Part shown: piece after piece, positions 1-64,000 of the stretch
Layout of the letters: the number at the start of each line of letters is the position of its first letter
Numbering within the stretch: position 1 is the first letter of the stretch
Origin: Acidobacteriaceae bacterium
Lineage (GTDB): Bacteria; Acidobacteriota; Terriglobia; Terriglobales; Acidobacteriaceae
DNA: 64,000 bases
Assembly (NCBI GenBank): GCA_030041045.1
Contig: JASHOQ010000140.1
Location: 1 to 64,000, forward strand
Direction of reading: 5' to 3'
Translations under genes and position numbers: made by a program
The notes under the pieces: model-generated
Told to the model about the DNA's origin: nothing
Seen by the model: the letters and a program-made list of their open reading frames with translations, nothing else
Database searches by the model: none

Positions 1-458
1 CGAGGGTGCATGTTCTTTGGGATTCCGCCAATGTACGCTTCATCAGCTTCAACAGGTCCGCCTTCTTGTCCCATGCGCAGAAACGATCCGCTGCGCATGG
101 CCTCACGGACCCGGTGCAACATAAACCATGCCGTCTTTTGCGTCACGCCGATTGCGCGGTGAAGCTCATAGCTGCTGATGCCGTTCTTGCAGTTGCAGAT
201 CATCCAAACTGCCGCCATCCACTTATCGAGACCAATCGGGGAATCCTCAAAGATCGTCCCTACCTTGATCGTGAATTGCTTCTTGCAACCATTGCAGAAC
301 CACAGACTACGGGTCTTTACAAAGGAGTTTTTCTCAGAACCGCAACGGGGGCACGTAATCTTGCCATCCGGCCAGCGGAGAAACTTGGCATAGTCGAAAG
401 CACGGTTTGCGTCTGCGAAGTAAACTATTGCCTGCTGAAGAGTTACGGGCTTTTTCAT
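1..458 (-). CDS. IS1595-family transposase, N-terminal part, cut by the window edge
   Basis: The frame stays open from an ATG at 458 to the window edge, giving 152 visible codons; the C-terminus lies outside. It starts MKKPVTLQQAIVYFADANRA. A zinc ribbon follows (C36-PRC39 and C55-NGC58), then a helical stretch (KNGISSYELHRAIGVTQKTA). The first catalytic acidic residue lies in VEADEAYIGG (D139), the hallmark block of IS1595/ISXO2-type DDE transposases. AAGGTGG about 7 nt upstream is a fair ribosome binding site, and a good sigma70-type promoter precedes it. The visible part has no frameshift. Whether the element is complete, and where its terminal repeats lie, cannot be seen. The opposite-strand frame here is a shadow. 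Confidence 0.93.
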   Translation of the reverse strand, partial: MKKPVTLQQAIVYFADANRAFDYAKFLRWPDGKITCPRCGSEKNSFVKTRSLWFCNGCKKQFTIKVGTIFEDSPIGLDKWMAAVWMICNCKNGISSYELHRAIGVTQKTAWFMLHRVREAMRSGSFLRMGQEGGPVEADEAYIGGIPKNMHP

Positions 459-482
459 ATCATCCACCTTCGATCTAAGAAC

Positions 483-511
483 AGCATAGCCCAAATTGAC
501 TTGTGTGTCAA
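483..511 (-). promoter_or_regulatory. sigma70-type promoter of the IS1595 transposase
   Basis: On the minus strand TTGACA (511-506) is followed by a 17-nt spacer and TATGCT (488-483), 25 nt upstream of the start codon. The -35 box overlaps a small inverted repeat, ACTTG-N5-CAAGT (499-513), which could bind a regulator. Confidence 0.6.
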
Positions 512-707
512 GTATATTATTGCCGATTGAGTAAACATAATCTACTTATAGGATCGGATTTCGTCAATCATTCTTACAACCATTGCGGCCTGGCCTCGTA
601 TAAACAAGAGTCCCCCCTCACAATTGCGGGCCACTCTCCCCCCTTTTGCTTTTCCTGAGGAAAACGAACAGTGCGGGCTCGTATTGCACAGGGCAAGTTT
701 TCCACAA

Positions 708-1412
708 ATGAATTTCACCCAGATCCACGAGCGCCTGCGGGTGGAGATGCTGCGCCGCATTCAGCGAGGCACGCTCAGCGTCTCACTGCTGGCGCGGCAG
801 ACGGGCTTTGGCCAGCCGCATCTTTCCAACTTCCTTCGCGGCCGAAGGCAGCTTTCGCTCGCCGGGATGGACCGGATCCTGGCCGCGCAGCGGCTGACGG
901 CCGCCGATCTGTTGCCCGTGCTCGCGCGCCGGGAGGCCATGCCGGCAAGCGAAGAGGAGGACGTGGCGCCGCTGGTGAGTCACGCCGCGGCGTTGTTCGA
1001 GCGCTACATCCGGCCCTCGTCGGTGCAGTCGACGCTGCATTTTCCCCCCGGGCTGCTGGCCTCCATCCGGCCGCGAGCCACGGCTGCGCGGCGTGCGTGG
1101 CAGCGGTTTGTGGCGGTACGCGTGGACGCGTTCGAAGCACAGGCCATGGAGCCGCTGGTGCAGCCCGAGGCAATTGCGCTGCTCGACCGGCATTACAACT
1201 CATTTGCCCCCTACCGGCCGGTCAAGTCCAATGTTTATGCCGTGCGGCTGGGCGCGCACCTCAGGCTGCGCTACGCAGAGTATGTATTGAACCGGCTGGT
1301 GCTGCGGCCGCACAACCTCGCTTTTCCAGTGGAGTTGTTCGAGGCCGACGCGTGGGAGTCGGCAACCGATCAGCTGATCGGACGCGTGGTGCTGGTGCTG
1401 AACCAACTGTGA
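708..1412 (+). CDS. XRE/lambda-repressor-like helix-turn-helix protein, function unknown
   Basis: 234 aa from the ATG at 708. The first 60 residues look like a DNA-binding helix-turn-helix (LSVSLLARQTGFGQPHLSNF, then LRGRRQLSLAGMDRIL), so it is probably a transcription regulator. The rest has no motif I recognise, is rich in Arg, Ala and Leu, and is probably helical. An upstream GTG/ATG at 624 would add 28 residues of unconvincing composition, so the start next to the HTH is preferred, although its ribosome binding site is weak. It stands alone between the IS fragment and a small basic gene. The target is unknown. Confidence 0.72.
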   Translation: MNFTQIHERLRVEMLRRIQRGTLSVSLLARQTGFGQPHLSNFLRGRRQLSLAGMDRILAAQRLTAADLLPVLARREAMPASEEEDVAPLVSHAAALFERYIRPSSVQSTLHFPPGLLASIRPRATAARRAWQRFVAVRVDAFEAQAMEPLVQPEAIALLDRHYNSFAPYRPVKSNVYAVRLGAHLRLRYAEYVLNRLVLRPHNLAFPVELFEADAWESATDQLIGRVVLVLNQL

Positions 1413-1505
1413 AGCGCGAAAACGGGCAGCCGGCGGCAGCGGCGCGCTCCGCGAGCGGACAACCGGCGAAAATCTCCCTGCCATCTGACGTGGAAGGAGA
1501 TGCAG

Positions 1506-1748
1506 ATGGCGACAAAGAAAAGATCGTCGGCAAGGAAATCGCCGGCAGCGGAGAAGTCGGCAAGGAAATCGGGGCGCAGGTATTCTCCCGGCGCGGGGAA
1601 AGACGTGGAACGAGAGATGCGGGCGATGAAGCGGGGCAAACTCAGGAGCGGGCGCAGCGGCAAGAAGGTGACCAGCCGCAAGCAGGCCATTGCGATCGGG
1701 CTCTCTGAGGCGCGCAAGGAGGGCAAGAAGGTGCCGGCGAAGAATTGA
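1506..1748 (+). CDS. small basic DUF6496-like protein
   Basis: 80 aa, extremely rich in Lys, Arg, Ser and Ala. The N-terminal half is low complexity and histone-H1-like. The C-terminal half (MKRGKLRSGRSGKKVTSRKQ, then AIAIGLSEARKEGKKVP) matches what I know of the DUF6496 family, which occurs in many soil bacteria and has no assigned function. GGAAGGAG ends 6 nt before the ATG at 1506; the upstream in-frame ATG at 1500 sits on the ribosome binding site and is rejected. Its charge suggests nucleic-acid binding, which is inference only. Confidence 0.78.
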   Translation: MATKKRSSARKSPAAEKSARKSGRRYSPGAGKDVEREMRAMKRGKLRSGRSGKKVTSRKQAIAIGLSEARKEGKKVPAKN

Positions 1749-1778
1749 CGAGTTTCGCGGTGTTGGGGCCTGCGCTTT

Positions 1779-1873
1779 CCCAGGTCTCAAAGTCGAGACC
1801 TGGGGCACCCGGCGGGCTGCGCGGTGTTGAGGTCTCATCTTTCCCCGGTCTCAAAAGCGAGACCGGGGGCACC
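1779..1873. repeat. two tandem hairpin repeats with GGGGCACC tail (family A)
   Basis: Copy 1: CCCAGGTCTC (1779-1788) pairs with GAGACCTGGG (1795-1804), tail GGGGCACCC. Copy 2: CCCCGGTCTC (1843-1852) pairs with GAGACCGGGG (1859-1868), with the same tail start. The fourth stem pair is A-T in one copy and C-G in the other, a compensatory change. They lie between convergent genes and may also end transcription. Confidence 0.8.
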
Positions 1874-1914
1874 TGAACTTTCTGGAGCGGCCGTCGCACT
1901 TCGTGGAGCGATCG

Positions 1915-3306
1915 TCAGACTTCGTGGCTGATGTCGGGGTTGTCGAAGCGCGTGAACTTGGAGATGAAGTTCAGGTGCACGAGGCCGGTGGGCCCGTTGC
2001 GCTGCTTGGCGAGGATAATCTCCGATTTGGCGCGGTCGCTCTCGCTCATCTCCTCGTCGCGGTTGTAGTACGACTCGCGGTGAATAAATGCGACCACGTC
2101 GGCATCCTGCTCAATGGAGCCGGACTCGCGCAGGTCGCTAAGCATGGGGCGCTTGTCGTCGCCGCGACGCTCGCTGGCGCGAGAGAGCTGGGAGAGCGCG
2201 AGCACGGGCACGCTGAGCTCCTTGGCCAGCGCCTTCAGACCGCGAGAGATGGCCGAAACTTCCTGGGTCCGGTTCTCGTAGCCGCCGCGCTTGCCGCCGG
2301 CTGAAGGCAGCGTGGCTGACATGAGCTGGAGATAATCGACGACCACCAGATCGAGCCCGCCGGCGGTCTGACGCAGGCGGCGCGCCTTGGCGCGCATCTC
2401 CGCCAGCGAGATGCCAGCGGAATCGTCGATGAAGATGCGCGACTCGACCAACTGCTCCAGGCCGCGCTCGAGCTTGGCGTGGTCTTCTTTGCGGATGAAG
2501 CCGGTTTGCAGATTGCGCTGGTCGACCCAGGCCTGCGAAGCCAGCATGCGGCGCAGCAGCGACTCCTTGCTCATCTCCAGGCTGAAGATGGCCACGATGG
2601 CGGCGTGATTGACGGCGGCGTTCTGGGCGATGTTGATGGCGAGCGCGGTCTTGCCCATGGAGGGCCGCGCGGCGATGATGATGAGCTCGCCGCGTTGCAG
2701 GCCGCTGGTCATGCGGTCGAACGCGGTGAAGTCGGTGGCCAGGCCGGTGATCTCGCGGCTCTGCTTGTAGAGGTTGTCGATGCTGCCGAAAGAATTCTGA
2801 ACGATCGCGTCGAGCGGCTGCAGGCCGTGGGTGATGCCCCTCTCGCTCACCTCGAGCAGCCGCGCTTCGGCGTCGCCGATTACCTCGAGCGCGGTCTCGC
2901 TCTGGTCGGCGGCGCGGGCGATGGCCGCCGAGCAGATGGACATCAGCCGGCGCAGCAGGCTCTTGTCCTTGACGATGCGGATGTACTCCTCGATCACCGG
3001 CCGGCGCGGCAGCCCCTCGGTGAGCGAGGCCAGGTAAGCCACGCCGCCTACGGATTCCACTTCCTTGTAGCGGGCCAGCTCGTTGGCCAGGGTGACGATG
3101 TCGACGGCCCGTTGCGAGTTCATTAACTCGCTCATGCGCAGGAAGATACGGCGATGCGAGTCGAGCGAGAAATCGTCGGCTTCCAGCCGCTCTGAAGCCT
3201 CGGAGTGGGCGGCATTGTCGAGCAGGATGGCGCCGAGGATGGTCTTCTCGGCGTCGAAATTGGCGGGCAGGCCGGATTCGAGGGAAAGATCGGGGACCGA
3301 GGCCAT
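1915..3306 (-). CDS. dnaB: replicative DNA helicase DnaB
   Basis: 463 aa, the usual length. The N-terminal DnaB domain (DAEKTILGAILLDNAAHSEA) is followed by a linker and a RecA-like C-terminal domain. Walker A is ARPSMGKTALAIN, Walker B is LVVVDYLQLM, and the downstream arginine-finger region is FIHRESYYNRDEE. It unwinds DNA at the fork as a ring hexamer and recruits primase. It starts at ATG 3306 with the typical short N-terminus. The genes around it are not replication genes, so there is no operon logic here. No intein or insertion is visible. Confidence 0.98.
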   Translation of the reverse strand: MASVPDLSLESGLPANFDAEKTILGAILLDNAAHSEASERLEADDFSLDSHRRIFLRMSELMNSQRAVDIVTLANELARYKEVESVGGVAYLASLTEGLPRRPVIEEYIRIVKDKSLLRRLMSICSAAIARAADQSETALEVIGDAEARLLEVSERGITHGLQPLDAIVQNSFGSIDNLYKQSREITGLATDFTAFDRMTSGLQRGELIIIAARPSMGKTALAINIAQNAAVNHAAIVAIFSLEMSKESLLRRMLASQAWVDQRNLQTGFIRKEDHAKLERGLEQLVESRIFIDDSAGISLAEMRAKARRLRQTAGGLDLVVVDYLQLMSATLPSAGGKRGGYENRTQEVSAISRGLKALAKELSVPVLALSQLSRASERRGDDKRPMLSDLRESGSIEQDADVVAFIHRESYYNRDEEMSESDRAKSEIILAKQRNGPTGLVHLNFISKFTRFDNPDISHEV

Positions 3307-3460
3307 ACCTGTCAGAGTACTGCGCGCCGGTGTGGATTGTGACGCACTGAACCGCAGTTGATAACGAGGGCGGGATGAGGAAGGTGTGGAAGATTTGGGC
3401 CCAACGCGCCCCTAGACAACTTCCCCGTGCGTCCGCTTAGGATGCTTGTACGCGAGGCCC

Positions 3461-3491
3461 GGAACTTTCACCAAGTGAAGAAACTCAATTG
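3461..3491 (+). promoter_or_regulatory. possible ECF-sigma (RpoE-like) promoter
   Basis: GGAACTT at 3461-3467 matches the RpoE-type -35 consensus and is followed about 17 nt later by TCAATT. It lies about 45 nt before a gene for a secreted protein, where an envelope-stress promoter would make sense. The -10 part is a poor match, so this is tentative. Confidence 0.25.
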
Positions 3492-3533
3492 TGGGGTCCG
3501 GGTTTTTAGCGTACAGAAAGGAAAAGGTCCCCC

Positions 3534-4004
3534 ATGAAAAAAATCACCAGGAAGTCCCTGCTTTTGCTCTCTCTCTTTGCCGGCGCCCTAGCCCTGCTTC
3601 CCTGCGGAGCGCAGGCGCAGGTACCCGGCCCGCATCCTGCTTACCTTCACGCGCTGAGCGATCTGCGCCTGGCGCGCGCTTACCTGAACGACAATTGGAC
3701 ATGGGAAGCGGTGCGGCAAGACGATAACCACGCCATTCAGGAAATCGATGCCGCGATCCGCGAAATCAAGCACGCTGCCATCGACGACGGCAAAAACCTC
3801 AACGATCACCCGCCCGTCGCGGGGAACCTTGGCCCGCGTGATCGCTTTGCCCGCGCCAATGACCTGCTGGGGCGCGCGCATCACGATCTCGACCACGCCG
3901 AGGATGTTCCTGAGGCGCGCGGCCTGCGCGACCGCGCGCTGATGCACATTGACGAAGCCCATAACACCGTCGATCGCGCCTGGCGTACTGCGCGCTGGGA
4001 GTAA
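3534..4004 (+). CDS. secreted helical protein of unknown function
   Basis: 156 aa with a clear Sec signal peptide (MKKITRKSLLLLSLFAGALA, cleavage probably after AQA around residue 24). The mature part is amphipathic and helical, rich in Asp, His, Ala and Arg (for example NDLLGRAHHDLDHAEDVPEA), like small periplasmic helical-bundle proteins of acidobacteria. There are no catalytic motifs. AAGGAAAAGG about 8 nt upstream of the ATG supports the start. A strong hairpin terminator follows, so it is a single-gene unit, and its promoter may be ECF-type. Confidence 0.85.
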   Translation: MKKITRKSLLLLSLFAGALALLPCGAQAQVPGPHPAYLHALSDLRLARAYLNDNWTWEAVRQDDNHAIQEIDAAIREIKHAAIDDGKNLNDHPPVAGNLGPRDRFARANDLLGRAHHDLDHAEDVPEARGLRDRALMHIDEAHNTVDRAWRTARWE

Positions 4005-4038
4005 GACCGCACGCGCAACTTCGGTACGGGTTTCACCA

Positions 4039-4070
4039 GCCGCAGCCGGCTCCGGCTGCGGCCTTTCTTT
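4039..4070 (+). terminator. intrinsic terminator after the secreted helical protein
   Basis: GCCGCAGCCGG (4039-4049) pairs perfectly with CCGGCTGCGGC (4052-4062) and is followed by CTTTCTTT. A GC-rich stem with a T-rich tail 35 nt after the stop codon at 4004. Confidence 0.75.
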
Positions 4071-4399
4071 GCGCGCGCGGCTTTGGCTTGGGCCTTGCCC
4101 TTGAAGACGCCTCTGCGAGGCTCATCCATGGAACATGGCGCTCTGTGCTCGTTCTGCGCCGAGCACACCTTGTCGGCGTTTCAAGCATCGGAAGAGTGAA
4201 GCCGATTCGCCCAAAGGGGGTGCGGCTCTTGCGCCAAACGGGAGCTCGAGCCGACACGTGACTTCCGATTGCAGAAAATCCTCCGGGAGCACTCGATTTT
4301 GGCCGGTGAGACCTGCGAAGATAGAAACAACGCCCGAAGGATCGAATCCATTGCCGAGACCGCTCCCAAGGGGCAGAGCCATACGAGGTGCAGCTCGCG
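4071..4399. other. gene-free stretch before the lipid kinase
   Basis: About 330 bases. Open frames exist on both strands but none has a ribosome binding site or a recognisable product. It must hold the promoter of the lipid kinase, but I cannot place one confidently. Confidence 0.4.
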
Positions 4400-5350
4400 A
4401 TGCGTCGTGTCGCGCTTATTTATAACCCCGCTTCGGGCCAGTATTCCGCGCGGCGCAAGGCGGCCATTGAGCAGGTTCTTGCGGTGCTGCGCAACGCGGG
4501 CGCCGAGGCTGAAGCATTTGTGACCGAAACCCCAGGCAGCGCCACCGCGCAAGCGAGAGAAGCGGCGCGCTCCGGCTTTGATGCCATCCTGGCCTGCGGC
4601 GGCGATGGCACGGTGCACGAGGTGCTTCAGGGCCTGGTGGGCACGGACGTGGCGCTGGGCGTGGTGCCGCTGGGAACCGCAAACGCTCTGGCAGCGAACC
4701 TGGGCCTGGTGGGGTCGCCGGTGAAGGCGGCGCGCCGGCTGCTGGCGGCCGAGCGGGTGCGCGTTCCCGTGGGGCGCATTCATTTCCAGAACGGCGGCGC
4801 CGCGCCCGACTCGCGCTACTTTCTTGTGGCTGCGGGCGTGGGCGCGGATGCGCTGCTGATGGCGCGGCTGGACCCGGTGCTCAAGCGGCGCTTCGGTTAC
4901 GTGCTTTACCTGGTGGAGGCTTTCCGCATCTGGGCCACCGATCCCTTCCCGTACTTCGAAGCGGCGTTTCCGGCGAACGGCAGCGGGGCGGCGCGCGTGG
5001 CGCAGGCTTCACAACTGCTGGCTGTGCGTGTGCGCTCCTTCGGCGGGGCGCTGCGCAAGTTCGCCCCCGGCGCCACGCTGCTGGGGCGCGACCTGCGTTT
5101 GGTGGTGTTCGGCACGCGCAGCCGATTGCGCTACCTGCGCTTCCTGCTGGCAGTGCTGGCCGGCCGGCACACGTTCGGGCGGGAGATCGAGCTGGTGGAA
5201 ACAAAGATGGTGGAATGCCGCGCGGCGAACGGGTCGCAGGACGTTCTTTACGTCGAGGCCGACGGCGAGGTGCTGGGCCACTTGCCGGCGCGGATGGAGA
5301 CCGTGCCCGACGCGCTCACGCTGCTGGTGCCCGAAGGGGCGGAGCCGTAA
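4400..5350 (+). CDS. diacylglycerol kinase family lipid kinase (DagK/YegS-like)
   Basis: 316 aa from the ATG at 4400. The DAGK catalytic domain begins RRVALIYNPASGQ; the nucleotide-binding signature is ILACGGDGTVHEVLQGL, followed by LGVVPLGTANALA. The family phosphorylates diacylglycerol or related lipids with ATP, mostly for phospholipid recycling; the exact substrate is not predictable. The C-terminal beta domain (EADGEVLGHLPARMETVPDA) is present, so the gene is intact. A GTG at 4388 would add four residues; GAGG at 4385-4388 fits the ATG better. It stands alone on this strand. Confidence 0.93.
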   Translation: MRRVALIYNPASGQYSARRKAAIEQVLAVLRNAGAEAEAFVTETPGSATAQAREAARSGFDAILACGGDGTVHEVLQGLVGTDVALGVVPLGTANALAANLGLVGSPVKAARRLLAAERVRVPVGRIHFQNGGAAPDSRYFLVAAGVGADALLMARLDPVLKRRFGYVLYLVEAFRIWATDPFPYFEAAFPANGSGAARVAQASQLLAVRVRSFGGALRKFAPGATLLGRDLRLVVFGTRSRLRYLRFLLAVLAGRHTFGREIELVETKMVECRAANGSQDVLYVEADGEVLGHLPARMETVPDALTLLVPEGAEP

Positions 5351-5392
5351 GAGGGTATGAAGGCGCCTCTGCGGCCCTCGAGAGCACGAGTG

Positions 5393-5854
5393 TTACACCG
5401 GGTTCGACTCGCTGGATTCGAAGAGCCGGATAATGTCGGCGTTTCCTGATTGACGGGCGATCTCCGCGAAGGTGCGTCCCTTCGTGTCGCGAGCGTGGCG
5501 GAGGCGGGGAAAGCGGGTAAGAAATCGGCTCACCCAGACGGTGTCACCGCGCTCCAGAGCGAAAGCGAAATCGTTCAGCTCGATCCCGAGAAGACCGCCC
5601 AGCTCGCGCAGATATTCGATCGCCCAGCCAGCGGGGGTTGCGTTGAACTTGCCGTCGCGCGCGTTGACATCGGCGCCCGCCCGGATGAGCGCGCGCGCCA
5701 CATCACTGTCGCCTTCGAATGCGGCGTAGTGAAGCGCGGTTGCGCCTGCGGCATCCCGCTGGTGGACGAGCCCGGGGTTGCGCTCGAGGATAGCAGCAAC
5801 TTCGCCGGCCGCGCCGCGGTTGACGGCTTCGAGAAGGGTTGCGAGATCGTCCAT
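5393..5854 (-). CDS. ankyrin-repeat protein
   Basis: 153 aa, soluble, with no signal peptide. At least two ankyrin repeats are clear (DAAGATALHYAAFEGDSDVA, then RALIRAGADVNARDGKFNAT), with degenerate flanking ones (TKGRTFAEIARQSGNADIIR). Such repeats bind other proteins; the partner is unknown. The gene is monocistronic and convergent with the lipid kinase. Confidence 0.9.
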   Translation of the reverse strand: MDDLATLLEAVNRGAAGEVAAILERNPGLVHQRDAAGATALHYAAFEGDSDVARALIRAGADVNARDGKFNATPAGWAIEYLRELGGLLGIELNDFAFALERGDTVWVSRFLTRFPRLRHARDTKGRTFAEIARQSGNADIIRLFESSESNPV

Positions 5855-6102
5855 TGCGTTTCAGACCTTCGTGGGAGGAGCGCCCGCTGGGCGCTTTGGA
5901 AAAGGGAGCCGATTACCGGCGAATCTACTCAATATTCTTGCATGCCCGCGGTGTGGAGGGCGTCGTTGATGGCATGAGTCATGGCTCCGTCGCAGGCCAC
6001 AGGATGGTGGCATGGAGCCCCTGGCTACAAAAATCATTTCACCAGTGCAAGTTGCGGCAACAGGGCATACAATACCGGGAACTCAACCGGAGGGATTCGT
6101 CC

Positions 6103-6540
6103 ATGAACATCACGCGAGTCGTCTTTGCGTCCTTAGGCGCCTTCGTTGCGTATTTTGTGTTTGGCGGCGCAGTCTTTGTCCTACTGCCGTCGTTGAAGAC
6201 GGAGTTTGCGAAGTACCCGGCCGTTTATCGCGACCACCAGGGGCAGGTGAGCCACATGCCGGTGGGGATGGCATTCCTGTTGATCGCCATTGCGGCGCTC
6301 ACGGTGCTGTACGCGCAGTCGCACCCGCAGCCGCGCGACATGGCGTCGGGTGCTGTCGCCGGTCTGACGTTTGGGGTGCTCATCGGCATCTTCGTCCTCG
6401 GCGCATTCGTGGTGCACAACTTCACGAACCTGCAGATCGGCGCAAGGCTGGCGGCGCAGCAGGCGGTCGCGTACTTTGCGGAGTGGGTCATTGTGGGCTT
6501 GGTGATTGGGCTGATTTACCGGCCGGTGGCGCGGCCGTAG
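6103..6540 (+). CDS. small integral membrane protein, four TM segments
   Basis: 145 aa from the ATG at 6103, which has a GGAGG ribosome binding site 9 nt upstream (CGGAGGGATTCGTCC). Hydrophobic segments lie near residues 7-27, 55-75, 82-106 and 122-142. A short periplasmic loop (YRDHQGQVSHMP) and charged turns separate them. I recognise no family with a known function. The HTH gene follows on the same strand after 26 nt, so the two may be cotranscribed. Confidence 0.8.
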   Translation: MNITRVVFASLGAFVAYFVFGGAVFVLLPSLKTEFAKYPAVYRDHQGQVSHMPVGMAFLLIAIAALTVLYAQSHPQPRDMASGAVAGLTFGVLIGIFVLGAFVVHNFTNLQIGARLAAQQAVAYFAEWVIVGLVIGLIYRPVARP

Positions 6541-6566
6541 GAATCGCGAAGAATGGCAGGATTGAG

Positions 6567-6899
6567 GTGATCGCAAGTGAAAAAGGCCGAGTGAAAGCTC
6601 AGAAGAGCAGCGGCAATTTATTTGCCGACCTGGGATTGCCTCGCCCCGAGCGAGAGCTGCTGAAGGCGAAGCTCGCCTTGGAGATTTACCGGCTGATCCG
6701 GCAGCGTGGAGTCACGCAAGCCGAGGCGGGAAAGATTCTGGGCATCAAGCAGCCGCATGTTTCCGCGCTGATGCGCAACCATGCCGGCTCTTTTTCCGTG
6801 GAGCGGCTCATGGAGTTTTTGACCGCGCTGGGACAGGATGTGGAGATTCGCGTGAAGCCTGCGCGCCGGCGGCAGGGGAAGGTTTCGCTGGCGGCGTGA
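6567..6899 (+). CDS. HTH_37/XRE-type antitoxin-like regulator without its toxin
   Basis: 110 aa from a GTG at 6567; a GTG at 6591 is also possible. FADLGLPRPERELLKAKLAL followed by GVTQAEAGKILGIKQPHVSA is characteristic of the HTH_37 group of HigA-like antitoxins, which bind their own promoter and neutralise a HigB/RelE-type toxin. Such antitoxins usually follow a toxin gene of about 100 codons. Here the upstream neighbour is a membrane protein, so it looks like a solitary antitoxin or a domesticated repressor. Confidence 0.82.
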   Translation: MIASEKGRVKAQKSSGNLFADLGLPRPERELLKAKLALEIYRLIRQRGVTQAEAGKILGIKQPHVSALMRNHAGSFSVERLMEFLTALGQDVEIRVKPARRRQGKVSLAA

Positions 6900-6906
6900 G
6901 CTTGAT

Positions 6907-6943
6907 CCCGCCCTTCGCAAATTGCGCGAAGGATGGGGCACCC
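6907..6943. repeat. family A hairpin repeat
   Basis: CCTTCGC (6912-6918) pairs with GCGAAGG (6926-6932), flanked by CCC on the left and ATGGGGCACCC on the right. It has the same architecture and tail as the other family A copies but a different stem sequence. It directly follows the stop codon at 6899. Confidence 0.7.
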
Positions 6944-7023
6944 GGCCCTACGAATGGGCGGGCGCAAGCGTGGCGCGGATCAAGAGATGGGGTTAAAATA
7001 ACTACGCGGGACCTTAAGACGCA

Positions 7024-7296
7024 ATGACGATCCGACTCAGCCCGGAGCAGGAGCACATTGTCGCGCAGGCGATGCGAGCGGGGCTCATTCGCGCCCATGA
7101 CGACGTGGCCGAGATTGGGGTCGCGGCGATTCGGCAACGGCTGAGGGAGCGACCCGCGGCCTCAGGCCAGCCGAACGGTGTGGAGGAGTGGTCGCGGGAG
7201 CTTGCCGCGTGGAGTGAGAGTCACTCGACGGTTACGCCTTTGCTGCCAGATGCGGCAGTCGACCGGGATTCGATTTACGGCGCGCGCGGCCTTTAA
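7024..7296 (+). CDS. VapB-like antitoxin of a PIN-toxin pair
   Basis: 90 aa, lying directly before a PIN-domain gene: its TAA (7294-7296) abuts the next ATG (7297). The N-terminus (MTIRLSPEQEHIVAQAMRAG) looks like a short ribbon-helix DNA-binding segment. The acidic, Trp-containing C-terminus (VEEWSRELAAWSESH) suits a toxin-wrapping tail. Sequence alone is weak; position and size make the call. It probably represses its own operon. Confidence 0.8.
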   Translation: MTIRLSPEQEHIVAQAMRAGLIRAHDDVAEIGVAAIRQRLRERPAASGQPNGVEEWSRELAAWSESHSTVTPLLPDAAVDRDSIYGARGL

Positions 7297-7734
7297 ATGG
7301 CTGTTCTTCTCGACACCAACATTCTGTTGCGTCTGGTACAACCCCACCATCCAAGCGCGCATGTCGCGACCCGATCGTTGCGGTTATTGCGTGCAAACAA
7401 CGAGATTCTGCACATCGCGCAGCAGAATATTGTTGAGTTCTGGGCAGTGGCGACGCGACCGGTTGCCGCCAATGGCCTGGGATATTCGACGGAGCAGGCG
7501 ACAGCGGAGGTTGACGCCCTGAAGCGGCTCTTCGTGCTGCTGCCGGAGCTTCCGCTTCAGGATGCATGGGAGCGCCTTGTCACGGATTACCATGTATCCG
7601 GCAAAAACGCGCACGATGCACGCCTCGTCGCGGCTATGGTTGTCAATGGAATTGAGAGCATTCTTACATTCAATGCCCAGGACTTTCTCCGTTATGGAGA
7701 GATTCGAGTTCTTGACGTGACGGCGCTTAGTTGA
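7297..7734 (+). CDS. PIN-domain ribonuclease toxin, VapC-like
   Basis: 145 aa. The PIN fold is marked by LLDTNILLRL near the N-terminus (first acidic residue), a central glutamate (QQNIVEFWAVATRP), and the C-terminal NAHDARLVAAMVVNGIESIL with TFNAQDFLRY. These acidic residues coordinate Mg2+ for RNA cleavage. It is intact and of normal length. Translation is coupled to the antitoxin gene, the standard type II arrangement. Confidence 0.93.
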   Translation: MAVLLDTNILLRLVQPHHPSAHVATRSLRLLRANNEILHIAQQNIVEFWAVATRPVAANGLGYSTEQATAEVDALKRLFVLLPELPLQDAWERLVTDYHVSGKNAHDARLVAAMVVNGIESILTFNAQDFLRYGEIRVLDVTALS

Positions 7735-7916
7735 ATCGCGCGGCGGCGAATCTGATCGGCATTCTCGTCTGCCTGCAGGAGCATGAAGGCGTGCGGTTGA
7801 AGGTGGTGGCGTAGGATGCGGTAGGGGGCCGCGGTCCCACGCACCTTTCAAAATCGAATTGTGAGGCAGTCGGCTGCTGGTCCTGGCTGATATAGTTCTG
7901 GTCCGGGGGAGAAACC

Positions 7917-8378
7917 ATGACCTCGGGAGACGGGGTAGCGATTACCGGCATTGTGCTGACTTTCTTGGTGAGCGCCGCAAACCTCATATATAACCTTCGG
8001 AGCAGCAATAGAACAATCTTCGTCAATACGGTTTCGACTTCAAGGCTTAAATGGATCGACTCGCTGCGGGACAAGGTGTCAGAGTTTATAGCTGTTTCTG
8101 CGCAGCTTGCGCAATCGGTCGGCGCGCCGGGCGGAGTCGCGGGTCTCTCGCTTCAGCGCGACGCTTTGTTGCATGAGATTGTGCTACATCTTAACCCCAG
8201 AGATGCCGAAGATCAAAGGATCAGGACGCTCGCGGACCATGTTAGTGAACTCACTGCGGATCGAGAACGGTCCGCCGAGTTTGCCCGCGCGTTGGTCGAA
8301 CTTCGTGATGCGACTGGCGTCTACCTCAAGAAGGAGTGGAATAGGGTCAAAGAAGAATCTGCCGGAAAGTCGTCTTGA
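7917..8378 (+). CDS. membrane-anchored hypothetical protein
   Basis: 153 aa. GGGGGAG lies 6 nt before the ATG. One N-terminal hydrophobic segment (residues 6-26, GVAITGIVLTFLVSAANLIY) is followed by a cytoplasmic helical domain (STSRLKWIDSLRDKVSEFIA, then LHLNPRDAEDQRIRTLADHV). I know this layout (one TM helix, then a WIxxLRxxV motif) only from uncharacterised proteins. It stands alone after the VapBC pair and is lower in GC than its neighbours, which suits an accessory gene. Confidence 0.75.
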   Translation: MTSGDGVAITGIVLTFLVSAANLIYNLRSSNRTIFVNTVSTSRLKWIDSLRDKVSEFIAVSAQLAQSVGAPGGVAGLSLQRDALLHEIVLHLNPRDAEDQRIRTLADHVSELTADRERSAEFARALVELRDATGVYLKKEWNRVKEESAGKSS

Positions 8379-8401
8379 ATTCGAGGGGTTCGGGACGGAT
8401 C

Positions 8402-9709
8402 TCAGCCATTCTCTGCCCTCATTGCAGACTCGGGAATCTCCTGGCCGAAGGCAAGACGATAATTGTGCTGGTTGCCTTCTTCGTCTGAGTCTGCTGTTTC
8501 AACCTTTTCATTTTGACCCTTGGGACCCGCGGAGACTTCGCTGGACAAGAAGGTGTCCCTCTTGAATTGCTTGCTCAGTGCCAGCCCCTGTTGCTGATAG
8601 TTTGAGCCAATCGAGCCGCCGTAGATTCTCTGCGGTTTTTGGGACATGTTGTAGTAGGTGAGCCGGCCGACGAATTGGTCGTCCTCAAGCAGGATAGGCA
8701 TTTCGTTTGCTCGGACTTCCAGCACCGCGCGTGTGCCGGGGATCTCGCCGTTTTCTCCGTATCCGAAGCCGGGATCAAAGAAACCGGCGTAATGAACCCT
8801 GAACTCTTGCGTAGACAGGTCATAAGGGAGCATCTCGGCGGCAAGGTCCGGCGGAATTCTGACCTTCTGTTTAGAGGCTAGGATGTAGAATTCCCCGGGC
8901 TTGAGGATGCATTCCTGGCCTCTCAGGATTGGTACCCAGAATTCGCCGACTTCGTAATGGTTGATCAGATCGAGGTCGATGATTTCTGAAGTCTTCTTCG
9001 CTTGGTAGCCCACGATCCCTGCGCCGTTACCCTGAAGATCGACCGTTAGCCGATAGCTGCTTCGGTCTACTCTCGCTTGACCGTTTTCCTCATCTGGGTC
9101 AATCAAGAAGTTTCCCTTGTCGAGCCATCTGAGCCGATCCTCGCCTACAGGATTCCTTCTGCCACGGCCAAACCGCAGTTGGTTTAGCTTCATGCCGGCT
9201 CGAACAAGAACACGGAAAGTCTGCGAGACGACTTCGATATACAGTCCCCCCGGGTATCCCTTCGGAACTCGTTCGAATTCATCGCCATATTCGGTGATAA
9301 GGCGCGTGAATATATCTAACCTTCCGGTGGAACTCTTGGGATTCGCGATTCCGTACACGTCATGAGGTAGCGAAAGCCTCTCCATCAGCGGGATGATGTA
9401 GATCGCGCCCGGCTCCAGGATTGCGCCGTCCGAGATGTCGATAGTTTCGATCAGCATGCCATTCGCTTTGGCACGAACCGGCAGCGTCGTCGACTTCCCC
9501 GGCAAAAAGCTGGCCTTTACCTTATAGGCCTCACCTGCCAGGCGGAGATCAATGCTGGAAGGCTGGATCTGGTTTTCCTCGTCTACAGGTCTCGTGGCAG
9601 AAATCTTGCCTGAATGGACGAAGTCCAAGATCTCCTGAGACGGAAGAATCCCATCTCCGGTTGGGTGCCCGAAGGCAAAAAGCATCTCAGATGCCAACTT
9701 CTCCTCCAC
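8402..9709 (-). CDS. dcd: dCTP deaminase, long two-domain (DCD) form
   Basis: 435 aa. It begins GILPSQEILDFVHSGKISAT and PSSIDLRLAGEAYKVKA, then YGIANPKSSTGRLDIFTRLI and LYIEVVSQTFRVLVRAGMKL, with a second copy of the fold later (PYDLSTQEFRVHYAGFFDPG, then RAVLEVRANEMPILLEDDQF). This is the long DCD form known from alphaproteobacteria and others, not the usual single-domain enzyme of about 190 aa. It deaminates dCTP to dUTP in thymidylate supply. The last 50 residues are a polar extension. It lies 12 bp after a zinc-ribbon gene on the same strand, so they form an operon. Confidence 0.9.
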   Translation of the reverse strand: MEEKLASEMLFAFGHPTGDGILPSQEILDFVHSGKISATRPVDEENQIQPSSIDLRLAGEAYKVKASFLPGKSTTLPVRAKANGMLIETIDISDGAILEPGAIYIIPLMERLSLPHDVYGIANPKSSTGRLDIFTRLITEYGDEFERVPKGYPGGLYIEVVSQTFRVLVRAGMKLNQLRFGRGRRNPVGEDRLRWLDKGNFLIDPDEENGQARVDRSSYRLTVDLQGNGAGIVGYQAKKTSEIIDLDLINHYEVGEFWVPILRGQECILKPGEFYILASKQKVRIPPDLAAEMLPYDLSTQEFRVHYAGFFDPGFGYGENGEIPGTRAVLEVRANEMPILLEDDQFVGRLTYYNMSQKPQRIYGGSIGSNYQQQGLALSKQFKRDTFLSSEVSAGPKGQNEKVETADSDEEGNQHNYRLAFGQEIPESAMRAENG

Positions 9710-9721
9710 CTTTCATATAAA

Positions 9722-9913
9722 TCAGTTTCGCAGTGCCGATGCTAGACGTCTTGCTCTCTCGGAGAATTCCGCTTGATGGTAAGATGCGACGCACTCGAGG
9801 CTGCAAAACGATCCCGCTCCTCGGACGACAGTTTTGCCTTCGGGTATCCTCTGTCCGCAATTGGGGCAGATGCCAGAATCACACAAGCGTTTCAAATCCT
9901 CGGACTCGGTCAT
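9722..9913 (-). CDS. tiny zinc-ribbon protein upstream of dcd
   Basis: 63 aa. Two Cys pairs, CPNCGQRIPEGKTVVRGAG (C16, C19) and FCSLEC (C37, C41), make a treble-clef or zinc-ribbon site, followed by a basic helix. The stop lies 12 bp before the dcd start, so the two are cotranscribed. The function is unknown; it could be a regulator or partner of the deaminase. Confidence 0.75.
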   Translation of the reverse strand: MTESEDLKRLCDSGICPNCGQRIPEGKTVVRGAGSFCSLECVASYHQAEFSERARRLASALRN

Positions 9914-10158
9914 CCTTTTCCGTCGTCAATGGGATTCCGAAGGTTAACAGGGCACAGGTTGTGGATGTGTTGAAAATCTAGGCGGATGTGTGAACTTCTT
10001 GAACGTACCGCTGCAAGTTCCTATCGATTGAGGAAGTTCAACGTCCGACGCGCTCTGAGGAAATTCTCTCAAATGCACTCAGAGATGAGCAATCTGAGAG
10101 TGTAGGCGCGCTCGGAAGTCTTGAATTTCCGAGTTCTCAGCCTCTGGATTCAGCCAAC
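9914..10158. other. intergenic stretch with several imperfect inverted repeats
   Basis: TGAACTTCTT (9991-10000) nearly pairs with AGGAAGTTCA (10031-10040), and GGAAGTCTTGAATTTCC (about 10111-10127) folds on itself. The region separates the dcd operon from the end of the OPT gene, both on the minus strand, so it should hold a terminator for the transporter and a promoter for the zinc-ribbon gene. Neither is clear. Confidence 0.35.
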
Positions 10159-12390
10159 TCATTTCAGGAGCGGCTTGCGGGCGAAGTGGTAGAGCGCATA
10201 GGCCAGCGCGGCGAAGGCGAGGACGGCTACGTAGTTGTTGTCCAGGATCGTAAATGGGAAGGTGCGGGGGAAGTTGAGGATGTCGCCTTTGCCCACCGTG
10301 GCCTCATAGGCTTTGAGGGCGACGCCGAGGAGGCCGACGATGCCGCCGGCGGCGATCAATCCTGAGGCGAAGAGCGAGCCGGGCGAGATTTCGCTTTCGG
10401 CTTCTTCGGCATGGCCGGAGCGGCGCGCCATGAAGTCGACCAGGCCGCGGACCAGGCCGCCGGCAAAAATGGGCAGGGTGGTGCCGATGGGCAGATAGGC
10501 GCCGACGGCGAAGGGCAGCGAGCGGATGCCGAGCAGCTCCACAGCAATCACAATGGAGACGCCGATGAGCACCAGTCCCCAGGGCAGCTTGCGGCTCAAG
10601 ATGCCGTTGATGACCGTGGCCATGAGGCGAGCCTGGGGCGCGGGCGCTGCGGCCGAACCGATGCCCTGGATCCAGTGGACTTCAATCTGGTGCGTCGAGG
10701 GCGAGTAGAGATATTTGCCGTCCTGGAGTTCGGTTGAGCCGATGGCGTTCAAGAGGATGAATTCGGATTTCTGGCGCGTGGTGAAGGTCTTGCCGTCGGC
10801 CGATTGGACGCGGAACTGATTGGGCAGGTGGTGGGTGTCGCTCTGGATGGAGACGCCGGGGTGGGAGGCGCTGAGGTCCCAGGGCTGCGCGGCCAAGTCG
10901 AACTCCTGCAGGCCGGTGTTCATCAGGTTGAGGGTGAAGCCGATGACCACGGTGGAGACGACTACGCCGATCATGAGCGCGATCTGCTGCAGGCGCGGCG
11001 TGGAACCGACGATGTAGCCGGTCTTCAGGTCCTGCGAAGTGTCGCCGGAGTTGGAGGCGGCGATGCAGACCACGCCGCCGATGGTGATGGCGAGCGCGCC
11101 GAAGGCAGGCGCGGTCCAGCCTTCGATGAGGAAGACGGCGGCCGTGGCCATGAGCGTGGCAATGGTCATACCGCTGACCGGGCTGGCCGATGAACCGACG
11201 ATGCCCACGATGCGCGAGCTGACGGTGACGAAGAGAAAGCCGAAGACGACCACGAGGAGCGAGGCGGCCAGGTTGGCGGGCCAGCCGACAAAGGCGCCGG
11301 GCACGGGCTTGAACTCAAGAAAGACGAACATGAGGGCGACGATGAGCAGCGAGCCGACGAGGACGACGCGCATGGAGAGATCGTTTTCCGTGCGCAGCGG
11401 CGCGGCCTGCGTGGATGCCGCGCCGGGACGCATGGATTTGAGGCCGGCGGTGAGGGCGCTCCAGATGGTGGGGACGGTCTTGATGAGGGTGATGAGGCCG
11501 GAGGCGGCCACGGCTCCCGCGCCCATGGGCTTGATGTAAGTGGACCAGAGGTCGCCCGGGCCCATCTGCGCGATGGGGACTAGGCCGGGGTAGATGGGGT
11601 GGTTGATCTCTTTGCCGAAGAAATAAATGAGCGGCATGATGACCAGCCAGGAGAGCACGCCGCCGGCGAAGAGAATGCCGGCCACGCGCGCGCCGATGAT
11701 GTAGCCTACACCGAGATATTCGCTGGTGGCCTCGGCGTTGATGGAGGCGCCCTTGAGGATGTGCTGGGGGCCGAAGTCAGGGTTGTAGGTGGGCTGGCCC
11801 GGCCAGGCGCGGAAGAGATTCTCATTCTGAAAGAGGGTGTAGAGGCTGCCCAGGCCGAGGCCGAGAAACACGCGGCCGGCGAGCGAGCCGCCTTTTTCGC
11901 CGGCGATAAGCACGTCGGCGCAGGCGGTGCCCTCGGGGTAGGGAAGGACGCCGTGCTCCTGCACGATGAGCTGGCGGCGAAGGGGAATCATGAAAAGCAC
12001 GCCGAGCCAGCCGCCGATGAGGGCGAGCATGAGAATGCGGGAGTACTCGAGATCGAAGCCGAGAAAGACCAGTGCGGGCAGGGTGAAGATGACGCCGGAG
12101 GCGATGGACTGGCCGGCGTTGCCGGTGGTCTGGACGATATTGTTCTCGAGGATGGAGGCGCGGCCGAGGACGCGGAGAATGCTGATGGAGAGCACCGCAA
12201 TGGGGATGGAAGCGGCCACGGTGAGGCCGGCGCGGAGGCCCACGTAGACGGTGACGGCGCCGAAGATGAGGCCGAAGAAGGAGCCGAGCAGAATGGCGCG
12301 CAACGTGAACTCGGGCGGCTTCTCCTGCGGGGGAACGAAGGGCTGGAAATCAGGTGTGGGCTTCTCGGGCGTGATTGCGGGGGTTGTCAT
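10159..12390 (-). CDS. OPT family oligopeptide transporter
   Basis: 743 aa from the ATG at 12390 (MTTPAITPEKPTPDFQPF). The longer frame upstream has no hydrophobic or conserved content. About 14-16 membrane segments are visible. Family-typical blocks include GAVTVYVGLRAGLTVAASIP, the NIVQTTGNAGQSIASGV motif and PYPEGTACADVL. OPT proteins take up oligopeptides, or metal chelates in the YSL branch, by proton symport; the bacterial glutathione/peptide branch fits best. A loop of about 120 residues interrupts the helices in the second half (FDLAAQPWDLSASHPG). The gene is monocistronic. Confidence 0.93.
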   Translation of the reverse strand: MTTPAITPEKPTPDFQPFVPPQEKPPEFTLRAILLGSFFGLIFGAVTVYVGLRAGLTVAASIPIAVLSISILRVLGRASILENNIVQTTGNAGQSIASGVIFTLPALVFLGFDLEYSRILMLALIGGWLGVLFMIPLRRQLIVQEHGVLPYPEGTACADVLIAGEKGGSLAGRVFLGLGLGSLYTLFQNENLFRAWPGQPTYNPDFGPQHILKGASINAEATSEYLGVGYIIGARVAGILFAGGVLSWLVIMPLIYFFGKEINHPIYPGLVPIAQMGPGDLWSTYIKPMGAGAVAASGLITLIKTVPTIWSALTAGLKSMRPGAASTQAAPLRTENDLSMRVVLVGSLLIVALMFVFLEFKPVPGAFVGWPANLAASLLVVVFGFLFVTVSSRIVGIVGSSASPVSGMTIATLMATAAVFLIEGWTAPAFGALAITIGGVVCIAASNSGDTSQDLKTGYIVGSTPRLQQIALMIGVVVSTVVIGFTLNLMNTGLQEFDLAAQPWDLSASHPGVSIQSDTHHLPNQFRVQSADGKTFTTRQKSEFILLNAIGSTELQDGKYLYSPSTHQIEVHWIQGIGSAAAPAPQARLMATVINGILSRKLPWGLVLIGVSIVIAVELLGIRSLPFAVGAYLPIGTTLPIFAGGLVRGLVDFMARRSGHAEEAESEISPGSLFASGLIAAGGIVGLLGVALKAYEATVGKGDILNFPRTFPFTILDNNYVAVLAFAALAYALYHFARKPLLK

Positions 12391-12562
12391 CCTCAAGTTT
12401 TCCTGAAGGGTCGAGTGTAGCAGCGCGGGCGCGGTTTTGACAGGGTTGGCGCGGAGGGAAGAGTGAATGCGGTCCCACCCGGGCGCAAGGGGCGCGCGAG
12501 GATGAGGCAACCAGCCGTCGAGTGTGGCAAGCTCGTGAATATACAGGAAAGGAGTCTGAACC

Positions 12563-12916
12563 ATGATCATGGGAGCGCACGTGATTCTGTACAGCAGCGA
12601 CGCGGAGGCCGACCGGGCCTTCCTTCGCGACGTGCTTGGATTCGTATCCGTGGATGCCGGGCGTGGATGGCTGATTTTCGCGCTGCCTCCGGCCGAAGCT
12701 GCAGTGCACCCCGAAGAGACCGGGGGGCGGCACGAGCTTTACCTGTTGTGCGATGACCTGAAGGCGGAAATGAAAAGGCTGGAGGGGAAGGGGGTGCGAT
12801 GCTCGAAGGAGCACAAGGAGCGATGGGGTTCAGTCACGCGGATCGAACTTCCCGGGGGCGGCAAACTCGGCTTGTATCAACCGGCCCATCCACTGGCGAT
12901 CGGGATGCAGGCGTGA
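12563..12916 (+). CDS. VOC-superfamily (glyoxalase-like) protein
   Basis: 117 aa, one glyoxalase/bleomycin-resistance fold. The pattern VILYSSDAEADRAFLRDVLG, then WLIFALPPAEAAVHP, then HELYLLCDDLKAEMKRLEGK and IELPGGGKLGLYQP is typical of small VOC proteins. These bind a divalent metal as dimers and do many different reactions, so the substrate cannot be told. AAAGGAG sits 8 nt before the ATG. It is divergent from the OPT gene. Confidence 0.88.
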   Translation: MIMGAHVILYSSDAEADRAFLRDVLGFVSVDAGRGWLIFALPPAEAAVHPEETGGRHELYLLCDDLKAEMKRLEGKGVRCSKEHKERWGSVTRIELPGGGKLGLYQPAHPLAIGMQA

Positions 12917-12931
12917 CGATCTGAGTGCGAT

Positions 12932-12972
12932 CCCATCCTTGCGGTAAAAGGCGCTGCAGGGATGGGGCAACC
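12932..12972. repeat. family A hairpin repeat
   Basis: CCCATCC (12932-12938) pairs with GGATGGG (12960-12966); tail GGGGCAACC. It follows the VOC stop codon by 15 nt. Confidence 0.65.
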
Positions 12973-13065
12973 GCTTGGCAAGCGCAGCGCGAGCGCGTAG
13001 GGTAGTGTGCATCGCGCATCGCTACCGGATGCAGCGCGCCTGAAGAACCGAATCTGGAGGAGCGC

Positions 13066-14277
13066 ATGGCTGAATCGGTTGTTGCCTCCGAACCCAACCT
13101 GACCGCAGGGAGCGGCGCGGCGACCACGCCGGCCAAGCGCCTGGTCTCGCTCGACGTTTTGCGCGGCCTGACCATCGCCTTCATGATCATGGTGAACAAC
13201 AACGGCGGGCCGGGATCGTGGAAAGAGATGAACCATGCCGCGTGGAACGGGTTCACGGCGACGGATCTGGTGTTTCCCACGTTTCTCTTCGTGGTGGGCG
13301 TCTCCATCGTGCTGGCGACGCAGGCGCGGCTCAAGCGGGGCCAGTCGCCGGCGCAACTCGCCCGGCACACGGTGGTGCGCGCCGTTGTTCTTTTCGCTTT
13401 CGGGATCGTGGTGAACAACTTTCCCTTTTTCCATTGGGAGCACATGCGGTTCTACGGCGTGCTGCAAAGGATCGCCATCTGCTACCTGATCGTGGAGCTG
13501 TTTTACCTGTGGGATAGGCGCGCAAATACGAAGGTGGTGGCGCTGGCGGCGGTGCTCGTGGGTTACTGGGTGCTGGTGCGCTGGGTACCGGTTCCGGGCG
13601 CGGGGATGCCGGTGCGGGACGTGCAGTTTCTTGACCGCAACCAGAACATTGTGGCGTGGGTGGACCGGCAGCTCATGCCCGGCCATCTCTATGAAGATTC
13701 GCCGGCGCACGATGCCCGTGACCCGGAGGGATTGCTGAGCGACATTCCCGCGCTGGGCACGACGCTGCTCGGGCTGCTCACCGGAATATGGTTGCTTGGG
13801 CGGCGTTCGAACCGGGCGAAGGCGGCGGGGATGGCCGCGGGCGCGGCGCTTTGCCTGGCCATGGGATTTCTCTGGTCACTTGAGTTTCCACTGAATAAGA
13901 AGATGTGGACGAGCTCGTACGTGCTGTGGGCGGCGGGATGGTCGCTGCTGCTGTTTGCGCTGGTTTACTGGACGATGGAAGTGCGGGGCTGGGGCAAGGC
14001 GGGCGCGACGCGCGCGCTCGCGTGGCCGTGGCTGATCTTCGGATCGAATGCGATTGTGGCCTATATGGTGAGCGAGTTGCTGGGGCCGACGCTCGACGTC
14101 ATCCGTTTCCAGGACCAGGGGCGGGCGTCGAATCCGCTGTGGTACGCGCACGTACACTTCTTTTCGCATATTCCCGATCCGGGGTGGGCGGCCTTCGCCT
14201 TTTCCGTTTCGTATACGGCGGCGTGCTTTGTGCCGGTGTGGCTGCTGTACCGGCGGAAGATGTTCCTGAAGGTGTAA
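13066..14277 (+). CDS. heparan-alpha-glucosaminide N-acetyltransferase-like membrane acyltransferase
   Basis: 403 aa, about 10 membrane helices. RLVSLDVLRGLTIAFMIMVN followed by FTATDLVFPTFLFVVGVSIV, and later RFYGVLQRIAICYLIVELFY, is the signature of the HGSNAT/DUF5009 group. These move acyl groups across the membrane onto sugars; the bacterial substrates are mostly unknown. A 25-residue cytoplasmic tail precedes the first helix. GGAGG lies 7 nt upstream of the ATG. The phosphoesterase gene follows 56 nt later on the same strand. Confidence 0.9.
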   Translation: MAESVVASEPNLTAGSGAATTPAKRLVSLDVLRGLTIAFMIMVNNNGGPGSWKEMNHAAWNGFTATDLVFPTFLFVVGVSIVLATQARLKRGQSPAQLARHTVVRAVVLFAFGIVVNNFPFFHWEHMRFYGVLQRIAICYLIVELFYLWDRRANTKVVALAAVLVGYWVLVRWVPVPGAGMPVRDVQFLDRNQNIVAWVDRQLMPGHLYEDSPAHDARDPEGLLSDIPALGTTLLGLLTGIWLLGRRSNRAKAAGMAAGAALCLAMGFLWSLEFPLNKKMWTSSYVLWAAGWSLLLFALVYWTMEVRGWGKAGATRALAWPWLIFGSNAIVAYMVSELLGPTLDVIRFQDQGRASNPLWYAHVHFFSHIPDPGWAAFAFSVSYTAACFVPVWLLYRRKMFLKV

Positions 14278-14333
14278 CGCGCAGGTTCAACACCACGTAT
14301 GCGGCGAGTGGCGAGCATTTTGAGGCAGGGCCC

Positions 14334-15083
14334 ATGCACGTAGCAGCACTCTATGACATTCACGGCAACCTTCCCGCGCTGGAGACGGTGCTTGCAGAGA
14401 TAGAGGAGACGGGCGTGGACCGGGTCATCATCGGTGGCGATGTGATTCCGGGACCGTTTCCGTGCGAGACCGTTGAGCGACTGTTGGCAATCGACATTCC
14501 GGTCGAGTACATCCACGGCAACGGCGAGATGGCGGTGCTGGATGCAATGGCCGGCAGAAATCCCCGCGGAATGCCGGAATCGCACTGGCCCATCATCCGC
14601 TGGACAGCGGAGAAGACGGCGGAATTTGAGCCGCTGTTCGCCGCGTGGCCCAAGACCGTTGACATCGAAATCGAAGGATTGGGCCGAGTGATCTTTTGCC
14701 ACGCGACGCCGCGCGATGAGAACGAGATCTTCACGCGGCTCACGGACGAGAAGAGTCTTCTTCCGGTTTTCGAAGGCCTGGCCGCGGACGCGGTGGTGTG
14801 CGGCCATACGCACATGCAGTTCGATCGCAGGGTGGGCGCGACGCGCGTGGTGAATGCGGGCAGCGTGGGGATGCCGTTTGGCGAGCCCGGCGCCTATTGG
14901 CTGCTGCTCGCGTCCGGTGTCGAATTGCGGCAGACGGCTTACGATCTTGCCGGCGCCGCGGACCGCATTCGCGCCAGCGATTATCCCGACCGCGAAAGTT
15001 TTGCCGCGCGCTCGGTGCTGAATCCGCAGAGCGAAACGGAGATGCTCGAGCTGTTTGGACGGGCCGAGCTTAGGAGCGCGTAA
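14334..15083 (+). CDS. YfcE/MJ0936-type metallophosphoesterase
   Basis: 249 aa from the ATG at 14334; the long upstream extension overlaps the acyltransferase and is not coding. Metal ligands are visible in order: ALYDIHGNLPALE (D-x-H), VIIGGDVIPGP (GD), YIHGNGE (GNxE variant of GNHD), CHATP, and VCGHTHMQFDR (GHTH). The family hydrolyses phosphodiesters with two metals. The substrate is unknown. It may be transcribed with the upstream acyltransferase gene. Confidence 0.92.
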   Translation: MHVAALYDIHGNLPALETVLAEIEETGVDRVIIGGDVIPGPFPCETVERLLAIDIPVEYIHGNGEMAVLDAMAGRNPRGMPESHWPIIRWTAEKTAEFEPLFAAWPKTVDIEIEGLGRVIFCHATPRDENEIFTRLTDEKSLLPVFEGLAADAVVCGHTHMQFDRRVGATRVVNAGSVGMPFGEPGAYWLLLASGVELRQTAYDLAGAADRIRASDYPDRESFAARSVLNPQSETEMLELFGRAELRSA

Positions 15084-15459
15084 GTTGCGGAGTTGGTCGC
15101 GCGAACGGTATCCGCAGAGCTCTTCTTCAGTGGCTGGAGTGAGTGCGTAGGATTCTGGAACCCTCGGTCCGGTTCCGTCGCCCCTACGGGGCTCAGGGTT
15201 GGCTTTTGTGGGTTTTTCCCAGGATTACGTTTCCCGTCCGCATGAGCGGACGACAAACTTCATCCTGGGCTATTTTCGTAGCATCCCTCCGGGATGCCCT
15301 TACGGCATTTTCTGAGTTACTGTGTCCTCTTCGTTCCTTCGCAAGGTCGCCGCTCCCTGTTGGTCCCACCCCAGCAAGCGAGGAGCGCTTGCCGGGGCCC
15401 CGGGTTGGTCGCGTCGACTCTGCTTTCCGTCTTCGGGATATAGCTACTCAGAAAATGCT
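15084..15459. repeat. intergenic block of nested palindromes (15181-15300)
   Basis: GCCCCTACGGGGC (about 15180-15192); CCCAGGAT (15218-15225) paired with ATCCTGGG (15262-15269), enclosing CGTCCGC paired with GCGGACG (15235-15252); and GCATCCCTCCGGGATGC (15281-15297). They lie between the convergent phosphoesterase and lpxK genes. The rest of the gap shows nothing. Confidence 0.65.
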
Positions 15460-16683
15460 TTAGTCCCGCACCGGCGGCAGGGATGCGAGAAGCGCATCGA
15501 GCGCGGCGTCTTCGTCTTCAATCTCGATGTGCAGGCGCGCGGCGTTGAGCGGGATCTCCTCGGAGAGCTGCGCGGCCAGCGGGGCGGCAAGTGAAAGCAG
15601 GCGCACGCGATCTTTTTCCGTGGTGAGGAATGCCGCGGCGCCGGCGCTCCGAGCGGTGGAGCGAAGGCGCGCAATATCGGCTTGCGCGTAGCGATGGTGG
15701 TCGGGAAAAGCGATGCGTGCGGCAAGATGAAGGCCGGCGGCTTCCAGGCCCAGGAAAAACTGATCGGGGCGGGCGATGCCGCAGAAAGCGACGACGGATG
15801 AATTTAGAGGGGCCGATTCGACGAGGGGGACCTCCATGCGGCGGTGCAGGCGCCAGACGGGGCCAGTCCAGTTGAGCTCCGTTACCAGGTTCGCGTCTTC
15901 AGCGGGAACGGCGAGGATGGCGGCGCGGCGCAACGCGCTGAGCGGCTCGCGCAGATTGCCGAAGGGGAGAAGACGATCGTTGAGGTCGTGGCGGCTGAAG
16001 AGAACAATGTCGATGTCGCGGTGAAGCTGGCGATGCTGAAAGCCGTCGTCGAGGAGATGGATGGCGGACAGGTATTCCGCAGGGGCTGAAGCCCCTTCCT
16101 GTTCAGCCTGCAATTTGCCAGGACTGAAGTCCCGGCCTACCGGACTGGCGTCTCGGCCTACCGGACTCGAGTCCCGATCTGCCGAACGAGCAGACAACCC
16201 GGCATCGCGCTCGGCAAGCAGGCCGGCCTGGTAGCGCTCGGCGGCGACGTAGACGGGCAGGCCGGTCGCCCGCGCAATCTCCAGCGGCTCATCGCCGAAC
16301 TCTGCAACCGTTCCGTCCGGGTCAACGCGCGCGGGTCCCCGATGCAGGCGGCCATAGCCGCGCGAGAGCACGTCGATATGTATGCAGGAGGGCATGCGAT
16401 TCGCGCTTGAGGAAGTGCTGCCTTGCGAAAGGGCGCCGGCGCGAGTGCTGCCCTGCCATAGGGCGCTCAAGGAAGTGCTGCCGTGCGAAAGGGCGCGGGC
16501 GAGAGCAATGACGAGCGGCGTCTTGCCGGCGCCGCCTGCCGAAAGACTGCCGATGCTCACCACCGGCGAGCGCAGGTGGTTTACACGTTCCAGGCCGGCG
16601 TGGAGGCCGAACGCGCGCGCAGCCGTCGCGAGCCGGTAGAGCGGCACCAGCGGAGCGAGCCATGGGCGCCGGGAGCCGGTCAC
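15460..16683 (-). CDS. lpxK: tetraacyldisaccharide 4'-kinase LpxK with repeat-derived insertions
   Basis: 407 aa from a GTG at 16683, longer than the usual 320-350. It phosphorylates the lipid A disaccharide at the inner membrane. Walker A is SAGGAGKTPLV, the second motif is HLLDDGFQHRQLHRDIDIVL, and HIDVLSRGYGR is present. Two unusual stretches are inserted in frame: residues near 62-96 (SHGSTSLSALWQGSTRAGAL and repeats) and near 170-201 (RDSSPVGRDASPVGRDFSPG and following). At DNA level both are interspersed repeats. The start overlaps the waaA stop in GTGA, so translation is coupled. Confidence 0.95.
   Translation of the reverse strand: MTGSRRPWLAPLVPLYRLATAARAFGLHAGLERVNHLRSPVVSIGSLSAGGAGKTPLVIALARALSHGSTSLSALWQGSTRAGALSQGSTSSSANRMPSCIHIDVLSRGYGRLHRGPARVDPDGTVAEFGDEPLEIARATGLPVYVAAERYQAGLLAERDAGLSARSADRDSSPVGRDASPVGRDFSPGKLQAEQEGASAPAEYLSAIHLLDDGFQHRQLHRDIDIVLFSRHDLNDRLLPFGNLREPLSALRRAAILAVPAEDANLVTELNWTGPVWRLHRRMEVPLVESAPLNSSVVAFCGIARPDQFFLGLEAAGLHLAARIAFPDHHRYAQADIARLRSTARSAGAAAFLTTEKDRVRLLSLAAPLAAQLSEEIPLNAARLHIEIEDEDAALDALLASLPPVRD
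16082..16173. repeat. family B palindromes inside lpxK
   Basis: GGGGCTGAAGCCCC (16082-16095), GGACTGAAGTCC (16121-16132) and GGACTCGAGTCC (16162-16173) are small self-complementary units with the same core (GCTGAAGC/ACTGAAGT) seen between genes elsewhere in the window. Here they are translated as part of LpxK. Confidence 0.7.
16410..16503. repeat. three-unit repeat of about 30 bp inside lpxK
   Basis: Units start GAAGTGCTGCCTTGCGAAAG, GAGTGCTGCCCTGCCATAGG and GAAGTGCTGCCGTGCGAAAG, each ending GGGCGC. Together they make an in-frame insertion of about 35 codons just after the Walker A helix. Confidence 0.75.
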
Positions 16684-17987
16684 CGCCTGCGGACCTCGAT
16701 CAGAGGCCGCAGCACGCGCAGGGTGCGCTCGGTGGCTCCGGACTCGCGATCGAAGACTTCGCGGGCGCGCACACCCATGGCTTCGGCTCCGGTGGAGTTG
16801 CGCGCCAGATCGGCCAAGGTTTCGGCCAGCTGCTCGACGCCGGCGATGCGGATGGCGTCGTGTGCGAGCAGATCGTCGACGATGGCGCGGAAGTTGGCGT
16901 AATGCGGGCCCATGACGATGGCTACGCCGAATTGCGCCGGCTCAAGAGGATTGTGGCCGCCGGCAGGAACCAGGCTGCCGCCGACGAATGCAAAGCTGGC
17001 GAGTGAATATACAGAGGCCAGTTCGCCCATGCTGTCGAGGACGACCACTTCGCCGGGGCGCAGAGGCGTGAGCGCGAAGGCGGGCTTGGAAGGCCAGTCG
17101 GAGCGGCGCACCCAGGGGAAGGTGGAGCGCGCAACCCGCAGAGCAACGGCGCTGAAGCGCTCGGGATGGCGTGGGGCAAGAATGAGCACCAGGTTGGGGT
17201 CGGCCTCGAGCAGGCGCGGCCAGACTTCGAGCAGCATGGCCTCTTCGCCCTCGAGGGTGCTGCCGGCCACCACCAGGCGGCGATCGACGGCGAGTTTGCG
17301 CAGGAGCAGCGTGGCGTCAGATTCCTCGGCTGTGCGCACATCGAACTTCAGGTTGCCTGAGACCAGAAGGCGCTGCGGCGCGCAGCCCAGGGCAATCAGG
17401 CGCTCGGCATCCACTTCGCTCTGCGCCAGCACCGCGCTCAACCGGCTCAGGAGAGGCTTCCACAGCAGCTTCATTGCCTGGTAGCGCGGCCAGGAGCGAT
17501 CGGAGATGCGCGCGTTGACCACGGCCACGGGAGTGCGGCGGCGAAAACAGTTGTTGAGCAGGTTGGGCCAGAACTCCGATTCGACAAGAATCAGCATGCG
17601 CGGCTCGAGCGCCCGCAGGTAAGCGCCGACGGCCCAGGGCAGATCGAGCGGGCAATAGAAGACGCGATTGGCGCCGAACCGCTCCCGTGCCAGGGCCTGG
17701 CCGGTGGCGGTGGTGGTGGAAATAAAGAGGCGATAAGCGGGAAAACTGAAGTCGAGCTCGCTCACCAGCCGGCTGACCGCCAGCACCTCACCCACAGAGA
17801 CGGCGTGGAGCCAGATGACGGGAAGTGCGCCTTCCTCGCGCATGCGGGCGACCCGGGTGGGAACTTCGCCCAGCCGCTCCTTGAGCCCCTCGCGGTATCT
17901 TCGCTTCGAAGCCGTGCGCCAAAGCCACCAGGGCGCAGTGAGCACGAAAGCGGCAGTCAGCGCCAGATTATAGAAAAAAAGAATCAT
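16680..17987 (-). CDS. waaA: 3-deoxy-D-manno-octulosonic acid transferase (Kdo transferase)
   Basis: 435 aa from the ATG at 17987. The N-terminal membrane anchor is MILFFYNLALTAAFVLTAPW. A GT-B fold follows: GALPVIWLHAVSVGEVLAVS carries the conserved catalytic Glu, with RLFISTTTATGQALAR and FVGGSLVPAGGHNPLEPAQF. It transfers Kdo from CMP-Kdo to lipid IVA. The frame extends upstream to 18227 without convincing content, and the anchor-first start is the family norm. It is coupled to lpxK, giving a two-gene lipid A/Kdo operon. Confidence 0.95.
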   Translation of the reverse strand: MILFFYNLALTAAFVLTAPWWLWRTASKRRYREGLKERLGEVPTRVARMREEGALPVIWLHAVSVGEVLAVSRLVSELDFSFPAYRLFISTTTATGQALARERFGANRVFYCPLDLPWAVGAYLRALEPRMLILVESEFWPNLLNNCFRRRTPVAVVNARISDRSWPRYQAMKLLWKPLLSRLSAVLAQSEVDAERLIALGCAPQRLLVSGNLKFDVRTAEESDATLLLRKLAVDRRLVVAGSTLEGEEAMLLEVWPRLLEADPNLVLILAPRHPERFSAVALRVARSTFPWVRRSDWPSKPAFALTPLRPGEVVVLDSMGELASVYSLASFAFVGGSLVPAGGHNPLEPAQFGVAIVMGPHYANFRAIVDDLLAHDAIRIAGVEQLAETLADLARNSTGAEAMGVRAREVFDRESGATERTLRVLRPLIEVRRR

Positions 17988-18026
17988 GCCGTCACCGAAA
18001 TGGCCTTCCGGGGGTCTAACCCTACG

Positions 18027-18710
18027 ATGATACAGTCGAAGCCGATGAGGTCCCGGCGAACATTTCCTGTTTTTCTGCTGGCCCTGGCGCTTCCGGTCTG
18101 GGCGAGCGACCCGGCGGCGAGCGATCATGGCCCGCAGGAAGTGCAGCCGGCGACGACCTACGCGGCGGTCGAGGTCCACGATAAGGAGCAGGTGGCGATT
18201 GCTGCCGAGCCTTACGATACCAAACAAAAGGAGTCGATCTTCCGCGTGGATTATCTAAGCCACGGAGTGATGCCGATCCGGCTGATTGTAACCAACGAGA
18301 GCAGCCGGCCAATTTCCCTGCGCGACGCGCGGATTCTGTTCGAAACCGCGGCCGGCGACCGCATTCAGGCGGCGGAGCCTGAGGATGTGGAGCGGTTGAT
18401 GACGCGAAAGGACCGGGAGGGGTCGCGCATTCCCATGCCGGGACCGATTCCCGCAATCCATACCCACCCCAAAGCCAGCAACCAGGAGATCGAGCAGGAC
18501 TTCGATACCTTTGAATTCCAGGCGCTGGTGGTGGAACCGCACACCACGCGTGCGGGGTTTCTGTTTTACGATGTCTCCGAACTCGATCATCCGCTGCGCG
18601 GCGCCAAGCTCTACCTGAAAGAGCTGCGCGATGCCGACGGCCAGGAGCTTTTCTATTTCGAGATTCCCTTCGACAAATACCTCAAGTCGAAATCGAGCCA
18701 GATGAACTGA
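18027..18710 (+). CDS. exported protein of unknown function
   Basis: 227 aa. The signal peptide is visible after a short start (MRSRRTFPVFLLALALPVWA); ATG 18045 is an alternative to ATG 18027. The mature part has a beta-sandwich feel (SHGVMPIRLIVTNESSRPIS, then TFEFQALVVEPHTTRAGFLF). This resembles periplasmic proteins that carry a domain for protein-protein contact, but I recognise no family. It is divergent from waaA with a 39-bp shared promoter gap. Confidence 0.85.
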   Translation: MIQSKPMRSRRTFPVFLLALALPVWASDPAASDHGPQEVQPATTYAAVEVHDKEQVAIAAEPYDTKQKESIFRVDYLSHGVMPIRLIVTNESSRPISLRDARILFETAAGDRIQAAEPEDVERLMTRKDREGSRIPMPGPIPAIHTHPKASNQEIEQDFDTFEFQALVVEPHTTRAGFLFYDVSELDHPLRGAKLYLKELRDADGQELFYFEIPFDKYLKSKSSQMN

Positions 18711-18722
18711 GGGTGACGCACA

Positions 18723-18784
18723 GGGGCTAAAGCCCCAAAGAATAAATTTGGGTTGACCACTTGCGGCACGGCTAAAGCCGTGCC
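18723..18784. repeat. family B composite repeat: two hairpins
   Basis: GGGGCTAAAGCCCC (18723-18736) and GGCACGGCTAAAGCCGTGCC (18765-18784), 28 nt apart. It lies between the convergent genes ending at 18710 and 18821 and could end transcription both ways. Confidence 0.8.
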
Positions 18785-18820
18785 CTGATACGAAACCAGA
18801 CCTGGATCAGAAACAGCCGT

Positions 18821-19198
18821 CTACTCGTAATACGTCGCCGTGGTGGTATCGGTCTCCCAGATGGTGCAGTCCTTCACGCGCACGCGGCCTTGAGTCATGT
18901 CGTGGAGCTGGCGGCTGGTCTGGTCGAAGAAGAATTTGGCGATGTTTTCGGCCGAGGGATTGAGCGTGGTGAAAGGCTCGAGATCGTTGAGCATCTGGTG
19001 GTCGATGCGCTCGATGACGGGGCGCATCACCTGCTTGAGCAGCCTGAAGTCGAGCAGCAGGCCGGCTTCGTCGAGTTGCGCGCCGGCGAGGGTGACGCGC
19101 ACCTTGTAATTGTGGCCGTGCGGGTTCTCGCACTTGCCGCGGTAGTTGCGGAGATAGTGGCCGGAGGAGAAAACGGCCTCTACGGTGACTTCATACAT
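18821..19198 (-). CDS. queD: 6-carboxytetrahydropterin synthase / PTPS family
   Basis: 125 aa, standard length. Zinc ligands are in FSSGHYLRNY and NPHGHNY. The catalytic Cys precedes them in KCENPHGHNY, in the CxxxHGH form typical of QueD rather than eukaryotic PTPS, and the C-terminal Glu is in DCTIWETDT. QueD turns dihydroneopterin triphosphate into carboxytetrahydropterin in queuosine synthesis. No other queuosine gene is in the window. Confidence 0.93.
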   Translation of the reverse strand: MYEVTVEAVFSSGHYLRNYRGKCENPHGHNYKVRVTLAGAQLDEAGLLLDFRLLKQVMRPVIERIDHQMLNDLEPFTTLNPSAENIAKFFFDQTSRQLHDMTQGRVRVKDCTIWETDTTTATYYE

Positions 19199-19314
19199 GG
19201 GCGTAGGCTCGAACCTCGGCGGGCACGCGATCCCGCAGACTTCATTTTAGCCGAGGAAGAAATCCGGGGATTGCTGCGGCGACGGCTGCGTCGTTTTGCC
19301 TGCGCGGCGAAACC

Positions 19315-19575
19315 TCACCGGCGGCGCCGGCGCTGGTTGCGCATGGCGCGGCGGGACTCTTCGCTGCGACGATCGACTTGTTCAAACAGATGGCTGAGCA
19401 TGCCGATCAAACCCAGAAACAGCGCGCCCAGCAGCAGAATCAGCGCCACCGTGCGCCACAGGGTTCCATTGGCCGGCAACCCGGGCTGAAAGGTGGAAGG
19501 CACCATGGCCATGCCCGCTGAAAGCAGCGCGAAGAGCAGAAGCGTGGCGGCGAGGATGTAAAAGTTGCGGGACAT
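19315..19575 (-). CDS. small two-TM membrane protein
   Basis: 86 aa from the ATG at 19575. Two hydrophobic segments (FYILAATLLLFALLSAGMAM and VALILLLGALFLGLIGMLSH) are followed by a strongly basic tail (RRSEESRRAMRNQRRRRR). The function is unknown. It lies 29 nt downstream of pncA on the same strand, so the two may be cotranscribed. The longer upstream frame overlaps pncA and is rejected. Confidence 0.78.
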   Translation of the reverse strand: MSRNFYILAATLLLFALLSAGMAMVPSTFQPGLPANGTLWRTVALILLLGALFLGLIGMLSHLFEQVDRRSEESRRAMRNQRRRRR

Positions 19576-19604
19576 GGATGCCGGCTGCGCGGCCTGATGC
19601 GATT

Positions 19605-20243
19605 CTACGCGGCGGCGCCGGACAACTCGGCGCACTGCACGACGGCAACGCCGGCCTGCGCGAATTCCAAGTCAATTTGCGTGACAGAGCCGTTGAGATC
19701 GATGGCGCGGCAGGCGTCGCGGAGGACGACGGCCTCGAAGCCGAGGCGGCGCGCGTCGAGAGCGGAGAAGCCGACGCAGAAATCGTAGGCGAGGCCGGCA
19801 AAGAAGGTGCGCGTAAGGCCACGCTCGCGCAGATAGCCGGCGAGGCCGGTGGGCGTGATGCGGTCGTTCTCGAAAAACGCGGAGTAAGAATCGATTTCGC
19901 GGCGGAAGCCCTTGCGCAGGATGAGCTCGGCGCGGTTGAGGCGCAGATCGGCGTGGAATTCCGCCCCGTGGGTGCCCTGGACGCAGTGCGTGGGCCACAG
20001 CGTTTGCGGGCCGTACGCGAGAGCGATTGAGTCGTACGGCTTCTTGCCTGGGTGCGAATTGGCGAAGGAGGTGTGATCGGGCGGGTGCCAGTCCTGGGTA
20101 AGGACGATGTGCTCGAAGCGCGGCGCAATTCTGTGAATCGGCTCAAGGATCGAGTCTCCGTCTGCAACCGCCAGTTGCCCGCCGGGGCAGAAGTCGTTCT
20201 GCAGATCGACGACGATGAGAACGTCGGTGGGAGTGATGCGCAT
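19605..20243 (-). CDS. pncA: nicotinamidase (isochorismatase-like cysteine hydrolase)
   Basis: 212 aa from the ATG at 20243, which has AAGGAAGG upstream. The triad is visible: Asp in LIVVDLQNDFCPGG, Lys in ILRKGFRREIDSYSAFF, and Cys in FAGLAYDFCVGFSALDA. The metal site is DWHPPDHTSF. It converts nicotinamide to nicotinate in NAD salvage. It is intact. Upstream lie a 21-bp tandem repeat and the end of the DeoR gene on the same strand. Confidence 0.95.
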   Translation of the reverse strand: MRITPTDVLIVVDLQNDFCPGGQLAVADGDSILEPIHRIAPRFEHIVLTQDWHPPDHTSFANSHPGKKPYDSIALAYGPQTLWPTHCVQGTHGAEFHADLRLNRAELILRKGFRREIDSYSAFFENDRITPTGLAGYLRERGLTRTFFAGLAYDFCVGFSALDARRLGFEAVVLRDACRAIDLNGSVTQIDLEFAQAGVAVVQCAELSGAAA

Positions 20244-20281
20244 CGACCTTCCTTGCCACTCGACCAACGCGGCAGATTCAG

Positions 20282-20344
20282 TTTATGCGAGCAGCATGTC
20301 GATTTATGCCAGAAGCACGTCGATTTATGCCAGTAGCACGTCAA
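20282..20344. repeat. 3 x 21-bp tandem repeat containing the DeoR stop codon
   Basis: Three units with exact 21-bp period: 20282-20302, 20303-20323 and 20324-20344, each beginning TTTATGC and carrying AGCAYGTC. On the minus strand each reads as the codons for (D)VLLA or MLLA plus TAA, so the last codons and stop of the regulator gene are tandemly copied twice. Confidence 0.85.
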
Positions 20345-21083
20345 GGCCGCGGCTGCGCAGCAGGTCGACCCAGCGCGGCGCGACGGCCGAATCCGTGACG
20401 ACGACGTGCGCGGCGCTCAAGGGCGCGACGGGAATCATGCCACCACGGCCGAACTTGGTGTGATCGGCGACCAGGATGACGCGCGCCGCGACCGCAATCA
20501 TCTTCTGCTCCGAGCCCACGACGAGAGTGTTGTTGTTGCTGAAACCTGCTTCTGAAATGCTGCCGATGCCCATGATGAGCGCGTCGGCGCGGATCCCTGA
20601 GAGCATCTGCTCGCAGAAGGGGCCAAGCAGAACGCGCAGGCGCGGATCGAGATAGCCGCCGGTCAGCGTCAGCTCAATGCTGCGCTGGTCTTCGAGGATT
20701 TCCGCGATGGGCAGCGAGTTGGTGACGATGTGCAGGGACTTCGTGCTGAGCGCGCGCGCCACGGCGGCCACGGTGGAACCGCCGTCGAGGATCGCGGTCT
20801 GGCCGTCGTCAATGAGCGCGGCAGCGCAGTGGGCGATGCGGTCCTTCTCCGCGCTAAGGCGGACGCTTTCGGCGGCGTAGTCGAAGGCGCGCCCCAGGGA
20901 CGGCTGCACAGGAACCGCGCCGCCGTAAACACGCTTGAGGGCCTGTTCTTCTTCGAGGAGGTCGAGATCGCGGCGGATGCTCGATTCCGAGGCCGAGAGC
21001 TCCTGGCAGAGCGCGTCGAGCGCGAGGAAGTCGCGCGACTCGAGCATCTGGCGAATGCGGAGTTGGCGCTCGGCGGCTTTCAT
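20325..21083 (-). CDS. DeoR-family transcriptional regulator
   Basis: 252 aa from the ATG at 21083. The N-terminal winged helix (AAERQLRIRQMLESRDFLAL, then CQELSASESSIRRDLDLLEE) and EEQALKRVYGGAV are the DeoR hallmark. The C-terminal sugar-phosphate-sensing domain holds AILDGGSTVAAVARAL and DALIMGIGSISEAGF. The start overlaps the aldolase stop in ATGA. It probably represses its own operon and responds to a phosphorylated sugar; the 10-bp array upstream of the aldolase is the likely operator. Confidence 0.95.
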   Translation of the reverse strand: MKAAERQLRIRQMLESRDFLALDALCQELSASESSIRRDLDLLEEEQALKRVYGGAVPVQPSLGRAFDYAAESVRLSAEKDRIAHCAAALIDDGQTAILDGGSTVAAVARALSTKSLHIVTNSLPIAEILEDQRSIELTLTGGYLDPRLRVLLGPFCEQMLSGIRADALIMGIGSISEAGFSNNNTLVVGSEQKMIAVAARVILVADHTKFGRGGMIPVAPLSAAHVVVTDSAVAPRWVDLLRSRGLDVLLA

Positions 21084-21955
21084 CGCGTCTGCGAGTTGCG
21101 GAGTTTGTCGAGGACCGTGGCGGTGATGGTCCGGACGAGCTGTTCGAAAGCGGGGCTGCCAGCTTCGGGAAGAGAGGGCTCTGCAGTCGGCAACGCGTTG
21201 ATGGGTTCGATGGCGGGGCCGCAGGTACAGGCGCGTTCCTCGCGCGGTGCCAGGCGATGGTCGGGCAGGCCGTAGCGGCGCTTGATGCCGAGCACGCCCT
21301 CGACCTGCTCCGCGTTGAAATAGGTGATGGGCGCGCCGAGCTGGCGGGCGAGCAGCATGGTCCAGCAGTAGGTTTCGAGCACTTCGGCGTACCACTCGGC
21401 GTGGGTCACCGTGTCTCCCCAGCAGACGATGCCGTGGTTGGCGAGCAGCGCGGTGTTGTGATGCTTGACGAAGGGAATGACGGTGCGCGCGAACTCGGCC
21501 GTGCCCGGCGTGGCGTACGGCGTGATGGGCACCTTACCCACGAAGACCTCGAACTCGGGGAGGGTGAGATAGTCGGGTACGGTGTGGGTGATGGCGTGGG
21601 CCGTGGCGTGGGGCGGGTGACAGTGGAGCACGGCTTTCACTTCCGGATTGGCTTTGAAGATCTCGAGGTGCAGAAAGATCTCGCTGGTGCGGCGCTCCCT
21701 GCCGGCGAGCTGGTTGCCTTCGAGGTCGACGAGGCAAAGGTCCTCGGGCGTGAGGTCGTATTTGCTGACCATGGTGGGCGTGCAGAGCACCTCATTGGGG
21801 CCGATGCGGCAGGAGATATTGCCGCCGTTGCCGTCGACATATTGCCGCAGCCAGAGCTTGCGGCCGACGGCGCAGATCTCCTGCTTGATGGCTTCGGCCT
21901 GGGGCGTTGAGAAGAGCTCAGGGCGGGTTGCGAGGGTTGGGGAGGGCTGCGGCAT
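21080..21955 (-). CDS. class II aldolase/adducin family protein (FucA/RhaD-like)
   Basis: 291 aa from the ATG at 21955. Zinc ligands are visible in VLHCHPPHATAHAI (HxH) and ALLANHGIVCWGD (third His). GGNISCRIGPNEVLCTP is the phosphate-binding segment, and the acidic residue lies in LTLPEFEVFVG. The family cleaves or epimerises sugar phosphates such as L-fuculose-1-P. The C-terminal extension has a Cys pair (ERACTCGPAIEP). It is the first gene of an operon with the DeoR regulator, which points to inducible sugar use. Confidence 0.93.
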   Translation of the reverse strand: MPQPSPTLATRPELFSTPQAEAIKQEICAVGRKLWLRQYVDGNGGNISCRIGPNEVLCTPTMVSKYDLTPEDLCLVDLEGNQLAGRERRTSEIFLHLEIFKANPEVKAVLHCHPPHATAHAITHTVPDYLTLPEFEVFVGKVPITPYATPGTAEFARTVIPFVKHHNTALLANHGIVCWGDTVTHAEWYAEVLETYCWTMLLARQLGAPITYFNAEQVEGVLGIKRRYGLPDHRLAPREERACTCGPAIEPINALPTAEPSLPEAGSPAFEQLVRTITATVLDKLRNSQTR

Positions 21956-21968
21956 GGGGTTTCTCCGG

Positions 21969-22031
21969 AAAATGAATGTGATTGTGAACGAAAATGATTG
22001 AATATGATGGAAAATGAATGTAAATGAATGA
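21969..22031 (-). promoter_or_regulatory. array of 10-bp phased repeats, likely DeoR operator
   Basis: On the plus strand GAAAATGAATG at 21969, GAAAATGATTG at 21991, GAATATGATGG at 22001, GAAAATGAATG at 22011 and GTAAATGAATG at 22021, spaced 22, 10, 10 and 10 bp; a degenerate copy near 21980 would fill the gap. One copy per helical turn just before the aldolase-DeoR operon, with the TTTC/ATTC bias of known AgaR/DeoR sites on the minus strand, suggests cooperative binding. Confidence 0.6.
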
Positions 22032-22075
22032 TACTGCATGATGATGGCGACGGTCAATCCCGATGGAGCAACATT

Positions 22076-22390
22076 TCAGTCGTCATATTCAATGGTCGCG
22101 CCCAAGTTGAAGCCGTAGAGCTGGTTCCCTACGATTGCTTCAATAGCTTCAACGCTCCAGGCGGGATGAGTCTTCACGGCATCCCAGTGCGTTCCGTCGG
22201 GTGCGGTTCCTCCGCTGACGAAGGTTGTGGATGGCGCGTCAAACAGCTCGCGGATCAACTTTTCCCTGCTCGAATTGAGAAACTTGAAACTTCCCTTGCC
22301 CTCTTTGACCGCGATGATGCAGTGCATGCGGCTCTTATCCAGGACAAACCCTCCATCGCCGGGCTGGAGCTCGTAGATTCTGACGCGCAT
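22076..22390 (-). CDS. hypothetical protein
   Basis: 104 aa (MRVRIYELQPGDGGFVLDKS), soluble, mixed alpha/beta, with a Trp-rich middle (THWDAVKTHPAWSVEAIEAI). There is no family match I can name. TATAAT on the minus strand at 22455-22450 gives it a plausible -10 box about 60 nt upstream. Codon use is less GC-biased than in its neighbours, so it may be an accessory gene. Confidence 0.68.
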   Translation of the reverse strand: MRVRIYELQPGDGGFVLDKSRMHCIIAVKEGKGSFKFLNSSREKLIRELFDAPSTTFVSGGTAPDGTHWDAVKTHPAWSVEAIEAIVGNQLYGFNLGATIEYDD

Positions 22391-22496
22391 CGCCGCACCC
22401 TCCGGAATCGCTGAGACCGGGATCTCCTTTTGGTCCTAAGAAAACCGCTATTATATGCCCGCTCCGCAAGTCCGATGACCAGTTCAGGACCGACGA

Positions 22497-24575
22497 TCAG
22501 CTCTTGGCAAAGAAGGAACGCACGTCGGCTAGCGCGGTCGTCATGCGGTACGGCGGCAGGGATTTGAGAAACGTCTGGCCGTAGCGCTGCGTGCGGATAC
22601 GGGGGTCGAGGAGGACGAGCACGCCGCGGTCTTCAAGCGAGCGAATCAGCCGGCCGAAGCCCTGCTTGAGGGTGAGGACGGCTTCGGGGACCTGGTAGTC
22701 GAAGAAGGGACGGCCGCCGGCTTCTTCAATGGCCTTCATGCGCGCCTGGACGACGGGGTCGCTGGGGACGGCGAAGGGCAGGCGGTCGACAATGACGCAG
22801 CTCAGCGCTTCGCCCTGCACGTCGACGCCCTGCCAGAAGCTCGATGTACCGAAGAGGACGGCGTTGGGCGTGGAGCGGAACTCTTCGAGCAGGGCTTTGC
22901 GGGGCGCGTTGCCGTGGAGAAGGATGGGAAAATCAAGCACCGGGAGCAGGCGCTCGTAGAGGGCGCGCATCTGGCTGTAGCTGGTGAAGAGGCAGAAGGC
23001 GCGTCCGCGGGAGAGATCGAGGACCTGGCGGATGGTTTCGGCAGCGGCGGGAACGAAATCGGGGTCGCGCGGGTCGGGCATCTCCGGCGGCAGATAGAGG
23101 AGGGCCTGGCGGTCGTAGCGGAAGTGGGAGGGGACGACGAGCTCGCGGGCTGCAGGGCTCGAGTCATTGAGGCCGAGGCGGCGGCGCAGGTGCTCGAAGC
23201 CGCCCTGGACGGTGAGCGTGGCCGAGGTGAGGATGACGGTGGGGATGGGCTCGAAGACCAGCTCGCGGAGGAGCTCGGAGACGTCAATGGGCGTGGCCTG
23301 GAGATAGGTGGTGGAAGAACGGCTGCGTAGGCCCACAGGGGCTGAAGCGCCGGCAGGTTTTTGTGGACCTTTTTCGGCACGGCCAAAGCCGTGCTCTTTC
23401 AAAGTCTCCGACCTATCGGTTGCGGCGCCATGAATGCGGCGCTCGAGCCAGTAGACCATGTTGGCGGCGTTGGACTCGAGGAGGAACTCGAGCTCGGATC
23501 GCAGGCGGGCGATGCGCTTGCGCAGCCCCGGCGCTTCTTCCACGCCGGTGAGGCGGTCCATCTCAGATTCCAGTTGTTTGAGAGTCGCCCGGACGCCGAG
23601 ATAGAGATCGCCGGAGGATTCGAGGAACTCCTCACGTGCGGTGAAGGGCTGGCGGCCGTCGGCGGTGAGCGGGAGCCCCGCGAAGAAGAGGCGGGCGCGG
23701 TCGCGGAGCTGCTGGGTGAGAGCGGGCAGATGGCCGGCCGAGTCTTTGCCGCGGAGCAGCATGTCGGTGTCGCGCGCGAGCTCTTCAAATCGTACATTGG
23801 AAACGGAGAGGCCGAAGTAGCTGGAAGCGACGTCTTCAAGCTCGTGGGCCTCGTCGAAGACGACGGCTGCGGCGTCGGGCAGGATGCCGGCGTCCGGAGC
23901 GCCCGCGGCTTCGCGCTTCAGGGCGAGATCGGCGAAGAAGAGATGGTGGTTGACGATGACGATGTCGGACTCGAGGGCGCGGCGGCGCATCTCGGTGATG
24001 AAGCAGCGGCGATAGTCGGGGCAGGTTGAGCCCAGGCAGGCATCGGCGCGGGCATCGAGCTTGGACCAGAGGGCGCTGGACTCCGGCAGTCCGGATAGCT
24101 CCGCGCGGTCGCCGGTTTCGGTCGTCTGCTCCCATTCGGCGATCTGGTGATACTGGTCGATCTCTTCCAGGCCGGACAGAATGGGCTGGTCGCGCAGGGC
24201 CACAAGCTTGTGGCGGCAGAGATAGTTGGCGCGGCCTTTCATGTAGCAGACGCGCAGCTCGCCCAGGAGGGTTTCAAGGAAGGGAACGTCGCGGAAGTAG
24301 AGCTGGTCCTGGAGGGCCTTGGTGCCGGTGGAAACGATAACGCGCTGGCCGGTGCGCAGCGCGGGCAAGAGGTACGCGAGAGTCTTACCGGTGCCGGTGC
24401 CCGCTTCCACGATGAGATGGCGGCGCTCATCCAGGGCGCGCTCCACGGCCTTGGCCATTTCGAGCTGCCCGGGGCGGTACTCGTAGGGGAGGGTTGAGCG
24501 CGCGAGGATGCCGCCGGGCGCGAAGAACTCATGCAGCGTGGGCAGAGTGCGGGTTGAGGATTCGGCGGAAGGCAT
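22497..24575 (-). CDS. dinG: DinG/YoaA-type Fe-S superfamily 2 DNA helicase with a repeat insertion
   Basis: 692 aa. Motif I is IVEAGTGTGKTLAYLLPALR and motif II is AVVFDEAHELEDVAS. Four cysteines for a 4Fe-4S cluster are visible (ANYLCRHKL, DACLGSTCPDYRRCF), and motif VI lies near QGFGRLIRSLEDRG. It is an XPD-like 5'-3' helicase that resolves R-loops and stalled forks. Residues near 385-418 (ETLKEHGFGRAEKGPQKPAG and following) interrupt the usual link between the Fe-S/arch region and YLQATPIDVSELL, and match a family B repeat at DNA level. The frame is intact. Confidence 0.94.
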   Translation of the reverse strand: MPSAESSTRTLPTLHEFFAPGGILARSTLPYEYRPGQLEMAKAVERALDERRHLIVEAGTGTGKTLAYLLPALRTGQRVIVSTGTKALQDQLYFRDVPFLETLLGELRVCYMKGRANYLCRHKLVALRDQPILSGLEEIDQYHQIAEWEQTTETGDRAELSGLPESSALWSKLDARADACLGSTCPDYRRCFITEMRRRALESDIVIVNHHLFFADLALKREAAGAPDAGILPDAAAVVFDEAHELEDVASSYFGLSVSNVRFEELARDTDMLLRGKDSAGHLPALTQQLRDRARLFFAGLPLTADGRQPFTAREEFLESSGDLYLGVRATLKQLESEMDRLTGVEEAPGLRKRIARLRSELEFLLESNAANMVYWLERRIHGAATDRSETLKEHGFGRAEKGPQKPAGASAPVGLRSRSSTTYLQATPIDVSELLRELVFEPIPTVILTSATLTVQGGFEHLRRRLGLNDSSPAARELVVPSHFRYDRQALLYLPPEMPDPRDPDFVPAAAETIRQVLDLSRGRAFCLFTSYSQMRALYERLLPVLDFPILLHGNAPRKALLEEFRSTPNAVLFGTSSFWQGVDVQGEALSCVIVDRLPFAVPSDPVVQARMKAIEEAGGRPFFDYQVPEAVLTLKQGFGRLIRSLEDRGVLVLLDPRIRTQRYGQTFLKSLPPYRMTTALADVRSFFAKS
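23336..23403. repeat. family B composite repeat inside dinG
   Basis: CAGGGGCTGAAGCGCC (23336-23351) and GGCACGGCCAAAGCCGTGC (23376-23394) followed by TCTTTCAAA, the same order and spacing as the intergenic copies at 18.7 and 30.3 kb. Here it is in frame within the helicase gene. Confidence 0.85.
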
Positions 24576-24619
24576 GGAAAGGCGGGTGACTCGCTCTCTC
24601 CATGATAGTCAGGGGTCGG

Positions 24620-24682
24620 GGATCAGGGGTCAGGGATCAGGGAACAGGGATCAGGGAACAGGGATCAGGGGTCAAGGAACGG
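24620..24682. repeat. heptamer tandem array, nine units
   Basis: Units of 7 bp, mostly GGATCAG with variants GGGTCAG and GGAACAG, from 24620 to 24682, upstream of dinG. Confidence 0.85.
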
Positions 24683-24722
24683 GGAATGAGGGACCAAGGG
24701 AGCAAGGCGCTGAAGGCGCGGC

Positions 24723-24989
24723 TCAGCCGAAGTCAGGGTCCTTGCCGGGAAACGAGGGGTGGTATTCGTCGCCGGCGAGGCCTTCGTTGTTCTGTGCGCT
24801 CTGCCACTGGCTGGCCCACTGCGCGCCGTCCAGGTCCGGCTCGACGGGTGTAGATCGGGCTTCAAGGGCTTGCGCGCTGCGCAAAAGCTTTTTGCGGGTT
24901 TCCTCGGCGCGCGCGGCCGCGGCGGCCCGCTCGCTGTTGGCGAGCGAGGCGAGAAAGGCGGATTGGGGGTTCATGCCGTGGATGTGCAT
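24723..24989 (-). CDS. small conserved-looking protein, unknown
   Basis: 88 aa from the ATG at 24989 with AGGAGA 8 nt upstream. A helical, Ala/Arg/Glu-rich first half (FLASLANSERAAAAARAEET, then RKKLLRSAQALEA) resembles a short coiled coil; the second half is polar and ends in DEYHPSFPGKDPDFG. There is no known family. The longer frame to 25061 lacks a ribosome binding site. Coding status is supported by the start signal and composition only. Confidence 0.6.
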   Translation of the reverse strand: MHIHGMNPQSAFLASLANSERAAAAARAEETRKKLLRSAQALEARSTPVEPDLDGAQWASQWQSAQNNEGLAGDEYHPSFPGKDPDFG

Positions 24990-25141
24990 CGCGCTCTCCT
25001 GTGAATGGAGCGACGCAATCGGCGCGCCGCTCAAGAAGTGCAAGGATGGGAAAATCCTCATGCAGACGGTGAAACCCGGCTCGAGACCGGACCCGATTCG
25101 AGTCCGAACCCATTCGATTTCAAGAGCAACGTGGCGCGGGA

Positions 25142-25426
25142 CTACGCGGGCGCGGCCTCGGCCGTGGTGGGATCGATGACGCGCAGCACGCGGGCGACGG
25201 AGTTGGCGGGGAAACCTCCCTGCGCGGCGTGTTCGCGCACCATGGCTTCGTTGGGCGCGATGTAGACGCAGTAAATCTTGTTGTCAGTCACGTAACTCTG
25301 CAGCCACTGAATCTGCGGACCGAGGTTGCGGAGCACGCCACAGGATTTTTGCGAAATGGCCTGCAGCTGATCGCCGGTGAGCGCGCCGGCGCCGGGAATC
25401 TCGCGCTCGATGACAAACTTAGGCAT
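25142..25426 (-). CDS. DUF4242 (SCO4226-like) small protein
   Basis: 94 aa from the ATG at 25426, with an AAGGAGG ribosome binding site. MPKFVIEREIPGAGALTGDQ, then SCGVLRNLGPQIQWLQSYVT and KIYCVYIAPNEAMVREHA match the DUF4242 ferredoxin-like fold, whose Streptomyces member binds nickel. The physiological role is unknown. Monocistronic. Confidence 0.9.
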   Translation of the reverse strand: MPKFVIEREIPGAGALTGDQLQAISQKSCGVLRNLGPQIQWLQSYVTDNKIYCVYIAPNEAMVREHAAQGGFPANSVARVLRVIDPTTAEAAPA

Positions 25427-25540
25427 GCTTGCTGCCTCCTTGCGGGGAATGGTGAGTAGTGTACAGGCGGCGAGGATCATTTCGGCGGAAAAAAGATGGG
25501 GCTGCAGCGGAACATAAGATGGAAGAGGGGGCCGATTGGG

Positions 25541-25596
25541 CGAGTCAGCGAGGCAGCGAGCTAGCGAGTCAGCGAGTTAGCGAGCTAGCAAGTCAG
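25541..25596. repeat. octamer tandem array, seven units
   Basis: Seven 8-bp units of consensus CGAGTCAG (variants CGAGCTAG, CGAGTTAG, CAAGTCAG) just upstream of der. The same octamer recurs inside der and before the ECF sigma gene. Confidence 0.85.
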
Positions 25597-25614
25597 CGCT
25601 GAAAGTGGTGCTTT

Positions 25615-25660
25615 CCCGCCTCTCGTCCGACGCGGCGGGAACGCGAAAAGATGGGGCAAC
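25615..25660. repeat. family A repeat at the der 5' end
   Basis: CCCGCC (25615-25620) pairs with GGCGGG (25634-25639), and the tail ATGGGGCAACC follows at 25651. The upstream candidate ATG of der is part of this tail. Confidence 0.6.
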
Positions 25661-25677
25661 CGCGGAGAGGAAAAAGA

Positions 25678-27234
25678 TTGGCGAAGAAAGGCAAAGCGAG
25701 TTTGGGTGCGAGCGACGGCGCGTTGCCGCTGGTGGCCATCGTGGGCCGGCCCAACGTGGGCAAGAGCACGCTCTTCAACCGGCTCACCGGCAGCCGGCGC
25801 TCGATTGTGGGCGACGAGCCGGGAATCACGCGCGACCGCATCTACGGCGAGTACGAGTGGGCGGGAAGACGATTCCGAGTTGTCGATACGGGCGGCATTG
25901 TGCCCGACGACGAAGCGCTGCTTCCGGCCGAGATCTTCCGCCAGGCGCGGGTGGCGCTGGAGGAAGCGGCGGCGCTGGTGCTGGTGGTGGATGCGCGCAC
26001 GGAGCTGGCGCGGCCCGACTACGACCTGGCGCGGCTGCTGCAGCGCAGCGGCAAGCCTGTATTTCTGGCGGTGAACAAAGTGGAGACCGGTGCGCTGGTC
26101 TCGGAGGCCGAGAACTTTCGCAAGCTGGGTTTCGCCGATGTGTTCGCGGTTAGCTCCGAGCACGGGCAGGGAATCGGCGAACTGCTGGATGCGATCAGCG
26201 AGCGAGTCAGCGAGTCGGCAGGTCAGCGAGTCAGCGAGTCGGCAGGTCGCCATCCCGGGTCTCAAAATAGAGACCTGGGGCACCCCGAAATCGGGGGGAG
26301 CGCAGACCGCGAGAAGAAGAAAATCCGCACGCATGGGGAGTATGAGCAGCGGGAGACGTCGATTGCCATCATCGGGCGGCCGAACGTGGGCAAATCCACG
26401 CTGCTGAACGCGCTCACGGGGACGACGCGCGCGATTGTTTCGCCTATTGCGGGCACCACGCGCGACGCGGTGGATGAGGTGGTGGAGTTCGAGGGCGCGC
26501 AGCTGCGGTTCGTGGATACGGCCGGCATCCGGCGCAAGGGCAAGACGCGGCTGATGGCGGAAAAGCTGAGCGTGGTGATGGCGCGCAAGCACCTTGAAGC
26601 CGCGGACGTGGCCCTCGTGGTGATCGATGCCACCGAAGGCGTGACCGCGAGCGACGCGACGATTGGCGGCTACGCGCACGAGAGCGGGCGCAGCGTGATC
26701 CTGGTGGTGAACAAGTGGGACGCGGTGACCACGGGACGCGGTGACCGCAAACCGCCCGCCGACCGGGACATCTGGGAAAAACAATTGCGCCGCACCCTCA
26801 AGTATCTCGACTATGCGCCGGTGATTTTTCTCTCCGCGCTCGAGGCTGCGGAAAACGAATCCAGTGGACATGCGGCGAAGAGCGTGGCGCGGTTATTGCG
26901 CATGGTGGTGCACGTGGCCAAAGAGCGGCGCAAGCGCGTGTCGACGGGAGAGATGAACCGGTTTCTCGAGCGCATCGATTTTCAGCGTGCGCCGGTGCCG
27001 ATGAGCAAACGGGTCAAGATTCTCTACATGACGCAGGCGGCCGTGGCTCCGCCCACGTTTGTGCTGTTCACGGATCGTGCGGTCAAGCTGCACTTCGCCT
27101 TCGAGCGGTTCCTGGAGAATCAGATCCGAAAGACGTTTGGCTTCGAAGGCACGCCGATCTGGTTCAAGGTGAGGGCGCGGAATGCACCCAGGGATCAGGG
27201 GTCAGGGATCAGGGGTCAGAGAATGCGGAGCTAG
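25678..27234 (+). CDS. der: GTPase Der (EngA), two G domains, with repeat insertion and repeat-derived C-terminus
   Basis: 518 aa from a TTG at 25678. Two tandem GTPase domains: VAIVGRPNVGKSTLFNRLTG and IAIIGRPNVGKSTLLNALTG, each with its G3 (VVDTGGIV, FVDTAGIR) and G4 (VNKVE, VNKWD), then a KH-like domain. It is essential for 50S ribosome assembly. The linker between the G domains, normally about 20 residues, is about 50 (SESAGQRVSESAGRHPGSQN and more) and is made of octamer and family A repeat DNA. The last 15 residues (PRDQGSGIRGQRMRS) come from heptamer DNA. ATG 25651 is possible, but GGAGAGG sits 7 nt before the TTG. Confidence 0.95.
   Translation: MAKKGKASLGASDGALPLVAIVGRPNVGKSTLFNRLTGSRRSIVGDEPGITRDRIYGEYEWAGRRFRVVDTGGIVPDDEALLPAEIFRQARVALEEAAALVLVVDARTELARPDYDLARLLQRSGKPVFLAVNKVETGALVSEAENFRKLGFADVFAVSSEHGQGIGELLDAISERVSESAGQRVSESAGRHPGSQNRDLGHPEIGGSADREKKKIRTHGEYEQRETSIAIIGRPNVGKSTLLNALTGTTRAIVSPIAGTTRDAVDEVVEFEGAQLRFVDTAGIRRKGKTRLMAEKLSVVMARKHLEAADVALVVIDATEGVTASDATIGGYAHESGRSVILVVNKWDAVTTGRGDRKPPADRDIWEKQLRRTLKYLDYAPVIFLSALEAAENESSGHAAKSVARLLRMVVHVAKERRKRVSTGEMNRFLERIDFQRAPVPMSKRVKILYMTQAAVAPPTFVLFTDRAVKLHFAFERFLENQIRKTFGFEGTPIWFKVRARNAPRDQGSGIRGQRMRS
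26198..26298. repeat. octamer array plus family A hairpin inside der
   Basis: Octamers (CGAGTCAG, CGAGTCGG and relatives) run from about 26198 to 26248. They are followed by CCCGGGTCTC (26254-26263) paired with GAGACCTGGG (26270-26279), the GGGGCACCC tail, and a CCCCGAAATCGGGG palindrome. All of it is translated. Confidence 0.85.
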
Positions 27235-27262
27235 CGGAGTCAGCGGAGTTGGCGGAGCTAGA
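27190..27262. repeat. heptamer and nonamer arrays across the der stop codon
   Basis: GGGATCAGGGGTCAGGGATC and following heptamers to about 27220, then 9-bp units GCGGAGCTA, GCGGAGTCA, GCGGAGTTG, GCGGAGCTA (27225-27260). The TAG stop of der (27232-27234) lies in the first nonamer junction. Confidence 0.8.
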
Positions 27263-27350
27263 ATGGCGCGCGGAGGGTAATTAAGATGAAGGGATGGGGT
27301 CGTGCCCGAATTGGCCGGGTGAGCCAACTCGATTGCGAGGGAAGCAAGGA

Positions 27351-28079
27351 ATGAATTACCTGAACCGCGAAGTGCTGGAATGCCTTTCTGCGGAGAAGTT
27401 TCAAAGGGCGCAGCCGTACCCGTACGCGCACATTGACGGGACGCTCACTCCCGAGGGTTATGCGCGGCTCAAAGAAACGCTCCCCCGCGTGGAGCAGTTC
27501 GATAAGCACGTGGACATGAAGCGCGGTCACGGGCAGATGCCGCACAACCGCTTCATGCTGCATTACAAGGCCGGGCTCGAGTTGCCCGTTCCCTGGCGGG
27601 AGTTTTTAGACGAGCTGCGCGGCGACTACTACCAGCGGTTTTTGCAGCGGCTGCTGGGTCCAAGGCAATACATTCCCACGTTCTCCTGGCACTACGCGTG
27701 GGGCGGCTGCTCGGTTTCTCCGCACTGCGATGCGGCACGGAAGCGGGCCACGCATATCTTCCACTTCAACGACGCGCAGGATTGGAAGCAGGCGTGGGGC
27801 GGAGAGACGCTGATTCTGGCCAGCGACAAACCGCTCTCTACGCACTCGGCGCCCACATTTGAAGAGTTGAAGGTGGCCGCGGCGCACGGGCCGGCCGGCA
27901 ACGGCAGCCTGCTCTTCCAGCGTACGCCGCACTCCTGGCACGGGATGAAGCCGCTCCAGTGCCCGCCGGGCAAGCTGCGGCAGATTTTCTCCGTGACCCT
28001 CAACATTTCCACCTTGCAGGTGTGGTGGCGGCGTGTGCGCGGCAAGGACCCGGACGGGTACCGGCTGAAGGCGGCGTGA
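27351..28079 (+). CDS. 2-oxoglutarate/Fe(II) oxygenase-like protein
   Basis: 242 aa from the ATG at 27351 with AAGGA upstream. The double-stranded beta-helix iron site is readable as HxD in CSVSPHCDAARKRATHIFHF and the distal His in QRTPHSWHGMKPLQ, with a basic residue following (GKLRQIFSVTLN) for the 2OG carboxylate. It probably hydroxylates a peptide or small molecule; prolyl-hydroxylase-like enzymes are the nearest relatives I recall. It follows der after repeat DNA, with no operon partner. Confidence 0.82.
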   Translation: MNYLNREVLECLSAEKFQRAQPYPYAHIDGTLTPEGYARLKETLPRVEQFDKHVDMKRGHGQMPHNRFMLHYKAGLELPVPWREFLDELRGDYYQRFLQRLLGPRQYIPTFSWHYAWGGCSVSPHCDAARKRATHIFHFNDAQDWKQAWGGETLILASDKPLSTHSAPTFEELKVAAAHGPAGNGSLLFQRTPHSWHGMKPLQCPPGKLRQIFSVTLNISTLQVWWRRVRGKDPDGYRLKAA

Positions 28080-28080
28080 A

Positions 28081-28279
28081 GGCAGAGGTCAGGGGTCAGG
28101 CTTCAGGGATCAGAAAGCGAGACGGCAGGTCGGCGAGTCGGCGAGACGCCGAGTCGAGGGATCGGTGACCACGGATTTGAGGCCACCGCGGATTGATGGC
28201 CGTTCACTGACCCCTCAAACCTGACAACTGTCCACTGTTCACTGTCCACTGTCCACTGATCACTGTTTACTGTTCACTG
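28081..28279. repeat. mixed heptamer and octamer arrays
   Basis: Heptamers AGGGGTCAGG... (28085-28115); octamers GTCGGCGA and variants (about 28124-28160); then seven in-phase heptamers TCCACTG/TTCACTG/ATCACTG from 28231 to 28279. The last block provides the 3' end, including the stop codon, of the minus-strand M1-like gene. Confidence 0.85.
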
Positions 28280-30293
28280 TTCCACCGAGATTCGTAACGT
28301 GCACGCTGGCCTCGGTCTCGGGGACGGAGCCGTCGTTGAGCTCGACCTGCGTGGGCGCGCCCTGGATGGGAATGCGGCGGATGAGGCTGCCGCGCGCGGG
28401 GACGAGAATGCGCTGCGTGACGGAGGTCTGCTGCGTGCGCACGGTCACGGGGACTTCAGCCCCGGCATAGCCGGAGTTGGAAAGAGTCACGCCCACCAGC
28501 GTCTGGCCGCTCTGTGCGGGCTCGGTGACCACGTGATCGATGCTGAGATCGGGAAGGCCTTTATCGGCGTCGACCCAATCCGAGAAAAACCAGCGCAGGT
28601 CATGTTCGGAGCTGGCGCCGGATTTGGCTTCGAGGAGTTTTTCGAATGCGTCCGGGCCGCCGCTGCCGGCCTTGTCCTGGGCAGCGATGTAGGCGCGGAA
28701 GGCCTGGGAAAGCGCGGCGTCGCCAACCAGATCGCGAAGCATCCAGAAAACATACGCGGCCTTGGTGCGGTAGTAGACCGGCGACCAAGCCTGCGTGAGC
28801 GGCTGGCCGGCATTGTCGCCGGGGCTTGCGGGCTCGGCCAGCGCAAGCGCCTGGCGGTCGGCCTCGAGCGATTCGAGAGCGCGGGTACGTCCCTGCTGCT
28901 TCTCGATCCAGAGCGTGCCCATGAAAGTGGCCAGGCCTTCATCGAGCCACGCAGGCGGCGCGTGTTCCGGTGCGGCCAGCCAGGCGCGGGTGAGCGCGTG
29001 GACGAGGACGGTTTCAAGCTCTGCTGATTCGGGAGTGGCTGAGACCTGGCCGCCGAGGGGCGTAGCCAGCAGAGCGCCGGTTTCGAACGGTGCGTCGCCG
29101 GGATCGGGCAGATCGAGAATGGTCAACGGCGAACGCGGATGAGACCCTAACCAGCTGGCGAGAAGGGGCGTGACGGCGGATTCGGCAGCGGACCAGCTGG
29201 AGGCCGCGGGCGCGTCTTCAGGAAGAGTCCAGAGGGTGGCATTTCGCATCTGCGCCGGCGTGCGGATGGCGACAAAGAGGCTGGGCGCAGTGAAACCGAG
29301 AGATTGTTCTTCAATCGTGGCCGTGGCGAAGCCGGAGGTTTCGCCGCTCTCGAGCGGCGGCGAGAGGATTTTGAGTGGCGCAGGAATGCCGTTGATGAGT
29401 GCGACGGTCGGCGCACGGCCGAGGGGGAACTCGCACGTGAGGCGGAGACGGAAGTGCGCAGCCTGGCTGCGCAGCTTGAGCTGGCCAATCTCGTCGAAGA
29501 GGCGGGCGCTGTCCACACGCGCGGCGCCTGCGGTCTGCCAGGCCATGCTCGACGCGGCTGGAGACATTCCCAGCAGCGCGGGGACGCTGGAGACGGGATA
29601 CCAGACCACGTTGCCGAAGCCGCGCAGCCCGGTGAAGTCGAGATCGATCTGATCCCAGTCGGAGTTGAGGGCAACGGCTTCCGGCGCGCCCAGCGCGAGC
29701 AGGCGCTGCGCACTGGCGGGGATGGCGCCGGAATAGAGCACTCTGAGCGTGAGCGAGGCGCCGGGGGCGAGCGGCACGGCGAGCGGGACGGCGGCTTCGT
29801 GGAGCTGGCCGGTGTGGTCGGCGTCAGAGTTGAGCGTGGCGGTCTCAAAGGCCGCATCGCGTATGCCGACAACGATGTGCTCCCAGTCGAGCGTCGAAGA
29901 AATCTGGAGCGGGATATGCGCGAGCGGAGCTGTGCCATCGTTGCGCACGGTGATCTCGGCGCGCACGGCGATGCTCTGGCGCGCGGGTTGGAGATGCACG
30001 TCGAGGTCGTAAGCGGTGAAGGTGACGGCCTCGCGCTCGGCGTCGGTGGCGACAGGCGCGGCCGCGGTGGAAGGGAGCTGCGCGGCGGGGCCGACGGTGG
30101 TGGTCTGGCCATTCTCGTCCGTAGAGCGGGAGAAGATGACGTGGCCGTTGGGGTTGGAGGGCGCGGATTGCGCAGGCGATTGGGGAGAAGGTTGAGGCGG
30201 AGAGTTTTGCCCGAAGAGAGGAACGAGGACGAAAAAAGTCAAGCCGATTGCGAAGGGCAATGCGTCGATGGGACGCGAAAGCCGGCTCCGCAT
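28260..30293 (-). CDS. secreted M1-peptidase-like protein lacking the HExxH zinc motif
   Basis: 677 aa from the ATG at 30293 with a signal peptide (IDALPFAIGLTFFVLVPLFG). An N-terminal beta domain (DLDVHLQPARQSIAVRAEIT) is followed by a catalytic-domain-like part. Where M1 enzymes have HExxH, it reads H432-A-L-T-R, then AWLDEGLATFMGTLW with the WLxEG block kept, three residues closer than usual. YYRTKAAYVFWMLRDLVGD and the C-terminal domain also fit M1. A binding or scaffold role, or another chemistry, is likelier than normal aminopeptidase activity. The C-terminal TVNSKQ and the stop come from heptamer repeats. Confidence 0.85.
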   Translation of the reverse strand: MRSRLSRPIDALPFAIGLTFFVLVPLFGQNSPPQPSPQSPAQSAPSNPNGHVIFSRSTDENGQTTTVGPAAQLPSTAAAPVATDAEREAVTFTAYDLDVHLQPARQSIAVRAEITVRNDGTAPLAHIPLQISSTLDWEHIVVGIRDAAFETATLNSDADHTGQLHEAAVPLAVPLAPGASLTLRVLYSGAIPASAQRLLALGAPEAVALNSDWDQIDLDFTGLRGFGNVVWYPVSSVPALLGMSPAASSMAWQTAGAARVDSARLFDEIGQLKLRSQAAHFRLRLTCEFPLGRAPTVALINGIPAPLKILSPPLESGETSGFATATIEEQSLGFTAPSLFVAIRTPAQMRNATLWTLPEDAPAASSWSAAESAVTPLLASWLGSHPRSPLTILDLPDPGDAPFETGALLATPLGGQVSATPESAELETVLVHALTRAWLAAPEHAPPAWLDEGLATFMGTLWIEKQQGRTRALESLEADRQALALAEPASPGDNAGQPLTQAWSPVYYRTKAAYVFWMLRDLVGDAALSQAFRAYIAAQDKAGSGGPDAFEKLLEAKSGASSEHDLRWFFSDWVDADKGLPDLSIDHVVTEPAQSGQTLVGVTLSNSGYAGAEVPVTVRTQQTSVTQRILVPARGSLIRRIPIQGAPTQVELNDGSVPETEASVHVTNLGGTVNSKQ

Positions 30294-30307
30294 GGAAAGG
30301 CTTCCCT

Positions 30308-30375
30308 CAGGGGCTAAAGCCACTGTCTTGTTCCTGCCTAATTCGGCACGGCTGAAGCCGTGCCCTTTCAAAGCC
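30308..30375. repeat. family B composite repeat upstream of the M1-like gene
   Basis: CAGGGGCTAAAGCC (30308-30321) and GGCACGGCTGAAGCCGTGCC (30345-30364) followed by CTTTCAAA. It lies between rlmB and the M1-like gene, both on the minus strand, and so may separate their transcription. Confidence 0.85.
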
Positions 30376-30421
30376 GAATGAATTTTCACAGCCAGCGCCG
30401 AAAGCGGCGCGCGCAACAACT

Positions 30422-31225
30422 TCATGAACCAAGGCCTTTCTGCGCACTGCGTGCGGCAGCTTTTTGGGCGTGTGACGTGGCCTGTCGGGCAGCGCGGCGC
30501 TGGCGCGCAGCCTCGAAGAGCACCACAGCGCCGGCGGTGGAGACGTTGAGCGAGCTCACCTGGCCGGCCATGGGAATGCGCAGCAGGTGATCGCAGGTGC
30601 GGCGGACAAGCGAGTGCAGACCGGCACCCTCGCGGCCGAGGACGAGCACGAGATCGCCGGTGAGGTCGAACTGGTCGTAATCGGTCGAACCACGTTCGTC
30701 CAGTCCGGCGATCCAGAGATTGCGGTCTTTCAACTCTTCGAGAGCGCGGACGAGGTTGACGACGCGGGCGATGCGCAGATGCTCGGCTGCGCCGGCGCTG
30801 GCCTTGAGTGCGGCGGCGCTCAGGGGCGCGGAGCGGCGCTCGGTGAGCACGATGCCGTCGACGCCGGCGCCATCGGCCACGCGCAGCAGGGCGCCGAGAT
30901 TTTGTGGGTCTTCGACGCCGTCGAGCGCGAGCACAAGGCGTGCTGAATTCGCGCGCGCCGGATCGGGTGTGAAGAGATCTTCGAGGGCAAGCAGCTCCTG
31001 CGGGCGGACGAGCGCAACCACACCCTGGTGCGCCGCGGTGCGCGCGACCCGGGTGAGCTCGTCGCGCGGCTCGAGAGCGACGCGGATGCCGGCCTGGCGG
31101 CACTGCGCGAGCAGATTCTCGAGACGCTTGTCGCGGCGCTCGCGCGCCACCAGCACACGGTCAAAGCGGCGCCTGCCGGCGCGCAGAGCTTCTTCGACCG
31201 GGTGCAGGCCGTAGAGGACGTCCAT
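30422..31225 (-). CDS. rlmB: 23S rRNA Gm2251 2'-O-methyltransferase (SpoU/TrmH family)
   Basis: 267 aa. N-terminal L30e-like substrate-binding domain (MDVLYGLHPVEEALRAGRRR), then a SPOUT knot: motif 1 LDGVEDPQNLGALLRVADG, motif 2 LVLGREGAGLHSLVRRTCD and motif 3 RIPMAGQVSSLNVSTAGAVV. It uses AdoMet to methylate the ribose of G2251 in 23S rRNA. TrmH-type paralogues are alternatives, but the N-terminal domain favours RlmB. The C-terminal 25 residues are a basic Ala/Arg/Lys tail. Confidence 0.94.
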   Translation of the reverse strand: MDVLYGLHPVEEALRAGRRRFDRVLVARERRDKRLENLLAQCRQAGIRVALEPRDELTRVARTAAHQGVVALVRPQELLALEDLFTPDPARANSARLVLALDGVEDPQNLGALLRVADGAGVDGIVLTERRSAPLSAAALKASAGAAEHLRIARVVNLVRALEELKDRNLWIAGLDERGSTDYDQFDLTGDLVLVLGREGAGLHSLVRRTCDHLLRIPMAGQVSSLNVSTAGAVVLFEAARQRRAARQATSHAQKAAARSAQKGLGS

Positions 31226-31234
31226 GGGTTTAGT

Positions 31235-31465
31235 TTAGAGGGTTCGACTACGAATCGGCCGGCGCACGAGCGAGGCGTCCGATTGATTGAGATCATCGAT
31301 TACATCCCGCACGAGCAGATGAATTCCTCTCATGGCTGCATATCTCGTGGGAGCGAGCCAGGAGAGTGAAGGAAATTCGGTGCATAGCCCGACGTATTCG
31401 CCGTCCTCGTGCGACCAAATCACGCGATAGGTGCAAAGCTCCGGATTCCCAGGCTTATTCGCCAT
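31235..31465 (-). CDS. HicB-like antitoxin, shortened and without HicA
   Basis: 76 aa. TYRVIWSHEDGEYVGLCTEF followed by PSLSWLAPTRYAAMRGIHLL is the HicB N-terminal fold, which binds the toxin HicA. The usual C-terminal part (sugar-phosphate-like motif and ribbon-helix-helix) is missing; instead it ends ASLVRRPIRSRTL. No HicA gene of about 60 codons is next to it. It probably cannot bind DNA. It starts 4 nt after the hydrolase stop. Confidence 0.8.
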   Translation of the reverse strand: MANKPGNPELCTYRVIWSHEDGEYVGLCTEFPSLSWLAPTRYAAMRGIHLLVRDVIDDLNQSDASLVRRPIRSRTL

Positions 31466-31468
31466 TTC

Positions 31469-32194
31469 TCACTCCAAGCCCTCAATAAATTTTACGGTGG
31501 CCTCGGCTGATTCCCGCGGCCGCGCCTGTAACAGCAGGTGAGGTCCGTTGATTCGGACCACGGTTACATCGGGTTTGACGGCAAGAATCTCGTCGAGACA
31601 CCTTGGCGGAACGATGCGATCCTGCGTGGCCTGAAGATAGAGGATCGGGACCGCGACCTGCGCCAGTTCAGCGCGGACGTCGCGCTGGAGAATGTATCGA
31701 AGACGAGAGAAGAGAACGCCAGGGTGAACCGAGGCCACGGTGCTCTGCACAGATTCCACAGGCGATTCAGGCGCACCCGGACCCGCGAAGAAGTGCCGGA
31801 TGAGGAACGAGGGCAGGCGGACCGGGCGATTCAGCGCCGGGAGGAACTGTAGGAGCGTGGCAATCCATAAACGCTGAGGACCGCGCAGCGGGCTCGACGC
31901 GAATCCCGCGGAGAGCGCGAGGGCCCGCAGGTTGGCAGGATGCGATGCGGCGATCTGAATTGCGATGAGCGAAGAGAAAGATTCACCCAAGAGGACGTAG
32001 GGATCGTCGAGCGGCAAATGGGCGCAAACGAATGTAATCAGCTCCGCGCCCGTGAGTTCGCGGTCCCGTGGATAAGACACAACGATGGCCTCGAGGGAAC
32101 GAGGGAGCGCCTCGGCGAGTGGATCGAAGAGGCCTCCCGTGCCGTGCATCCCAGGGAGCAGAACAAGCTTACGAGGAGGAGATCCTTCGGCCAT
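31469..32194 (-). CDS. alpha/beta hydrolase
   Basis: 241 aa, no signal peptide. KLVLLPGMHGTGGLFDPLAE carries the oxyanion-hole region, YVLLGESFSSLIAIQIAASH the nucleophile elbow (GESFS, Ser), YLQATQDRIVPPRCLDEI the acid and NGPHLLLQARP the His. The substrate is unknown; small-ester or acyl-thioester hydrolases share this plan. The HicB-like gene follows 4 nt later, so the two are cotranscribed. Confidence 0.92.
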   Translation of the reverse strand: MAEGSPPRKLVLLPGMHGTGGLFDPLAEALPRSLEAIVVSYPRDRELTGAELITFVCAHLPLDDPYVLLGESFSSLIAIQIAASHPANLRALALSAGFASSPLRGPQRLWIATLLQFLPALNRPVRLPSFLIRHFFAGPGAPESPVESVQSTVASVHPGVLFSRLRYILQRDVRAELAQVAVPILYLQATQDRIVPPRCLDEILAVKPDVTVVRINGPHLLLQARPRESAEATVKFIEGLE

Positions 32195-32266
32195 TCCGGT
32201 TTATCGATACGGTAGCATCGTCGGATCGGCGGCGCGGTGCGGCATACTGGAGCAGAATCGGGAGCC

Positions 32267-32965
32267 ATGCCAAAGGCCACGAAAAAATCCTTTACCGCGC
32301 GCCTCGAGGCCGACGGCACCTCGCTCAAGTGGGTGATTGCGCGGGTGCCGTTCGATATTGAGAAGGCGTGGCCCCAGCGCCGGCGGCTGCGCGTTCGCGG
32401 CGAGATCGCGCCCTCAAAAAGCAAAGCCGAGGGCTTCGCCTTCCGCACCTCGCTGTTTCCCGCACGTGGGGGCAAGGGCCACGTGGTGCTGGTGAACAAG
32501 AAGATGCAGAAGGCCGCCGGCGCGCGGCCGGGCGACACGGTGCGGATGGTCCTCGAACCGGACTTCGAAGAGCGGCTGGCGGTGATGCCGCGGGAGCTGG
32601 AGCGCGCGCTCCGGGCCGACCGGCAGCTGCGCAAGTGGTTTGACGGGCTGACCGAGTACATGCGGCGCACGTTTTGCGCGATGGTGAGCGAGAACAAGAG
32701 CGCTGAGACGCGCGAGCGCATGGCGGAGCGAATTGCCGAGCGCCTGCTCCTGGCCATGGAGGGCGAGCGCGAGACGCCGCCGATCTTGAGGGCCGCGTTT
32801 GCGCGCCAGCCGCTGGCCGAGGCGGGATGGAAGGCGATGACGGCGACGCAGCGGCGTAATCTGCTGCTGGCGATCTTCTACTACGAGAGCCCCGAGGCGC
32901 GGGAACGAAGGGCGGCAAAAGTGGTGGACGAGGCGCTGAAGAGGGCGCGGAGGAAAGACCTTTGA
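32267..32965 (+). CDS. YdeI/OmdA-like protein with DUF1905 domain
   Basis: 232 aa from the ATG at 32267 (GGGAG upstream). The DUF1905 beta-barrel (KKSFTARLEADGTSLKWVIA, then LFPARGGKGHVVLVNKKMQK, PGDTVRMVLEPDFEE) is followed by a helical OmdA/YdeI-type domain (LRKWFDGLTEYMRRTFCAMV ... TATQRRNLLLAIFYYESPEA). The role is poorly known. The ATG at 32237 lacks a ribosome binding site. It is divergent from the hydrolase. Confidence 0.88.
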   Translation: MPKATKKSFTARLEADGTSLKWVIARVPFDIEKAWPQRRRLRVRGEIAPSKSKAEGFAFRTSLFPARGGKGHVVLVNKKMQKAAGARPGDTVRMVLEPDFEERLAVMPRELERALRADRQLRKWFDGLTEYMRRTFCAMVSENKSAETRERMAERIAERLLLAMEGERETPPILRAAFARQPLAEAGWKAMTATQRRNLLLAIFYYESPEARERRAAKVVDEALKRARRKDL

Positions 32966-33255
32966 ATCCCACCCTTTCCACAAAGAACCGGGAAAGGATG
33001 GGGCGACCGGCAGTCCAGCGAGTCAGCGAGCCGGCAAGTCAGCAAGTCAGCGCCCAGGGTGGCTTCCTCCCACCCTTTCCACAAAGAACCGGGAAAGGAT
33101 GGGGCGACCGGCAAGTCAGCGAGCCGGCAAGACAGCGAGCCGGCAAGTCAGCGAGTCGGCAAGTCAGCGAATCAGCAAGTCAGCGATTCAGCGGCGGGGG
33201 TGGTGATCTTTCGCCTTTTCCACAAAAAACGCGGAAAGGATGGGCGACCGCGCCG
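32966..33255. repeat. repeat block: three family A hairpins alternating with octamer arrays
   Basis: Hairpins: CCTTTCC (32973-32979)/GGAAAGG (32991-32997), CCTTTCC (33074-33080)/GGAAAGG (33092-33098), and a third (CCTTTTCC at about 33214/GGAAAGG about 33233), each with a GGGGCGACC or GGGCGACC tail. Octamer arrays run 33019-33050 and about 33112-33192 (CGAGTCAG, CGAGCCGG, CAAGTCAG). There is no gene here; the sigma-factor promoter should lie at its right end. Confidence 0.88.
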
Positions 33256-33309
33256 CCGCAGTTTTGGGACAATTTCATCTGGGAAACAGATTCTTCACGA
33301 CTTTGCTCC

Positions 33310-33999
33310 ATGATTTTACGTCTATGTAAGGTGATGACCTTCGCTTCCGCCAAGACGATCTTTGCCCCGGCCGCAGCCCAATCCGAAGAGGAGCGGGCGC
33401 GGCAGGAGAGCCTTGCTGTTGCCCACGGCCTCAAGCGCCAGGAAGCCGGACTGCTGGAGGAGCTGATCGTGCGCTATCAGCACCGGCTCATGCGCTATCT
33501 GCTTTATTTAACGGGGAATCGCGAACTGGCCGAGGACCTTTTTCAGGAGGTCTGGATGCGGGTGCTGGTGCGGGGCGCGCAGTTCAATGGGCGGGCGCGG
33601 TTTGAGACCTGGTTGTTCACCATCGCGCGCAACCTGGTGATCGATCAGCGGCGCAGGCGCACCATGTGCAGCCTGGACGAGCTGGTTGACGGCGGCAGCG
33701 ACGACGACCGGCCGATGAGCTTTGAAGTTGCCGATGGCGAACCGACGCCGTTCGACCAGGTTGCCAACCTCCAGGACCGGGAACGGATTGCCGCCGCGCT
33801 GTTGGCGATGGACACCCTGCACCGCGAGGTGCTCGTCCTCCGTTTCTATGAAGAGCTTTCGCTCGAAGAGATTGCCAAAGTCACGCACGCGCCTCTTTCC
33901 ACTGTAAAATCAAGGCTTTATCGCGGACTGGCGATGATCAGGCCGCGGCTCAAAGCCCCCGTTTTTGAAGGATTGAATCGCCTGCGGGAGGCGGTGTGA
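33310..33999 (+). CDS. ECF-type RNA polymerase sigma factor
   Basis: 229 aa from the ATG at 33310; ATG 33334 is an alternative. Region 2: YLLYLTGNRELAEDLFQEVW, then FETWLFTIARNLVIDQRRRR. Region 4: LHREVLVLRFYEELSLEEIA and THAPLSTVKSRLYRGLAMIR. The linker is acidic (DELVDGGSDDDRPMSF). It directs RNA polymerase to a dedicated regulon, possibly envelope stress. The stop overlaps the next start in GTGA, so the downstream membrane protein is its likely partner. The frame upstream to 32962 is repeat DNA, not coding. Confidence 0.93.
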   Translation: MILRLCKVMTFASAKTIFAPAAAQSEEERARQESLAVAHGLKRQEAGLLEELIVRYQHRLMRYLLYLTGNRELAEDLFQEVWMRVLVRGAQFNGRARFETWLFTIARNLVIDQRRRRTMCSLDELVDGGSDDDRPMSFEVADGEPTPFDQVANLQDRERIAAALLAMDTLHREVLVLRFYEELSLEEIAKVTHAPLSTVKSRLYRGLAMIRPRLKAPVFEGLNRLREAV

Positions 34000-34382
34000 C
34001 CATGGCCGGCGTGGCCGAGGGCTCAGGTCGAGGTGCGGATCCGGGCGCGGATCAGGACCGTGACCTGGTTTCTGCGCTGGCCGGCAAGCAGGCGGGCCGC
34101 GATCAGGCCGTTGCCTACCGGACGCGCCGCGTGGTGCTGGCCTCGCATGGCGTGATGCAGGACCAGAAAGCCGGGCGCAGGCGCAGCCGGGCACTGGCGC
34201 TGGCCTCGATTTTGCTGGTGATTCTGGCCATGGGGCCGTTCGTCTGGCGCGTCACCGACGACATTCTGGGCGGCGAGCGCTGGACTGACGTAGCCACGCA
34301 GGGCAGCCTATGGATCTGCATCCTCTTTCCGGCGCTGGTGGCCGCCGCGCTGGTGGCCGGATGGCTGCGGCAAAGGCCCTGA
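33996..34382 (+). CDS. membrane protein coupled to the sigma factor, putative anti-sigma
   Basis: 128 aa from a GTG at 33996 that overlaps the sigma-factor stop (GTGA); ATG 34002 is two codons on. The cytoplasmic N-terminal 70 residues are charged (DQDRDLVSALAGKQAGRDQA). Two membrane segments follow (ALALASILLVILAMGPFVWR and SLWICILFPALVAAALVAGW). The layout fits an anti-sigma factor by position, but no zinc-binding HxxxCxxC motif is present. The role is inferred only. Confidence 0.82.
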   Translation: MTMAGVAEGSGRGADPGADQDRDLVSALAGKQAGRDQAVAYRTRRVVLASHGVMQDQKAGRRRSRALALASILLVILAMGPFVWRVTDDILGGERWTDVATQGSLWICILFPALVAAALVAGWLRQRP

Positions 34383-34490
34383 GCTGGCGGCTTTCTGCTT
34401 GAGGCGAATGGAGATCCAGCGGGGCCGCAACTTCTGTTTCGTCTCGCCCGTCCATCTAAAAAGAGATAAGCTTAGGGGAAAGGCACCCTT

Positions 34491-35036
34491 GTGCTGAGGA
34501 TCGTGATGCGCAAGCCCGAATCGATTGCCATGAATAATGAAGAGGAGCGGATGATTCCCGCCTGGTCGATCGTTGCGGCCAGCCTGGCATTTGTGCTCAT
34601 CGAGTACTACTGGTGGGTTTATGCGCCGGCGCATCGCCACCATCCCGCCCCTCCGCTCGGCCTGCGTTTGTATTGCGATCTTTCCTGGGGACTGCTGGCC
34701 GCGCTCTACTTCCTGATGATCGGCTACGTGAGCAAGGACGCACCGCGCCGGGCCATGAGCACGCGCTTCTGGATGATTATCTGCCTGGTGATGCCGGGCG
34801 GCATCGGGGCTGTGTTTTATTTCCTGCTGCGCCAGCCGGAGGTTTCCCGCTGCGCCGCCTGCGGCACGCACGTGCAAAGCGACTTCCACTTCTGCCCGCA
34901 GTGCAACTACCAGCTCACGGCCAACTGCGGCAACTGCTTCCGCACCGTGCGCCCGACGGATCAGTACTGCACGCAGTGCGGGCACGAGCTGGCCACCGAT
35001 CACGCGCCGGCGCGGCTGAGAGTGCTGGGCGAGTGA
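34491..35036 (+). CDS. membrane protein with C-terminal double zinc ribbon
   Basis: 181 aa from a GTG at 34491; ATG 34506 or ATG 34530 may be the real start. Three hydrophobic stretches (IVAASLAFVLIEYYWWVYA, LSWGLLAALYFLMIGYVS, MIICLVMPGGIGAVFYFLL) precede a zinc region with CAAC, CPQC, CGNC and CTQC knuckles, so two rubredoxin-like ribbons on the cytoplasmic side. I recall similar uncharacterised proteins in acidobacteria. No ligand or enzyme function is evident. It follows the sigma operon by 108 nt. Confidence 0.85.
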   Translation: MLRIVMRKPESIAMNNEEERMIPAWSIVAASLAFVLIEYYWWVYAPAHRHHPAPPLGLRLYCDLSWGLLAALYFLMIGYVSKDAPRRAMSTRFWMIICLVMPGGIGAVFYFLLRQPEVSRCAACGTHVQSDFHFCPQCNYQLTANCGNCFRTVRPTDQYCTQCGHELATDHAPARLRVLGE

Positions 35037-35118
35037 AACGCAGCTTTCAGCTCCATGTGTGACGGGATGAGGTTTGCGCCGTCCCGCGCTTGAAAACCTG
35101 AATCCTTGAACCGAAGTC

Positions 35119-35517
35119 ATGACGCTAGAGCAAATAGAGCAGTCGCTGCCAAACGGATTGCATGACGCAACCCTATCTTCGTTCGCCCGCGATCTTGAAA
35201 AAAAGGCATTGGTAATAAGGGTCAGCGTATTGATGGGACTTCCAAACGATCCGCCAGAGTCGCGGGAGCGCTACCGCGATGCGATTATCACCTTCAGCGG
35301 AGTCAAATTGCTTGTTGCCGAGTGCCCCGATGCATCCTCGGCATTTCTTGCACCTGGCGCTGTGACGTTCTATGCAGAACGGAGCAAGCCAGGAACATTT
35401 CCGCCTGAGTTGGAAGAGCGCTTGGCCGACGGCACGGGTTTCTACTCCCTGTATGTGCTCGATTGGGAGTCCAGCATTCATCTAGCGGCAGACGAGGTTG
35501 AGTTCGAGTGGGTATGA
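35119..35517 (+). CDS. hypothetical protein
   Basis: 132 aa (MTLEQIEQSLPNGLHDATLS), soluble and beta-rich. The opening LPNGLHDATL and the spaced aromatic/acidic end (YVLDWESSIHLAADEVEFEW) are seen in uncharacterised proteins; some small immunity-type proteins look similar, but I cannot claim this. Base composition is lower in GC than its neighbours. Monocistronic. Confidence 0.72.
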   Translation: MTLEQIEQSLPNGLHDATLSSFARDLEKKALVIRVSVLMGLPNDPPESRERYRDAIITFSGVKLLVAECPDASSAFLAPGAVTFYAERSKPGTFPPELEERLADGTGFYSLYVLDWESSIHLAADEVEFEWV

Positions 35518-35604
35518 CAGTGAGGCTGCTGGGTGGGCTGCGCGCGCGTCGCACGCCATTGACCCCCGTCCGCCACGGTTCATAGAATTGATCTTCGGTC
35601 CTCC

Positions 35605-36450
35605 ATGCCCATCTCCGCGCTGATTGTCGACGACGAAAAGCTGGCCCGCGACGAGCTCAAGTACCTGCTCGATGCCGTGGGCGACGTGGACGTGGTGGCG
35701 CAGGGGGAGAACGGCATCGAAGCCGTGAACCTGATCGAAGAGCACCATCCGGACCTGGTTTTTCTCGATGTGCAGATGCCCGGGCTCGACGGTTTCGCTG
35801 TCATCCAGCGACTGGTGGAGCGTAACCGGCTGCGCAACGGCGGCAAGGATGCCGAGCCCATGCCGCAGTTTGTCTTCGCCACGGCCTACGACCACTACGC
35901 GGTGCGCGCCTTCGACGTGAACGCGGTCGACTACCTGCTCAAGCCGTTCGATCGCGCACGGGTGGCGGCGGCGGTGGAGCGGGCACGGGCGCGGATCGGC
36001 ACGGGAGCCGCAGGCGCGCAAGAGCAATCGGCGAGCTCCCCGCCCACCAGCTCGCAAATCGACGCGCTGCTCAAGCTGCTCAACCGCACGCAATCCGGCG
36101 AGCGCGGCGCCGCGCCGGCCAAGCTGGTGGTGCAGGCACAGAGCCGGCTCTTGCTGGTGGACCAGGCCGACATTTGCTACGCGGCCATCGACGAAGGCAT
36201 CATCCGCATTGTGACGCGGAGCTTCGAGGGCCATTCGAAATGCCGCACCCTCGAGGAGCTGCAGGAGCTGCTCGATCCGGCGCACTTCTGGCGCGCGCAC
36301 CGCGGCTACGTGGTGAACATCAACCACATCCGCGAAGTGGTGCCGTGGTTCAAGTCGAGCTACCAGCTGCGCATGAACGACAAGCAGCAGACGGAGATTC
36401 CGGTGAGCCGCGCGCAGACCAAACGGTTGCGCGAGCTGTTCAACTTATAA
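35605..36450 (+). CDS. LytTR-type response regulator
   Basis: 281 aa. Receiver domain: acidic pocket IVDDEKLARDEL, phospho-acceptor Asp in LVFLDVQMPGLDG, Lys in YLLKPFDRARV. A linker with a Ser/Pro stretch leads to a LytTR DNA-binding domain (EELQELLDPAHFWRAHRGYV, then VNINHIREVVPWFKSSYQLR). Such regulators control envelope, competence or virulence-type genes by binding direct repeats. No LytS-type sensor kinase is adjacent, so its partner is elsewhere. Confidence 0.95.
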   Translation: MPISALIVDDEKLARDELKYLLDAVGDVDVVAQGENGIEAVNLIEEHHPDLVFLDVQMPGLDGFAVIQRLVERNRLRNGGKDAEPMPQFVFATAYDHYAVRAFDVNAVDYLLKPFDRARVAAAVERARARIGTGAAGAQEQSASSPPTSSQIDALLKLLNRTQSGERGAAPAKLVVQAQSRLLLVDQADICYAAIDEGIIRIVTRSFEGHSKCRTLEELQELLDPAHFWRAHRGYVVNINHIREVVPWFKSSYQLRMNDKQQTEIPVSRAQTKRLRELFNL

Positions 36451-36492
36451 GGCTGCGCGCGAATCCCAGGAAGACATTCCCCCAGGGCCTAC

Positions 36493-36605
36493 AGCGGTTT
36501 CACAGTTGCAGTATCCCGAAGCCGCAGATGCTAAGTGGCTTTTTCACCAGGAAAAAGCCACCTTCCGCAACTGTGAAATATGGCTACATGTACTGTGGAA
36601 CCGCT
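36493..36605. repeat. MITE-like element with nested inverted repeats (family F)
   Basis: Outer arms AGCGGTT (36493-36499)/AACCGCT (36599-36605); inner arms TCACAGTTGC (36500-36509)/GCAACTGTGA (36567-36576); central hairpin GTGGCTTTTTC (36535-36545)/GAAAAAGCCAC (36551-36561). It lies between convergent genes. A related copy is at 48.6 kb. Confidence 0.7.
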
Positions 36606-36651
36606 CTAAAGGCCCCGACGTGGGCACCCAATCAAGTTGATCGTGTGCTTT

Positions 36652-36810
36652 CCCAGGTCCCCAAAGGCGAGGGACCTGGGGCACCCATTTTCGTGATAGG
36701 GATTGCGTGCGATTGAGTGGCCTGAAGGCCACTGCTCCCTCCCGGCGGGCTGAAGCCCGCAACCGCGTTGGGGTGCTGCTTCGGCACGACTGAAGTCGTG
36801 CCCTTTCAAA
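36652..36810. repeat. family A hairpin followed by three family B palindromes
   Basis: CCCAGGTCCC (36652-36661)/GGGACCTGGG (36671-36680), tail GGGGCACCC. Then TGGCCTGAAGGCCA (36718-36731), GCGGGCTGAAGCCCGC (36745-36760) and GGCACGACTGAAGTCGTGCC (36783-36802) with CTTTCAAA. The last differs from its relatives by a compensated G-C to A-T pair. It makes up most of the gap 36451-36856. Confidence 0.82.
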
Positions 36811-36856
36811 GCAGCTCCCTCCTGGTGGACGAGCGGACTGAGCGCTGTACGCTTCA

Positions 36857-39283
36857 CTATTCTTCGCGCAGCAGAATCAGCGGATCGACGGCGAGGGCAC
36901 GGCGCGCGGGAATCCACGCGGCGACGAGCCCGAGCAGGAGCATGGTGGCCACCACGCCGCCGAGCACCAGAGGATCGCGCGACGTGGCCTGGTAAACGAT
37001 AAAGGAAAGCACGCGCGAGGCGAGCACGCCGAGCACCAGTCCCGCGGCAGAACCCGCGCCCAGCAGCGTGAAGGCGCGGCCGAGCGAGGCGCGCAGCACG
37101 TGCTTTCTGCCTGCGCCCAGGGCTACGCGGATGCCCAGCTCGCGCAGGCGCCGGCTGACCACGTACGAGGCCATGCCGAAGATGCCGGTAATGGCCAGCA
37201 TGGCGCCGAGCATACCCAGGACGCCGAGCGCAACGGTGGCCACGCGCGCGGCAAAAAGCGCGGAGGCGAGATCGGCCGGCCAGGGACGGATGGTGAGAGG
37301 GACGCTCGGGTCGATGGAATGCAGCGTGCGCTCGAGCGCGGCGGCCATCTCCTGCGGGTTGCGCTGGGAACGCACCACGATATTGGTGCCGCTTTCGGGC
37401 TGCTGCAGGAAGTTGAAGAAGGAGGCCGGCTGCGGATCTTCGGTGAGGGTCCGGTAGCGGCCGTCTTCCACGACGCCGATGACCTGAGCGCGCTGGCCGC
37501 CCCAGTACTTGAAGTGGCCGCCGATGGCGTTCTGGACGGAGCCAAAGACTTTGACGGCAAAGAGCCGGTTGACCAGGGTGACCCTGGGTGCGTGGCTGTC
37601 GTCGCTGAAGGCGAAATCGCGGCCGGCGAGCAGGCGGGTTCCGGCGGCCTGCATGTAGCCGGGCGAGATGATGTAAAACATGGAGTCGGCCGCGAAGTTG
37701 GTGGGCCGGAAGTCAGTGATGGCGTCGGCCCAAACGTAGGAATCGCCGCCTCCCAGGCTCAGGGGAACGTGCTGGGCATAGCCCACGGAGCTGACGCCGG
37801 GAATGGCAGAGACGGCATCGAGCATCTTGCGCTGCATCTGGGGCACGCGATCGCCGGAGTAGCCGGCCATATGCAGATCGCTGCTGGCCACCATCACGTT
37901 GTTGGGATCGAAGCCGAAGTTCGAATGCATCGAGCGGACGAGGCCGCGCACCGCCACCAGAGACGCGGTGACGAGCACGGCGCAGATGGCGATCTGCACG
38001 GCGAGCAGGGCCTCGCGCAGGGTGAAGCGCTTCATGCCGGAGGTCGAGCTGACGCCGGAGCGGATCATCTGCCAGGGATCGGCGCGCAGCACCTGGCGCA
38101 GCGGGACCAGGCCAAAGAGCAGGCCGCTCAAAAGCGCAAGAACGAGCGCCACAACGTAAGTGCGCGCATCCGGATTGACGGGCACGTTGATGGGAATGTC
38201 TGGAATGGGCTGCCAGGCGCTGAGCAGATGGAGAATGGCCACGCCGCCGGCAACGCCGAGAGCCCCGCCGGCAAGCGAGACAAGGATCGACTCAGTGAGC
38301 ATCTGGCGCAGGATGCGGCCGCGGCGTGAGCCGAGGGCGAGGCGCAGAGCCACTTCTTTGGCGCGGTCAGAGGCGCGCGCGGCAAACAGGCTGCCGAGAT
38401 TGGCGCAGGCCGCGAGCAGGATGAGGCCGGCGAGCAGCATGAGGCCACCCATGAAGGCCCGTGCCGGTCCGCCGAGCATATCGCCCACCAGCCCCGGACG
38501 TGCGAGCGTGAATTTGAGGCCGTCGTCGTCAGAAGGATAGGTCTTGGCCAGCCAGGCGGCGAGGGCATTCAGATCGGCGGTGGCCGCAGCCGGCGTGACG
38601 CCCGGCCGGAGGTGGCCCAGCACCCAAGAGGAGTGACTGCCGCGCCATTGCAGGTTGTTCGCGCCCTCCATCATCGGCTCATCGACCAGGGGAATCCACA
38701 TGGCCGGCGCGAAGAAGAGCTCGGTGCCGCGGAAATCCCTGGGCGCCACGCCGATGATGGTGAAGGGGTGCTTGTTGATCTCCACCATGCGGCCCACCAC
38801 CCCGCGGTCGCTTTGGAAATGGCTGCTCCAGTAGTCGTAGCTGAGGACCACGTAAGGCGCGCTGTCGTAACCCTTCTCGTCGGAGGCGTGATAGAAGCGG
38901 CCGAGGAAGGGCTGGATTTGGAGTGCGTCAAAATAATTGCCGCTGGCCATGAATGGCCAGGCGGTGGAGGGGTTGTTGCCGGTATCGATGCCCGCGGGTC
39001 CGATGATGTCGAAGGAGAACACGTTGGCGAAGGTGTGGTTGCGGTCGCGCACGTCGAGGTAGTCGAGATAGGACTGCGAGGGGAACTGGAAGCGCTGCAC
39101 CATGTAAAGACTTTCGGCATGGGGCACGTTCACGGGCCTGAGCACCAGCGCATTGAGCACGCTGAAGACCACGGCGTTGGCGCCGATGCCGAGCGCCAGG
39201 GTGACGATGGCGGTGAGGGCAAAGCCCGGAGACTTCTTCAACTGCCGGAGGGCGAATTTCACGTCGCGGAGCATGCCTTGCAT
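36857..39283 (-). CDS. ADOP-family ABC transporter permease (FtsX/MacB-like)
   Basis: 808 aa from the ATG at 39283. MLRDVKFALRQLKKSPGFAL opens the first helix (TAIVTLALGIGANAVVFSVL), the signature of acidobacterial duplicated orphan permeases. Two MacB periplasmic-core domains alternate with FtsX-type three-helix blocks (ASDRAKEVALRLALGSRRGR and RRLRELGIRVALGAGRKHVL), and it ends LAVDPLILLREE. No ATPase gene is adjacent, as is usual for this group. It is thought to drive mechanotransmission or export of envelope compounds. Monocistronic. Confidence 0.94.
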   Translation of the reverse strand: MQGMLRDVKFALRQLKKSPGFALTAIVTLALGIGANAVVFSVLNALVLRPVNVPHAESLYMVQRFQFPSQSYLDYLDVRDRNHTFANVFSFDIIGPAGIDTGNNPSTAWPFMASGNYFDALQIQPFLGRFYHASDEKGYDSAPYVVLSYDYWSSHFQSDRGVVGRMVEINKHPFTIIGVAPRDFRGTELFFAPAMWIPLVDEPMMEGANNLQWRGSHSSWVLGHLRPGVTPAAATADLNALAAWLAKTYPSDDDGLKFTLARPGLVGDMLGGPARAFMGGLMLLAGLILLAACANLGSLFAARASDRAKEVALRLALGSRRGRILRQMLTESILVSLAGGALGVAGGVAILHLLSAWQPIPDIPINVPVNPDARTYVVALVLALLSGLLFGLVPLRQVLRADPWQMIRSGVSSTSGMKRFTLREALLAVQIAICAVLVTASLVAVRGLVRSMHSNFGFDPNNVMVASSDLHMAGYSGDRVPQMQRKMLDAVSAIPGVSSVGYAQHVPLSLGGGDSYVWADAITDFRPTNFAADSMFYIISPGYMQAAGTRLLAGRDFAFSDDSHAPRVTLVNRLFAVKVFGSVQNAIGGHFKYWGGQRAQVIGVVEDGRYRTLTEDPQPASFFNFLQQPESGTNIVVRSQRNPQEMAAALERTLHSIDPSVPLTIRPWPADLASALFAARVATVALGVLGMLGAMLAITGIFGMASYVVSRRLRELGIRVALGAGRKHVLRASLGRAFTLLGAGSAAGLVLGVLASRVLSFIVYQATSRDPLVLGGVVATMLLLGLVAAWIPARRALAVDPLILLREE

Positions 39284-39470
39284 TACGGGAGTCCTCGCCG
39301 GCTGGTTCCGCACGCGGCGGGCCAAATTTTCGTTTTGCAAAGAAAGGGCTTGAGTGGGGGCGTGTCCGCGCAAGGTGTCCGCAATCACCGCGCTCTGTCC
39401 GGATTTGAACACGGACGCGTGCCCGAGGGGCGAAGAAGCCCGCCGCAGTCATGCTGGGCAGGCTTTCTCC

Positions 39471-40820
39471 TCAGGGCGTAAACAGACTGAGGGGAATGGC
39501 GTTGCCCATGGCGCGGTAGCCGGCGGGCGAAGGATGCAAGTGATCGCCGCAGTCGAAGGCCGGGAGCAGATGGTCAGGGTGGGCAGGGTCGCGGACAACC
39601 GCGTCGAAGTCGACGACAGCGTCGAAATGACCCGGTGCGCGAATCCACGCGTTCACGGCTTCGCGGTCGACCTCCTCGGCTGGACCCGGGTGGTAGTAAT
39701 CGGAGCCCACATAGGGCGTGATAGTGGCGCCGTAGACGCGCAGGCTTTGGGCATGGGCGCGCAGAATCATCTGCTGGTACGCGGCCAGAATGCGCGCGAC
39801 CAGTGCAGCGTGATCGGCGGGCGTGGCCACGCCGTTGGGGAGATCTTCGCCGCGCGCCAGCTTGCCCAGGTCGTTCACGCCCTCAAAGACAATGAGCCAG
39901 CGGACGCCGGCCTGCGCGAGCACGTCGCGGTCAAAGCGCGCGAGCGCGTTGGGGCCGAGGCCGTCAGTGAGGAGATGATTGCCGCCGATGCCCTGGTTGG
40001 AGACGCCAATAAGATGCGTGGCCGGCGCCGCGGAAAGGCGCGCGGCCAGCACGTCGGTCCAGCGGTCGTTGCCGTTGGTGGTCGAGCCGTGGCCGTCGGT
40101 GATGGAGTCGCCGAGGGCGGCGACGGAGGCTGCGCCCGCAGGCGCGAGCACGTCGACGCCCGCGAGCTGGTACCAGTGATCGATTTTTTTGGCCGCAGGC
40201 TGATCGGGCCGCCCTGGCCAATCCGGCCCTGAAAAGCCAGGAGCGGAGACGAGATCGCCGTGCAGGTAGTAGGACGTGGCGCGCGAGCCGGGATGGCCGG
40301 TCTCGACCGCGGGGGGGGCGTCGAGATGAAAGGAGACGGCGAGATCGGAGAGCGGGGCGAGGACGATTGCAACCGGATCGGAGACGAACTCAGCGCCGGG
40401 CGGGATGGTGACCTCATTTTGGCCGGCGAATGTGAGGGCCATGTCTGTGGCGGGATCGATGGCCGGCGATGCGGGCGAGAACGGGCGCGCAACGTGCACG
40501 GAAGTGAAGTGAAGAGCGTTCGTGCCAAAAGCGTTCGAGAGATGCACGCGCAGCGCCGAGCCGCCCACGGAGAGATGGACAATCTGGCGGAGGGTTGCGT
40601 CGCGCAGGTCGTCCGGCGGCAAGGCGTTCGCCGGCTCGGGAATCTGCTGCGATGCGGCCCAGCTGACGACCCAGGTTGCAGGAGCGGCCGATGCGGGCGC
40701 TGACGGTGCGGACCTTGACGGCGAGGACGTTGACGGCGCAGATTGCGCCGCGACTAGGCCGGGAGCGAAGGCGAACGCCAGAGCGATGAGAAAATATCTG
40801 CGGGAGTAGACTGCCATCAT
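39471..40820 (-). CDS. secreted SGNH/GDSL hydrolase
   Basis: 449 aa with a signal peptide (RRYFLIALAFAFAPGLVAAQ) and a Ser/Pro/Ala linker. A beta-sandwich domain (ATWVVSWAASQQIPEPANAL ...) precedes the catalytic one. Block I is VAALGDSITDGHGSTTNGND, block II Gly in NQGIGGNHLL, block III IVFEGVNDLGKLARGEDLP (GxND) and block V DCGDHLHPSPAGYRAMG (DxxH). It is probably a carbohydrate or polysaccharide esterase in the periplasm or outside the cell. Divergent from a CE15-like esterase with a 61-bp shared gap, which suggests joint control. Confidence 0.94.
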   Translation of the reverse strand: MMAVYSRRYFLIALAFAFAPGLVAAQSAPSTSSPSRSAPSAPASAAPATWVVSWAASQQIPEPANALPPDDLRDATLRQIVHLSVGGSALRVHLSNAFGTNALHFTSVHVARPFSPASPAIDPATDMALTFAGQNEVTIPPGAEFVSDPVAIVLAPLSDLAVSFHLDAPPAVETGHPGSRATSYYLHGDLVSAPGFSGPDWPGRPDQPAAKKIDHWYQLAGVDVLAPAGAASVAALGDSITDGHGSTTNGNDRWTDVLAARLSAAPATHLIGVSNQGIGGNHLLTDGLGPNALARFDRDVLAQAGVRWLIVFEGVNDLGKLARGEDLPNGVATPADHAALVARILAAYQQMILRAHAQSLRVYGATITPYVGSDYYHPGPAEEVDREAVNAWIRAPGHFDAVVDFDAVVRDPAHPDHLLPAFDCGDHLHPSPAGYRAMGNAIPLSLFTP

Positions 40821-40881
40821 TTACCATCTTCCCCAAGTAAATCGGTTTTGGCGTGCAGCCAGCATACACCTGGAGGGCCCA

Positions 40882-42414
40882 GTGCGTTTCCTCTCGCGAT
40901 CGATTCCCATCTCTCTCATCGTTGCCGCAGCCGCGATAGTTTGCGCGCAGAATAGCTCCGCTCCCGCTCCGGTGACTTTCACCCAGGAGCAGGACCAGCA
41001 GAACATGATGGAGCAGCTCGGCATCAAGGCACTCAGGCCGGGCCCGAGCGGTAACGAGAACGCGCCCAACCACGCCAACTACGACGAGTCGAAGGCGAAC
41101 CCGTATTCCAATGTTCCCGACCCGCTGACCATGAACGACGGCACAAAAGTGACCACGCCGCAGATGTGGTGGGAGAAGCGCCGGCCGGAGATTGTGGAGA
41201 TGTACTCGAAGTATGTGTACGGCTTTGTGCCGGAGAACGTGCCCAAGGTTACATGGACGGTGAGAGCGGTCGACCGCGAGTTCATCGGCTTCACGCCGGT
41301 GATTGCCAAAGATCTGATCGGCGAGGTGGACAATTCGTCCTATCCGGCGATCAGCGTGAAGTTGCACATGACGCTGGTGACGCCGGCCAACGCGAAGGGT
41401 CCGGTGCCGGTGCTCATCATGTTCGGCCCTTCGGGGTTTCCCAACCCCAACGAACCGCGCGGCGACGAGCTGGAGCAAATCAACGACGCGATGAAGAAGT
41501 TGCTCCTGCAACAGGACCCGTCGCTCCAGCAGATCTTCCAGGAGCATCCGGCGTGGGAGCCGTTCAAGGCGAGCCCGCTGTTTCAAATGCCGCAGCTGAA
41601 CGCGGACGGCGATCCGCCCAACCAGTGGGAGCTGGCCGCGGCGGGCTGGGGGTTTGCGCTCTTCGATCCGGCAAGCGTTCAAGCCGATAACGGCGCGGGG
41701 CTAACGCGCGGCATTATCGGCCTGGTGAACGAAGGCCAGCCGCGCAAGCCGGACGACTGGGGCGCGCTGCGTGCGTGGGCCTGGGGCGCGAGCCGCGCGC
41801 TCGACTATCTTGAGACCGATCCGGCCTTCGATGCGAAGCATGTCGGCATCGACGGCGTCTCGCGCTACGGCAAGGCGGCGCTGGTGACCATGGCATTCGA
41901 TCAGCGCTTTGCCATGGTGCTGGTGGGCTCCTCGGGCAAGGGCGGAGCCACGCTGCTGAGGCGCAACTTTGGCGAGGCGGTCGAGAGCCTCACCGGCGGC
42001 GAGTACTACTGGATGGCCGGTAACTTCATGAAGTACGGCGCCTCGGATGCGACTTTCGGCAGCATGAATCCGGGCGACATTCCTGTGGACTCGAACGAGC
42101 TGATCGCGCTGTGCGCGCCGCGGCTCACCTTCATCAGCTACGGCGTTCCGGAAAAGGGCGACGCCAAGTGGCTCGACCACGAGGGCAGCTTCATGGCCAC
42201 CGTGGATGCGAGCCGCGTGTTTGCGCTGCTGGGGGCGAAAGGACTCGAGTCCTTCGGCGATTACCGCACGGCGAAGATGCCGCAGGTGAACGACGGGCCG
42301 GTGGGCGGCGAGCTCGCCTGGCGCCAGCATGACGGCGGGCATACCGATGCTCCCAACATGAAGTGGTTCATCCAGTGGGCGGACAAGTACATGGGGTACG
42401 GGCCGCAGCAGTAG
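40882..42414 (+). CDS. CE15-like glucuronoyl esterase/acetylxylan-esterase-type hydrolase
   Basis: 510 aa from a GTG at 40882 (GGAGG upstream); signal peptide SIPISLIVAAAAIVCAQ. The alpha/beta-hydrolase core has the CE15 nucleophile motif HVGIDGVSRYGKAALVTMAF (G-x-S-R-x-G-K) and a His in WRQHDGGHTDAPN; an acidic residue likely lies near ELIALCAPRLTF. CE15 enzymes split ester links between lignin and glucuronoxylan; bacterial members are often more general. With the SGNH neighbour it suggests plant-polymer de-esterification. Confidence 0.92.
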   Translation: MRFLSRSIPISLIVAAAAIVCAQNSSAPAPVTFTQEQDQQNMMEQLGIKALRPGPSGNENAPNHANYDESKANPYSNVPDPLTMNDGTKVTTPQMWWEKRRPEIVEMYSKYVYGFVPENVPKVTWTVRAVDREFIGFTPVIAKDLIGEVDNSSYPAISVKLHMTLVTPANAKGPVPVLIMFGPSGFPNPNEPRGDELEQINDAMKKLLLQQDPSLQQIFQEHPAWEPFKASPLFQMPQLNADGDPPNQWELAAAGWGFALFDPASVQADNGAGLTRGIIGLVNEGQPRKPDDWGALRAWAWGASRALDYLETDPAFDAKHVGIDGVSRYGKAALVTMAFDQRFAMVLVGSSGKGGATLLRRNFGEAVESLTGGEYYWMAGNFMKYGASDATFGSMNPGDIPVDSNELIALCAPRLTFISYGVPEKGDAKWLDHEGSFMATVDASRVFALLGAKGLESFGDYRTAKMPQVNDGPVGGELAWRQHDGGHTDAPNMKWFIQWADKYMGYGPQQ

Positions 42415-42447
42415 TGGCGGGCGTGAAGATAGCGATTCGTGCTCTCC

Positions 42448-42632
42448 CGGGTTAGGCGCAAGAATCCGCCGCGGCGGACGCCGAACCTGGGGCACCCAAT
42501 CTCGCGCTGCGGGGATCGTGCCTTCCCACCCATCTCGCAGAGAACGCGAGATGGATGGGGCAACCGTCATCCTGCTCGATTTTGTTCTGTCCCGCCCAAG
42601 CGAAGCTTGGACGGGGCACCCAGGTTGGTGTC
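42448..42632. repeat. three consecutive family A hairpins with unrelated arms
   Basis: CCCGGGTTAGGCG at about 42446 with CGCCGAACCTGGGG; CCATCTCGC with GCGAGATGG around 42529-42555; and CCAAGC with GCTTGG around 42595-42610. Each ends in GGGGCACCC or GGGGCAACC. They fill the gap between two convergent genes. Confidence 0.8.
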
Positions 42633-42651
42633 GGGATTGATGCGGCCGGTT

Positions 42652-44421
42652 CTAAGACGTGGGCACGGCGGGGAAATTCTGCGCCTTGATGGTGTTGTAT
42701 TGGTCCTGGGTTAAGGGCAGGGTTTTCACGCCCTGCGGCGAAACTTCAATCTGCATAGGCGCATTGATGGTGGGGCCGGCCGTGGTGCTGCCGGCGGGGG
42801 TGATGGCGACCGCGCCGGAGATCAGGTCGATCTCCATCGTCTTGGCTTTTGAGTCAACCTTCCAGACGAACTCCGTGCCGCGGATGCCGATGTAGCCGCA
42901 GCCGTAATGGCCGTTTCCGTATATTTCGCAGCCGTTCAACTGCATCCCAGGTGGTTCATTCGAGGTCCACTGATGCAGGAACATATAGGTCCCTTGGAGA
43001 CCGCCAAATTCTTCAATGAACTGCGACAGGCCTGGAGGCTGGTAGTTCTGGACGGACCACTCGCTGTCCTGGCTCAATGTCCAGCTGGTTCCGTCAGCCA
43101 TTACGATGTCGGTTACACTGCTGTGCGTGGTTTGAATAAAGTCGCCCAGGTAGATAGGATCGCCCGGCTTGAGATCGACCCATGTGTTTGTCCCCGCGCG
43201 CTGGACCTGGGCGGTGCCATCGGGGGTATACATGCCATGCACGTCTTTGATGTTGCCCGCGACGACGGGCGGAGGCGGCGCAGGCGGTCCTTGCACCGGC
43301 GGCGCGGGCGGTCCCTGCACAGGCGCAGGCGCGACTACGGGCACCTGGCCGAGAGCCTGCGCGCCCTGCCCCTGCGAGTAGCCGAGCATGCCTTCCATGA
43401 GGTTCGCGAGGGTGGGAAGCAGGCTGGTCACTTCCGGTAATTGCGGCGCGCCGTAGGCAACGCGGGTGAGATGTGCAGGGTGGGGCGCAGCGTTGCGCGC
43501 GGTTGTTGCCGGCGCCGGCATCACGCGAATCTGCATCACGTTGTTTGAAGCCATGTTGCCGCCGGCGATGAGCAGCTTCATATACACCTGGCCCTGCACG
43601 CGCTCCGTCCACGGGCCGCACTCGGCCTTCACCGGCGTGTAGAGGCCGCTCTCCTGGCCTTGAAAGAGCGTCTGCTGCTTGAGTTGATCGCTGGTATTCT
43701 GCGCGGTGAGAATCTGCCGCTGGCGTTCGGCATCGAGCGCGAGCTGGCCGGGCTCACCGAGTTTTGCAAGCATGGTGTCGAGCGGGGGAAGGCTCGCCGT
43801 CTTGGCCAGGCTGTTGTAAGTGTTTTCGAGATTGGTCACGGAGTCGCCGGTGAGCTCGCTCTTGAAGTCGGGAATCACCTGGTCGACGATCTGCTGGTAG
43901 CTCTTGGGCATCTGGTCGTAGGTGAGGCCCGATTGAATAGACCACGATACGGCCTGCAGCGACTGCGGAGCAATGCTGTATTGCACAGTGCCGCGCCAGA
44001 TGAGCGCGCCGATGGCTCCTGCGGCCTTGCCTTCATAAGGCCCGAGCACGTAGGCAACGCCCGCTCCCGGCTGGTGCACGGAATATTCCGAGCAGAAATC
44101 GAGGGTATTGATGGTGTAGTCGCCGGGCGCCAGCGGCTGGTTGAGTTGATCGGCCGTGAGCTTGAGCGGCGTGGGGCTGAATGGCCCGCCGGGTAGCGTG
44201 GCCACGGTGGGATACACGTCCTTGGCATCGAGAGTCAACGGCAGATTGTCATTGAGCACCTTGGTGAGCGCATCTTCGGCGGCCTTTTCTTTGGCCGCGT
44301 TTTCCAGGCTTGCCAGCGGATTCTGCGCCGCGGCGCGGACGGCGAGCGCAAGGAAGGCTCCGATCGTAGCCGCCAGGCCAATTTCGAACGCGAGGACGGC
44401 GATTACCGGCCTAAGTCTCAT
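42652..44421 (-). CDS. FecR-domain secreted protein with long N-terminal part
   Basis: 589 aa from the ATG at 44421 (GAGGAGG upstream). Signal peptide or anchor at residues 5-32. The first 330 residues resemble no family I know (TLDFCSEYSVHQPGAGVAYV). A Pro/Ala-rich linker follows (VAPAPVQGPPAPPVQGPPAP). The C-terminal FecR-like domain has TAQVQRAGTNTWVDLKPGDP and HSSVTDIVMADGTSWTLSQD. FecR domains occur in sigma regulators and in surface structural proteins; the lack of a sigma gene here favours the latter. Confidence 0.85.
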   Translation of the reverse strand: MRLRPVIAVLAFEIGLAATIGAFLALAVRAAAQNPLASLENAAKEKAAEDALTKVLNDNLPLTLDAKDVYPTVATLPGGPFSPTPLKLTADQLNQPLAPGDYTINTLDFCSEYSVHQPGAGVAYVLGPYEGKAAGAIGALIWRGTVQYSIAPQSLQAVSWSIQSGLTYDQMPKSYQQIVDQVIPDFKSELTGDSVTNLENTYNSLAKTASLPPLDTMLAKLGEPGQLALDAERQRQILTAQNTSDQLKQQTLFQGQESGLYTPVKAECGPWTERVQGQVYMKLLIAGGNMASNNVMQIRVMPAPATTARNAAPHPAHLTRVAYGAPQLPEVTSLLPTLANLMEGMLGYSQGQGAQALGQVPVVAPAPVQGPPAPPVQGPPAPPPPVVAGNIKDVHGMYTPDGTAQVQRAGTNTWVDLKPGDPIYLGDFIQTTHSSVTDIVMADGTSWTLSQDSEWSVQNYQPPGLSQFIEEFGGLQGTYMFLHQWTSNEPPGMQLNGCEIYGNGHYGCGYIGIRGTEFVWKVDSKAKTMEIDLISGAVAITPAGSTTAGPTINAPMQIEVSPQGVKTLPLTQDQYNTIKAQNFPAVPTS

Positions 44422-44636
44422 CTCGAACCTCCTCAAGCAGCCCGTGCGGGCGGCGAATTCGGTTGAGCGGGGGACAAACGGGCGCAGCGCCGCGAAGGAC
44501 CGGAGAAGCCGCCTCGTCTGAGCGCTGTGCAGGTCCTCACGATAACGGGAAAGCGACGCGCGGGTCAACGGAAAACGCGGCCATCCCGAAAGGCAGCGGG
44601 CCCGATTTGAGCTGGCAAACAGCCCAGCCGGCTGCC

Positions 44637-44957
44637 TTACCCGAACTCCGGGCGCGCAGGATGGTCAACGACGATCAGGCGCCCGTTGGTGAGCGCGCGC
44701 ACCGAATGACGGCAGTTTGCCGGAATAATGGCGACAAGGCCCGGCCGCAGAATCTGTGTCTCACCCTCGATGGTCACTTCCAGTTCGCCCTCGATCACTT
44801 CATACACCTCCTCTTCGGGATGGAAGTGCTCGTGAATGGTTGAGCCGGCGAGGAAATCGTAATGGGCGAAGGTCATGTGCTCCGAGTGAAAGTAGCGGCC
44901 CTTCCAGCCGGGCAGCCGCTCGACGACCTTGAGCCGGTTGGTATCGAGAAAGGGCAT
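44637..44957 (-). CDS. cupin-domain protein
   Basis: 106 aa, a single cupin barrel. Motif 1 is AGSTIHEHFHPEEEVYEVIE (two His plus Glu metal ligands) and motif 2 is PGLVAIIPANCRHSVRAL. A small metal-binding enzyme or sensor of unknown substrate. It lies 36 nt downstream of a DinB gene on the same strand, so they are probably cotranscribed. Confidence 0.92.
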   Translation of the reverse strand: MPFLDTNRLKVVERLPGWKGRYFHSEHMTFAHYDFLAGSTIHEHFHPEEEVYEVIEGELEVTIEGETQILRPGLVAIIPANCRHSVRALTNGRLIVVDHPARPEFG

Positions 44958-44993
44958 TGGAGCTTCCTTCGTCCAGGATCGCGCGCGGATCGC

Positions 44994-45629
44994 TCACGCG
45001 TCTTTTTTCCAGAGCCGCTCCCAGTCCCACAGCTCCGAGGTGACGCGGGACGGCAGCGGAAAGCCAAGCTGATGCGCGAGCATGCACACCTGGCCGCGAT
45101 GGTGCGCCTCATGGGCGAGCATGTAGGCGAGCATTTCAACACCGCCGGTTTCAGGGCCGCCTGACCCGCCGGCGCCGATGGGCCAGGGCTTGGCCCAGCC
45201 GTCGCGGAGGAAATGCGTTACGCGGCCCGGATTCGTGCGGATGGCGCTGGAGCGGCCGCGATCCGCGCGAGTTGATTCAGCGTGGCCCGATCCGTCGAGC
45301 GCTTCGGCGAGCATCTCCGTGCAGCGGGCTGCGCTCTCGGCCAATGCCGCGCGGGCCTGGGCAAGGGTGCAATGGGCGCGGGCAAGCTGGCGCGGAATTT
45401 TCAGGTGCGGAGCGGAGAGCCGGATCCACTTGGTGCGGATGTTGTGCATGTGGGTGAAGATGGCGGCGACGGTGCGCACTTTGCCCGGCGGGCGAGCCGT
45501 CCATACCGCGGGGTCCAGGTGCTCGAGAAGCAACTGGTTCGTGCGCTCGTTGGCGGAGAAAACCCGGACCGCGGCGCGGCCGAGTCCGGTGCTGGCCTGG
45601 GGCGGACGCGGGTTTGCGGCCGGTTGCAT
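44994..45629 (-). CDS. DinB-family protein
   Basis: 211 aa. Four-helix bundle: SANERTNQLLLEHLDPAVWT, IFTHMHNIRTKWIRLSAP (first His), and AYMLAHEAHHRGQVCMLAHQ (HxxxHHxxQ metal site). DinB/YfiT-like metalloproteins include thiol transferases (bacillithiol, mycothiol). Substrate unknown. The first 20 residues are a low-complexity Pro/Ala tail, so the start could be downstream. Confidence 0.93.
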   Translation of the reverse strand: MQPAANPRPPQASTGLGRAAVRVFSANERTNQLLLEHLDPAVWTARPPGKVRTVAAIFTHMHNIRTKWIRLSAPHLKIPRQLARAHCTLAQARAALAESAARCTEMLAEALDGSGHAESTRADRGRSSAIRTNPGRVTHFLRDGWAKPWPIGAGGSGGPETGGVEMLAYMLAHEAHHRGQVCMLAHQLGFPLPSRVTSELWDWERLWKKDA

Positions 45630-45936
45630 TCTTGCGGATATTGTAGGGCCGGGAGCCGAGGGACGGAGGAAACAGGGGAACAGGGGTCAGGACGCCGACG
45701 CTGGGAGACTGAGGGACGAGAGTTGGTTGCATCATTGGCCCCGGGGCCGGCGCAACGGGTCGACGGGACCCGGCTGCGCGGATCTGGACACGTCGGGCGA
45801 GAAACTCAGCCTTAAATTGCGCGGTGGATGCACCGAGGTTCAGTGGTTCTTATTGCTTTGAATCAGGCGTTGGCACTGGGCTCTTGCCGATATCGAAACG
45901 CGTACAATGGCCTCAACGATTTTTTGGAGGGCTGCC
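45630..45936. other. gene-free gap with a short heptamer array
   Basis: About 300 bases between the divergent DinB and beta-helix-like genes. GGAAACAGGGGAACAGGGGT with further CAGG units (about 45665-45690) recalls the heptamer family. TACAAT at about 45903 could be a -10 box for the rightward gene. No other feature is seen. Confidence 0.4.
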
Positions 45937-46962
45937 ATGCTTCGAATACGCAGGCCTGTCCTTATGGTCGTCTGCGCGGGCTTAGTCTGCCTCGGGCTAT
46001 CTGCCTGGCTCGTGGTTGACCAAGTCTTTGCCGCGAATTCAGCGCGCGATTACGAACATCAAGCCGCGGCGGAGTTTCTTTTTGAGCAGCGGCCAGTTCA
46101 GCTTCAGCGCCTATGTGCTGACCGGCCGCAGCCCGTGCCGCCCGGAAGTGGCTACGCCTGGTTTAGCTCATCCAATGCGGCGCCGTACGCGCGGACACGG
46201 CTCGAGACCCTCAACATTCCGGTCGCAGAGGCGCCTGCACTCACCATTGCCGCCGAGCCCACCAGCTTTATCCATATCGCCGGGACAAGCCAGGATGATT
46301 GGGAGCTACGGTACTGCGCTATTGGAGAAGGCGACAGCGAGGCAGAAGCTCTTCAATTTCGCGATGAAGCTTCAATGAGCCGAACCGGCGGTCTGATCAG
46401 CCTGAATGCCACGCAAGGCGGAAGAATCGGCAGCCATGGTGAACTGCTTGCTCAGGTTCCCCGGGACGCGCCGCTGACAATTCATACCGTCGGCGAAGTC
46501 GATCTCCGCAATTTGAGCGGGCCGGTGCGGGTCTCCGCCGTCGGCGGACGCGCAACCATTCTGAACACTACGGGTCCGGTCGATGCCGACGGACTTATCG
46601 TCGATTTCGCCGGGGCGCGTGGGCCCGTGATGCTCAATTCGTTTTCGGAGATCGATATCAAAATCACCGGACCCCGGTTTCTGGGCGGGCTGTCCGCCTA
46701 TGCGCAACGCGAGGTGCGCGTTCTCGTTCCGCACGGATTCGAATCGCCGGTCGAGGTGATGGTGAGCAATAAAAAGGACCTCGTCTGCCGCGCGGACTTC
46801 TGCTCCAAATTGAAGGAGGAGAATCGCGCCGGCGCATACGTGTTCAGAAGATATGCCGACAGCAGCGAGGCTGCATCGGATCATGTCTTTTTCCGATCCG
46901 ACCATTCGACCGTCGTAATTGACAATTGGACTCAGGATCCGCTTCATCCGGCGTACCCTTAA
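45937..46962 (+). CDS. membrane-anchored protein with beta-helix-like repeats
   Basis: 341 aa from the ATG at 45937 with GGAGGG 7 nt upstream; a start at 45907 would add ten residues. One N-terminal membrane segment (PVLMVVCAGLVCLGLSAWLV) places the rest outside the cytoplasm. The central part (HTVGEVDLRNLSGPVRVSAV, GGRATILNTTGPVDADGLIV, GPVMLNSFSEIDIKITGP) has the regular short strands of the DUF4097 adhesin-like fold. The function is unknown; a cell-surface role is a guess. Confidence 0.82.
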   Translation: MLRIRRPVLMVVCAGLVCLGLSAWLVVDQVFAANSARDYEHQAAAEFLFEQRPVQLQRLCADRPQPVPPGSGYAWFSSSNAAPYARTRLETLNIPVAEAPALTIAAEPTSFIHIAGTSQDDWELRYCAIGEGDSEAEALQFRDEASMSRTGGLISLNATQGGRIGSHGELLAQVPRDAPLTIHTVGEVDLRNLSGPVRVSAVGGRATILNTTGPVDADGLIVDFAGARGPVMLNSFSEIDIKITGPRFLGGLSAYAQREVRVLVPHGFESPVEVMVSNKKDLVCRADFCSKLKEENRAGAYVFRRYADSSEAASDHVFFRSDHSTVVIDNWTQDPLHPAYP

Positions 46963-46997
46963 GCGGCCGAGGCGGAACAGCGGGGATCATGGCCGCT

Positions 46998-47061
46998 TTC
47001 CCGGGTCACACGGACGGGGAGCCTTCTGCTCACAGGACAGGCCCTGGACCTGGGGCAACCG
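46998..47061. repeat. family A-like repeat with wide loop
   Basis: CCCGGGTC (about 46999-47006) pairs with GGACCTGGG near 47046-47054, and the tail GGGGCAACC follows. It lies between convergent genes, after the stop codon at 46962. Confidence 0.5.
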
Positions 47062-47064
47062 CGC

Positions 47065-47862
47065 TCAGTCGTAGCGTTCGAAGACGATCTGGCTCTTGTG
47101 CCAGCCGTAGCGCACCATGAGCTCGCGCACCTCGGAAACCATGAAGTTGAGGCCGCAGATGTAGATGTAGATGTCGAAGCGGAGCTCGGCCGGGGGGATG
47201 GCGGGATCGACCGGGGGCCTGGGCAGGGGAAGGCCGAGGCGGGCGGCGCGGTCTTTGACGATTTTGGAGATGTGCGGCTGCACGTGGCCGCGCAGTCCGG
47301 TCCAGGCGTCCTGCGCGCGGCTGATGGTGGGCAGGTAATGGAAGTTGGGCACGCGGCGGGCGAGGGCCTCGAACTCTTCCTGGTAGTAGATGTCGGTTTC
47401 GTAGCGGGTGCCGTAGACCAGCCAGATGTGCTTGCCGTCGCTGCGATCGGGGCCGTTCTCGGGGAAGAGCCACTGGGCGAAGGCGCGCATGGGCGCAACA
47501 CCGGTGCCGGTGGCCACGAAAATGGAATCGGTGACCGGCTGCTGCAGGATGAAATGGCCGTGGGGGCCGTGAACCTGGATGGTCGCGCCTTCGGGCAGGT
47601 CGCAGAGGTGGTTCGAAAAGAAGCCGTTCTCGACGCGGTTGACGCAGAGGTCGAAGCGGTTGGCTTGCGCCGCGGAGGCGATGGAGTAAGCGCGCGTCTG
47701 CTGCTTGCCGTTCTTGTCCTGCGCCAGGGCGGAGATGAACTGGCCGGCGGCGTAGGGAAAGCTCTCCTTGCCTTCAAGGAAGAAATCGAAGTGGTAGCAC
47801 TGGGCTACTTCAGAGAGGCAGATTTTCCGCGCCAGACGCGCGGTATGAAGCTCACGTGCCAA
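47065..47862 (-). CDS. FNR-type FAD/NAD(P)H oxidoreductase
   Basis: 265 aa. FAD domain: QFISALAQDKNGKQQTRAYS (R-x-Y-S) and FFSNHLCDLPEGATIQVHGP. NAD(P) domain: IFVATGTGVAPMRAFAQWLF and IYICGLNFMVSEVRELMVRY. No 2Fe-2S motif at either end, so it must pass electrons to or from a separate protein. Length is normal for the family. Monocistronic, convergent with the beta-helix-like gene. Confidence 0.93.
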   Translation of the reverse strand: MARELHTARLARKICLSEVAQCYHFDFFLEGKESFPYAAGQFISALAQDKNGKQQTRAYSIASAAQANRFDLCVNRVENGFFSNHLCDLPEGATIQVHGPHGHFILQQPVTDSIFVATGTGVAPMRAFAQWLFPENGPDRSDGKHIWLVYGTRYETDIYYQEEFEALARRVPNFHYLPTISRAQDAWTGLRGHVQPHISKIVKDRAARLGLPLPRPPVDPAIPPAELRFDIYIYICGLNFMVSEVRELMVRYGWHKSQIVFERYD

Positions 47863-48006
47863 GAGGCTTCTCGCTGTTGGACCGAAGTTGAGGCCGGCGA
47901 TGAAGCGCAGGCCCCGCTGCGGCCATTATAGGTGCTTGGGGGGCGAAGGACCGCGGCATAAGACGCGATGCGGAAGGACGGTTCCCAATCCAAAACATGC
48001 GCTGGG

Positions 48007-48459
48007 TTATCCCGGATAAGCGCCGGTGATGTAGCCCTCGAGGGCCTGGATGGTGTGCTCCTGGCCGGAGATGACCCACTTGACCAGATCGCCGATGGAG
48101 ATGACGCCGATGACGGAGTCGCCGCGGAGCACGGGCAGATGGCGGAAGTGATGCTCGGTCATCAAGTTCATGCAGTCGTCCACGGTCTGCTCGGGCCCGA
48201 CGCAGCGCACGGGGCTGGTCATGAGCTCGCGGACCAGGGTTTCCTTGGAGTGGTGGCCGCGGAGCACGCCCCTGCGCGCGTAGTCGCGCTCGGAAAGGAT
48301 GCCGATGAGGCGCTGGTTTTGCATCACCAGCATGGCGCCGACGTCGTACCGGGCCATCATTTCCAGGGCTTCGTAGACGGTCTGGTCGGGCGCGAGGGGA
48401 GGGATTACGTTCGGACCTTTGTGCTTGAGCACTGCGCCGATGGTCTCCGTGATTCTCAT
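48007..48459 (-). CDS. two-CBS-domain protein
   Basis: 150 aa made of a CBS pair: PPLAPDQTVYEALEMMARYD with GILSERDYARRGVL, then SPVRCVGPEQTVDDCMNLMT with GVISIGDLVKWVISGQE. CBS pairs bind adenine nucleotides; stand-alone ones act as sensors in redox or stress control. Divergent or nearby targets are not evident. Confidence 0.95.
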   Translation of the reverse strand: MRITETIGAVLKHKGPNVIPPLAPDQTVYEALEMMARYDVGAMLVMQNQRLIGILSERDYARRGVLRGHHSKETLVRELMTSPVRCVGPEQTVDDCMNLMTEHHFRHLPVLRGDSVIGVISIGDLVKWVISGQEHTIQALEGYITGAYPG

Positions 48460-48980
48460 CGCATTCTCCTCGTCATAGCATTTCTCCTTTGCCCGTGGCC
48501 ATTTTTCCGTCGTGCAAGGGGCAATTTTTTGAGGAAAACTGCCACTTCACCGCGCCGGCTTCGCGAGACGACAGAAGGAAAAGCGCTCTAGAGCGGTTTC
48601 AGAGTTAACATAGCCGTTCGCCGAATGGTGCAGGTGGCTTTTTTCTGAGGAAAAAGCCACTTAGCTCAAGCGGCTTGGGGAAAGAGAAATGCTGAAACCC
48701 CTGTAGCCGGCAGTCGAGATTGAACCGTGAACCGGGCCCGGCGGGTCCATCTTTCTGCGGGGCCGCCGCGGAAGAGCAGTATAGCTCGATTCGTGCACGC
48801 CCGTCTGCTTCGTTCTGAAAACCGAGGATAGACGCCGCGGCTGGGAGGCTTCCTCAGTCCGGGTGAGCACCTCTCCGGCGCCCCTTCGCGCACCGCTTCC
48901 TTGGGGCCCGTTCGAGAAATGGATGCGCTCTGATCCTGGAGGGATGTGCGGCGGCACGGCTGCGATTCCCGCAGCGGTGC
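48460..48980. other. long gene-free gap upstream of the CBS gene, with a family F repeat
   Basis: About 520 bases. It holds GAGCGGTTTCA (48591-48601) and the hairpin GTGGCTTTTTTC (48634-48645)/GGAAAAAGCCAC (48649-48660), a partial copy of the element at 36.5 kb. The rest, up to the tRNA 3' end, shows no supported gene; the frame that reads through the tRNA is an artefact. Confidence 0.55.
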
Positions 48981-49056
<76 letters not shown>

Positions 49057-49094
49057 GGAATGCGCTCCCGATGCGGTCGTTGTCCGGCGCGGAA

Positions 49095-52000
49095 TTAGCG
49101 GCCGGAGCCGGCGGAAACCGCGACCGGAATCTCCAGCGAGCCGGTGCGGGCGCTGGCCGTATCGTACACGATCATGCGCAGGGCGATCTCGCCGGCGGGC
49201 AGATCGAGCGCCAGGTGCACGGGGATGGTTTTTCCCTCGGCGTGCATCTGCGCGAATTGCTGCGCGGATAGATTTACGTCCAAGGTGCGGGCCAGGGAGT
49301 TGCGCTGCTTGCCCGCTGGGTCGAAGGCCACCAGCGCGCACTCGAGCTGCGCGCGGCGTGAGCCATCGGCGGACTCAGAAAAGGTGAGGCTCTGCGGGTC
49401 GATATTGAGGTCCACTCCATAGCGGTGCGCGGGCTTCAAGGCGTCAGCGGTTGCGCTCGCCGGTCCAGCTGCCAGCGCGGCGCCGGTCGCCGGGGAGTCG
49501 GGCTGCGCATCGCTTTCGGGGAGCACCCGCGCCTCAAACAGAATCTGCGTGGCCGGCGGGGCGCCCGGCAAAGCTGCCGCGAGCATGGGCGCGGGCGCGC
49601 TGCCGGGTGCGCCGGCAACAGGCGCGGCGGCCTCGTTGGCGTAGTAGCCGCGCCGGTAGGCCAGCTGATAGCCGCCATCGACCTTTACCGCGATGCTGTG
49701 GAATTGGGGTCCGCGCGCGCCGGTCTTCCGTTGCGGCGGGACGTAGCTGAGAGCGTAGTAGCTCGAGTCCGTGGCCACGATCTCTGCCATGGCTTTCCTG
49801 AGGTCGTTGCCGGTTGAATACACGTGGCCGCCGGTCTCTTGGGCGATCGCGTTCATGGTGTCCTTTTCCTGTGCGGTCTGCACCCCAAAAACCTGATTTT
49901 CGCGACTCACTGCGGTATCTGTGGCATCGCCTTCTAACGGTTGTTCAGGCGACGGGAAGGCTGGGGGCGGAACGGACGTTGAGCCTGCGGTCGGCGCCAT
50001 CAGCACGCCGCGCGCATCCACGGGATACACGGCCACGCGCGCCGCCGCCAGAAGTACGCTGGTCCGCTCCATGTCGAGTGAGTTGTCGCGCAGATCGCTG
50101 GCGGGTGTGCGCAGGTTCGCATCGGGCGAGAGGCCGATGGGAAACGAGCCCGAGAGCCAGATCACGTTCTTGCGCCCCGGAATGGCGGCGAGATAGCGCG
50201 CCAATTCGCTGAAGGCTTCGAGGGTCATGGCCGCGCGCTGGTTGGTGTCGTAGGCCTTCATGTCGGCGGCGAACTGCATGATCTGCGACGCGAGCCAGAT
50301 GGTTCCCGGGTCGCCGTTGGTGTTGATGCTCGAAGCCGCCTGCTCAAGGTCAGCGGACATATCGGAGCTGCGGCCCGAACCGACGCCCGACGCGCTCTGC
50401 GGTTTCGCTCGCTCACCTTGGAGAGCCTTGAGTAGTTGCGCAACGTCAGTGGTAAACCCGGCGGCCATGCGCAGGCGCGAGGAGAGCGTGAAGATGGCGA
50501 GGGGCGAGCCGGGCCGAATGGAGCCGAGATAAGCGATCATGGCGCGCCGCACCTGCTCCTGATCGCTGCTCGGTGTGTTCAGCGCGTCGAGCAGCAGCAC
50601 GTTTACGGAGCCGGTCTCGGGATAGGTGGGGACGTTGGAGTAAGTCCCCGCAGGCAAGACAGGAGGTTCGGCAAGTGCGGTTTTTGCCGCAGGCTTCAAC
50701 TCCTCGAACGACGCGATCGGCTGCTCGTGCCCATCCTCATCAATATGGAAACGGTCGCGGCTCAATCCAGCGACTGGGCGGCCGTGGTCGGTGACCACCA
50801 CATCCACGAGAACCAGTTGGGCATTACTTTCGAGAACTGCGCCGGAAGGAAGAGCGCTGGTGGTGGTGCGGGCGATTGCAGCATCGGGCGCTGGCGTCGC
50901 GGGCGCGGAAGTTGGTGAGAGAGGCGCGGTCGCGGCCGATTCCGCAGGTGCAGCCGGTGCGGGCGATGAATCTGCAGCGGGTGATGCCGGCGCTTCTACC
51001 GGCGCCGCGGCTGGTGAAGTTGCGGCAGGGGCCGCGTTGGCGGCCGTGGCTTCGGCCGGGGTCACGGGCGCCGCAGGTGTGGCCGCCGGGGCCGACGCAG
51101 ACTCGGGAGTTGCAGTGGCCGCGGCCGCGGCTGGCGGCGTCGCGCTCACCGCAGGCGCATTGCCGTTGCCGCCGGCTGCGTTATTGGCCAGGATCTGTAC
51201 CTCGGAGCGGAGTTCGTGATAGTGGGTAAAGGCGACGTCGTTGAGCTCCGTCTGCAAAGGCACGGTGGGGCCGGGAGCTGCGTTGGGCGCTGGAAATCGC
51301 GAGAAAGCCACGCCGTGCACGGGGCAAATGACCGTGCGGCCGGCGATGGTGACCGGCGCAAACTCCACCAGGATGGCGGCGAGCAGCCCCGCGTGCGGAG
51401 AGGTCATATCCGCGATCTCGCTGAGGCGCAGAATTTCGCCCGTGGCCGGATCGATCTCGATTTCCCCGTGGTACGCAGGGGCGAGGGTGAGCGTCTGGCC
51501 CCCTTCGCTGATATTCACCGCGAAATGAGATTTGCCTTCCGGCACGGAGAATTGGAAGACCGCCTCCGGTTCGCTCGCACCCTGTTCCCAGCGCAGCCAG
51601 CCAATCTTGCTCTGCAGCGCGTCGCCTAGAACCACGGCGAGAATGGGCCCGAACTCTCCGCTGCTGGTGAGCCCGATCCGGGGCTCTTTTTTCTGTTTCG
51701 CCTCGTCCGGCTCCTCGTGGCCGTTGCGGTAGGTGACGGTGGCGCTGAATTGGCCGGCAAGGTGGACGGCTTCGATCTCGTTTAAAGTGTCGACACGAGG
51801 CTCCTTGAGAGAAATCGAGCCCAGGGACTCGTGCTCGTCGACTCCGCCCGCTCCCGGAGAGCCCACGGAGTAATCCAGGCGCTGGGAGATCAGGCTTTCA
51901 AAGTGGGTGGTGTCGCGCGAGGCGAAGAAATCGGGCAGGCGCGCCATGGTGGCGCGCACATATTTCGCGGCCTGGGTGAGAATCTGCACCTGGGTTGCGG

Positions 52001-52304
52001 CGTCCGGCTCGGGATCGCGGAGCAGGTCGTCGACGGGCGGATTCTGAAAGGCCGAGAGATCGGCCAGCCGCATCAGCTCGTCGTGGGTGCGGGCGCCGGG
52101 AAACGTGGCTTCCCACTTTGCCAAACGCGCCGGGCTCACGCGCTCCGTGAGCTGCACGGCGTCCAGCTCGCCGGCCACCTTGCCGTCCGGCTTGCCCTCG
52201 AGCTTGGAGAGCAACTGCTCCACCTGGTCGATGGAGAGCAGTTTGGCTGCGAACGCCGGCGTGGCGAGGACGCAGAGAACGAGAAGCGTGGCCCGTTTGC
52301 GCAT
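49095..52304 (-). CDS. secreted protein with Acidobacteria-type VWFA-related domain
   Basis: 1069 aa from the ATG at 52304; signal peptide MRKRATLLVLCVLATPAFAA. The N-terminal 370 residues (LLSIDQVEQLLSKLEGKPDG ...) have no named family. An Ala/Pro-rich linker of about 120 residues follows. Then comes the VWFA-related part: LVLVDVVVTDHGRPVAGLSR, VNVLLLDALNTPSSDQEQVR (MIDAS-like) and RKNVIWLSGSFPIGLSPDAN. It ends with a beta-rich domain (GPQFHSIAVKVDGGYQLAYR). Proteins like this are expanded in acidobacteria and their ligands are unknown. It starts 94 nt after the KASIII-like gene on the same strand. Confidence 0.92.
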   Translation of the reverse strand: MRKRATLLVLCVLATPAFAAKLLSIDQVEQLLSKLEGKPDGKVAGELDAVQLTERVSPARLAKWEATFPGARTHDELMRLADLSAFQNPPVDDLLRDPEPDAATQVQILTQAAKYVRATMARLPDFFASRDTTHFESLISQRLDYSVGSPGAGGVDEHESLGSISLKEPRVDTLNEIEAVHLAGQFSATVTYRNGHEEPDEAKQKKEPRIGLTSSGEFGPILAVVLGDALQSKIGWLRWEQGASEPEAVFQFSVPEGKSHFAVNISEGGQTLTLAPAYHGEIEIDPATGEILRLSEIADMTSPHAGLLAAILVEFAPVTIAGRTVICPVHGVAFSRFPAPNAAPGPTVPLQTELNDVAFTHYHELRSEVQILANNAAGGNGNAPAVSATPPAAAAATATPESASAPAATPAAPVTPAEATAANAAPAATSPAAAPVEAPASPAADSSPAPAAPAESAATAPLSPTSAPATPAPDAAIARTTTSALPSGAVLESNAQLVLVDVVVTDHGRPVAGLSRDRFHIDEDGHEQPIASFEELKPAAKTALAEPPVLPAGTYSNVPTYPETGSVNVLLLDALNTPSSDQEQVRRAMIAYLGSIRPGSPLAIFTLSSRLRMAAGFTTDVAQLLKALQGERAKPQSASGVGSGRSSDMSADLEQAASSINTNGDPGTIWLASQIMQFAADMKAYDTNQRAAMTLEAFSELARYLAAIPGRKNVIWLSGSFPIGLSPDANLRTPASDLRDNSLDMERTSVLLAAARVAVYPVDARGVLMAPTAGSTSVPPPAFPSPEQPLEGDATDTAVSRENQVFGVQTAQEKDTMNAIAQETGGHVYSTGNDLRKAMAEIVATDSSYYALSYVPPQRKTGARGPQFHSIAVKVDGGYQLAYRRGYYANEAAAPVAGAPGSAPAPMLAAALPGAPPATQILFEARVLPESDAQPDSPATGAALAAGPASATADALKPAHRYGVDLNIDPQSLTFSESADGSRRAQLECALVAFDPAGKQRNSLARTLDVNLSAQQFAQMHAEGKTIPVHLALDLPAGEIALRMIVYDTASARTGSLEIPVAVSAGSGR

Positions 52305-52398
52305 GGGTATGGAGGCAATTCTCCCGGCGAGAGAAGTATAATTCGAGGCCCGAAATCGGGCGCGTGCGCTCAGCGCGCAATGCACCTTGCGGAGACGC

Positions 52399-53349
52399 TC
52401 ACGCTGGCAGCGCCAGCAGCGCGCCCCAGTTGAGGCCGGCGCCGAAGGCTGAGAACACCACCGGGCCGGTGAGAGGGGCGGTGTGCGCGCGACGCCACTC
52501 GGCGGCGGCGATGAGCAGCGAAGCCGAGGAAGTGTTGCCGCAGCGGGCGATGTTCACGAAGAAACGCTCGCGCGGCACTTTGAGGCCGGCGGCGACGCGC
52601 TCGATGAGGTTGAGATTGGCCTGATGCAGCAGAAAGACCTGGACGTCAGCCGGGGTGAGCGCATTGCGTGCGAGCAGGTCGTGGATGGCGCGCGGGATTT
52701 TGCGGTAGGCCTGCAGGATGACGGTTTTGCCCTCCATGAGAATGCGGCCGTTCTCGATCTTGAGAATTTCAGCGGCGCTGCCGTCGGTCAAGAGCAGAGA
52801 ATCGGCGATGCGCAGGCAGACGGTCTGCGGATCGGCGCAGCCGGATTCTAAATCGACGAGACACGCGCCGGCGCCGTCGCCAAAGAGGATCGCGGTGTCT
52901 TTGCCTTGGGGAGTGCGTTCGATGCGGCGGGACATGATCTCCGCGCCGACGACGAGAACTTTGCCGAAGCGCGGTGCGAGATCGTTGGCCAGCGCGAGCG
53001 CGATGAGCGAGCCCGCGGAGGCGACGGGAATGTCGAGTGCGGGTGTGGATGCGAGGCCGAGGGCTGCGGCGATCTGCGAGGCGGGGCCAGGGGAGAGATG
53101 GTCAGCGGAGCCCGAGGAGACGAGGATGAGGCCGAGTTGATTGGAAGTGACGCCGGCGTTGGCGAGGCAATCCTGCGCGGCGGCGAGGCCGAGCGAAGCG
53201 ACGGTTTCTTCATCCGCTGCGTAGCGGCGCTCTTCGATTCCGGAAACGGAGAGAATCCACTCGGGCGTGGCGCCCACGAGCGAAGCCAATTCGTCATTGC
53301 CCACGCGGCGCGCGGGCAGATGCGAACCGAACGCGCGAATGTAGGCCAT
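52399..53349 (-). CDS. KASIII (FabH)-like acyltransferase with Ser in place of the catalytic Cys
   Basis: 316 aa. The thiolase-fold layout is clear: TPEWILSVSGIEERRYAADE, then the active-site stretch LDIPVASAGSLIALALAND where FabH has the AACxGF motif; Ser111 (codon TCC) replaces Cys. The other catalytic residues remain: His in VFLLHQANLNLIERVAAGL and Asn in ARCGNTSSASLLIAAAEW. GAGLNWGALLAL closes it. A Ser nucleophile is known in DpsC, which primes a polyketide carrier without decarboxylative condensation. Here it would plausibly load the neighbouring ACP. Last gene of the five-gene operon. Confidence 0.9.
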   Translation of the reverse strand: MAYIRAFGSHLPARRVGNDELASLVGATPEWILSVSGIEERRYAADEETVASLGLAAAQDCLANAGVTSNQLGLILVSSGSADHLSPGPASQIAAALGLASTPALDIPVASAGSLIALALANDLAPRFGKVLVVGAEIMSRRIERTPQGKDTAILFGDGAGACLVDLESGCADPQTVCLRIADSLLLTDGSAAEILKIENGRILMEGKTVILQAYRKIPRAIHDLLARNALTPADVQVFLLHQANLNLIERVAAGLKVPRERFFVNIARCGNTSSASLLIAAAEWRRAHTAPLTGPVVFSAFGAGLNWGALLALPA

Positions 53350-53585
53350 TAAGCCGATTTCGCAGAGATGTAGGAGTCGACTTTTTCGAGGGTGTCGAAC
53401 TTGCGCGCGGAGAGATCGGAGTCGGGGATGGAGACGCCGAACTCCTCTTCGAGGGCGGCCACAAAATCGGTGAGCGCAAAGGAGTCGAGCAGGCCGGAGA
53501 CAAAAAGCGATTCGTCGGCGGCGGGGGCGAGATTTTTTCCCGAGACGCGCTGCAGCACTTTAAGGATTCGTGCTTCCTGGCCCAT
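53349..53585 (-). CDS. acyl carrier protein of the MBOAT-SGNH operon
   Basis: 78 aa. The phosphopantetheine site is Ser35 in VSGLLDSFALTDFVAALEEE; the helix-loop layout and acidic character (EEEFGVSIPDSDLSA) are standard. It carries an acyl thioester on a 4'-phosphopantetheine arm. The start lies 26 nt inside the preceding SGNH gene, and the stop overlaps the KASIII start (TAATG), so all three are tightly coupled. It is clearly separate from a fatty-acid-synthesis cluster, so it is a dedicated carrier, analogous to DltC. Confidence 0.93.
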   Translation of the reverse strand: MGQEARILKVLQRVSGKNLAPAADESLFVSGLLDSFALTDFVAALEEEFGVSIPDSDLSARKFDTLEKVDSYISAKSA

Positions 53586-55023
53586 TCGTGGCTCCTTGCT
53601 TGGCTTGCTGGACGGCGGTTTCAGTCTCCGGGGAGTGGCGATCTTTATAGGATTGGAAGCCGGCCATGAGATCGGCCATGAAAGCGTCGGCGAGGGCGCG
53701 ATAGCCGTCGCCTGTGAAATGAGTATGATCGGGCTGCGCCCAGCCGGCGTAGACCCACTCCTGCATGGCGCCGGCCCCGCCCATGCGCTCCTGCCAGTCC
53801 CAGTAGGCGCAGTCGTGGGTGCCACAGACGGCGCGCTGTGCTTCAACGATGCGGCCGGTGCCGTCGTAGTCGCGCCAGGCATGGTGGCGAAGCACGAAGC
53901 GGTCACCGGGACCGATGACGAGGATCGAGGACTCAGGCACGTATTGGTGGATGGTGTCGATGAGCCTGGCGAAGGTCTGCTCGTAACTCTGCTCGACCCA
54001 GTCTGGGCTGGCGGCCTCATTGGTGCCGTAGGCCAGCACGATCAGGGAGGGCGAGTTGTCCTTGAGATAAGAGGAAAAGAGCGACTGGTTCCACTTGAGG
54101 ATGAGCGGGGCTTCCGCGCCATTGATGCCGATCGACTCCCAGGTGACGCCGGGCTGCGTGGCCACCCAGCCGAGCAGGGTGACGGGCGCGGCGTCTTCGG
54201 TGGTGACTTGGAAGTGGTGATCGCCGGCGGAGCAGGGATAGCGGAAGGTGCCGGCGCCGATCTGGTCGGCTGCGGTCTGGATCTCGACGGGGTCGCCGTC
54301 GTTGTCAGTAAAGCGCAGGCTGCCGCCGCCGGGCTGCTCGAGATATTGGAGCTCGAGCTCGGTGCAGGGCGCGTCGAGGGTTACCCACTCGCCGGCGCGG
54401 TCGGCGCTGATGCTGATGCCGCCTAGCCCCAGGTCGCCGTCGCCGAGGTCAAGGAATTTGTTGCCCTGGGTCTTCCAGCCCGGCGACTGGGAGCGGGAAG
54501 AACCAATGATGCGATAGCCGGCGAAAGGGTGCCCCGAGTAGGAGTAGCCGATGCCGCCGTCGCCGAATTGCGCCTGGAAGAGGCTGCGGGTTTCGGCCGT
54601 GAACTCGTCGGCGGCGGTGTGGGAGTCGCCCCACTGCAGAACGCGCAGCGTACCTGTGGCCGGCTCGCCCGAGTGCCGTTCCATTTCGCGCGAGGCAAGC
54701 TGGGCGTAGAAGCCGCCGAGCGCGTCATCATTGGCGATGGCGTGGGGCGCGGGCTCTTTGAGGCGGGCGCCGATCTCTTCAACCAGCGCGGCGCGGCGTT
54801 CGGGGCTCACGCGCAGCGCGTAGTAGTGAACGCGGGTGCGGGCAGTGCGCCTGCGGGCGTTGGCTGTGCGGCTGGCGCGGGCGGCCGTGTGGTGCGCGGA
54901 TGAGGCCGCCGGCGGCGCGGAGGATTTCTTCTGGGCCGGCGTGGTTTGCGCGCAGGCAGGAAGCAGCGCGAGGGCAGCGAGCGCCGGCAGGAACGCCGCT
55001 CCAGGAAAACGGCGGGCGTTCAT
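53560..55023 (-). CDS. SGNH-type envelope lipoprotein of the MBOAT operon (SGNH-B)
   Basis: 487 aa. The N-terminus FLPALAALALLPACAQTTPA has a lipobox-like LPAC (Cys24), so it is a probable lipoprotein. A Lys/Arg/Ala-rich linker precedes the SGNH core: block I LRVLQWGDSHTAADEFTAET, block III IVLAYGTNEAASPDWVEQS, and DHTHFTGDGYRALADAF with the catalytic His. A beta domain is inserted between blocks I and III (GGGSLRFTDNDGDPVEIQ). It is likely an acyltransferase or esterase acting on a surface polymer. Starts in ATGA overlap with SGNH-A. Confidence 0.92.
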   Translation of the reverse strand: MNARRFPGAAFLPALAALALLPACAQTTPAQKKSSAPPAASSAHHTAARASRTANARRRTARTRVHYYALRVSPERRAALVEEIGARLKEPAPHAIANDDALGGFYAQLASREMERHSGEPATGTLRVLQWGDSHTAADEFTAETRSLFQAQFGDGGIGYSYSGHPFAGYRIIGSSRSQSPGWKTQGNKFLDLGDGDLGLGGISISADRAGEWVTLDAPCTELELQYLEQPGGGSLRFTDNDGDPVEIQTAADQIGAGTFRYPCSAGDHHFQVTTEDAAPVTLLGWVATQPGVTWESIGINGAEAPLILKWNQSLFSSYLKDNSPSLIVLAYGTNEAASPDWVEQSYEQTFARLIDTIHQYVPESSILVIGPGDRFVLRHHAWRDYDGTGRIVEAQRAVCGTHDCAYWDWQERMGGAGAMQEWVYAGWAQPDHTHFTGDGYRALADAFMADLMAGFQSYKDRHSPETETAVQQAKQGATNGPGSTNP

Positions 55024-56549
55024 GGCGTCCCGGCTTTCTGGCCGGCCGAAGAGCGAGCGGGGCCGGGGGTCTTGTCCTGCGCGGCGGCCTGCGCCTCAGC
55101 AGGTTTGGGCGCGGCCGGCGCGGCAACCGGGGGGAGCGCGATTCCTTGCTGCATCTTCCAACGATCATACCGCAGGCTCAATTGCTGAATGAACAGAGTA
55201 GCCACAATGGCGGCCCCCTGTGGCGTGGGATGCAACAGGTCGGCCGTGACCAGGCGGGGACTGGCCGCGAACCAGCGCGCCATGGTGCCGCTGGAGCCCA
55301 TGGCGTCGTAGGTGTCAAAGAAGGCGCAGTGGGTTTCGGCCGCCACCTGGCGCTGGATGTCGACGATTTCAGGGATGGTGCTCATGGTCTCTATATCGTC
55401 AAGTCCCTGACGTTCGCCACGGTCCATGGGGCTCATGATGAGGATAGATGCATTGGGCGCGGCCTTGCGGATGCGGTCGATGGCGAGACGCAGCTCGGAC
55501 GCGTACTGTTTGTGGACAAAATCGCCGAAGCTGCTTTCGTTGGAGCCGTAGTTGACCACGATGAGCGCAGGGCCGGCGTGGTCGAGCTCCTCATGCCAGA
55601 TGCCGGGTGAGAGCACGCGCGCCAGGACGCTGGTGGTGGCGCCATTGAGACCGAGGCTGTCATACAGAAGTCCCGTCGACCCGCGGCGGAAGTCGATGCC
55701 GAAGAGGGTGACCGTGCCTTGCGTGACGAGAAGTGTGACCATCTTTGTGCCCGGCGGGAGCGGGACGCGGAGGGAGACGGCGGCCAGCGTGCCGGCGCTG
55801 GTGGCCTGCGCCGCGATCTGGACGCCGTCGGCCTCGACGGCGAAGACGCCGCCGCCGGGATGGGCGAGGTATTCGATTTCGGCGGCCGATTGCGGAGATT
55901 CGGTGAGGGTGAATTTGCTTGAGGCGCCGGGCTGGCCTTCAAACGCCGCGCCGCCCAGGCCATAGACGCCTTCGCGGATCAGGCCCACGCCGGTGCGGAT
56001 CTTCCAGCCGTGATCGCTTATCTCCACGCCGCGATGGCCGTACCAGGCCCAGGGCTTGGCGATGAGCGTGTAGCCGCGGCCGGCATCGCCGAAGCGGTCC
56101 TGCAACTGGGCGCGGATTTCGCCGGTGATAAGGTCTGCGGTAGTGGGCGAGTCGCCGTAATGGAGGACGGTGACCACGCCGGGAGACTTCGCCTGTTCGA
56201 GCTTCCAGAGTGCGGCGAAAAAGGGATCGAGCTCGTGGGAGTCGTCCTCGAGGAGGGGTGACGGCGGGGGCAGGTTGATGGGAACGGGGATTTGAACGAT
56301 CGGAGGAACGGGACGCGCGGGCCAGCGCAGGCGGAAGGCCTGGGTGAAGACTCCGGGGGCGTATCCCTTGGAGTGGGTGCGGACGCGCCAGGCGATCAGC
56401 GCCGCGACCGCGACCAAAATGGCCAGTGCGGTTTTGAACGGGAAGCCGCGGCTTGGGTGCCGGAACCCCGGCGGAATGGCACGGAGCGGCAAACGGCTGG
56501 AAGCGCGGGAATTGGAGGCGCGGGATTTGGAGCCGCTAGAAATTGCCAT
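55020..56549 (-). CDS. membrane-anchored SGNH-type protein of the MBOAT operon (SGNH-A)
   Basis: 509 aa from the ATG at 56549. A basic N-terminus and one membrane helix (FKTALAILVAVAALIAWRV) put the catalytic part in the periplasm, as in DltD. SGNH blocks: VVTVLHYGDSPTTADLITGE, ALIVVNYGSNESSFGDFVHK and ADLLHPTPQGAAIVATLFIQ. A beta-sandwich insertion (GGGVFAVEADGVQIAAQ) matches that of SGNH-B, so the two are paralogues. The C-terminus is a Pro/Ala/Lys tail. The start overlaps the MBOAT 3' end by 14 nt. Confidence 0.9.
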   Translation of the reverse strand: MAISSGSKSRASNSRASSRLPLRAIPPGFRHPSRGFPFKTALAILVAVAALIAWRVRTHSKGYAPGVFTQAFRLRWPARPVPPIVQIPVPINLPPPSPLLEDDSHELDPFFAALWKLEQAKSPGVVTVLHYGDSPTTADLITGEIRAQLQDRFGDAGRGYTLIAKPWAWYGHRGVEISDHGWKIRTGVGLIREGVYGLGGAAFEGQPGASSKFTLTESPQSAAEIEYLAHPGGGVFAVEADGVQIAAQATSAGTLAAVSLRVPLPPGTKMVTLLVTQGTVTLFGIDFRRGSTGLLYDSLGLNGATTSVLARVLSPGIWHEELDHAGPALIVVNYGSNESSFGDFVHKQYASELRLAIDRIRKAAPNASILIMSPMDRGERQGLDDIETMSTIPEIVDIQRQVAAETHCAFFDTYDAMGSSGTMARWFAASPRLVTADLLHPTPQGAAIVATLFIQQLSLRYDRWKMQQGIALPPVAAPAAPKPAEAQAAAQDKTPGPARSSAGQKAGTP

Positions 56550-57903
56550 AGACAAACGGAGCGGAGCCGCGGCCGGTGAGGGTTTGAATGAGCAGGACGA
56601 GAGCGGCAAGACCGAGCCCCTGCACCCAGAAAGGAGCTCGGGCCGTGATGCGCGCCCCGCGGTCGAACCAGCCTGAAGGCAGACATTGGAGAAGGGCCGC
56701 GGCGATGAGCATGAGAGCGACCGGCAGAGTCAGGTTGGCGTGCGACCAGGTGTGGCGGCCAAGGCCGCGCAGGATCTGGAGCGCGCCGGGGAGCGTGGAG
56801 GCGCGGAAAAAGATCCAGGTAAAGCACACAAAATGGAAGGTCAAGAGGCCGGCGAGGAGTTTGGCCCACCACGCCGGCGAAGGCACGGCGCGGCGCTTCT
56901 TCCAGGCGAAGACCACCCCCAGGGCGAGCCCGTGCAGCGTGCCCCAGATGAGAAAGTTCCAGGAGAGGCCGTGCCAAAGGCCGCCGAGCATGAAGGTGAG
57001 CAGAAAGGCATAACCATAGGAGAGGATGGGGCGCTTGCGGCGCTTGGGAAAGAAATCGAAGAGATAATCGCGGAGCCATTCAGAAAACGTAATGTGCCAC
57101 CGGCGCCAGAACTCGGCAATGTTGACGGCAAGATAAGGGCGGCGGAAGTTCTCGGGCAGCTCGATGCCCAGGAGCTTGGCTGCGCCGCGGGCGATGTCCG
57201 TATAGCCGGAAAAATCGAAGAAGAGCTGGAGCGCGTAGCCGTAGATCCCGAGAAGAATCTCGCTGCTCGAGTAGAGGGCGGGGGTGTCGAAGATGCGGTC
57301 GACGAGGTTGTTAGCGAGGAAGTCGGCGACCAGAAGTTTCTTCACCAGGCCGGTGCCGATGAGCAGCAGCGCCTGGGCGCCATCTTCGGTGGTGAGCAGG
57401 AAGGGAGCGGTGAGCTGGTTAAGCAGCTTGCCCATGCGCGGGATGGGTCCGGCGGTGATGGAAGGAAAAAAGAGCGCGCCGGCAAGATAGGCAAGCAGGC
57501 TGCGCGTGGGCCGCATTTCACGCAGATAAAGGTCGATAGTATACGTAAGCGATTGAAAACAATAGAAAGAAAGCGTGAGCGGCAGCAGCCAGCGCCAGCT
57601 CGCGTGGGTGACGCGGGGAACCAGCTTGATGGTCAGCAGCAGGCCCAGATTGACAGCGAGGGAGATGCCGAGCAGGAAGCGGCGAGGGCCCGAATGCTTG
57701 AAACGGCCAAGCCCGAGTCCGACACTATAGTCGATGAGCGCGGCCGCGGGCAATGCCAGGTAAATGAGGCTGAAGTGCGCGAGAAAAAGGAGATTGGCCG
57801 CCACCAGAAGCACGAGTTGCAAAGGGCGCAGACGGACCGAGAGCCAGAAGAGCAGGCAAACCGCAGCCAGAAATGCAAAAAAAGGAGCGGAACTGAGGGG
57901 CAT
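56536..57903 (-). CDS. MBOAT membrane O-acyltransferase (AlgI/DltB-like)
   Basis: 455 aa from the ATG at 57903; a GTG at 57915 would add four residues. About 11 helices. The signature FRRPYLAVNIAEFWRRWHIT, then FSEWLRDYLF, and the catalytic-His block LLTFMLGGLWHGLSWNFLIW are those of AlgI/DltB/PatA proteins. MBOAT enzymes pass acyl groups from a cytoplasmic donor (CoA or carrier protein) across the membrane to a polymer or lipid. First gene of the operon with two SGNH proteins, an ACP and a KASIII-like enzyme, divergent from rlpA. Confidence 0.95.
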   Translation of the reverse strand: MPLSSAPFFAFLAAVCLLFWLSVRLRPLQLVLLVAANLLFLAHFSLIYLALPAAALIDYSVGLGLGRFKHSGPRRFLLGISLAVNLGLLLTIKLVPRVTHASWRWLLPLTLSFYCFQSLTYTIDLYLREMRPTRSLLAYLAGALFFPSITAGPIPRMGKLLNQLTAPFLLTTEDGAQALLLIGTGLVKKLLVADFLANNLVDRIFDTPALYSSSEILLGIYGYALQLFFDFSGYTDIARGAAKLLGIELPENFRRPYLAVNIAEFWRRWHITFSEWLRDYLFDFFPKRRKRPILSYGYAFLLTFMLGGLWHGLSWNFLIWGTLHGLALGVVFAWKKRRAVPSPAWWAKLLAGLLTFHFVCFTWIFFRASTLPGALQILRGLGRHTWSHANLTLPVALMLIAAALLQCLPSGWFDRGARITARAPFWVQGLGLAALVLLIQTLTGRGSAPFVYGNF

Positions 57904-57915
57904 GGATGATTCCAC

Positions 57916-58172
57916 TCCAGCTTACCCCAGGTAAAGCCGCGAGACCGAAAACCGGCATCGAAGCAAATTGGCCTGGAACACTTGTTGCTATGGTTCATGC
58001 CGGACCGGATCGAGCGAGTGAAGACCGTCCAGGCCCTGTTTCCTGCCGGTCGGGACTGCGGCGGCTCCTGGAGCATTCTTTTAACTCGAAAGTTTTGTCT
58101 TTTAAATTCAAATAGATACGAATGAAAAAGTGGAAAACCGGCAGGGAGAGGGAAGCGGTGGTTTAGTAAAAT
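57916..58172. promoter_or_regulatory. divergent control region between the MBOAT operon and rlpA
   Basis: 257 bases. The part nearest rlpA (58076-58125) is strikingly AT-rich (TCTTTTAACTCGAAAGTTTT and TCTTTTAAATTCAAATAG), with CTTTTAA repeated 23 bp apart. This is a likely place for the rlpA promoter and perhaps an activator site, but no clear -35/-10 pair can be set. Confidence 0.4.
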
Positions 58173-58772
58173 ATGCGAATGCTTCGACGCCAGAATTCCC
58201 CCTATACGGCTCCGCCGAAGCCAGGCTGGTTTTGGCCTGTGGCAGCCATCCTGTCGGTAGCCATGGCGGCGGTGGTCTTTTGGGACTCGACGCTCACAGT
58301 GCAGGCGGACGCACCGCTGGCCCGGCCGGCTGCAACTTTGCCCCCGGCAGCTCCTCCGGCGAGCGTTCTCACCGCAGCGCGCCCGTCGGCCAAAGCGCAC
58401 ATCCCCTTCGAATCCCTGCATGGGATCGCCACCTGGTACGGCGAGATGCGCCAGGGACACTGGACGGCCAGCGGCGAGCGGTTCGACATGATGGCTATGA
58501 CGGCAGCGAATAATACTTTGCCCTTCGGCACCCTGCTGCGGGTGGTGGACCTCAGGAACCATAAATCGGTGCTGGTGCGGGTGAACGACCGCGGCGCGCT
58601 ACCGGAAGGCCATGTGATCGATCTTTCCTACGCAGCGGCCGAGCAGCTCGGCATTGTGAAGCTGGGCGTGGCCCCGGTCCGGCTCGAGGTGATCTCGCTG
58701 GGCAAGGCTGACGGCCGGCAGGCATCCCCGCCTTCGCAGGCAACCGCTTCCGCGAGCCATCCCGCGCCGTAG
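58173..58772 (+). CDS. rlpA: RlpA-like double-psi beta-barrel protein (septal ring lytic transglycosylase family)
   Basis: 199 aa; ATG at 58173, with another at 58179. One N-terminal membrane segment (FWPVAAILSVAMAAVVFWDS), a Pro/Ala linker, then the DPBB domain: GIATWYGEMRQGHWTASGER, FDMMAMTAANNTLPFGTLLR and VLVRVNDRGALPEGHVIDLS with the catalytic Asp region. RlpA cleaves naked glycan strands at the septum. There is no SPOR domain, so septal targeting may rely on another partner. Confidence 0.93.
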   Translation: MRMLRRQNSPYTAPPKPGWFWPVAAILSVAMAAVVFWDSTLTVQADAPLARPAATLPPAAPPASVLTAARPSAKAHIPFESLHGIATWYGEMRQGHWTASGERFDMMAMTAANNTLPFGTLLRVVDLRNHKSVLVRVNDRGALPEGHVIDLSYAAAEQLGIVKLGVAPVRLEVISLGKADGRQASPPSQATASASHPAP

Positions 58773-58895
58773 TCTCCCGAGCCGGCAGCATGCTGCCACC
58801 ATTGGTTGGCCTGGTACCACGGTCCTTGGTAACAGTCTGGCAACTCGACAGCATGGTTGCACTGTGCCAGACTGGCTTTAAAACGAGGAAGGCCT

Positions 58896-61502
58896 ATGGC
58901 GCGACTCCCCCTGAGCGACTCCTCGAGGCCGGGAAGGCCCCTGCGCACCAAGAAGATGCGGCTGAGCTGGCTGCTCCTGCCGGTGCTGGCCTGCGTATGG
59001 TGCGGCTGCAGCGGAATTGTCTACAACACCAAAAGCGGAGGCGGCTCGCCCGATTTCTCCTTTCTCCTGAGCAGTTCTGCGCTCAGCCTGACTGCGGGCG
59101 GCAGCGCCGAATCGCTGACCCTGACGGCGACCGCCATCGACGGATTTACCGGAACCATCAACGTGACCGTGAGCGGACTGCCGACGGGGGTCACTACGTC
59201 TCCGGCCACGCTGACCCTGACGCCGGGGACGCCGTTGCAGGTCAACTTCACGGCCGCGTCGTCAGCCGCCGCCGGCACCTCGACGGTGCAGTTCACCGGC
59301 ACATCGGGCACTCTCAGCCATTCGGCTTCCTTCTCGCTCATCGTGACTGCAGCTCCAGCAAATCCCGATTTTTCGCTATCGGTCAATGTGACAAGCCTGA
59401 GCGTCACTGCGGGCGGTAGCGCGCAACCGGTGTCAGTCTCGGCAACCGCTCTCAATGGATTCACCGGAACCATCAACGTGGCATTGAGCGGCCTGCCGGC
59501 GGGCGTCACTGCGTCTCCTGCCAGCTTCACTCTCACGCCGGGCACGCCGCAGCAGGTCGAATTCACGGCATCTTCGTCAGCCGCCGCCGGCAGCTCGACG
59601 GTGCAGTTCACCGGCACCTCGGGCACTCTCAGCCATTCGGCTTCCTTCACGCTCATGGTGTCCGCCGCGGTCGGCAATCCTGATTTTTCGCTATCGGTCA
59701 ATGTGACAAGCCTGAGTGTCACTGCGGGCGGTAGCGCGCAGCCGGTGTCAGTCTCGGCGACCGCTCTCAATGGATTCACCGGAACCATCTCGGTGACGAT
59801 CAGCGGCCTGCCGACAGGCGTTACCGCCTCTCCTGCCAGCTTCACCCTCACGCCGGGCACGCCGCAGCAGGTCAACTTTACGGCGTCATCGTCAGCTGCT
59901 GCCGGCAGCTCGACGGTGGAGTTCACCGGCACATCGGGCACTCTCAGCCATTCGGCTTCCTTCACGCTCATCGTATCCGCGGCAGGGCCCAGCGTGGACA
60001 TCGTGACCTACCACGTTGACGTGGGCCGCACCGGCCTGAATGCGAACGAGACCACGCTGACGCTGACCAACGTAAACTCCTCGAGCTTCGGGCTGATCCG
60101 CACCTTCGCGGGAGACGACCAGGTGAACGGCGAGCCGCTTTACCTCACCGGCTTGACCGTCGGCGGCACCGCGCAGAACGTTGTCTACTTTGCCACCGAG
60201 AGCGACAGTGTCTACGCCTACAACGCGGACACCGGAACCCTGCTTTGGAAAACGTCGGTTTTGGAAACCGGCGAAACACCCAGCGGCGACCACGGCTGCG
60301 GGCAGATTTCGCCCAACATCGGCATTACGACGACGCCGGTAATCGACCGCAGCGACGGGCCGAACGGCGCCATTTTTGTGGTGGGCATGTCGCTCGATTC
60401 GTCGGGGAACTACCACCAGCGGCTGCACGCGCTGGACATCACCACGGGCGCGGAGCTCACTGGCAGCCCAACGGAGATTACGGCCACTTATCCGGGAACG
60501 GGCGACAACAGTTCCAACGGCACCGTGGTTTTCGATCCCAGCCAGTACGCCGAGCGGGCCGGATTGCTGCTGCTGAACGGCACCCTCTACATGGGATTTA
60601 CCTCGCACTGCGACGGCGGACCCTATACCGGCTGGCTGATGGGCTACAACGAGCTGACGCTCAAACAGTCCGCGGTGCTGAACCTGACGCCGAACGGGAG
60701 CGAAGGCTCTATCTGGATGGCGGGCGCAGGGCTGGCTGCCGATGCGAACAGCTATATTTACTTCCTCGACGCCAACGGCACCTTTGACACCACGCTCAAT
60801 GCGAGCGGTTTCCCTTCGCAGAGCGATTACGGCAACGGGTTCATCAAGGTTTCGACGGCCAATGGCACGCTGGCCGTGACCGATTACTTCGAAATGTCGA
60901 ACACGGTGTCGGAGTCGAACAACGATGAAGATCTGGGCTCGGGCGGCGCGCTGGTACTGCCCGACATGACGGACAACTCCGGGACGGTGCATTACCTGGC
61001 CGTGGGTGCGGGCAAGGATGGCAACATCTACGTGGTGAACCGCGACAACATGGGCAAGTTCAACGCCAACAACGACAGCGCCATTTACCAGGAGCTCGAC
61101 AACGTGCTGGGCGGCGTTTGGGCCATGCCGGCCTACTTCAACAACACGGTTTACTACGCAGACGTGGGTGGGACGCTTAAGGCTTTCCCCATCACCAACG
61201 CCATGCTGGCGACCACGCCGCAATACCAGAGCACGGCGACGTTCACTTATCCGGGCGCAACGCCCTCGGTCAGCGCGAACGGAACCACGAACGGGATCGT
61301 GTGGGCGGTCGCGAACAACTCGAATGCAGTCCTGTACGCCTTCAATGCCGCCACGCTGGCCGAGCTCTACGACAGCACCCAGGCGGCCGGCGGGCGCGAC
61401 AACTTCGGCGGGGGCAATAAGTTTGTGACCCCGACGATCGTGAACGGGAAAGTATTCGTGGGCACGCCCAGCGGCGTGGCCGAGTTTGGCCTGCTGCAAT
61501 AA
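58896..61502 (+). CDS. lipoprotein: three Ig-like repeats plus a PQQ/BamB-type beta-propeller
   Basis: 868 aa from the ATG at 58896 with GAGGAAGG 5 nt upstream. Lipoprotein signal LLPVLACVWCGCSG. Three 105-residue Ig-like units follow (PDFSLSVNVTSLSVTAGGSA and kin), then a propeller with repeats such as NVVYFATESDSVYAYNADTG and GNIYVVNRDNMGKFNANNDS. The architecture is typical of secreted acidobacterial proteins and suggests an outer-surface binding or structural role. The long reading frame on the opposite strand of the repeats is a composition artefact. Confidence 0.9.
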   Translation: MARLPLSDSSRPGRPLRTKKMRLSWLLLPVLACVWCGCSGIVYNTKSGGGSPDFSFLLSSSALSLTAGGSAESLTLTATAIDGFTGTINVTVSGLPTGVTTSPATLTLTPGTPLQVNFTAASSAAAGTSTVQFTGTSGTLSHSASFSLIVTAAPANPDFSLSVNVTSLSVTAGGSAQPVSVSATALNGFTGTINVALSGLPAGVTASPASFTLTPGTPQQVEFTASSSAAAGSSTVQFTGTSGTLSHSASFTLMVSAAVGNPDFSLSVNVTSLSVTAGGSAQPVSVSATALNGFTGTISVTISGLPTGVTASPASFTLTPGTPQQVNFTASSSAAAGSSTVEFTGTSGTLSHSASFTLIVSAAGPSVDIVTYHVDVGRTGLNANETTLTLTNVNSSSFGLIRTFAGDDQVNGEPLYLTGLTVGGTAQNVVYFATESDSVYAYNADTGTLLWKTSVLETGETPSGDHGCGQISPNIGITTTPVIDRSDGPNGAIFVVGMSLDSSGNYHQRLHALDITTGAELTGSPTEITATYPGTGDNSSNGTVVFDPSQYAERAGLLLLNGTLYMGFTSHCDGGPYTGWLMGYNELTLKQSAVLNLTPNGSEGSIWMAGAGLAADANSYIYFLDANGTFDTTLNASGFPSQSDYGNGFIKVSTANGTLAVTDYFEMSNTVSESNNDEDLGSGGALVLPDMTDNSGTVHYLAVGAGKDGNIYVVNRDNMGKFNANNDSAIYQELDNVLGGVWAMPAYFNNTVYYADVGGTLKAFPITNAMLATTPQYQSTATFTYPGATPSVSANGTTNGIVWAVANNSNAVLYAFNAATLAELYDSTQAAGGRDNFGGGNKFVTPTIVNGKVFVGTPSGVAEFGLLQ
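59046..59990. repeat. three in-frame 315-bp tandem repeats (Ig-like units)
   Basis: Units start at 59046, 59361 and 59676, exactly 315 bp apart. Units 2 and 3 are nearly identical over long stretches (TTTTTCGCTATCGGTCAATG onwards), unit 1 is more diverged. This implies a recent duplication, with room for slippage or recombination. Confidence 0.92.
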
Positions 61503-61525
61503 GCAAAAATCGCGTTTAAAAAGCT

Positions 61526-61557
61526 GAAGCCCGAAGCGCATGCGCTTCGGGCTTCAC
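61526..61557. terminator. bidirectional terminator: perfect 32-bp palindrome
   Basis: TGAAGCCCGAAGCGCA and its exact reverse complement, with AAAAAGC on the left and CTTGTC on the right. On the minus strand it is followed by GCTTTTTAAA, a good T-tract for the TonB receptor gene ending at 61615. It also closes the lipoprotein gene ending at 61502. Confidence 0.85.
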
Positions 61558-61614
61558 TTGTCTGCGCGCCGGCCCGAAGAATCCTGGGCGCGCAGAGCGG
61601 GATGGAGCGATGGG

Positions 61615-64000
61615 TCAGAAGTTGAACTTGAGCGCGAACTCCAACTCGCGGCCTGGATTTGATCCATCCAGCAAGCCGTATACGCCCACTGTGTTGGATC
61701 CGCCTCCATTGGGACCGGTCGTCCGAATACTGCTGCAATACTCGCAGGAGCTGTAGTTGTCATCCCACGTTGCCGGAATGCTGAAGATCGGTGTGTTCGT
61801 CAGGTTCATAAACTGCGCCATGAAGGTAAGGTTGGTTCCTTCAGTGATTGGGAAGGTCTTGTTGAGGTTGAGGTCGGCAGTCTTAAGGTGGGGTCCGCGC
61901 ATCGAGCCGACCGGGCAGGTTCCGAATTGTCCGTCGGCTTGCGGGGAAACGTACGCCGGGTTCAGGTTGACCCTGCCGATGCTGCTCCCGATTTGCTCGG
62001 TAATCATGGGCGAGTTCGGGGAAACAGCTGAGTTGCAATCCGGACGTGGCATGTAAGTCCCGGGCGCTGTGAGGTTCGAGGCTCCGGCCGCATTAAAAGA
62101 GCCCATCCACTCGCCGTCTATGGGAGTAACGGCAAAGCCCGAGTGGATGGTCGTATCCAAGGCAATGTTCCAACCGCCGATGACTTCATCGGCAGCCTTG
62201 GAAACGTCGGCTCCGAAGGTCTTGCCCCGGCCGAAGGGAAGGCTATAGATCCCATAGGCATTGAAAGCTGCCAAAGCGTCGATGGTGCACTTGCCGTAGT
62301 CGCCCAAAGGGTTGTACTCGTTCTGGAAGAAGTTGCCGCCGGCTTCGTTCTGCTGTTCGCCCAGGCCTTCCTCGTCGCCGTACACGCCAAAATAGCCCAG
62401 TGAATCGGTATTGCAGCGTGAGAGGGTGAAGTTGGCTTGTAGATCGAGGCCATGGTAACCGCGCTGAGAGACGGTCGCTTCCAGCGCGTTATACCAGGAG
62501 ACTGCATCGGAAGCGTTATAGCGGGCCTGGCTCACGCCGGCGGTCACGAGTTGCTGCATATAAGGACCAGCAACAACGTTCGGAGGATCATATTTGTTGC
62601 CCCAAATGTCTGTGACATCGTTTGCTGGCGGTTGGAAGCCGCTGGACAGCTCCTTTTGGTTGTACCAGTAGATGTCAGCCATGTGCTCGTCGTGGTTGGC
62701 GACGTATCCCACCGATGTGGTGAAGTTGTTCTTGAACTGATGCTGCACGGTAAGGTTCCACTGCTGGTTCATGGCCGGCCGGAGGTTGGGATTGGTGGCG
62801 TGCGTTACTTCGCCGCTCAGGCAGGCCGGGGAGAGCGCTTTCAGCTCGGCCACGGTGCAGGCATTCTGGTAAGGTGCGTAGCCGTTCGACAGCGTGTTTT
62901 GCGGCACCCCTGTCGTACCCACGTTGGTCTGATCGATGAGGATCGAATTCGGCGGGTTGATCACGGCCATGTTGCTGATGCCGTTGCCCTCCATATAGGT
63001 GGAGATGTCGTAGGCGCCGCGGATCACGGTGTTCGGCGCCCAGGCAGGCTGATACGCAAAACCGAAGCGGGGCTCAACGTCGCCCATGCCCCAATACGTG
63101 TTGTAATTGGTGCCGACCTCAGGAGTTCCCGTGACCAGGTCGAAGTTGATGTTGTTGTCCGTCGTACGGTCGCCGCGCGGAGTCACCACTTCATAGCGGA
63201 GACCGAGATTCAGGGTCAGGCTGTGAGCGACCTGATAGTTATCCTGCACAAAACCTGCGCCAAGACTGTTGACCAAGTGGAAGTGGATGGGCTCGCCGAC
63301 GCCGACTGTATACGGCATGCCAAGCAGGAAGTCCGCATAAGCCGCGGTCTGGGTCCCCGCGGCCCCTGTATTGTCTGTGTATTGCCCATTAAACGTCCAC
63401 GCTCCAGCTTCGCCGTTGTTGCCGGCATAGGTGTCGTTCATGTCGTAATGCAGGAACTGGAAGCCGGTGTGAATCGAGTGCTTGCCATGAATCCAGGTCA
63501 GCGAGTCCTCGATTTGGTTGGTGGTGTCGTGGAAGACCTCGGGGCCATCGCTGCCGCCCACCGTTCCCCATCCGAAATTGATCGAGGGCAGAACGTTGAC
63601 CGGAACATCGGGAAGGCCGATGGTGGTATTAATATTGCCGCTCACCGCGGAGGAATAGATTTGATCGTTGGCTGGGAAGATGGTGGTGCCTAAGCGAAGG
63701 TCGTTGATCAGCGTGGGCGTAAATGTGTGCACGTAGTCGGCCACAATGGTCTTCAACGGATACTGGCGCTCCAGGTTTGGCGTCAGCACATCAGCGCCGT
63801 TGCTGTTGATGAGGTGCGTGTACATCTGGGTATAGCGGCCGGTGACGTGATCGCTCGATGAGGGCTCCCACTCGATCTTCGCGTCTCCTTGGTAGTTATG
63901 CGTGTAACCGCTCGTAAAGTAGTTCAACGTCGATACCTGGTTCTGGAATGCAGGTAAGGCCACGAGGGCCTTCGCCACCGGATCGGCCGCAGAAACGGGG
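61615..64000 (-). CDS. Oar-like TonB-dependent receptor, C-terminal part, cut by the window edge
   Basis: The frame is open to the window end; 795 codons are seen, without the true start. The barrel strands are typical (EWEPSSSDHVTGRYTQMYTH, LTLNLGLRYEVVTPRGDRTT, GMGDVEPRFGFAYQPAWAPN) and it ends with GRELEFALKFNF, the aromatic outer-membrane insertion signal. Acidobacterial Oar-like receptors usually carry a CarboxypepD_reg domain and a plug before this part; those must lie beyond the edge. The substrate is unknown; plant polysaccharide or peptide uptake is common in this group. Confidence 0.92.
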   Translation of the reverse strand, partial: PVSAADPVAKALVALPAFQNQVSTLNYFTSGYTHNYQGDAKIEWEPSSSDHVTGRYTQMYTHLINSNGADVLTPNLERQYPLKTIVADYVHTFTPTLINDLRLGTTIFPANDQIYSSAVSGNINTTIGLPDVPVNVLPSINFGWGTVGGSDGPEVFHDTTNQIEDSLTWIHGKHSIHTGFQFLHYDMNDTYAGNNGEAGAWTFNGQYTDNTGAAGTQTAAYADFLLGMPYTVGVGEPIHFHLVNSLGAGFVQDNYQVAHSLTLNLGLRYEVVTPRGDRTTDNNINFDLVTGTPEVGTNYNTYWGMGDVEPRFGFAYQPAWAPNTVIRGAYDISTYMEGNGISNMAVINPPNSILIDQTNVGTTGVPQNTLSNGYAPYQNACTVAELKALSPACLSGEVTHATNPNLRPAMNQQWNLTVQHQFKNNFTTSVGYVANHDEHMADIYWYNQKELSSGFQPPANDVTDIWGNKYDPPNVVAGPYMQQLVTAGVSQARYNASDAVSWYNALEATVSQRGYHGLDLQANFTLSRCNTDSLGYFGVYGDEEGLGEQQNEAGGNFFQNEYNPLGDYGKCTIDALAAFNAYGIYSLPFGRGKTFGADVSKAADEVIGGWNIALDTTIHSGFAVTPIDGEWMGSFNAAGASNLTAPGTYMPRPDCNSAVSPNSPMITEQIGSSIGRVNLNPAYVSPQADGQFGTCPVGSMRGPHLKTADLNLNKTFPITEGTNLTFMAQFMNLTNTPIFSIPATWDDNYSSCEYCSSIRTTGPNGGGSNTVGVYGLLDGSNPGRELEFALKFNF

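Follow-up and report, generated by a model that had tools for sequence, protein, structure and literature searches.

A minus-strand set of five genes at positions 52399-57903 of the window, the 64,000-nucleotide stretch of Acidobacteriaceae DNA analysed here, encodes an MBOAT acyltransferase, two SGNH proteins, an acyl carrier protein (ACP) and a KASIII-like enzyme. As judged from sequence comparison, this set is conserved as a unit within Acidobacteriota, and the genes for the carrier and KASIII move together as a module. On balance, we favour reading the operon as an MBOAT-SGNH type of machine for envelope O-acylation, in which the donor would be a dedicated carrier instead of CoA. A narrower version is held tentatively, with somewhat less than even confidence: the operon may be an Acidobacteriota branch of peptidoglycan O-acylation, in which a Ser-KASIII and a private ACP stand before a PatA-type MBOAT, the donor site has been switched from CoA to ACP via the cytosolic loop, and the acyl group is gated or changed beyond acetyl.

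The proposed pathway has four steps. Ser-KASIII would become acylated at Ser111 by acyl-CoA and then transfer the acyl group to the phosphopantetheine arm of its ACP partner. Acyl-ACP would then dock at the cytosolic face of the MBOAT and, by analogy with the chemistry of PatA and DltX, the acyl group would pass to Tyr452 in FVYGNF. The membrane-anchored, Ape1-like SGNH1 would take it onto Ser134 and esterify a glycan hydroxyl, most likely of peptidoglycan. Finally, the exported, Ape1-like SGNH2 would remove or redistribute the ester.

The successive overlaps of 14, 4, 26 and 1 nt given in the first-pass annotation agree with the rechecked coordinates. The gene families named there also agree with Pfam (Lipase_GDSL_2, 1.1e-16 and 5.9e-12; PP-binding, 3.1e-9; ACP_syn_III_C, 1.2e-24; MBOAT as in the table). 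No promoter or terminator came out of a scan of 57800-58250.

Table. Features of the operon and its divergent neighbour, in window coordinates.
Feature	Position	Strand	Basis
MBOAT acyltransferase, PatA/DltB kin, 455 aa	56536..57903	-	Pfam PF03062 2.6e-25
MBOAT C-terminal FVYGNF, acyl-Tyr shuttle motif FxYxxF (Tyr452)	56539..56556	-	motif conservation
MBOAT cytosolic donor-side loop LFDFFPKRRKR	57031..57063	-	alignment with DltB helix HC
SGNH1 (509 aa), proposed as the O-acyltransferase; Ape1 fold behind an N-terminal membrane helix; GDSP in block I	55020..56549	-	Lipase_GDSL_2, AlphaFold model
SGNH2 (487 aa), proposed as an editing esterase or a second transferase; Ape1-like, with a signal peptide; GDSH in block I	53560..55023	-	Lipase_GDSL_2, phmmer
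Acyl carrier protein (78 aa), DltC-like, with Ser35 (53481-53483) as phosphopantetheine site	53349..53585	-	Pfam PP-binding
KASIII-like enzyme with Ser111 (53017-53019) in place of Cys; candidate acyl-CoA:ACP loader	52399..53349	-	Pfam ACP_syn_III_C, predicted fold
RlpA-family lytic transglycosylase gene, divergent from MBOAT	58173..58772	+	TIGR00413, Pfam DPBB_1

The MBOAT, the SGNH proteins and the likely polymer

The MBOAT scores 185 bits with the DltB model, which has a cut-off of 375, and its best solved structure is DltB (3.3e-26). His270 and His311 are kept in 33/33 MBOAT rows. The C-terminal FxYxxF, a motif that functions as an acyl-Tyr shuttle (PMC12148441), is present in 54/54 full-length rows, a count that includes G364 twice as well as G185 and G383, all three being genomes with no loader in the assembly. 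As the MBOAT carries its own shuttle, no DltX is needed, and the build is PatA-like rather than that of a DltB/DltX pair.

The donor side of the protein is where the operon group departs from its relatives. A loop of the form LGG[NS][RK] is present in 26 of 27 comparison MBOATs (7/7 from other phyla and 19/20 class paralogues). It is found in only one of the 54 operon-group rows, being replaced in the other 53, as expected if the donor had changed from CoA to a carrier. Several observations count against this reading. The LP-type loop is retained in G185, G364 and G383 despite their having no loader, and G527 breaks the loop rule, the MBOAT at 3 kb from its Ser-KASIII and ACP being of the LGG type. 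The family of G527 also includes G559, which has an LGG-type MBOAT together with an MBOAT fragment that ends in FIYFSY. In addition, the DltC-contact helix of DltB (contacts from PMC11035591) is not conserved when the operon MBOAT is aligned to it, and the deduction of ACP docking from DltB contacts was dropped for this reason. Separately, an MBOAT paralogue in the window's own genome (L138) has neither the LGG nor the LP type of loop.

Both SGNH proteins are of the Ape1 type. The AlphaFold model of SGNH1 (pLDDT 83.6) has Ape1 4k3u as its best PDB match (TMt 0.87), and SGNH2 matches the same protein by phmmer (6.6e-28). Ser134, Asn337, Asp437 and His440 of SGNH1 are kept in 35/35, as are Ser134, Asn335, Asp432 and His435 of SGNH2. 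Pfam and NCBIfam scans gave no DltD family match for either protein and, with Ape1 providing the best structures, a DltD-type SGNH was ruled out. Both are Lipase_GDSL_2/Ape1-type, with no PatB (DUF459-type) Pfam match at E 0.1; that neither is PatB-like counts against the favoured reading. SGNH2 was initially called a lipoprotein, a weak assignment: an LPAC-like box is present in the copy in the window, but most orthologues, as read by eye, have an ordinary signal peptide with a stretch rich in Lys, and a conserved lipoprotein was consequently rejected.

The first-pass annotation had mapped the genes onto the Dlt pathway and had the SGNH pair place the acyl group on a surface polymer. Two parts of this survive: a Dlt-like carrier logic without DltA, and the probable order of transfer from MBOAT to SGNH, which the sequences support. 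The DltD assignment gives way to Ape1 and the DltB assignment to a PatA-like MBOAT, while the likely polymer is narrowed to peptidoglycan.

Ape1 is a peptidoglycan esterase. Further support for peptidoglycan comes from the gene divergent from the MBOAT, which belongs to the RlpA family (TIGR00413, 124 bits with a cut-off of 82; Pfam DPBB_1). Within family f1, the window's own MBOAT family, an RlpA-family gene is the divergent neighbour of the MBOAT in 14/14 other loci, or 15/15 with the window. Together, the Ape1-type SGNH proteins and this neighbour point to peptidoglycan as the likely acylated polymer. The operon also opens the acylation of peptidoglycan in Acidobacteriota to testing. Against this, the RlpA linkage is restricted to f1, with 0/36 searched rows elsewhere; the search took in L011, L041-L080 and L087-L110, L097 having only 148 bases upstream, and rows L122, L123 and L126 were left out.

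Alternatively, the same machine may act on another polymer, the SGNH pair acylating exopolysaccharide, LPS or cellulose. Alginate, cellulose and secondary wall polymers are among the substrates of MBOAT-SGNH pairs (PMC12148441), and in G527 the ACP and KASIII lie among genes that by eye resemble surface-glycan genes. We regard this as unlikely, given the match of both SGNH proteins to Ape1, the constant RlpA neighbour in f1 and the fact that no glycosyltransferase was seen by eye in the ten most recurrent neighbour clusters.

The KASIII-like enzyme as a candidate loader

The predicted KASIII structure (pLDDT 93.3) has FabH as its nearest fold (E. coli FabH, TM 0.93), and two FabH models give 239 of the 249 and 218 of the 292 bits needed. 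Ser111, His242 and Asn272 occupy the positions of FabH Cys112, His244 and Asn274. The nucleophile position is Ser in 42/42 rows and in 47/47 when further loci are added; His242 and Asn272 are likewise kept in 47/47, giving Ser-His-Asn throughout, which does not match the Cys-His-Asn triad of FabH. This bears out the initial description of an enzyme that keeps the fold and the His/Asn with Ser for Cys. In the tree, Ser-KASIII forms a clade of 55 tips with support of 1.0, and a Cys sister exists. The 47 rows exclude that of G493, which has the whole operon with a Cys-KASIII. This counts against the favoured reading and means that the logic of the operon does not depend on Ser. Housekeeping FabH was ruled out as the identity of the enzyme: a separate FabH, which has Cys and is 41.8% identical to E. 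coli FabH, is encoded on C95 in the genome.

The residues of the FabH CoA site are kept in part. Trp32 is retained in 43/47 and a basic residue stands at Arg151 in 38/47; Arg36 is replaced in 47/47, Lys214 in 47/47 (by Arg in 7) and Arg249 in 46/47 (by Asn in 44). According to PMC8036411, A. baumannii KASIII is also without Arg36 and Arg249, which counts against the favoured reading. The Phe87 position is Ser in the window and Phe in 33/47, and the deduction of acyl chain length from it was dropped as too indirect.

If KASIII still condensed, it would build a beta-ketoacyl-ACP, whose unusual acyl group would be the one exported by the MBOAT. The retained His242 and Asn272, the FabH fold and the Cys sister would all suit such an enzyme. 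Even so, this is improbable, as the whole clade has Ser at the position of the nucleophile, the FabH residues Arg36, Lys214 and Arg249 are substituted, and the five genes include no malonyl transferase or ketoreductase. The sequence evidence supports the earlier proposal of a likely acyl-CoA to ACP loader, a condensing enzyme seemingly turned to acyl loading via the change from Cys to Ser.

Distribution of the set and of its parts

Among 399 genomes of the class, KASIII (at least 224 bits) is present in 81, the MBOAT (at least 296 bits) in 80 and both in 76; the Fisher test for co-occurrence gives 3e-70, a value that ignores phylogeny. The cut-offs were chosen after a gap was seen, the next scores being 164 for KASIII and 247 for the MBOAT, and the two class scans were taken as the same draw of 399 genomes because the same handles are named. 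KASIII neighbourhoods were fetched for 46 of the 81 genomes, chosen by score and spread and not at random, and for 8 others; L010, a duplicate of L041, was dropped, and class-scan KASIII rows below 165 bits were left out of the one-by-one reading. In 54/54 fetched loci, the carrier gene lies at most 400 nt from Ser-KASIII on the same strand, and the five-gene order is retained in 30/41 loci, both being more than chance would give. The claim that the five genes form a functional unit is supported by this order and by the co-occurrence. The set is not confined to one genome, and the ACP and KASIII are not usually found without the MBOAT. Conservation of Ser111 and of gene order, checked within Acidobacteriota, likewise holds apart from the Cys version in G493 and the loci in which the order is changed.

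The exceptions are of several kinds. By the cut-off, G071, G086 and G197 have KASIII without the MBOAT, and in these a more distant MBOAT adjoins ACP-KASIII. In G200, which has KASIII and also falls under the MBOAT cut-off, the MBOAT is split over two contig pieces; in G231, also a KASIII genome, no MBOAT was found. Counting against the favoured reading are G173, G185, G364 and G383, in which the MBOAT is present and both the ACP orthologue and KASIII are absent from the assembly. The set is also patchy: of 35 genomes sampled from the genus to which the window belongs, only 4 have KASIII. Genome sampling covered Acidobacteriota. A scan of 396 genomes of the phylum added 11 lower-scoring KASIII loci, which are Cys-type in the tree and have no MBOAT beside KASIII. 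One of these genomes, G694, carries an SGNH2-MBOAT-SGNH1-ACP block on a separate contig. A plasmid search with KASIII gave 22 records, and identity was at most 36.3% among the 12 matches listed.

These counts bear on whether the ACP and KASIII might serve lipid or secondary metabolism, their linkage to the MBOAT block being historical. KASIII and the MBOAT are at most 6.5 kb apart in 53 of the 76 genomes and at most 20 kb apart in 2; the remaining 21, in which they are farther apart or on other contigs, speak for such a reading. It is nevertheless quite improbable, since the MBOAT is present in 76/81 KASIII genomes even so, and the carrier and KASIII are jointly absent from the four MBOAT-only genomes.

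For the ACP, DltC is the best NCBIfam profile, with 40 of the 68 bits needed, and the phosphopantetheine Ser35 is kept in 25/25. The reported lack of a DltA-like ligase is confirmed, as 0/8 DltA model matches in the genome are above the cut-off. A Dlt-like aminoacyl pathway, in which the ACP is charged by a ligase encoded elsewhere and KASIII has some other role, is therefore very improbable, the DltC and DltB likenesses and weak, partial DltA-model matches elsewhere in the genome being outweighed by this lack and by the KASIII that adjoins the ACP in every fetched locus.

Comparison with known systems

The Dlt pathway resembles the operon in combining an MBOAT with an SGNH enzyme, a carrier of the DltC kind and an acyl-Tyr shuttle motif. 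The operon differs in that no DltA was found, the MBOAT has the shuttle as part of its own chain, both SGNH proteins belong to the Ape1 and not the DltD type, and the proposed loader is KASIII-like. A literature search found no title or abstract start describing an MBOAT with ACP and KASIII, most subscription papers lying outside that search.

DpsC, CerJ and ChlB3 use the KASIII fold for acyl transfer, as is proposed for the operon enzyme. According to PMC12664062, DpsC has a Ser nucleophile, self-acylates and passes acyl groups to its ACP, a behaviour not observed with FabH-like enzymes and a precedent for the proposed loader. Its triad is given there as Ser-His-Asp and in PMC9573744 as Ser-His-His, that of ChlB3 being Cys-His-Asp; the operon KASIII has Ser with His/Asn at the FabH positions, and DpsC is compared by description only. 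None of the three is among the 50 structural matches listed by either of two programs, which leaves room for a likeness. Unlike these natural-product acyltransferases, the operon KASIII is partnered with an envelope MBOAT block.

The PatA-PatB-Ape1 cluster shares with the operon an MBOAT with C-terminal FxYxxF, SGNH genes in the same operon and the presence of an SGNH of the Ape1 type. The MBOAT profile gives 352 bits with the presumed PatA of a gonococcal record that has no annotation, and the SGNH2 profile gives 183 bits with a nearby SGNH gene, presumed to be Ape1. In contrast to this cluster, a second Ape1-type protein takes the place of PatB, the ACP and Ser-KASIII are added and the donor loop is changed; PatA uses acetyl-CoA and no carrier protein (PMC12148441). 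In Bacteroidota and Alphaproteobacteria, SGNH/MBOAT blocks have the MBOAT beside one or two SGNH genes, with FxYxxF where the MBOAT is complete, as in the operon. The seven plasmid-collection records, the gonococcal one included, all have the LGG[NS][RK] donor loop, and profiles found ACP or KASIII in 0/7 within flanks of at most 8 kb (the record end was reached in 3). According to a 2025 study of PatA/PatB, MBOAT/SGNH pathways other than Dlt are without a carrier protein and evidently fed by acyl-CoA (PMC12148441). The operon, with KASIII and MBOAT together in 76/399 class genomes, looks like an exception to this rule, and its short candidate loop makes it a natural experiment on how an MBOAT chooses between CoA and a carrier protein.

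A five-gene unit built of two modules

The operon consists of five genes on one strand, which overlap one another by 14, 4, 26 and 1 nt. Both the coordinates and these overlaps agree with the first-pass annotation, which had described an overlapping minus-strand set (see the table). The design is that of two modules: a three-gene export/transfer block (the MBOAT and the two SGNH genes) and a two-gene loading block (the ACP and the KASIII-like enzyme).

Features of the operon and its surroundings
Feature	Length	Position	Strand or orientation	Model match
MBOAT	455 aa	within 52399-57903	minus	
SGNH pair	509 aa (SGNH1), 487 aa (SGNH2)	within 52399-57903	minus	
Acyl carrier protein	78 aa	within 52399-57903	minus	
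KASIII-like enzyme	316 aa	within 52399-57903	minus	
RlpA-family lytic transglycosylase gene		58173-58772	divergent from operon	TIGR00413, above cut-off
Acidobacterial VWA family protein		49095-52304	same strand as operon	TIGR03436, 235 bits
tRNA-Met		48981-49056	minus	

The set is not confined to one genome, nor do the ACP and KASIII usually occur without the MBOAT, either of which the first-pass annotation had named as grounds for giving up the unit. Profile scans found KASIII in 81 of 399 class genomes (cut-off 224 bits, next match 164), the MBOAT in 80 (a second scan, taken to cover the same 399 genomes; cut-off 296 bits, next match 247) and both in 76. The two lie within 6.5 kb of each other in 53 of the 76 and within 20 kb in 2 more. 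In the other 21 they are more than 20 kb apart (77 kb in genome G317, for example, or 171 kb in G111) or on separate contigs. Even unlinked blocks therefore tend to be retained in the same genome. Five genomes have KASIII with no MBOAT above the cut-off: in three, a more distant MBOAT adjoins the ACP-KASIII pair, in one the MBOAT is split across contigs, and in one, an assembly 80% complete, no MBOAT was found. In all four MBOAT genomes without KASIII an ACP orthologue is absent as well (best score 27.1 bits vs at least 113.7 in four module-bearing genomes).

The first-pass annotation had also wanted gene order and the Ser compared across genomes. The order MBOAT-SGNH1-SGNH2-ACP-KASIII, on a single strand, is found in 30/41 fetched KASIII loci, and the ACP lies within 400 nt of the Ser-KASIII, on the same strand, in 54/54 loci, of which 46 come from as many of the 81 KASIII-bearing class genomes and 8 from other genomes. 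The spread is patchy, with KASIII in 4/35 sampled genomes of the window's genus; the operon's own enzyme is 80-81% identical to those of two named Acidobacteriaceae MAGs.

The proposed loading block

Where FabH has Cys112, a Ser is present, and the His and Asn are retained, in 42/42 rows of the first alignment and 47/47 with extra loci, bearing out the substitution originally proposed; the G493 operon's Cys enzyme is not among the 47 rows. All 55 Ser-KASIII tips fall in a single clade (support 1.0) whose sister group consists of the Cys enzymes from genomes G493 and G694 (0.996); the FabH sequences in the tree stand apart. The window's genome also encodes a Cys FabH, on a different contig. The AlphaFold model (pLDDT 93.3) is FabH-like, with a TM of 0.93 to 1hn9 and, against 9ka6, a Z of 47.5 and an rmsd of 1.3 over 305 aligned residues.

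Lys214 and Arg249, carrier-docking residues of FabH, are replaced in 47/47 (by Arg in 7) and 46/47 Ser rows, respectively, as is Arg36 in 47/47. Trp32 is retained in 43/47, and the position of Arg151 is basic in 38/47; an account of E. coli KASIII places W32, R36 and R151 in the CoA site (PMC8036411). The same account has A. baumannii KASIII likewise without Arg36 and Arg249, so the replacement pattern alone is no proof. The Ser-KASIII would take in acyl-CoA and give out acyl-ACP.

The ACP aligns without gaps to DltC of solved structures, and its Ser35 is retained in 25/25 aligned rows. DltC is its top NCBIfam model, with a score below that model's cut-off.

The export/transfer block and its likely polymer

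The MBOAT ends in FVYGNF, and the motif FxYxxF is present in 54/54 full-length rows of the group; a fragment in genome G559 ends FIYFSY. PMC12148441 describes how PatA acylates itself on the motif's Tyr, which then passes the acyl group on to its SGNH enzyme; in the Dlt pathway it is DltX that carries the motif. The cytosolic loop that follows WLRDY aligns with helix HC of DltB, reported as the docking place of DltC (PMC11035591). This loop reads LGG[NS][RK] in 7/7 MBOATs from other phyla, including a gonococcal one taken to be PatA, and in 19/20 class paralogues without an adjacent ACP or KASIII. That sequence is missing in 53/54 rows of the operon group, with LP at that place in 46; the exception is in genome G527. 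The LP loop also occurs in rows from G185, G364 and G383, whose assemblies have no loader. As a sequence correlation, perhaps partly due to descent, the changed loop may be the trace expected of a donor switch.

The genome's second MBOAT (contig C12, locus L138, 6394-7992) ends in FLYWQF, and its donor-side loop is unusual; neither an ACP nor a KASIII was found in the 8.7 kb around it.

SGNH1 and SGNH2 match Ape1, a peptidoglycan O-acetylesterase (4k3u, 8gkd; E 1.6e-12 and 6.6e-28, respectively), and the SGNH1 model (pLDDT 83.6) aligns with Ape1 over 369 columns (TMt 0.87). The catalytic Ser, Asp and His and the block III Asn are retained in 35/35 of each set. SGNH1 carries GDSP (35/35) and an N-terminal membrane helix; SGNH2 carries GDSH (35/35), as does a gonococcal SGNH gene presumed to encode Ape1, and by eye has a signal peptide. 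SGNH1 is likely the transferase and SGNH2 the esterase.

The RlpA-family gene is divergent from the MBOAT in the window and in 14/14 other loci of its family, f1 (counting L011, from a named Acidobacteriaceae MAG), and in 0/36 searched MBOAT rows of other families. It is present in G317 too, where the ACP and KASIII lie elsewhere. This neighbour and the resemblance of both SGNH proteins to Ape1 point to peptidoglycan as the target polymer. Lytic transglycosylases are reported to be controlled by peptidoglycan O-acetylation (PMC6627197). Downstream, the VWA protein starts about 95 nt after KASIII if the ATG at 52304 is its start, and the ORFs of loci L011, L041-L080 and L087-L110 hold no homologue. 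The long, mechanically listed ORF that encloses the tRNA-Met is probably not a gene.

Occurrence outside the class and known systems

Ser-KASIII with an ACP is found in other Acidobacteriota classes (G527, G559, G578 and G594). The Cys version belongs to G493, likewise from another class, in which locus L091 (3674-9479) holds a whole operon in the order SGNH2-MBOAT-SGNH1-ACP-KASIII. In G527 (locus L088, 8780-10105), an LGG-type MBOAT lies 3 kb from the Ser-KASIII and ACP, whose neighbours resemble by eye a gene cluster for a surface glycan with nonulosonic acid; this may be a second use of the loading module. Seven plasmid-collection records, from Bacteroidota, Alphaproteobacteria and one gonococcal, carry an MBOAT with SGNH genes; their flanks (up to 8 kb, three shortened by the record end) gave no ACP or KASIII by profile. 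As the flanks of these seven lack it, the loading module looks like an addition in Acidobacteriota, several classes included.

Bacteroides finegoldii and Parabacteroides distasonis records (L134, L137) have two SGNH genes followed by an MBOAT, with no carrier or KASIII near the block. Their GDSF/GDSH pair parallels SGNH1 and SGNH2.

The operon is best described as a variant of MBOAT-SGNH envelope acylation. In its membrane and periplasm parts it is like PatA/Ape1, and in its carrier use it is like Dlt, the one MBOAT/SGNH pathway with a carrier protein in the account of PMC12148441. The functional reading of the first-pass annotation mostly held: carrier use was rightly called Dlt-like. The correction is that both SGNH proteins are of the Ape1 type and not of the DltD type. 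The absence of a DltA-like ligase extends to the whole genome, where a model search gave none above the cut-off. Within the searches made, the KASIII-like loader is the novel element, and the step proposed for it has a precedent in DpsC, a Ser-KASIII described as loading an ACP (PMC12664062).
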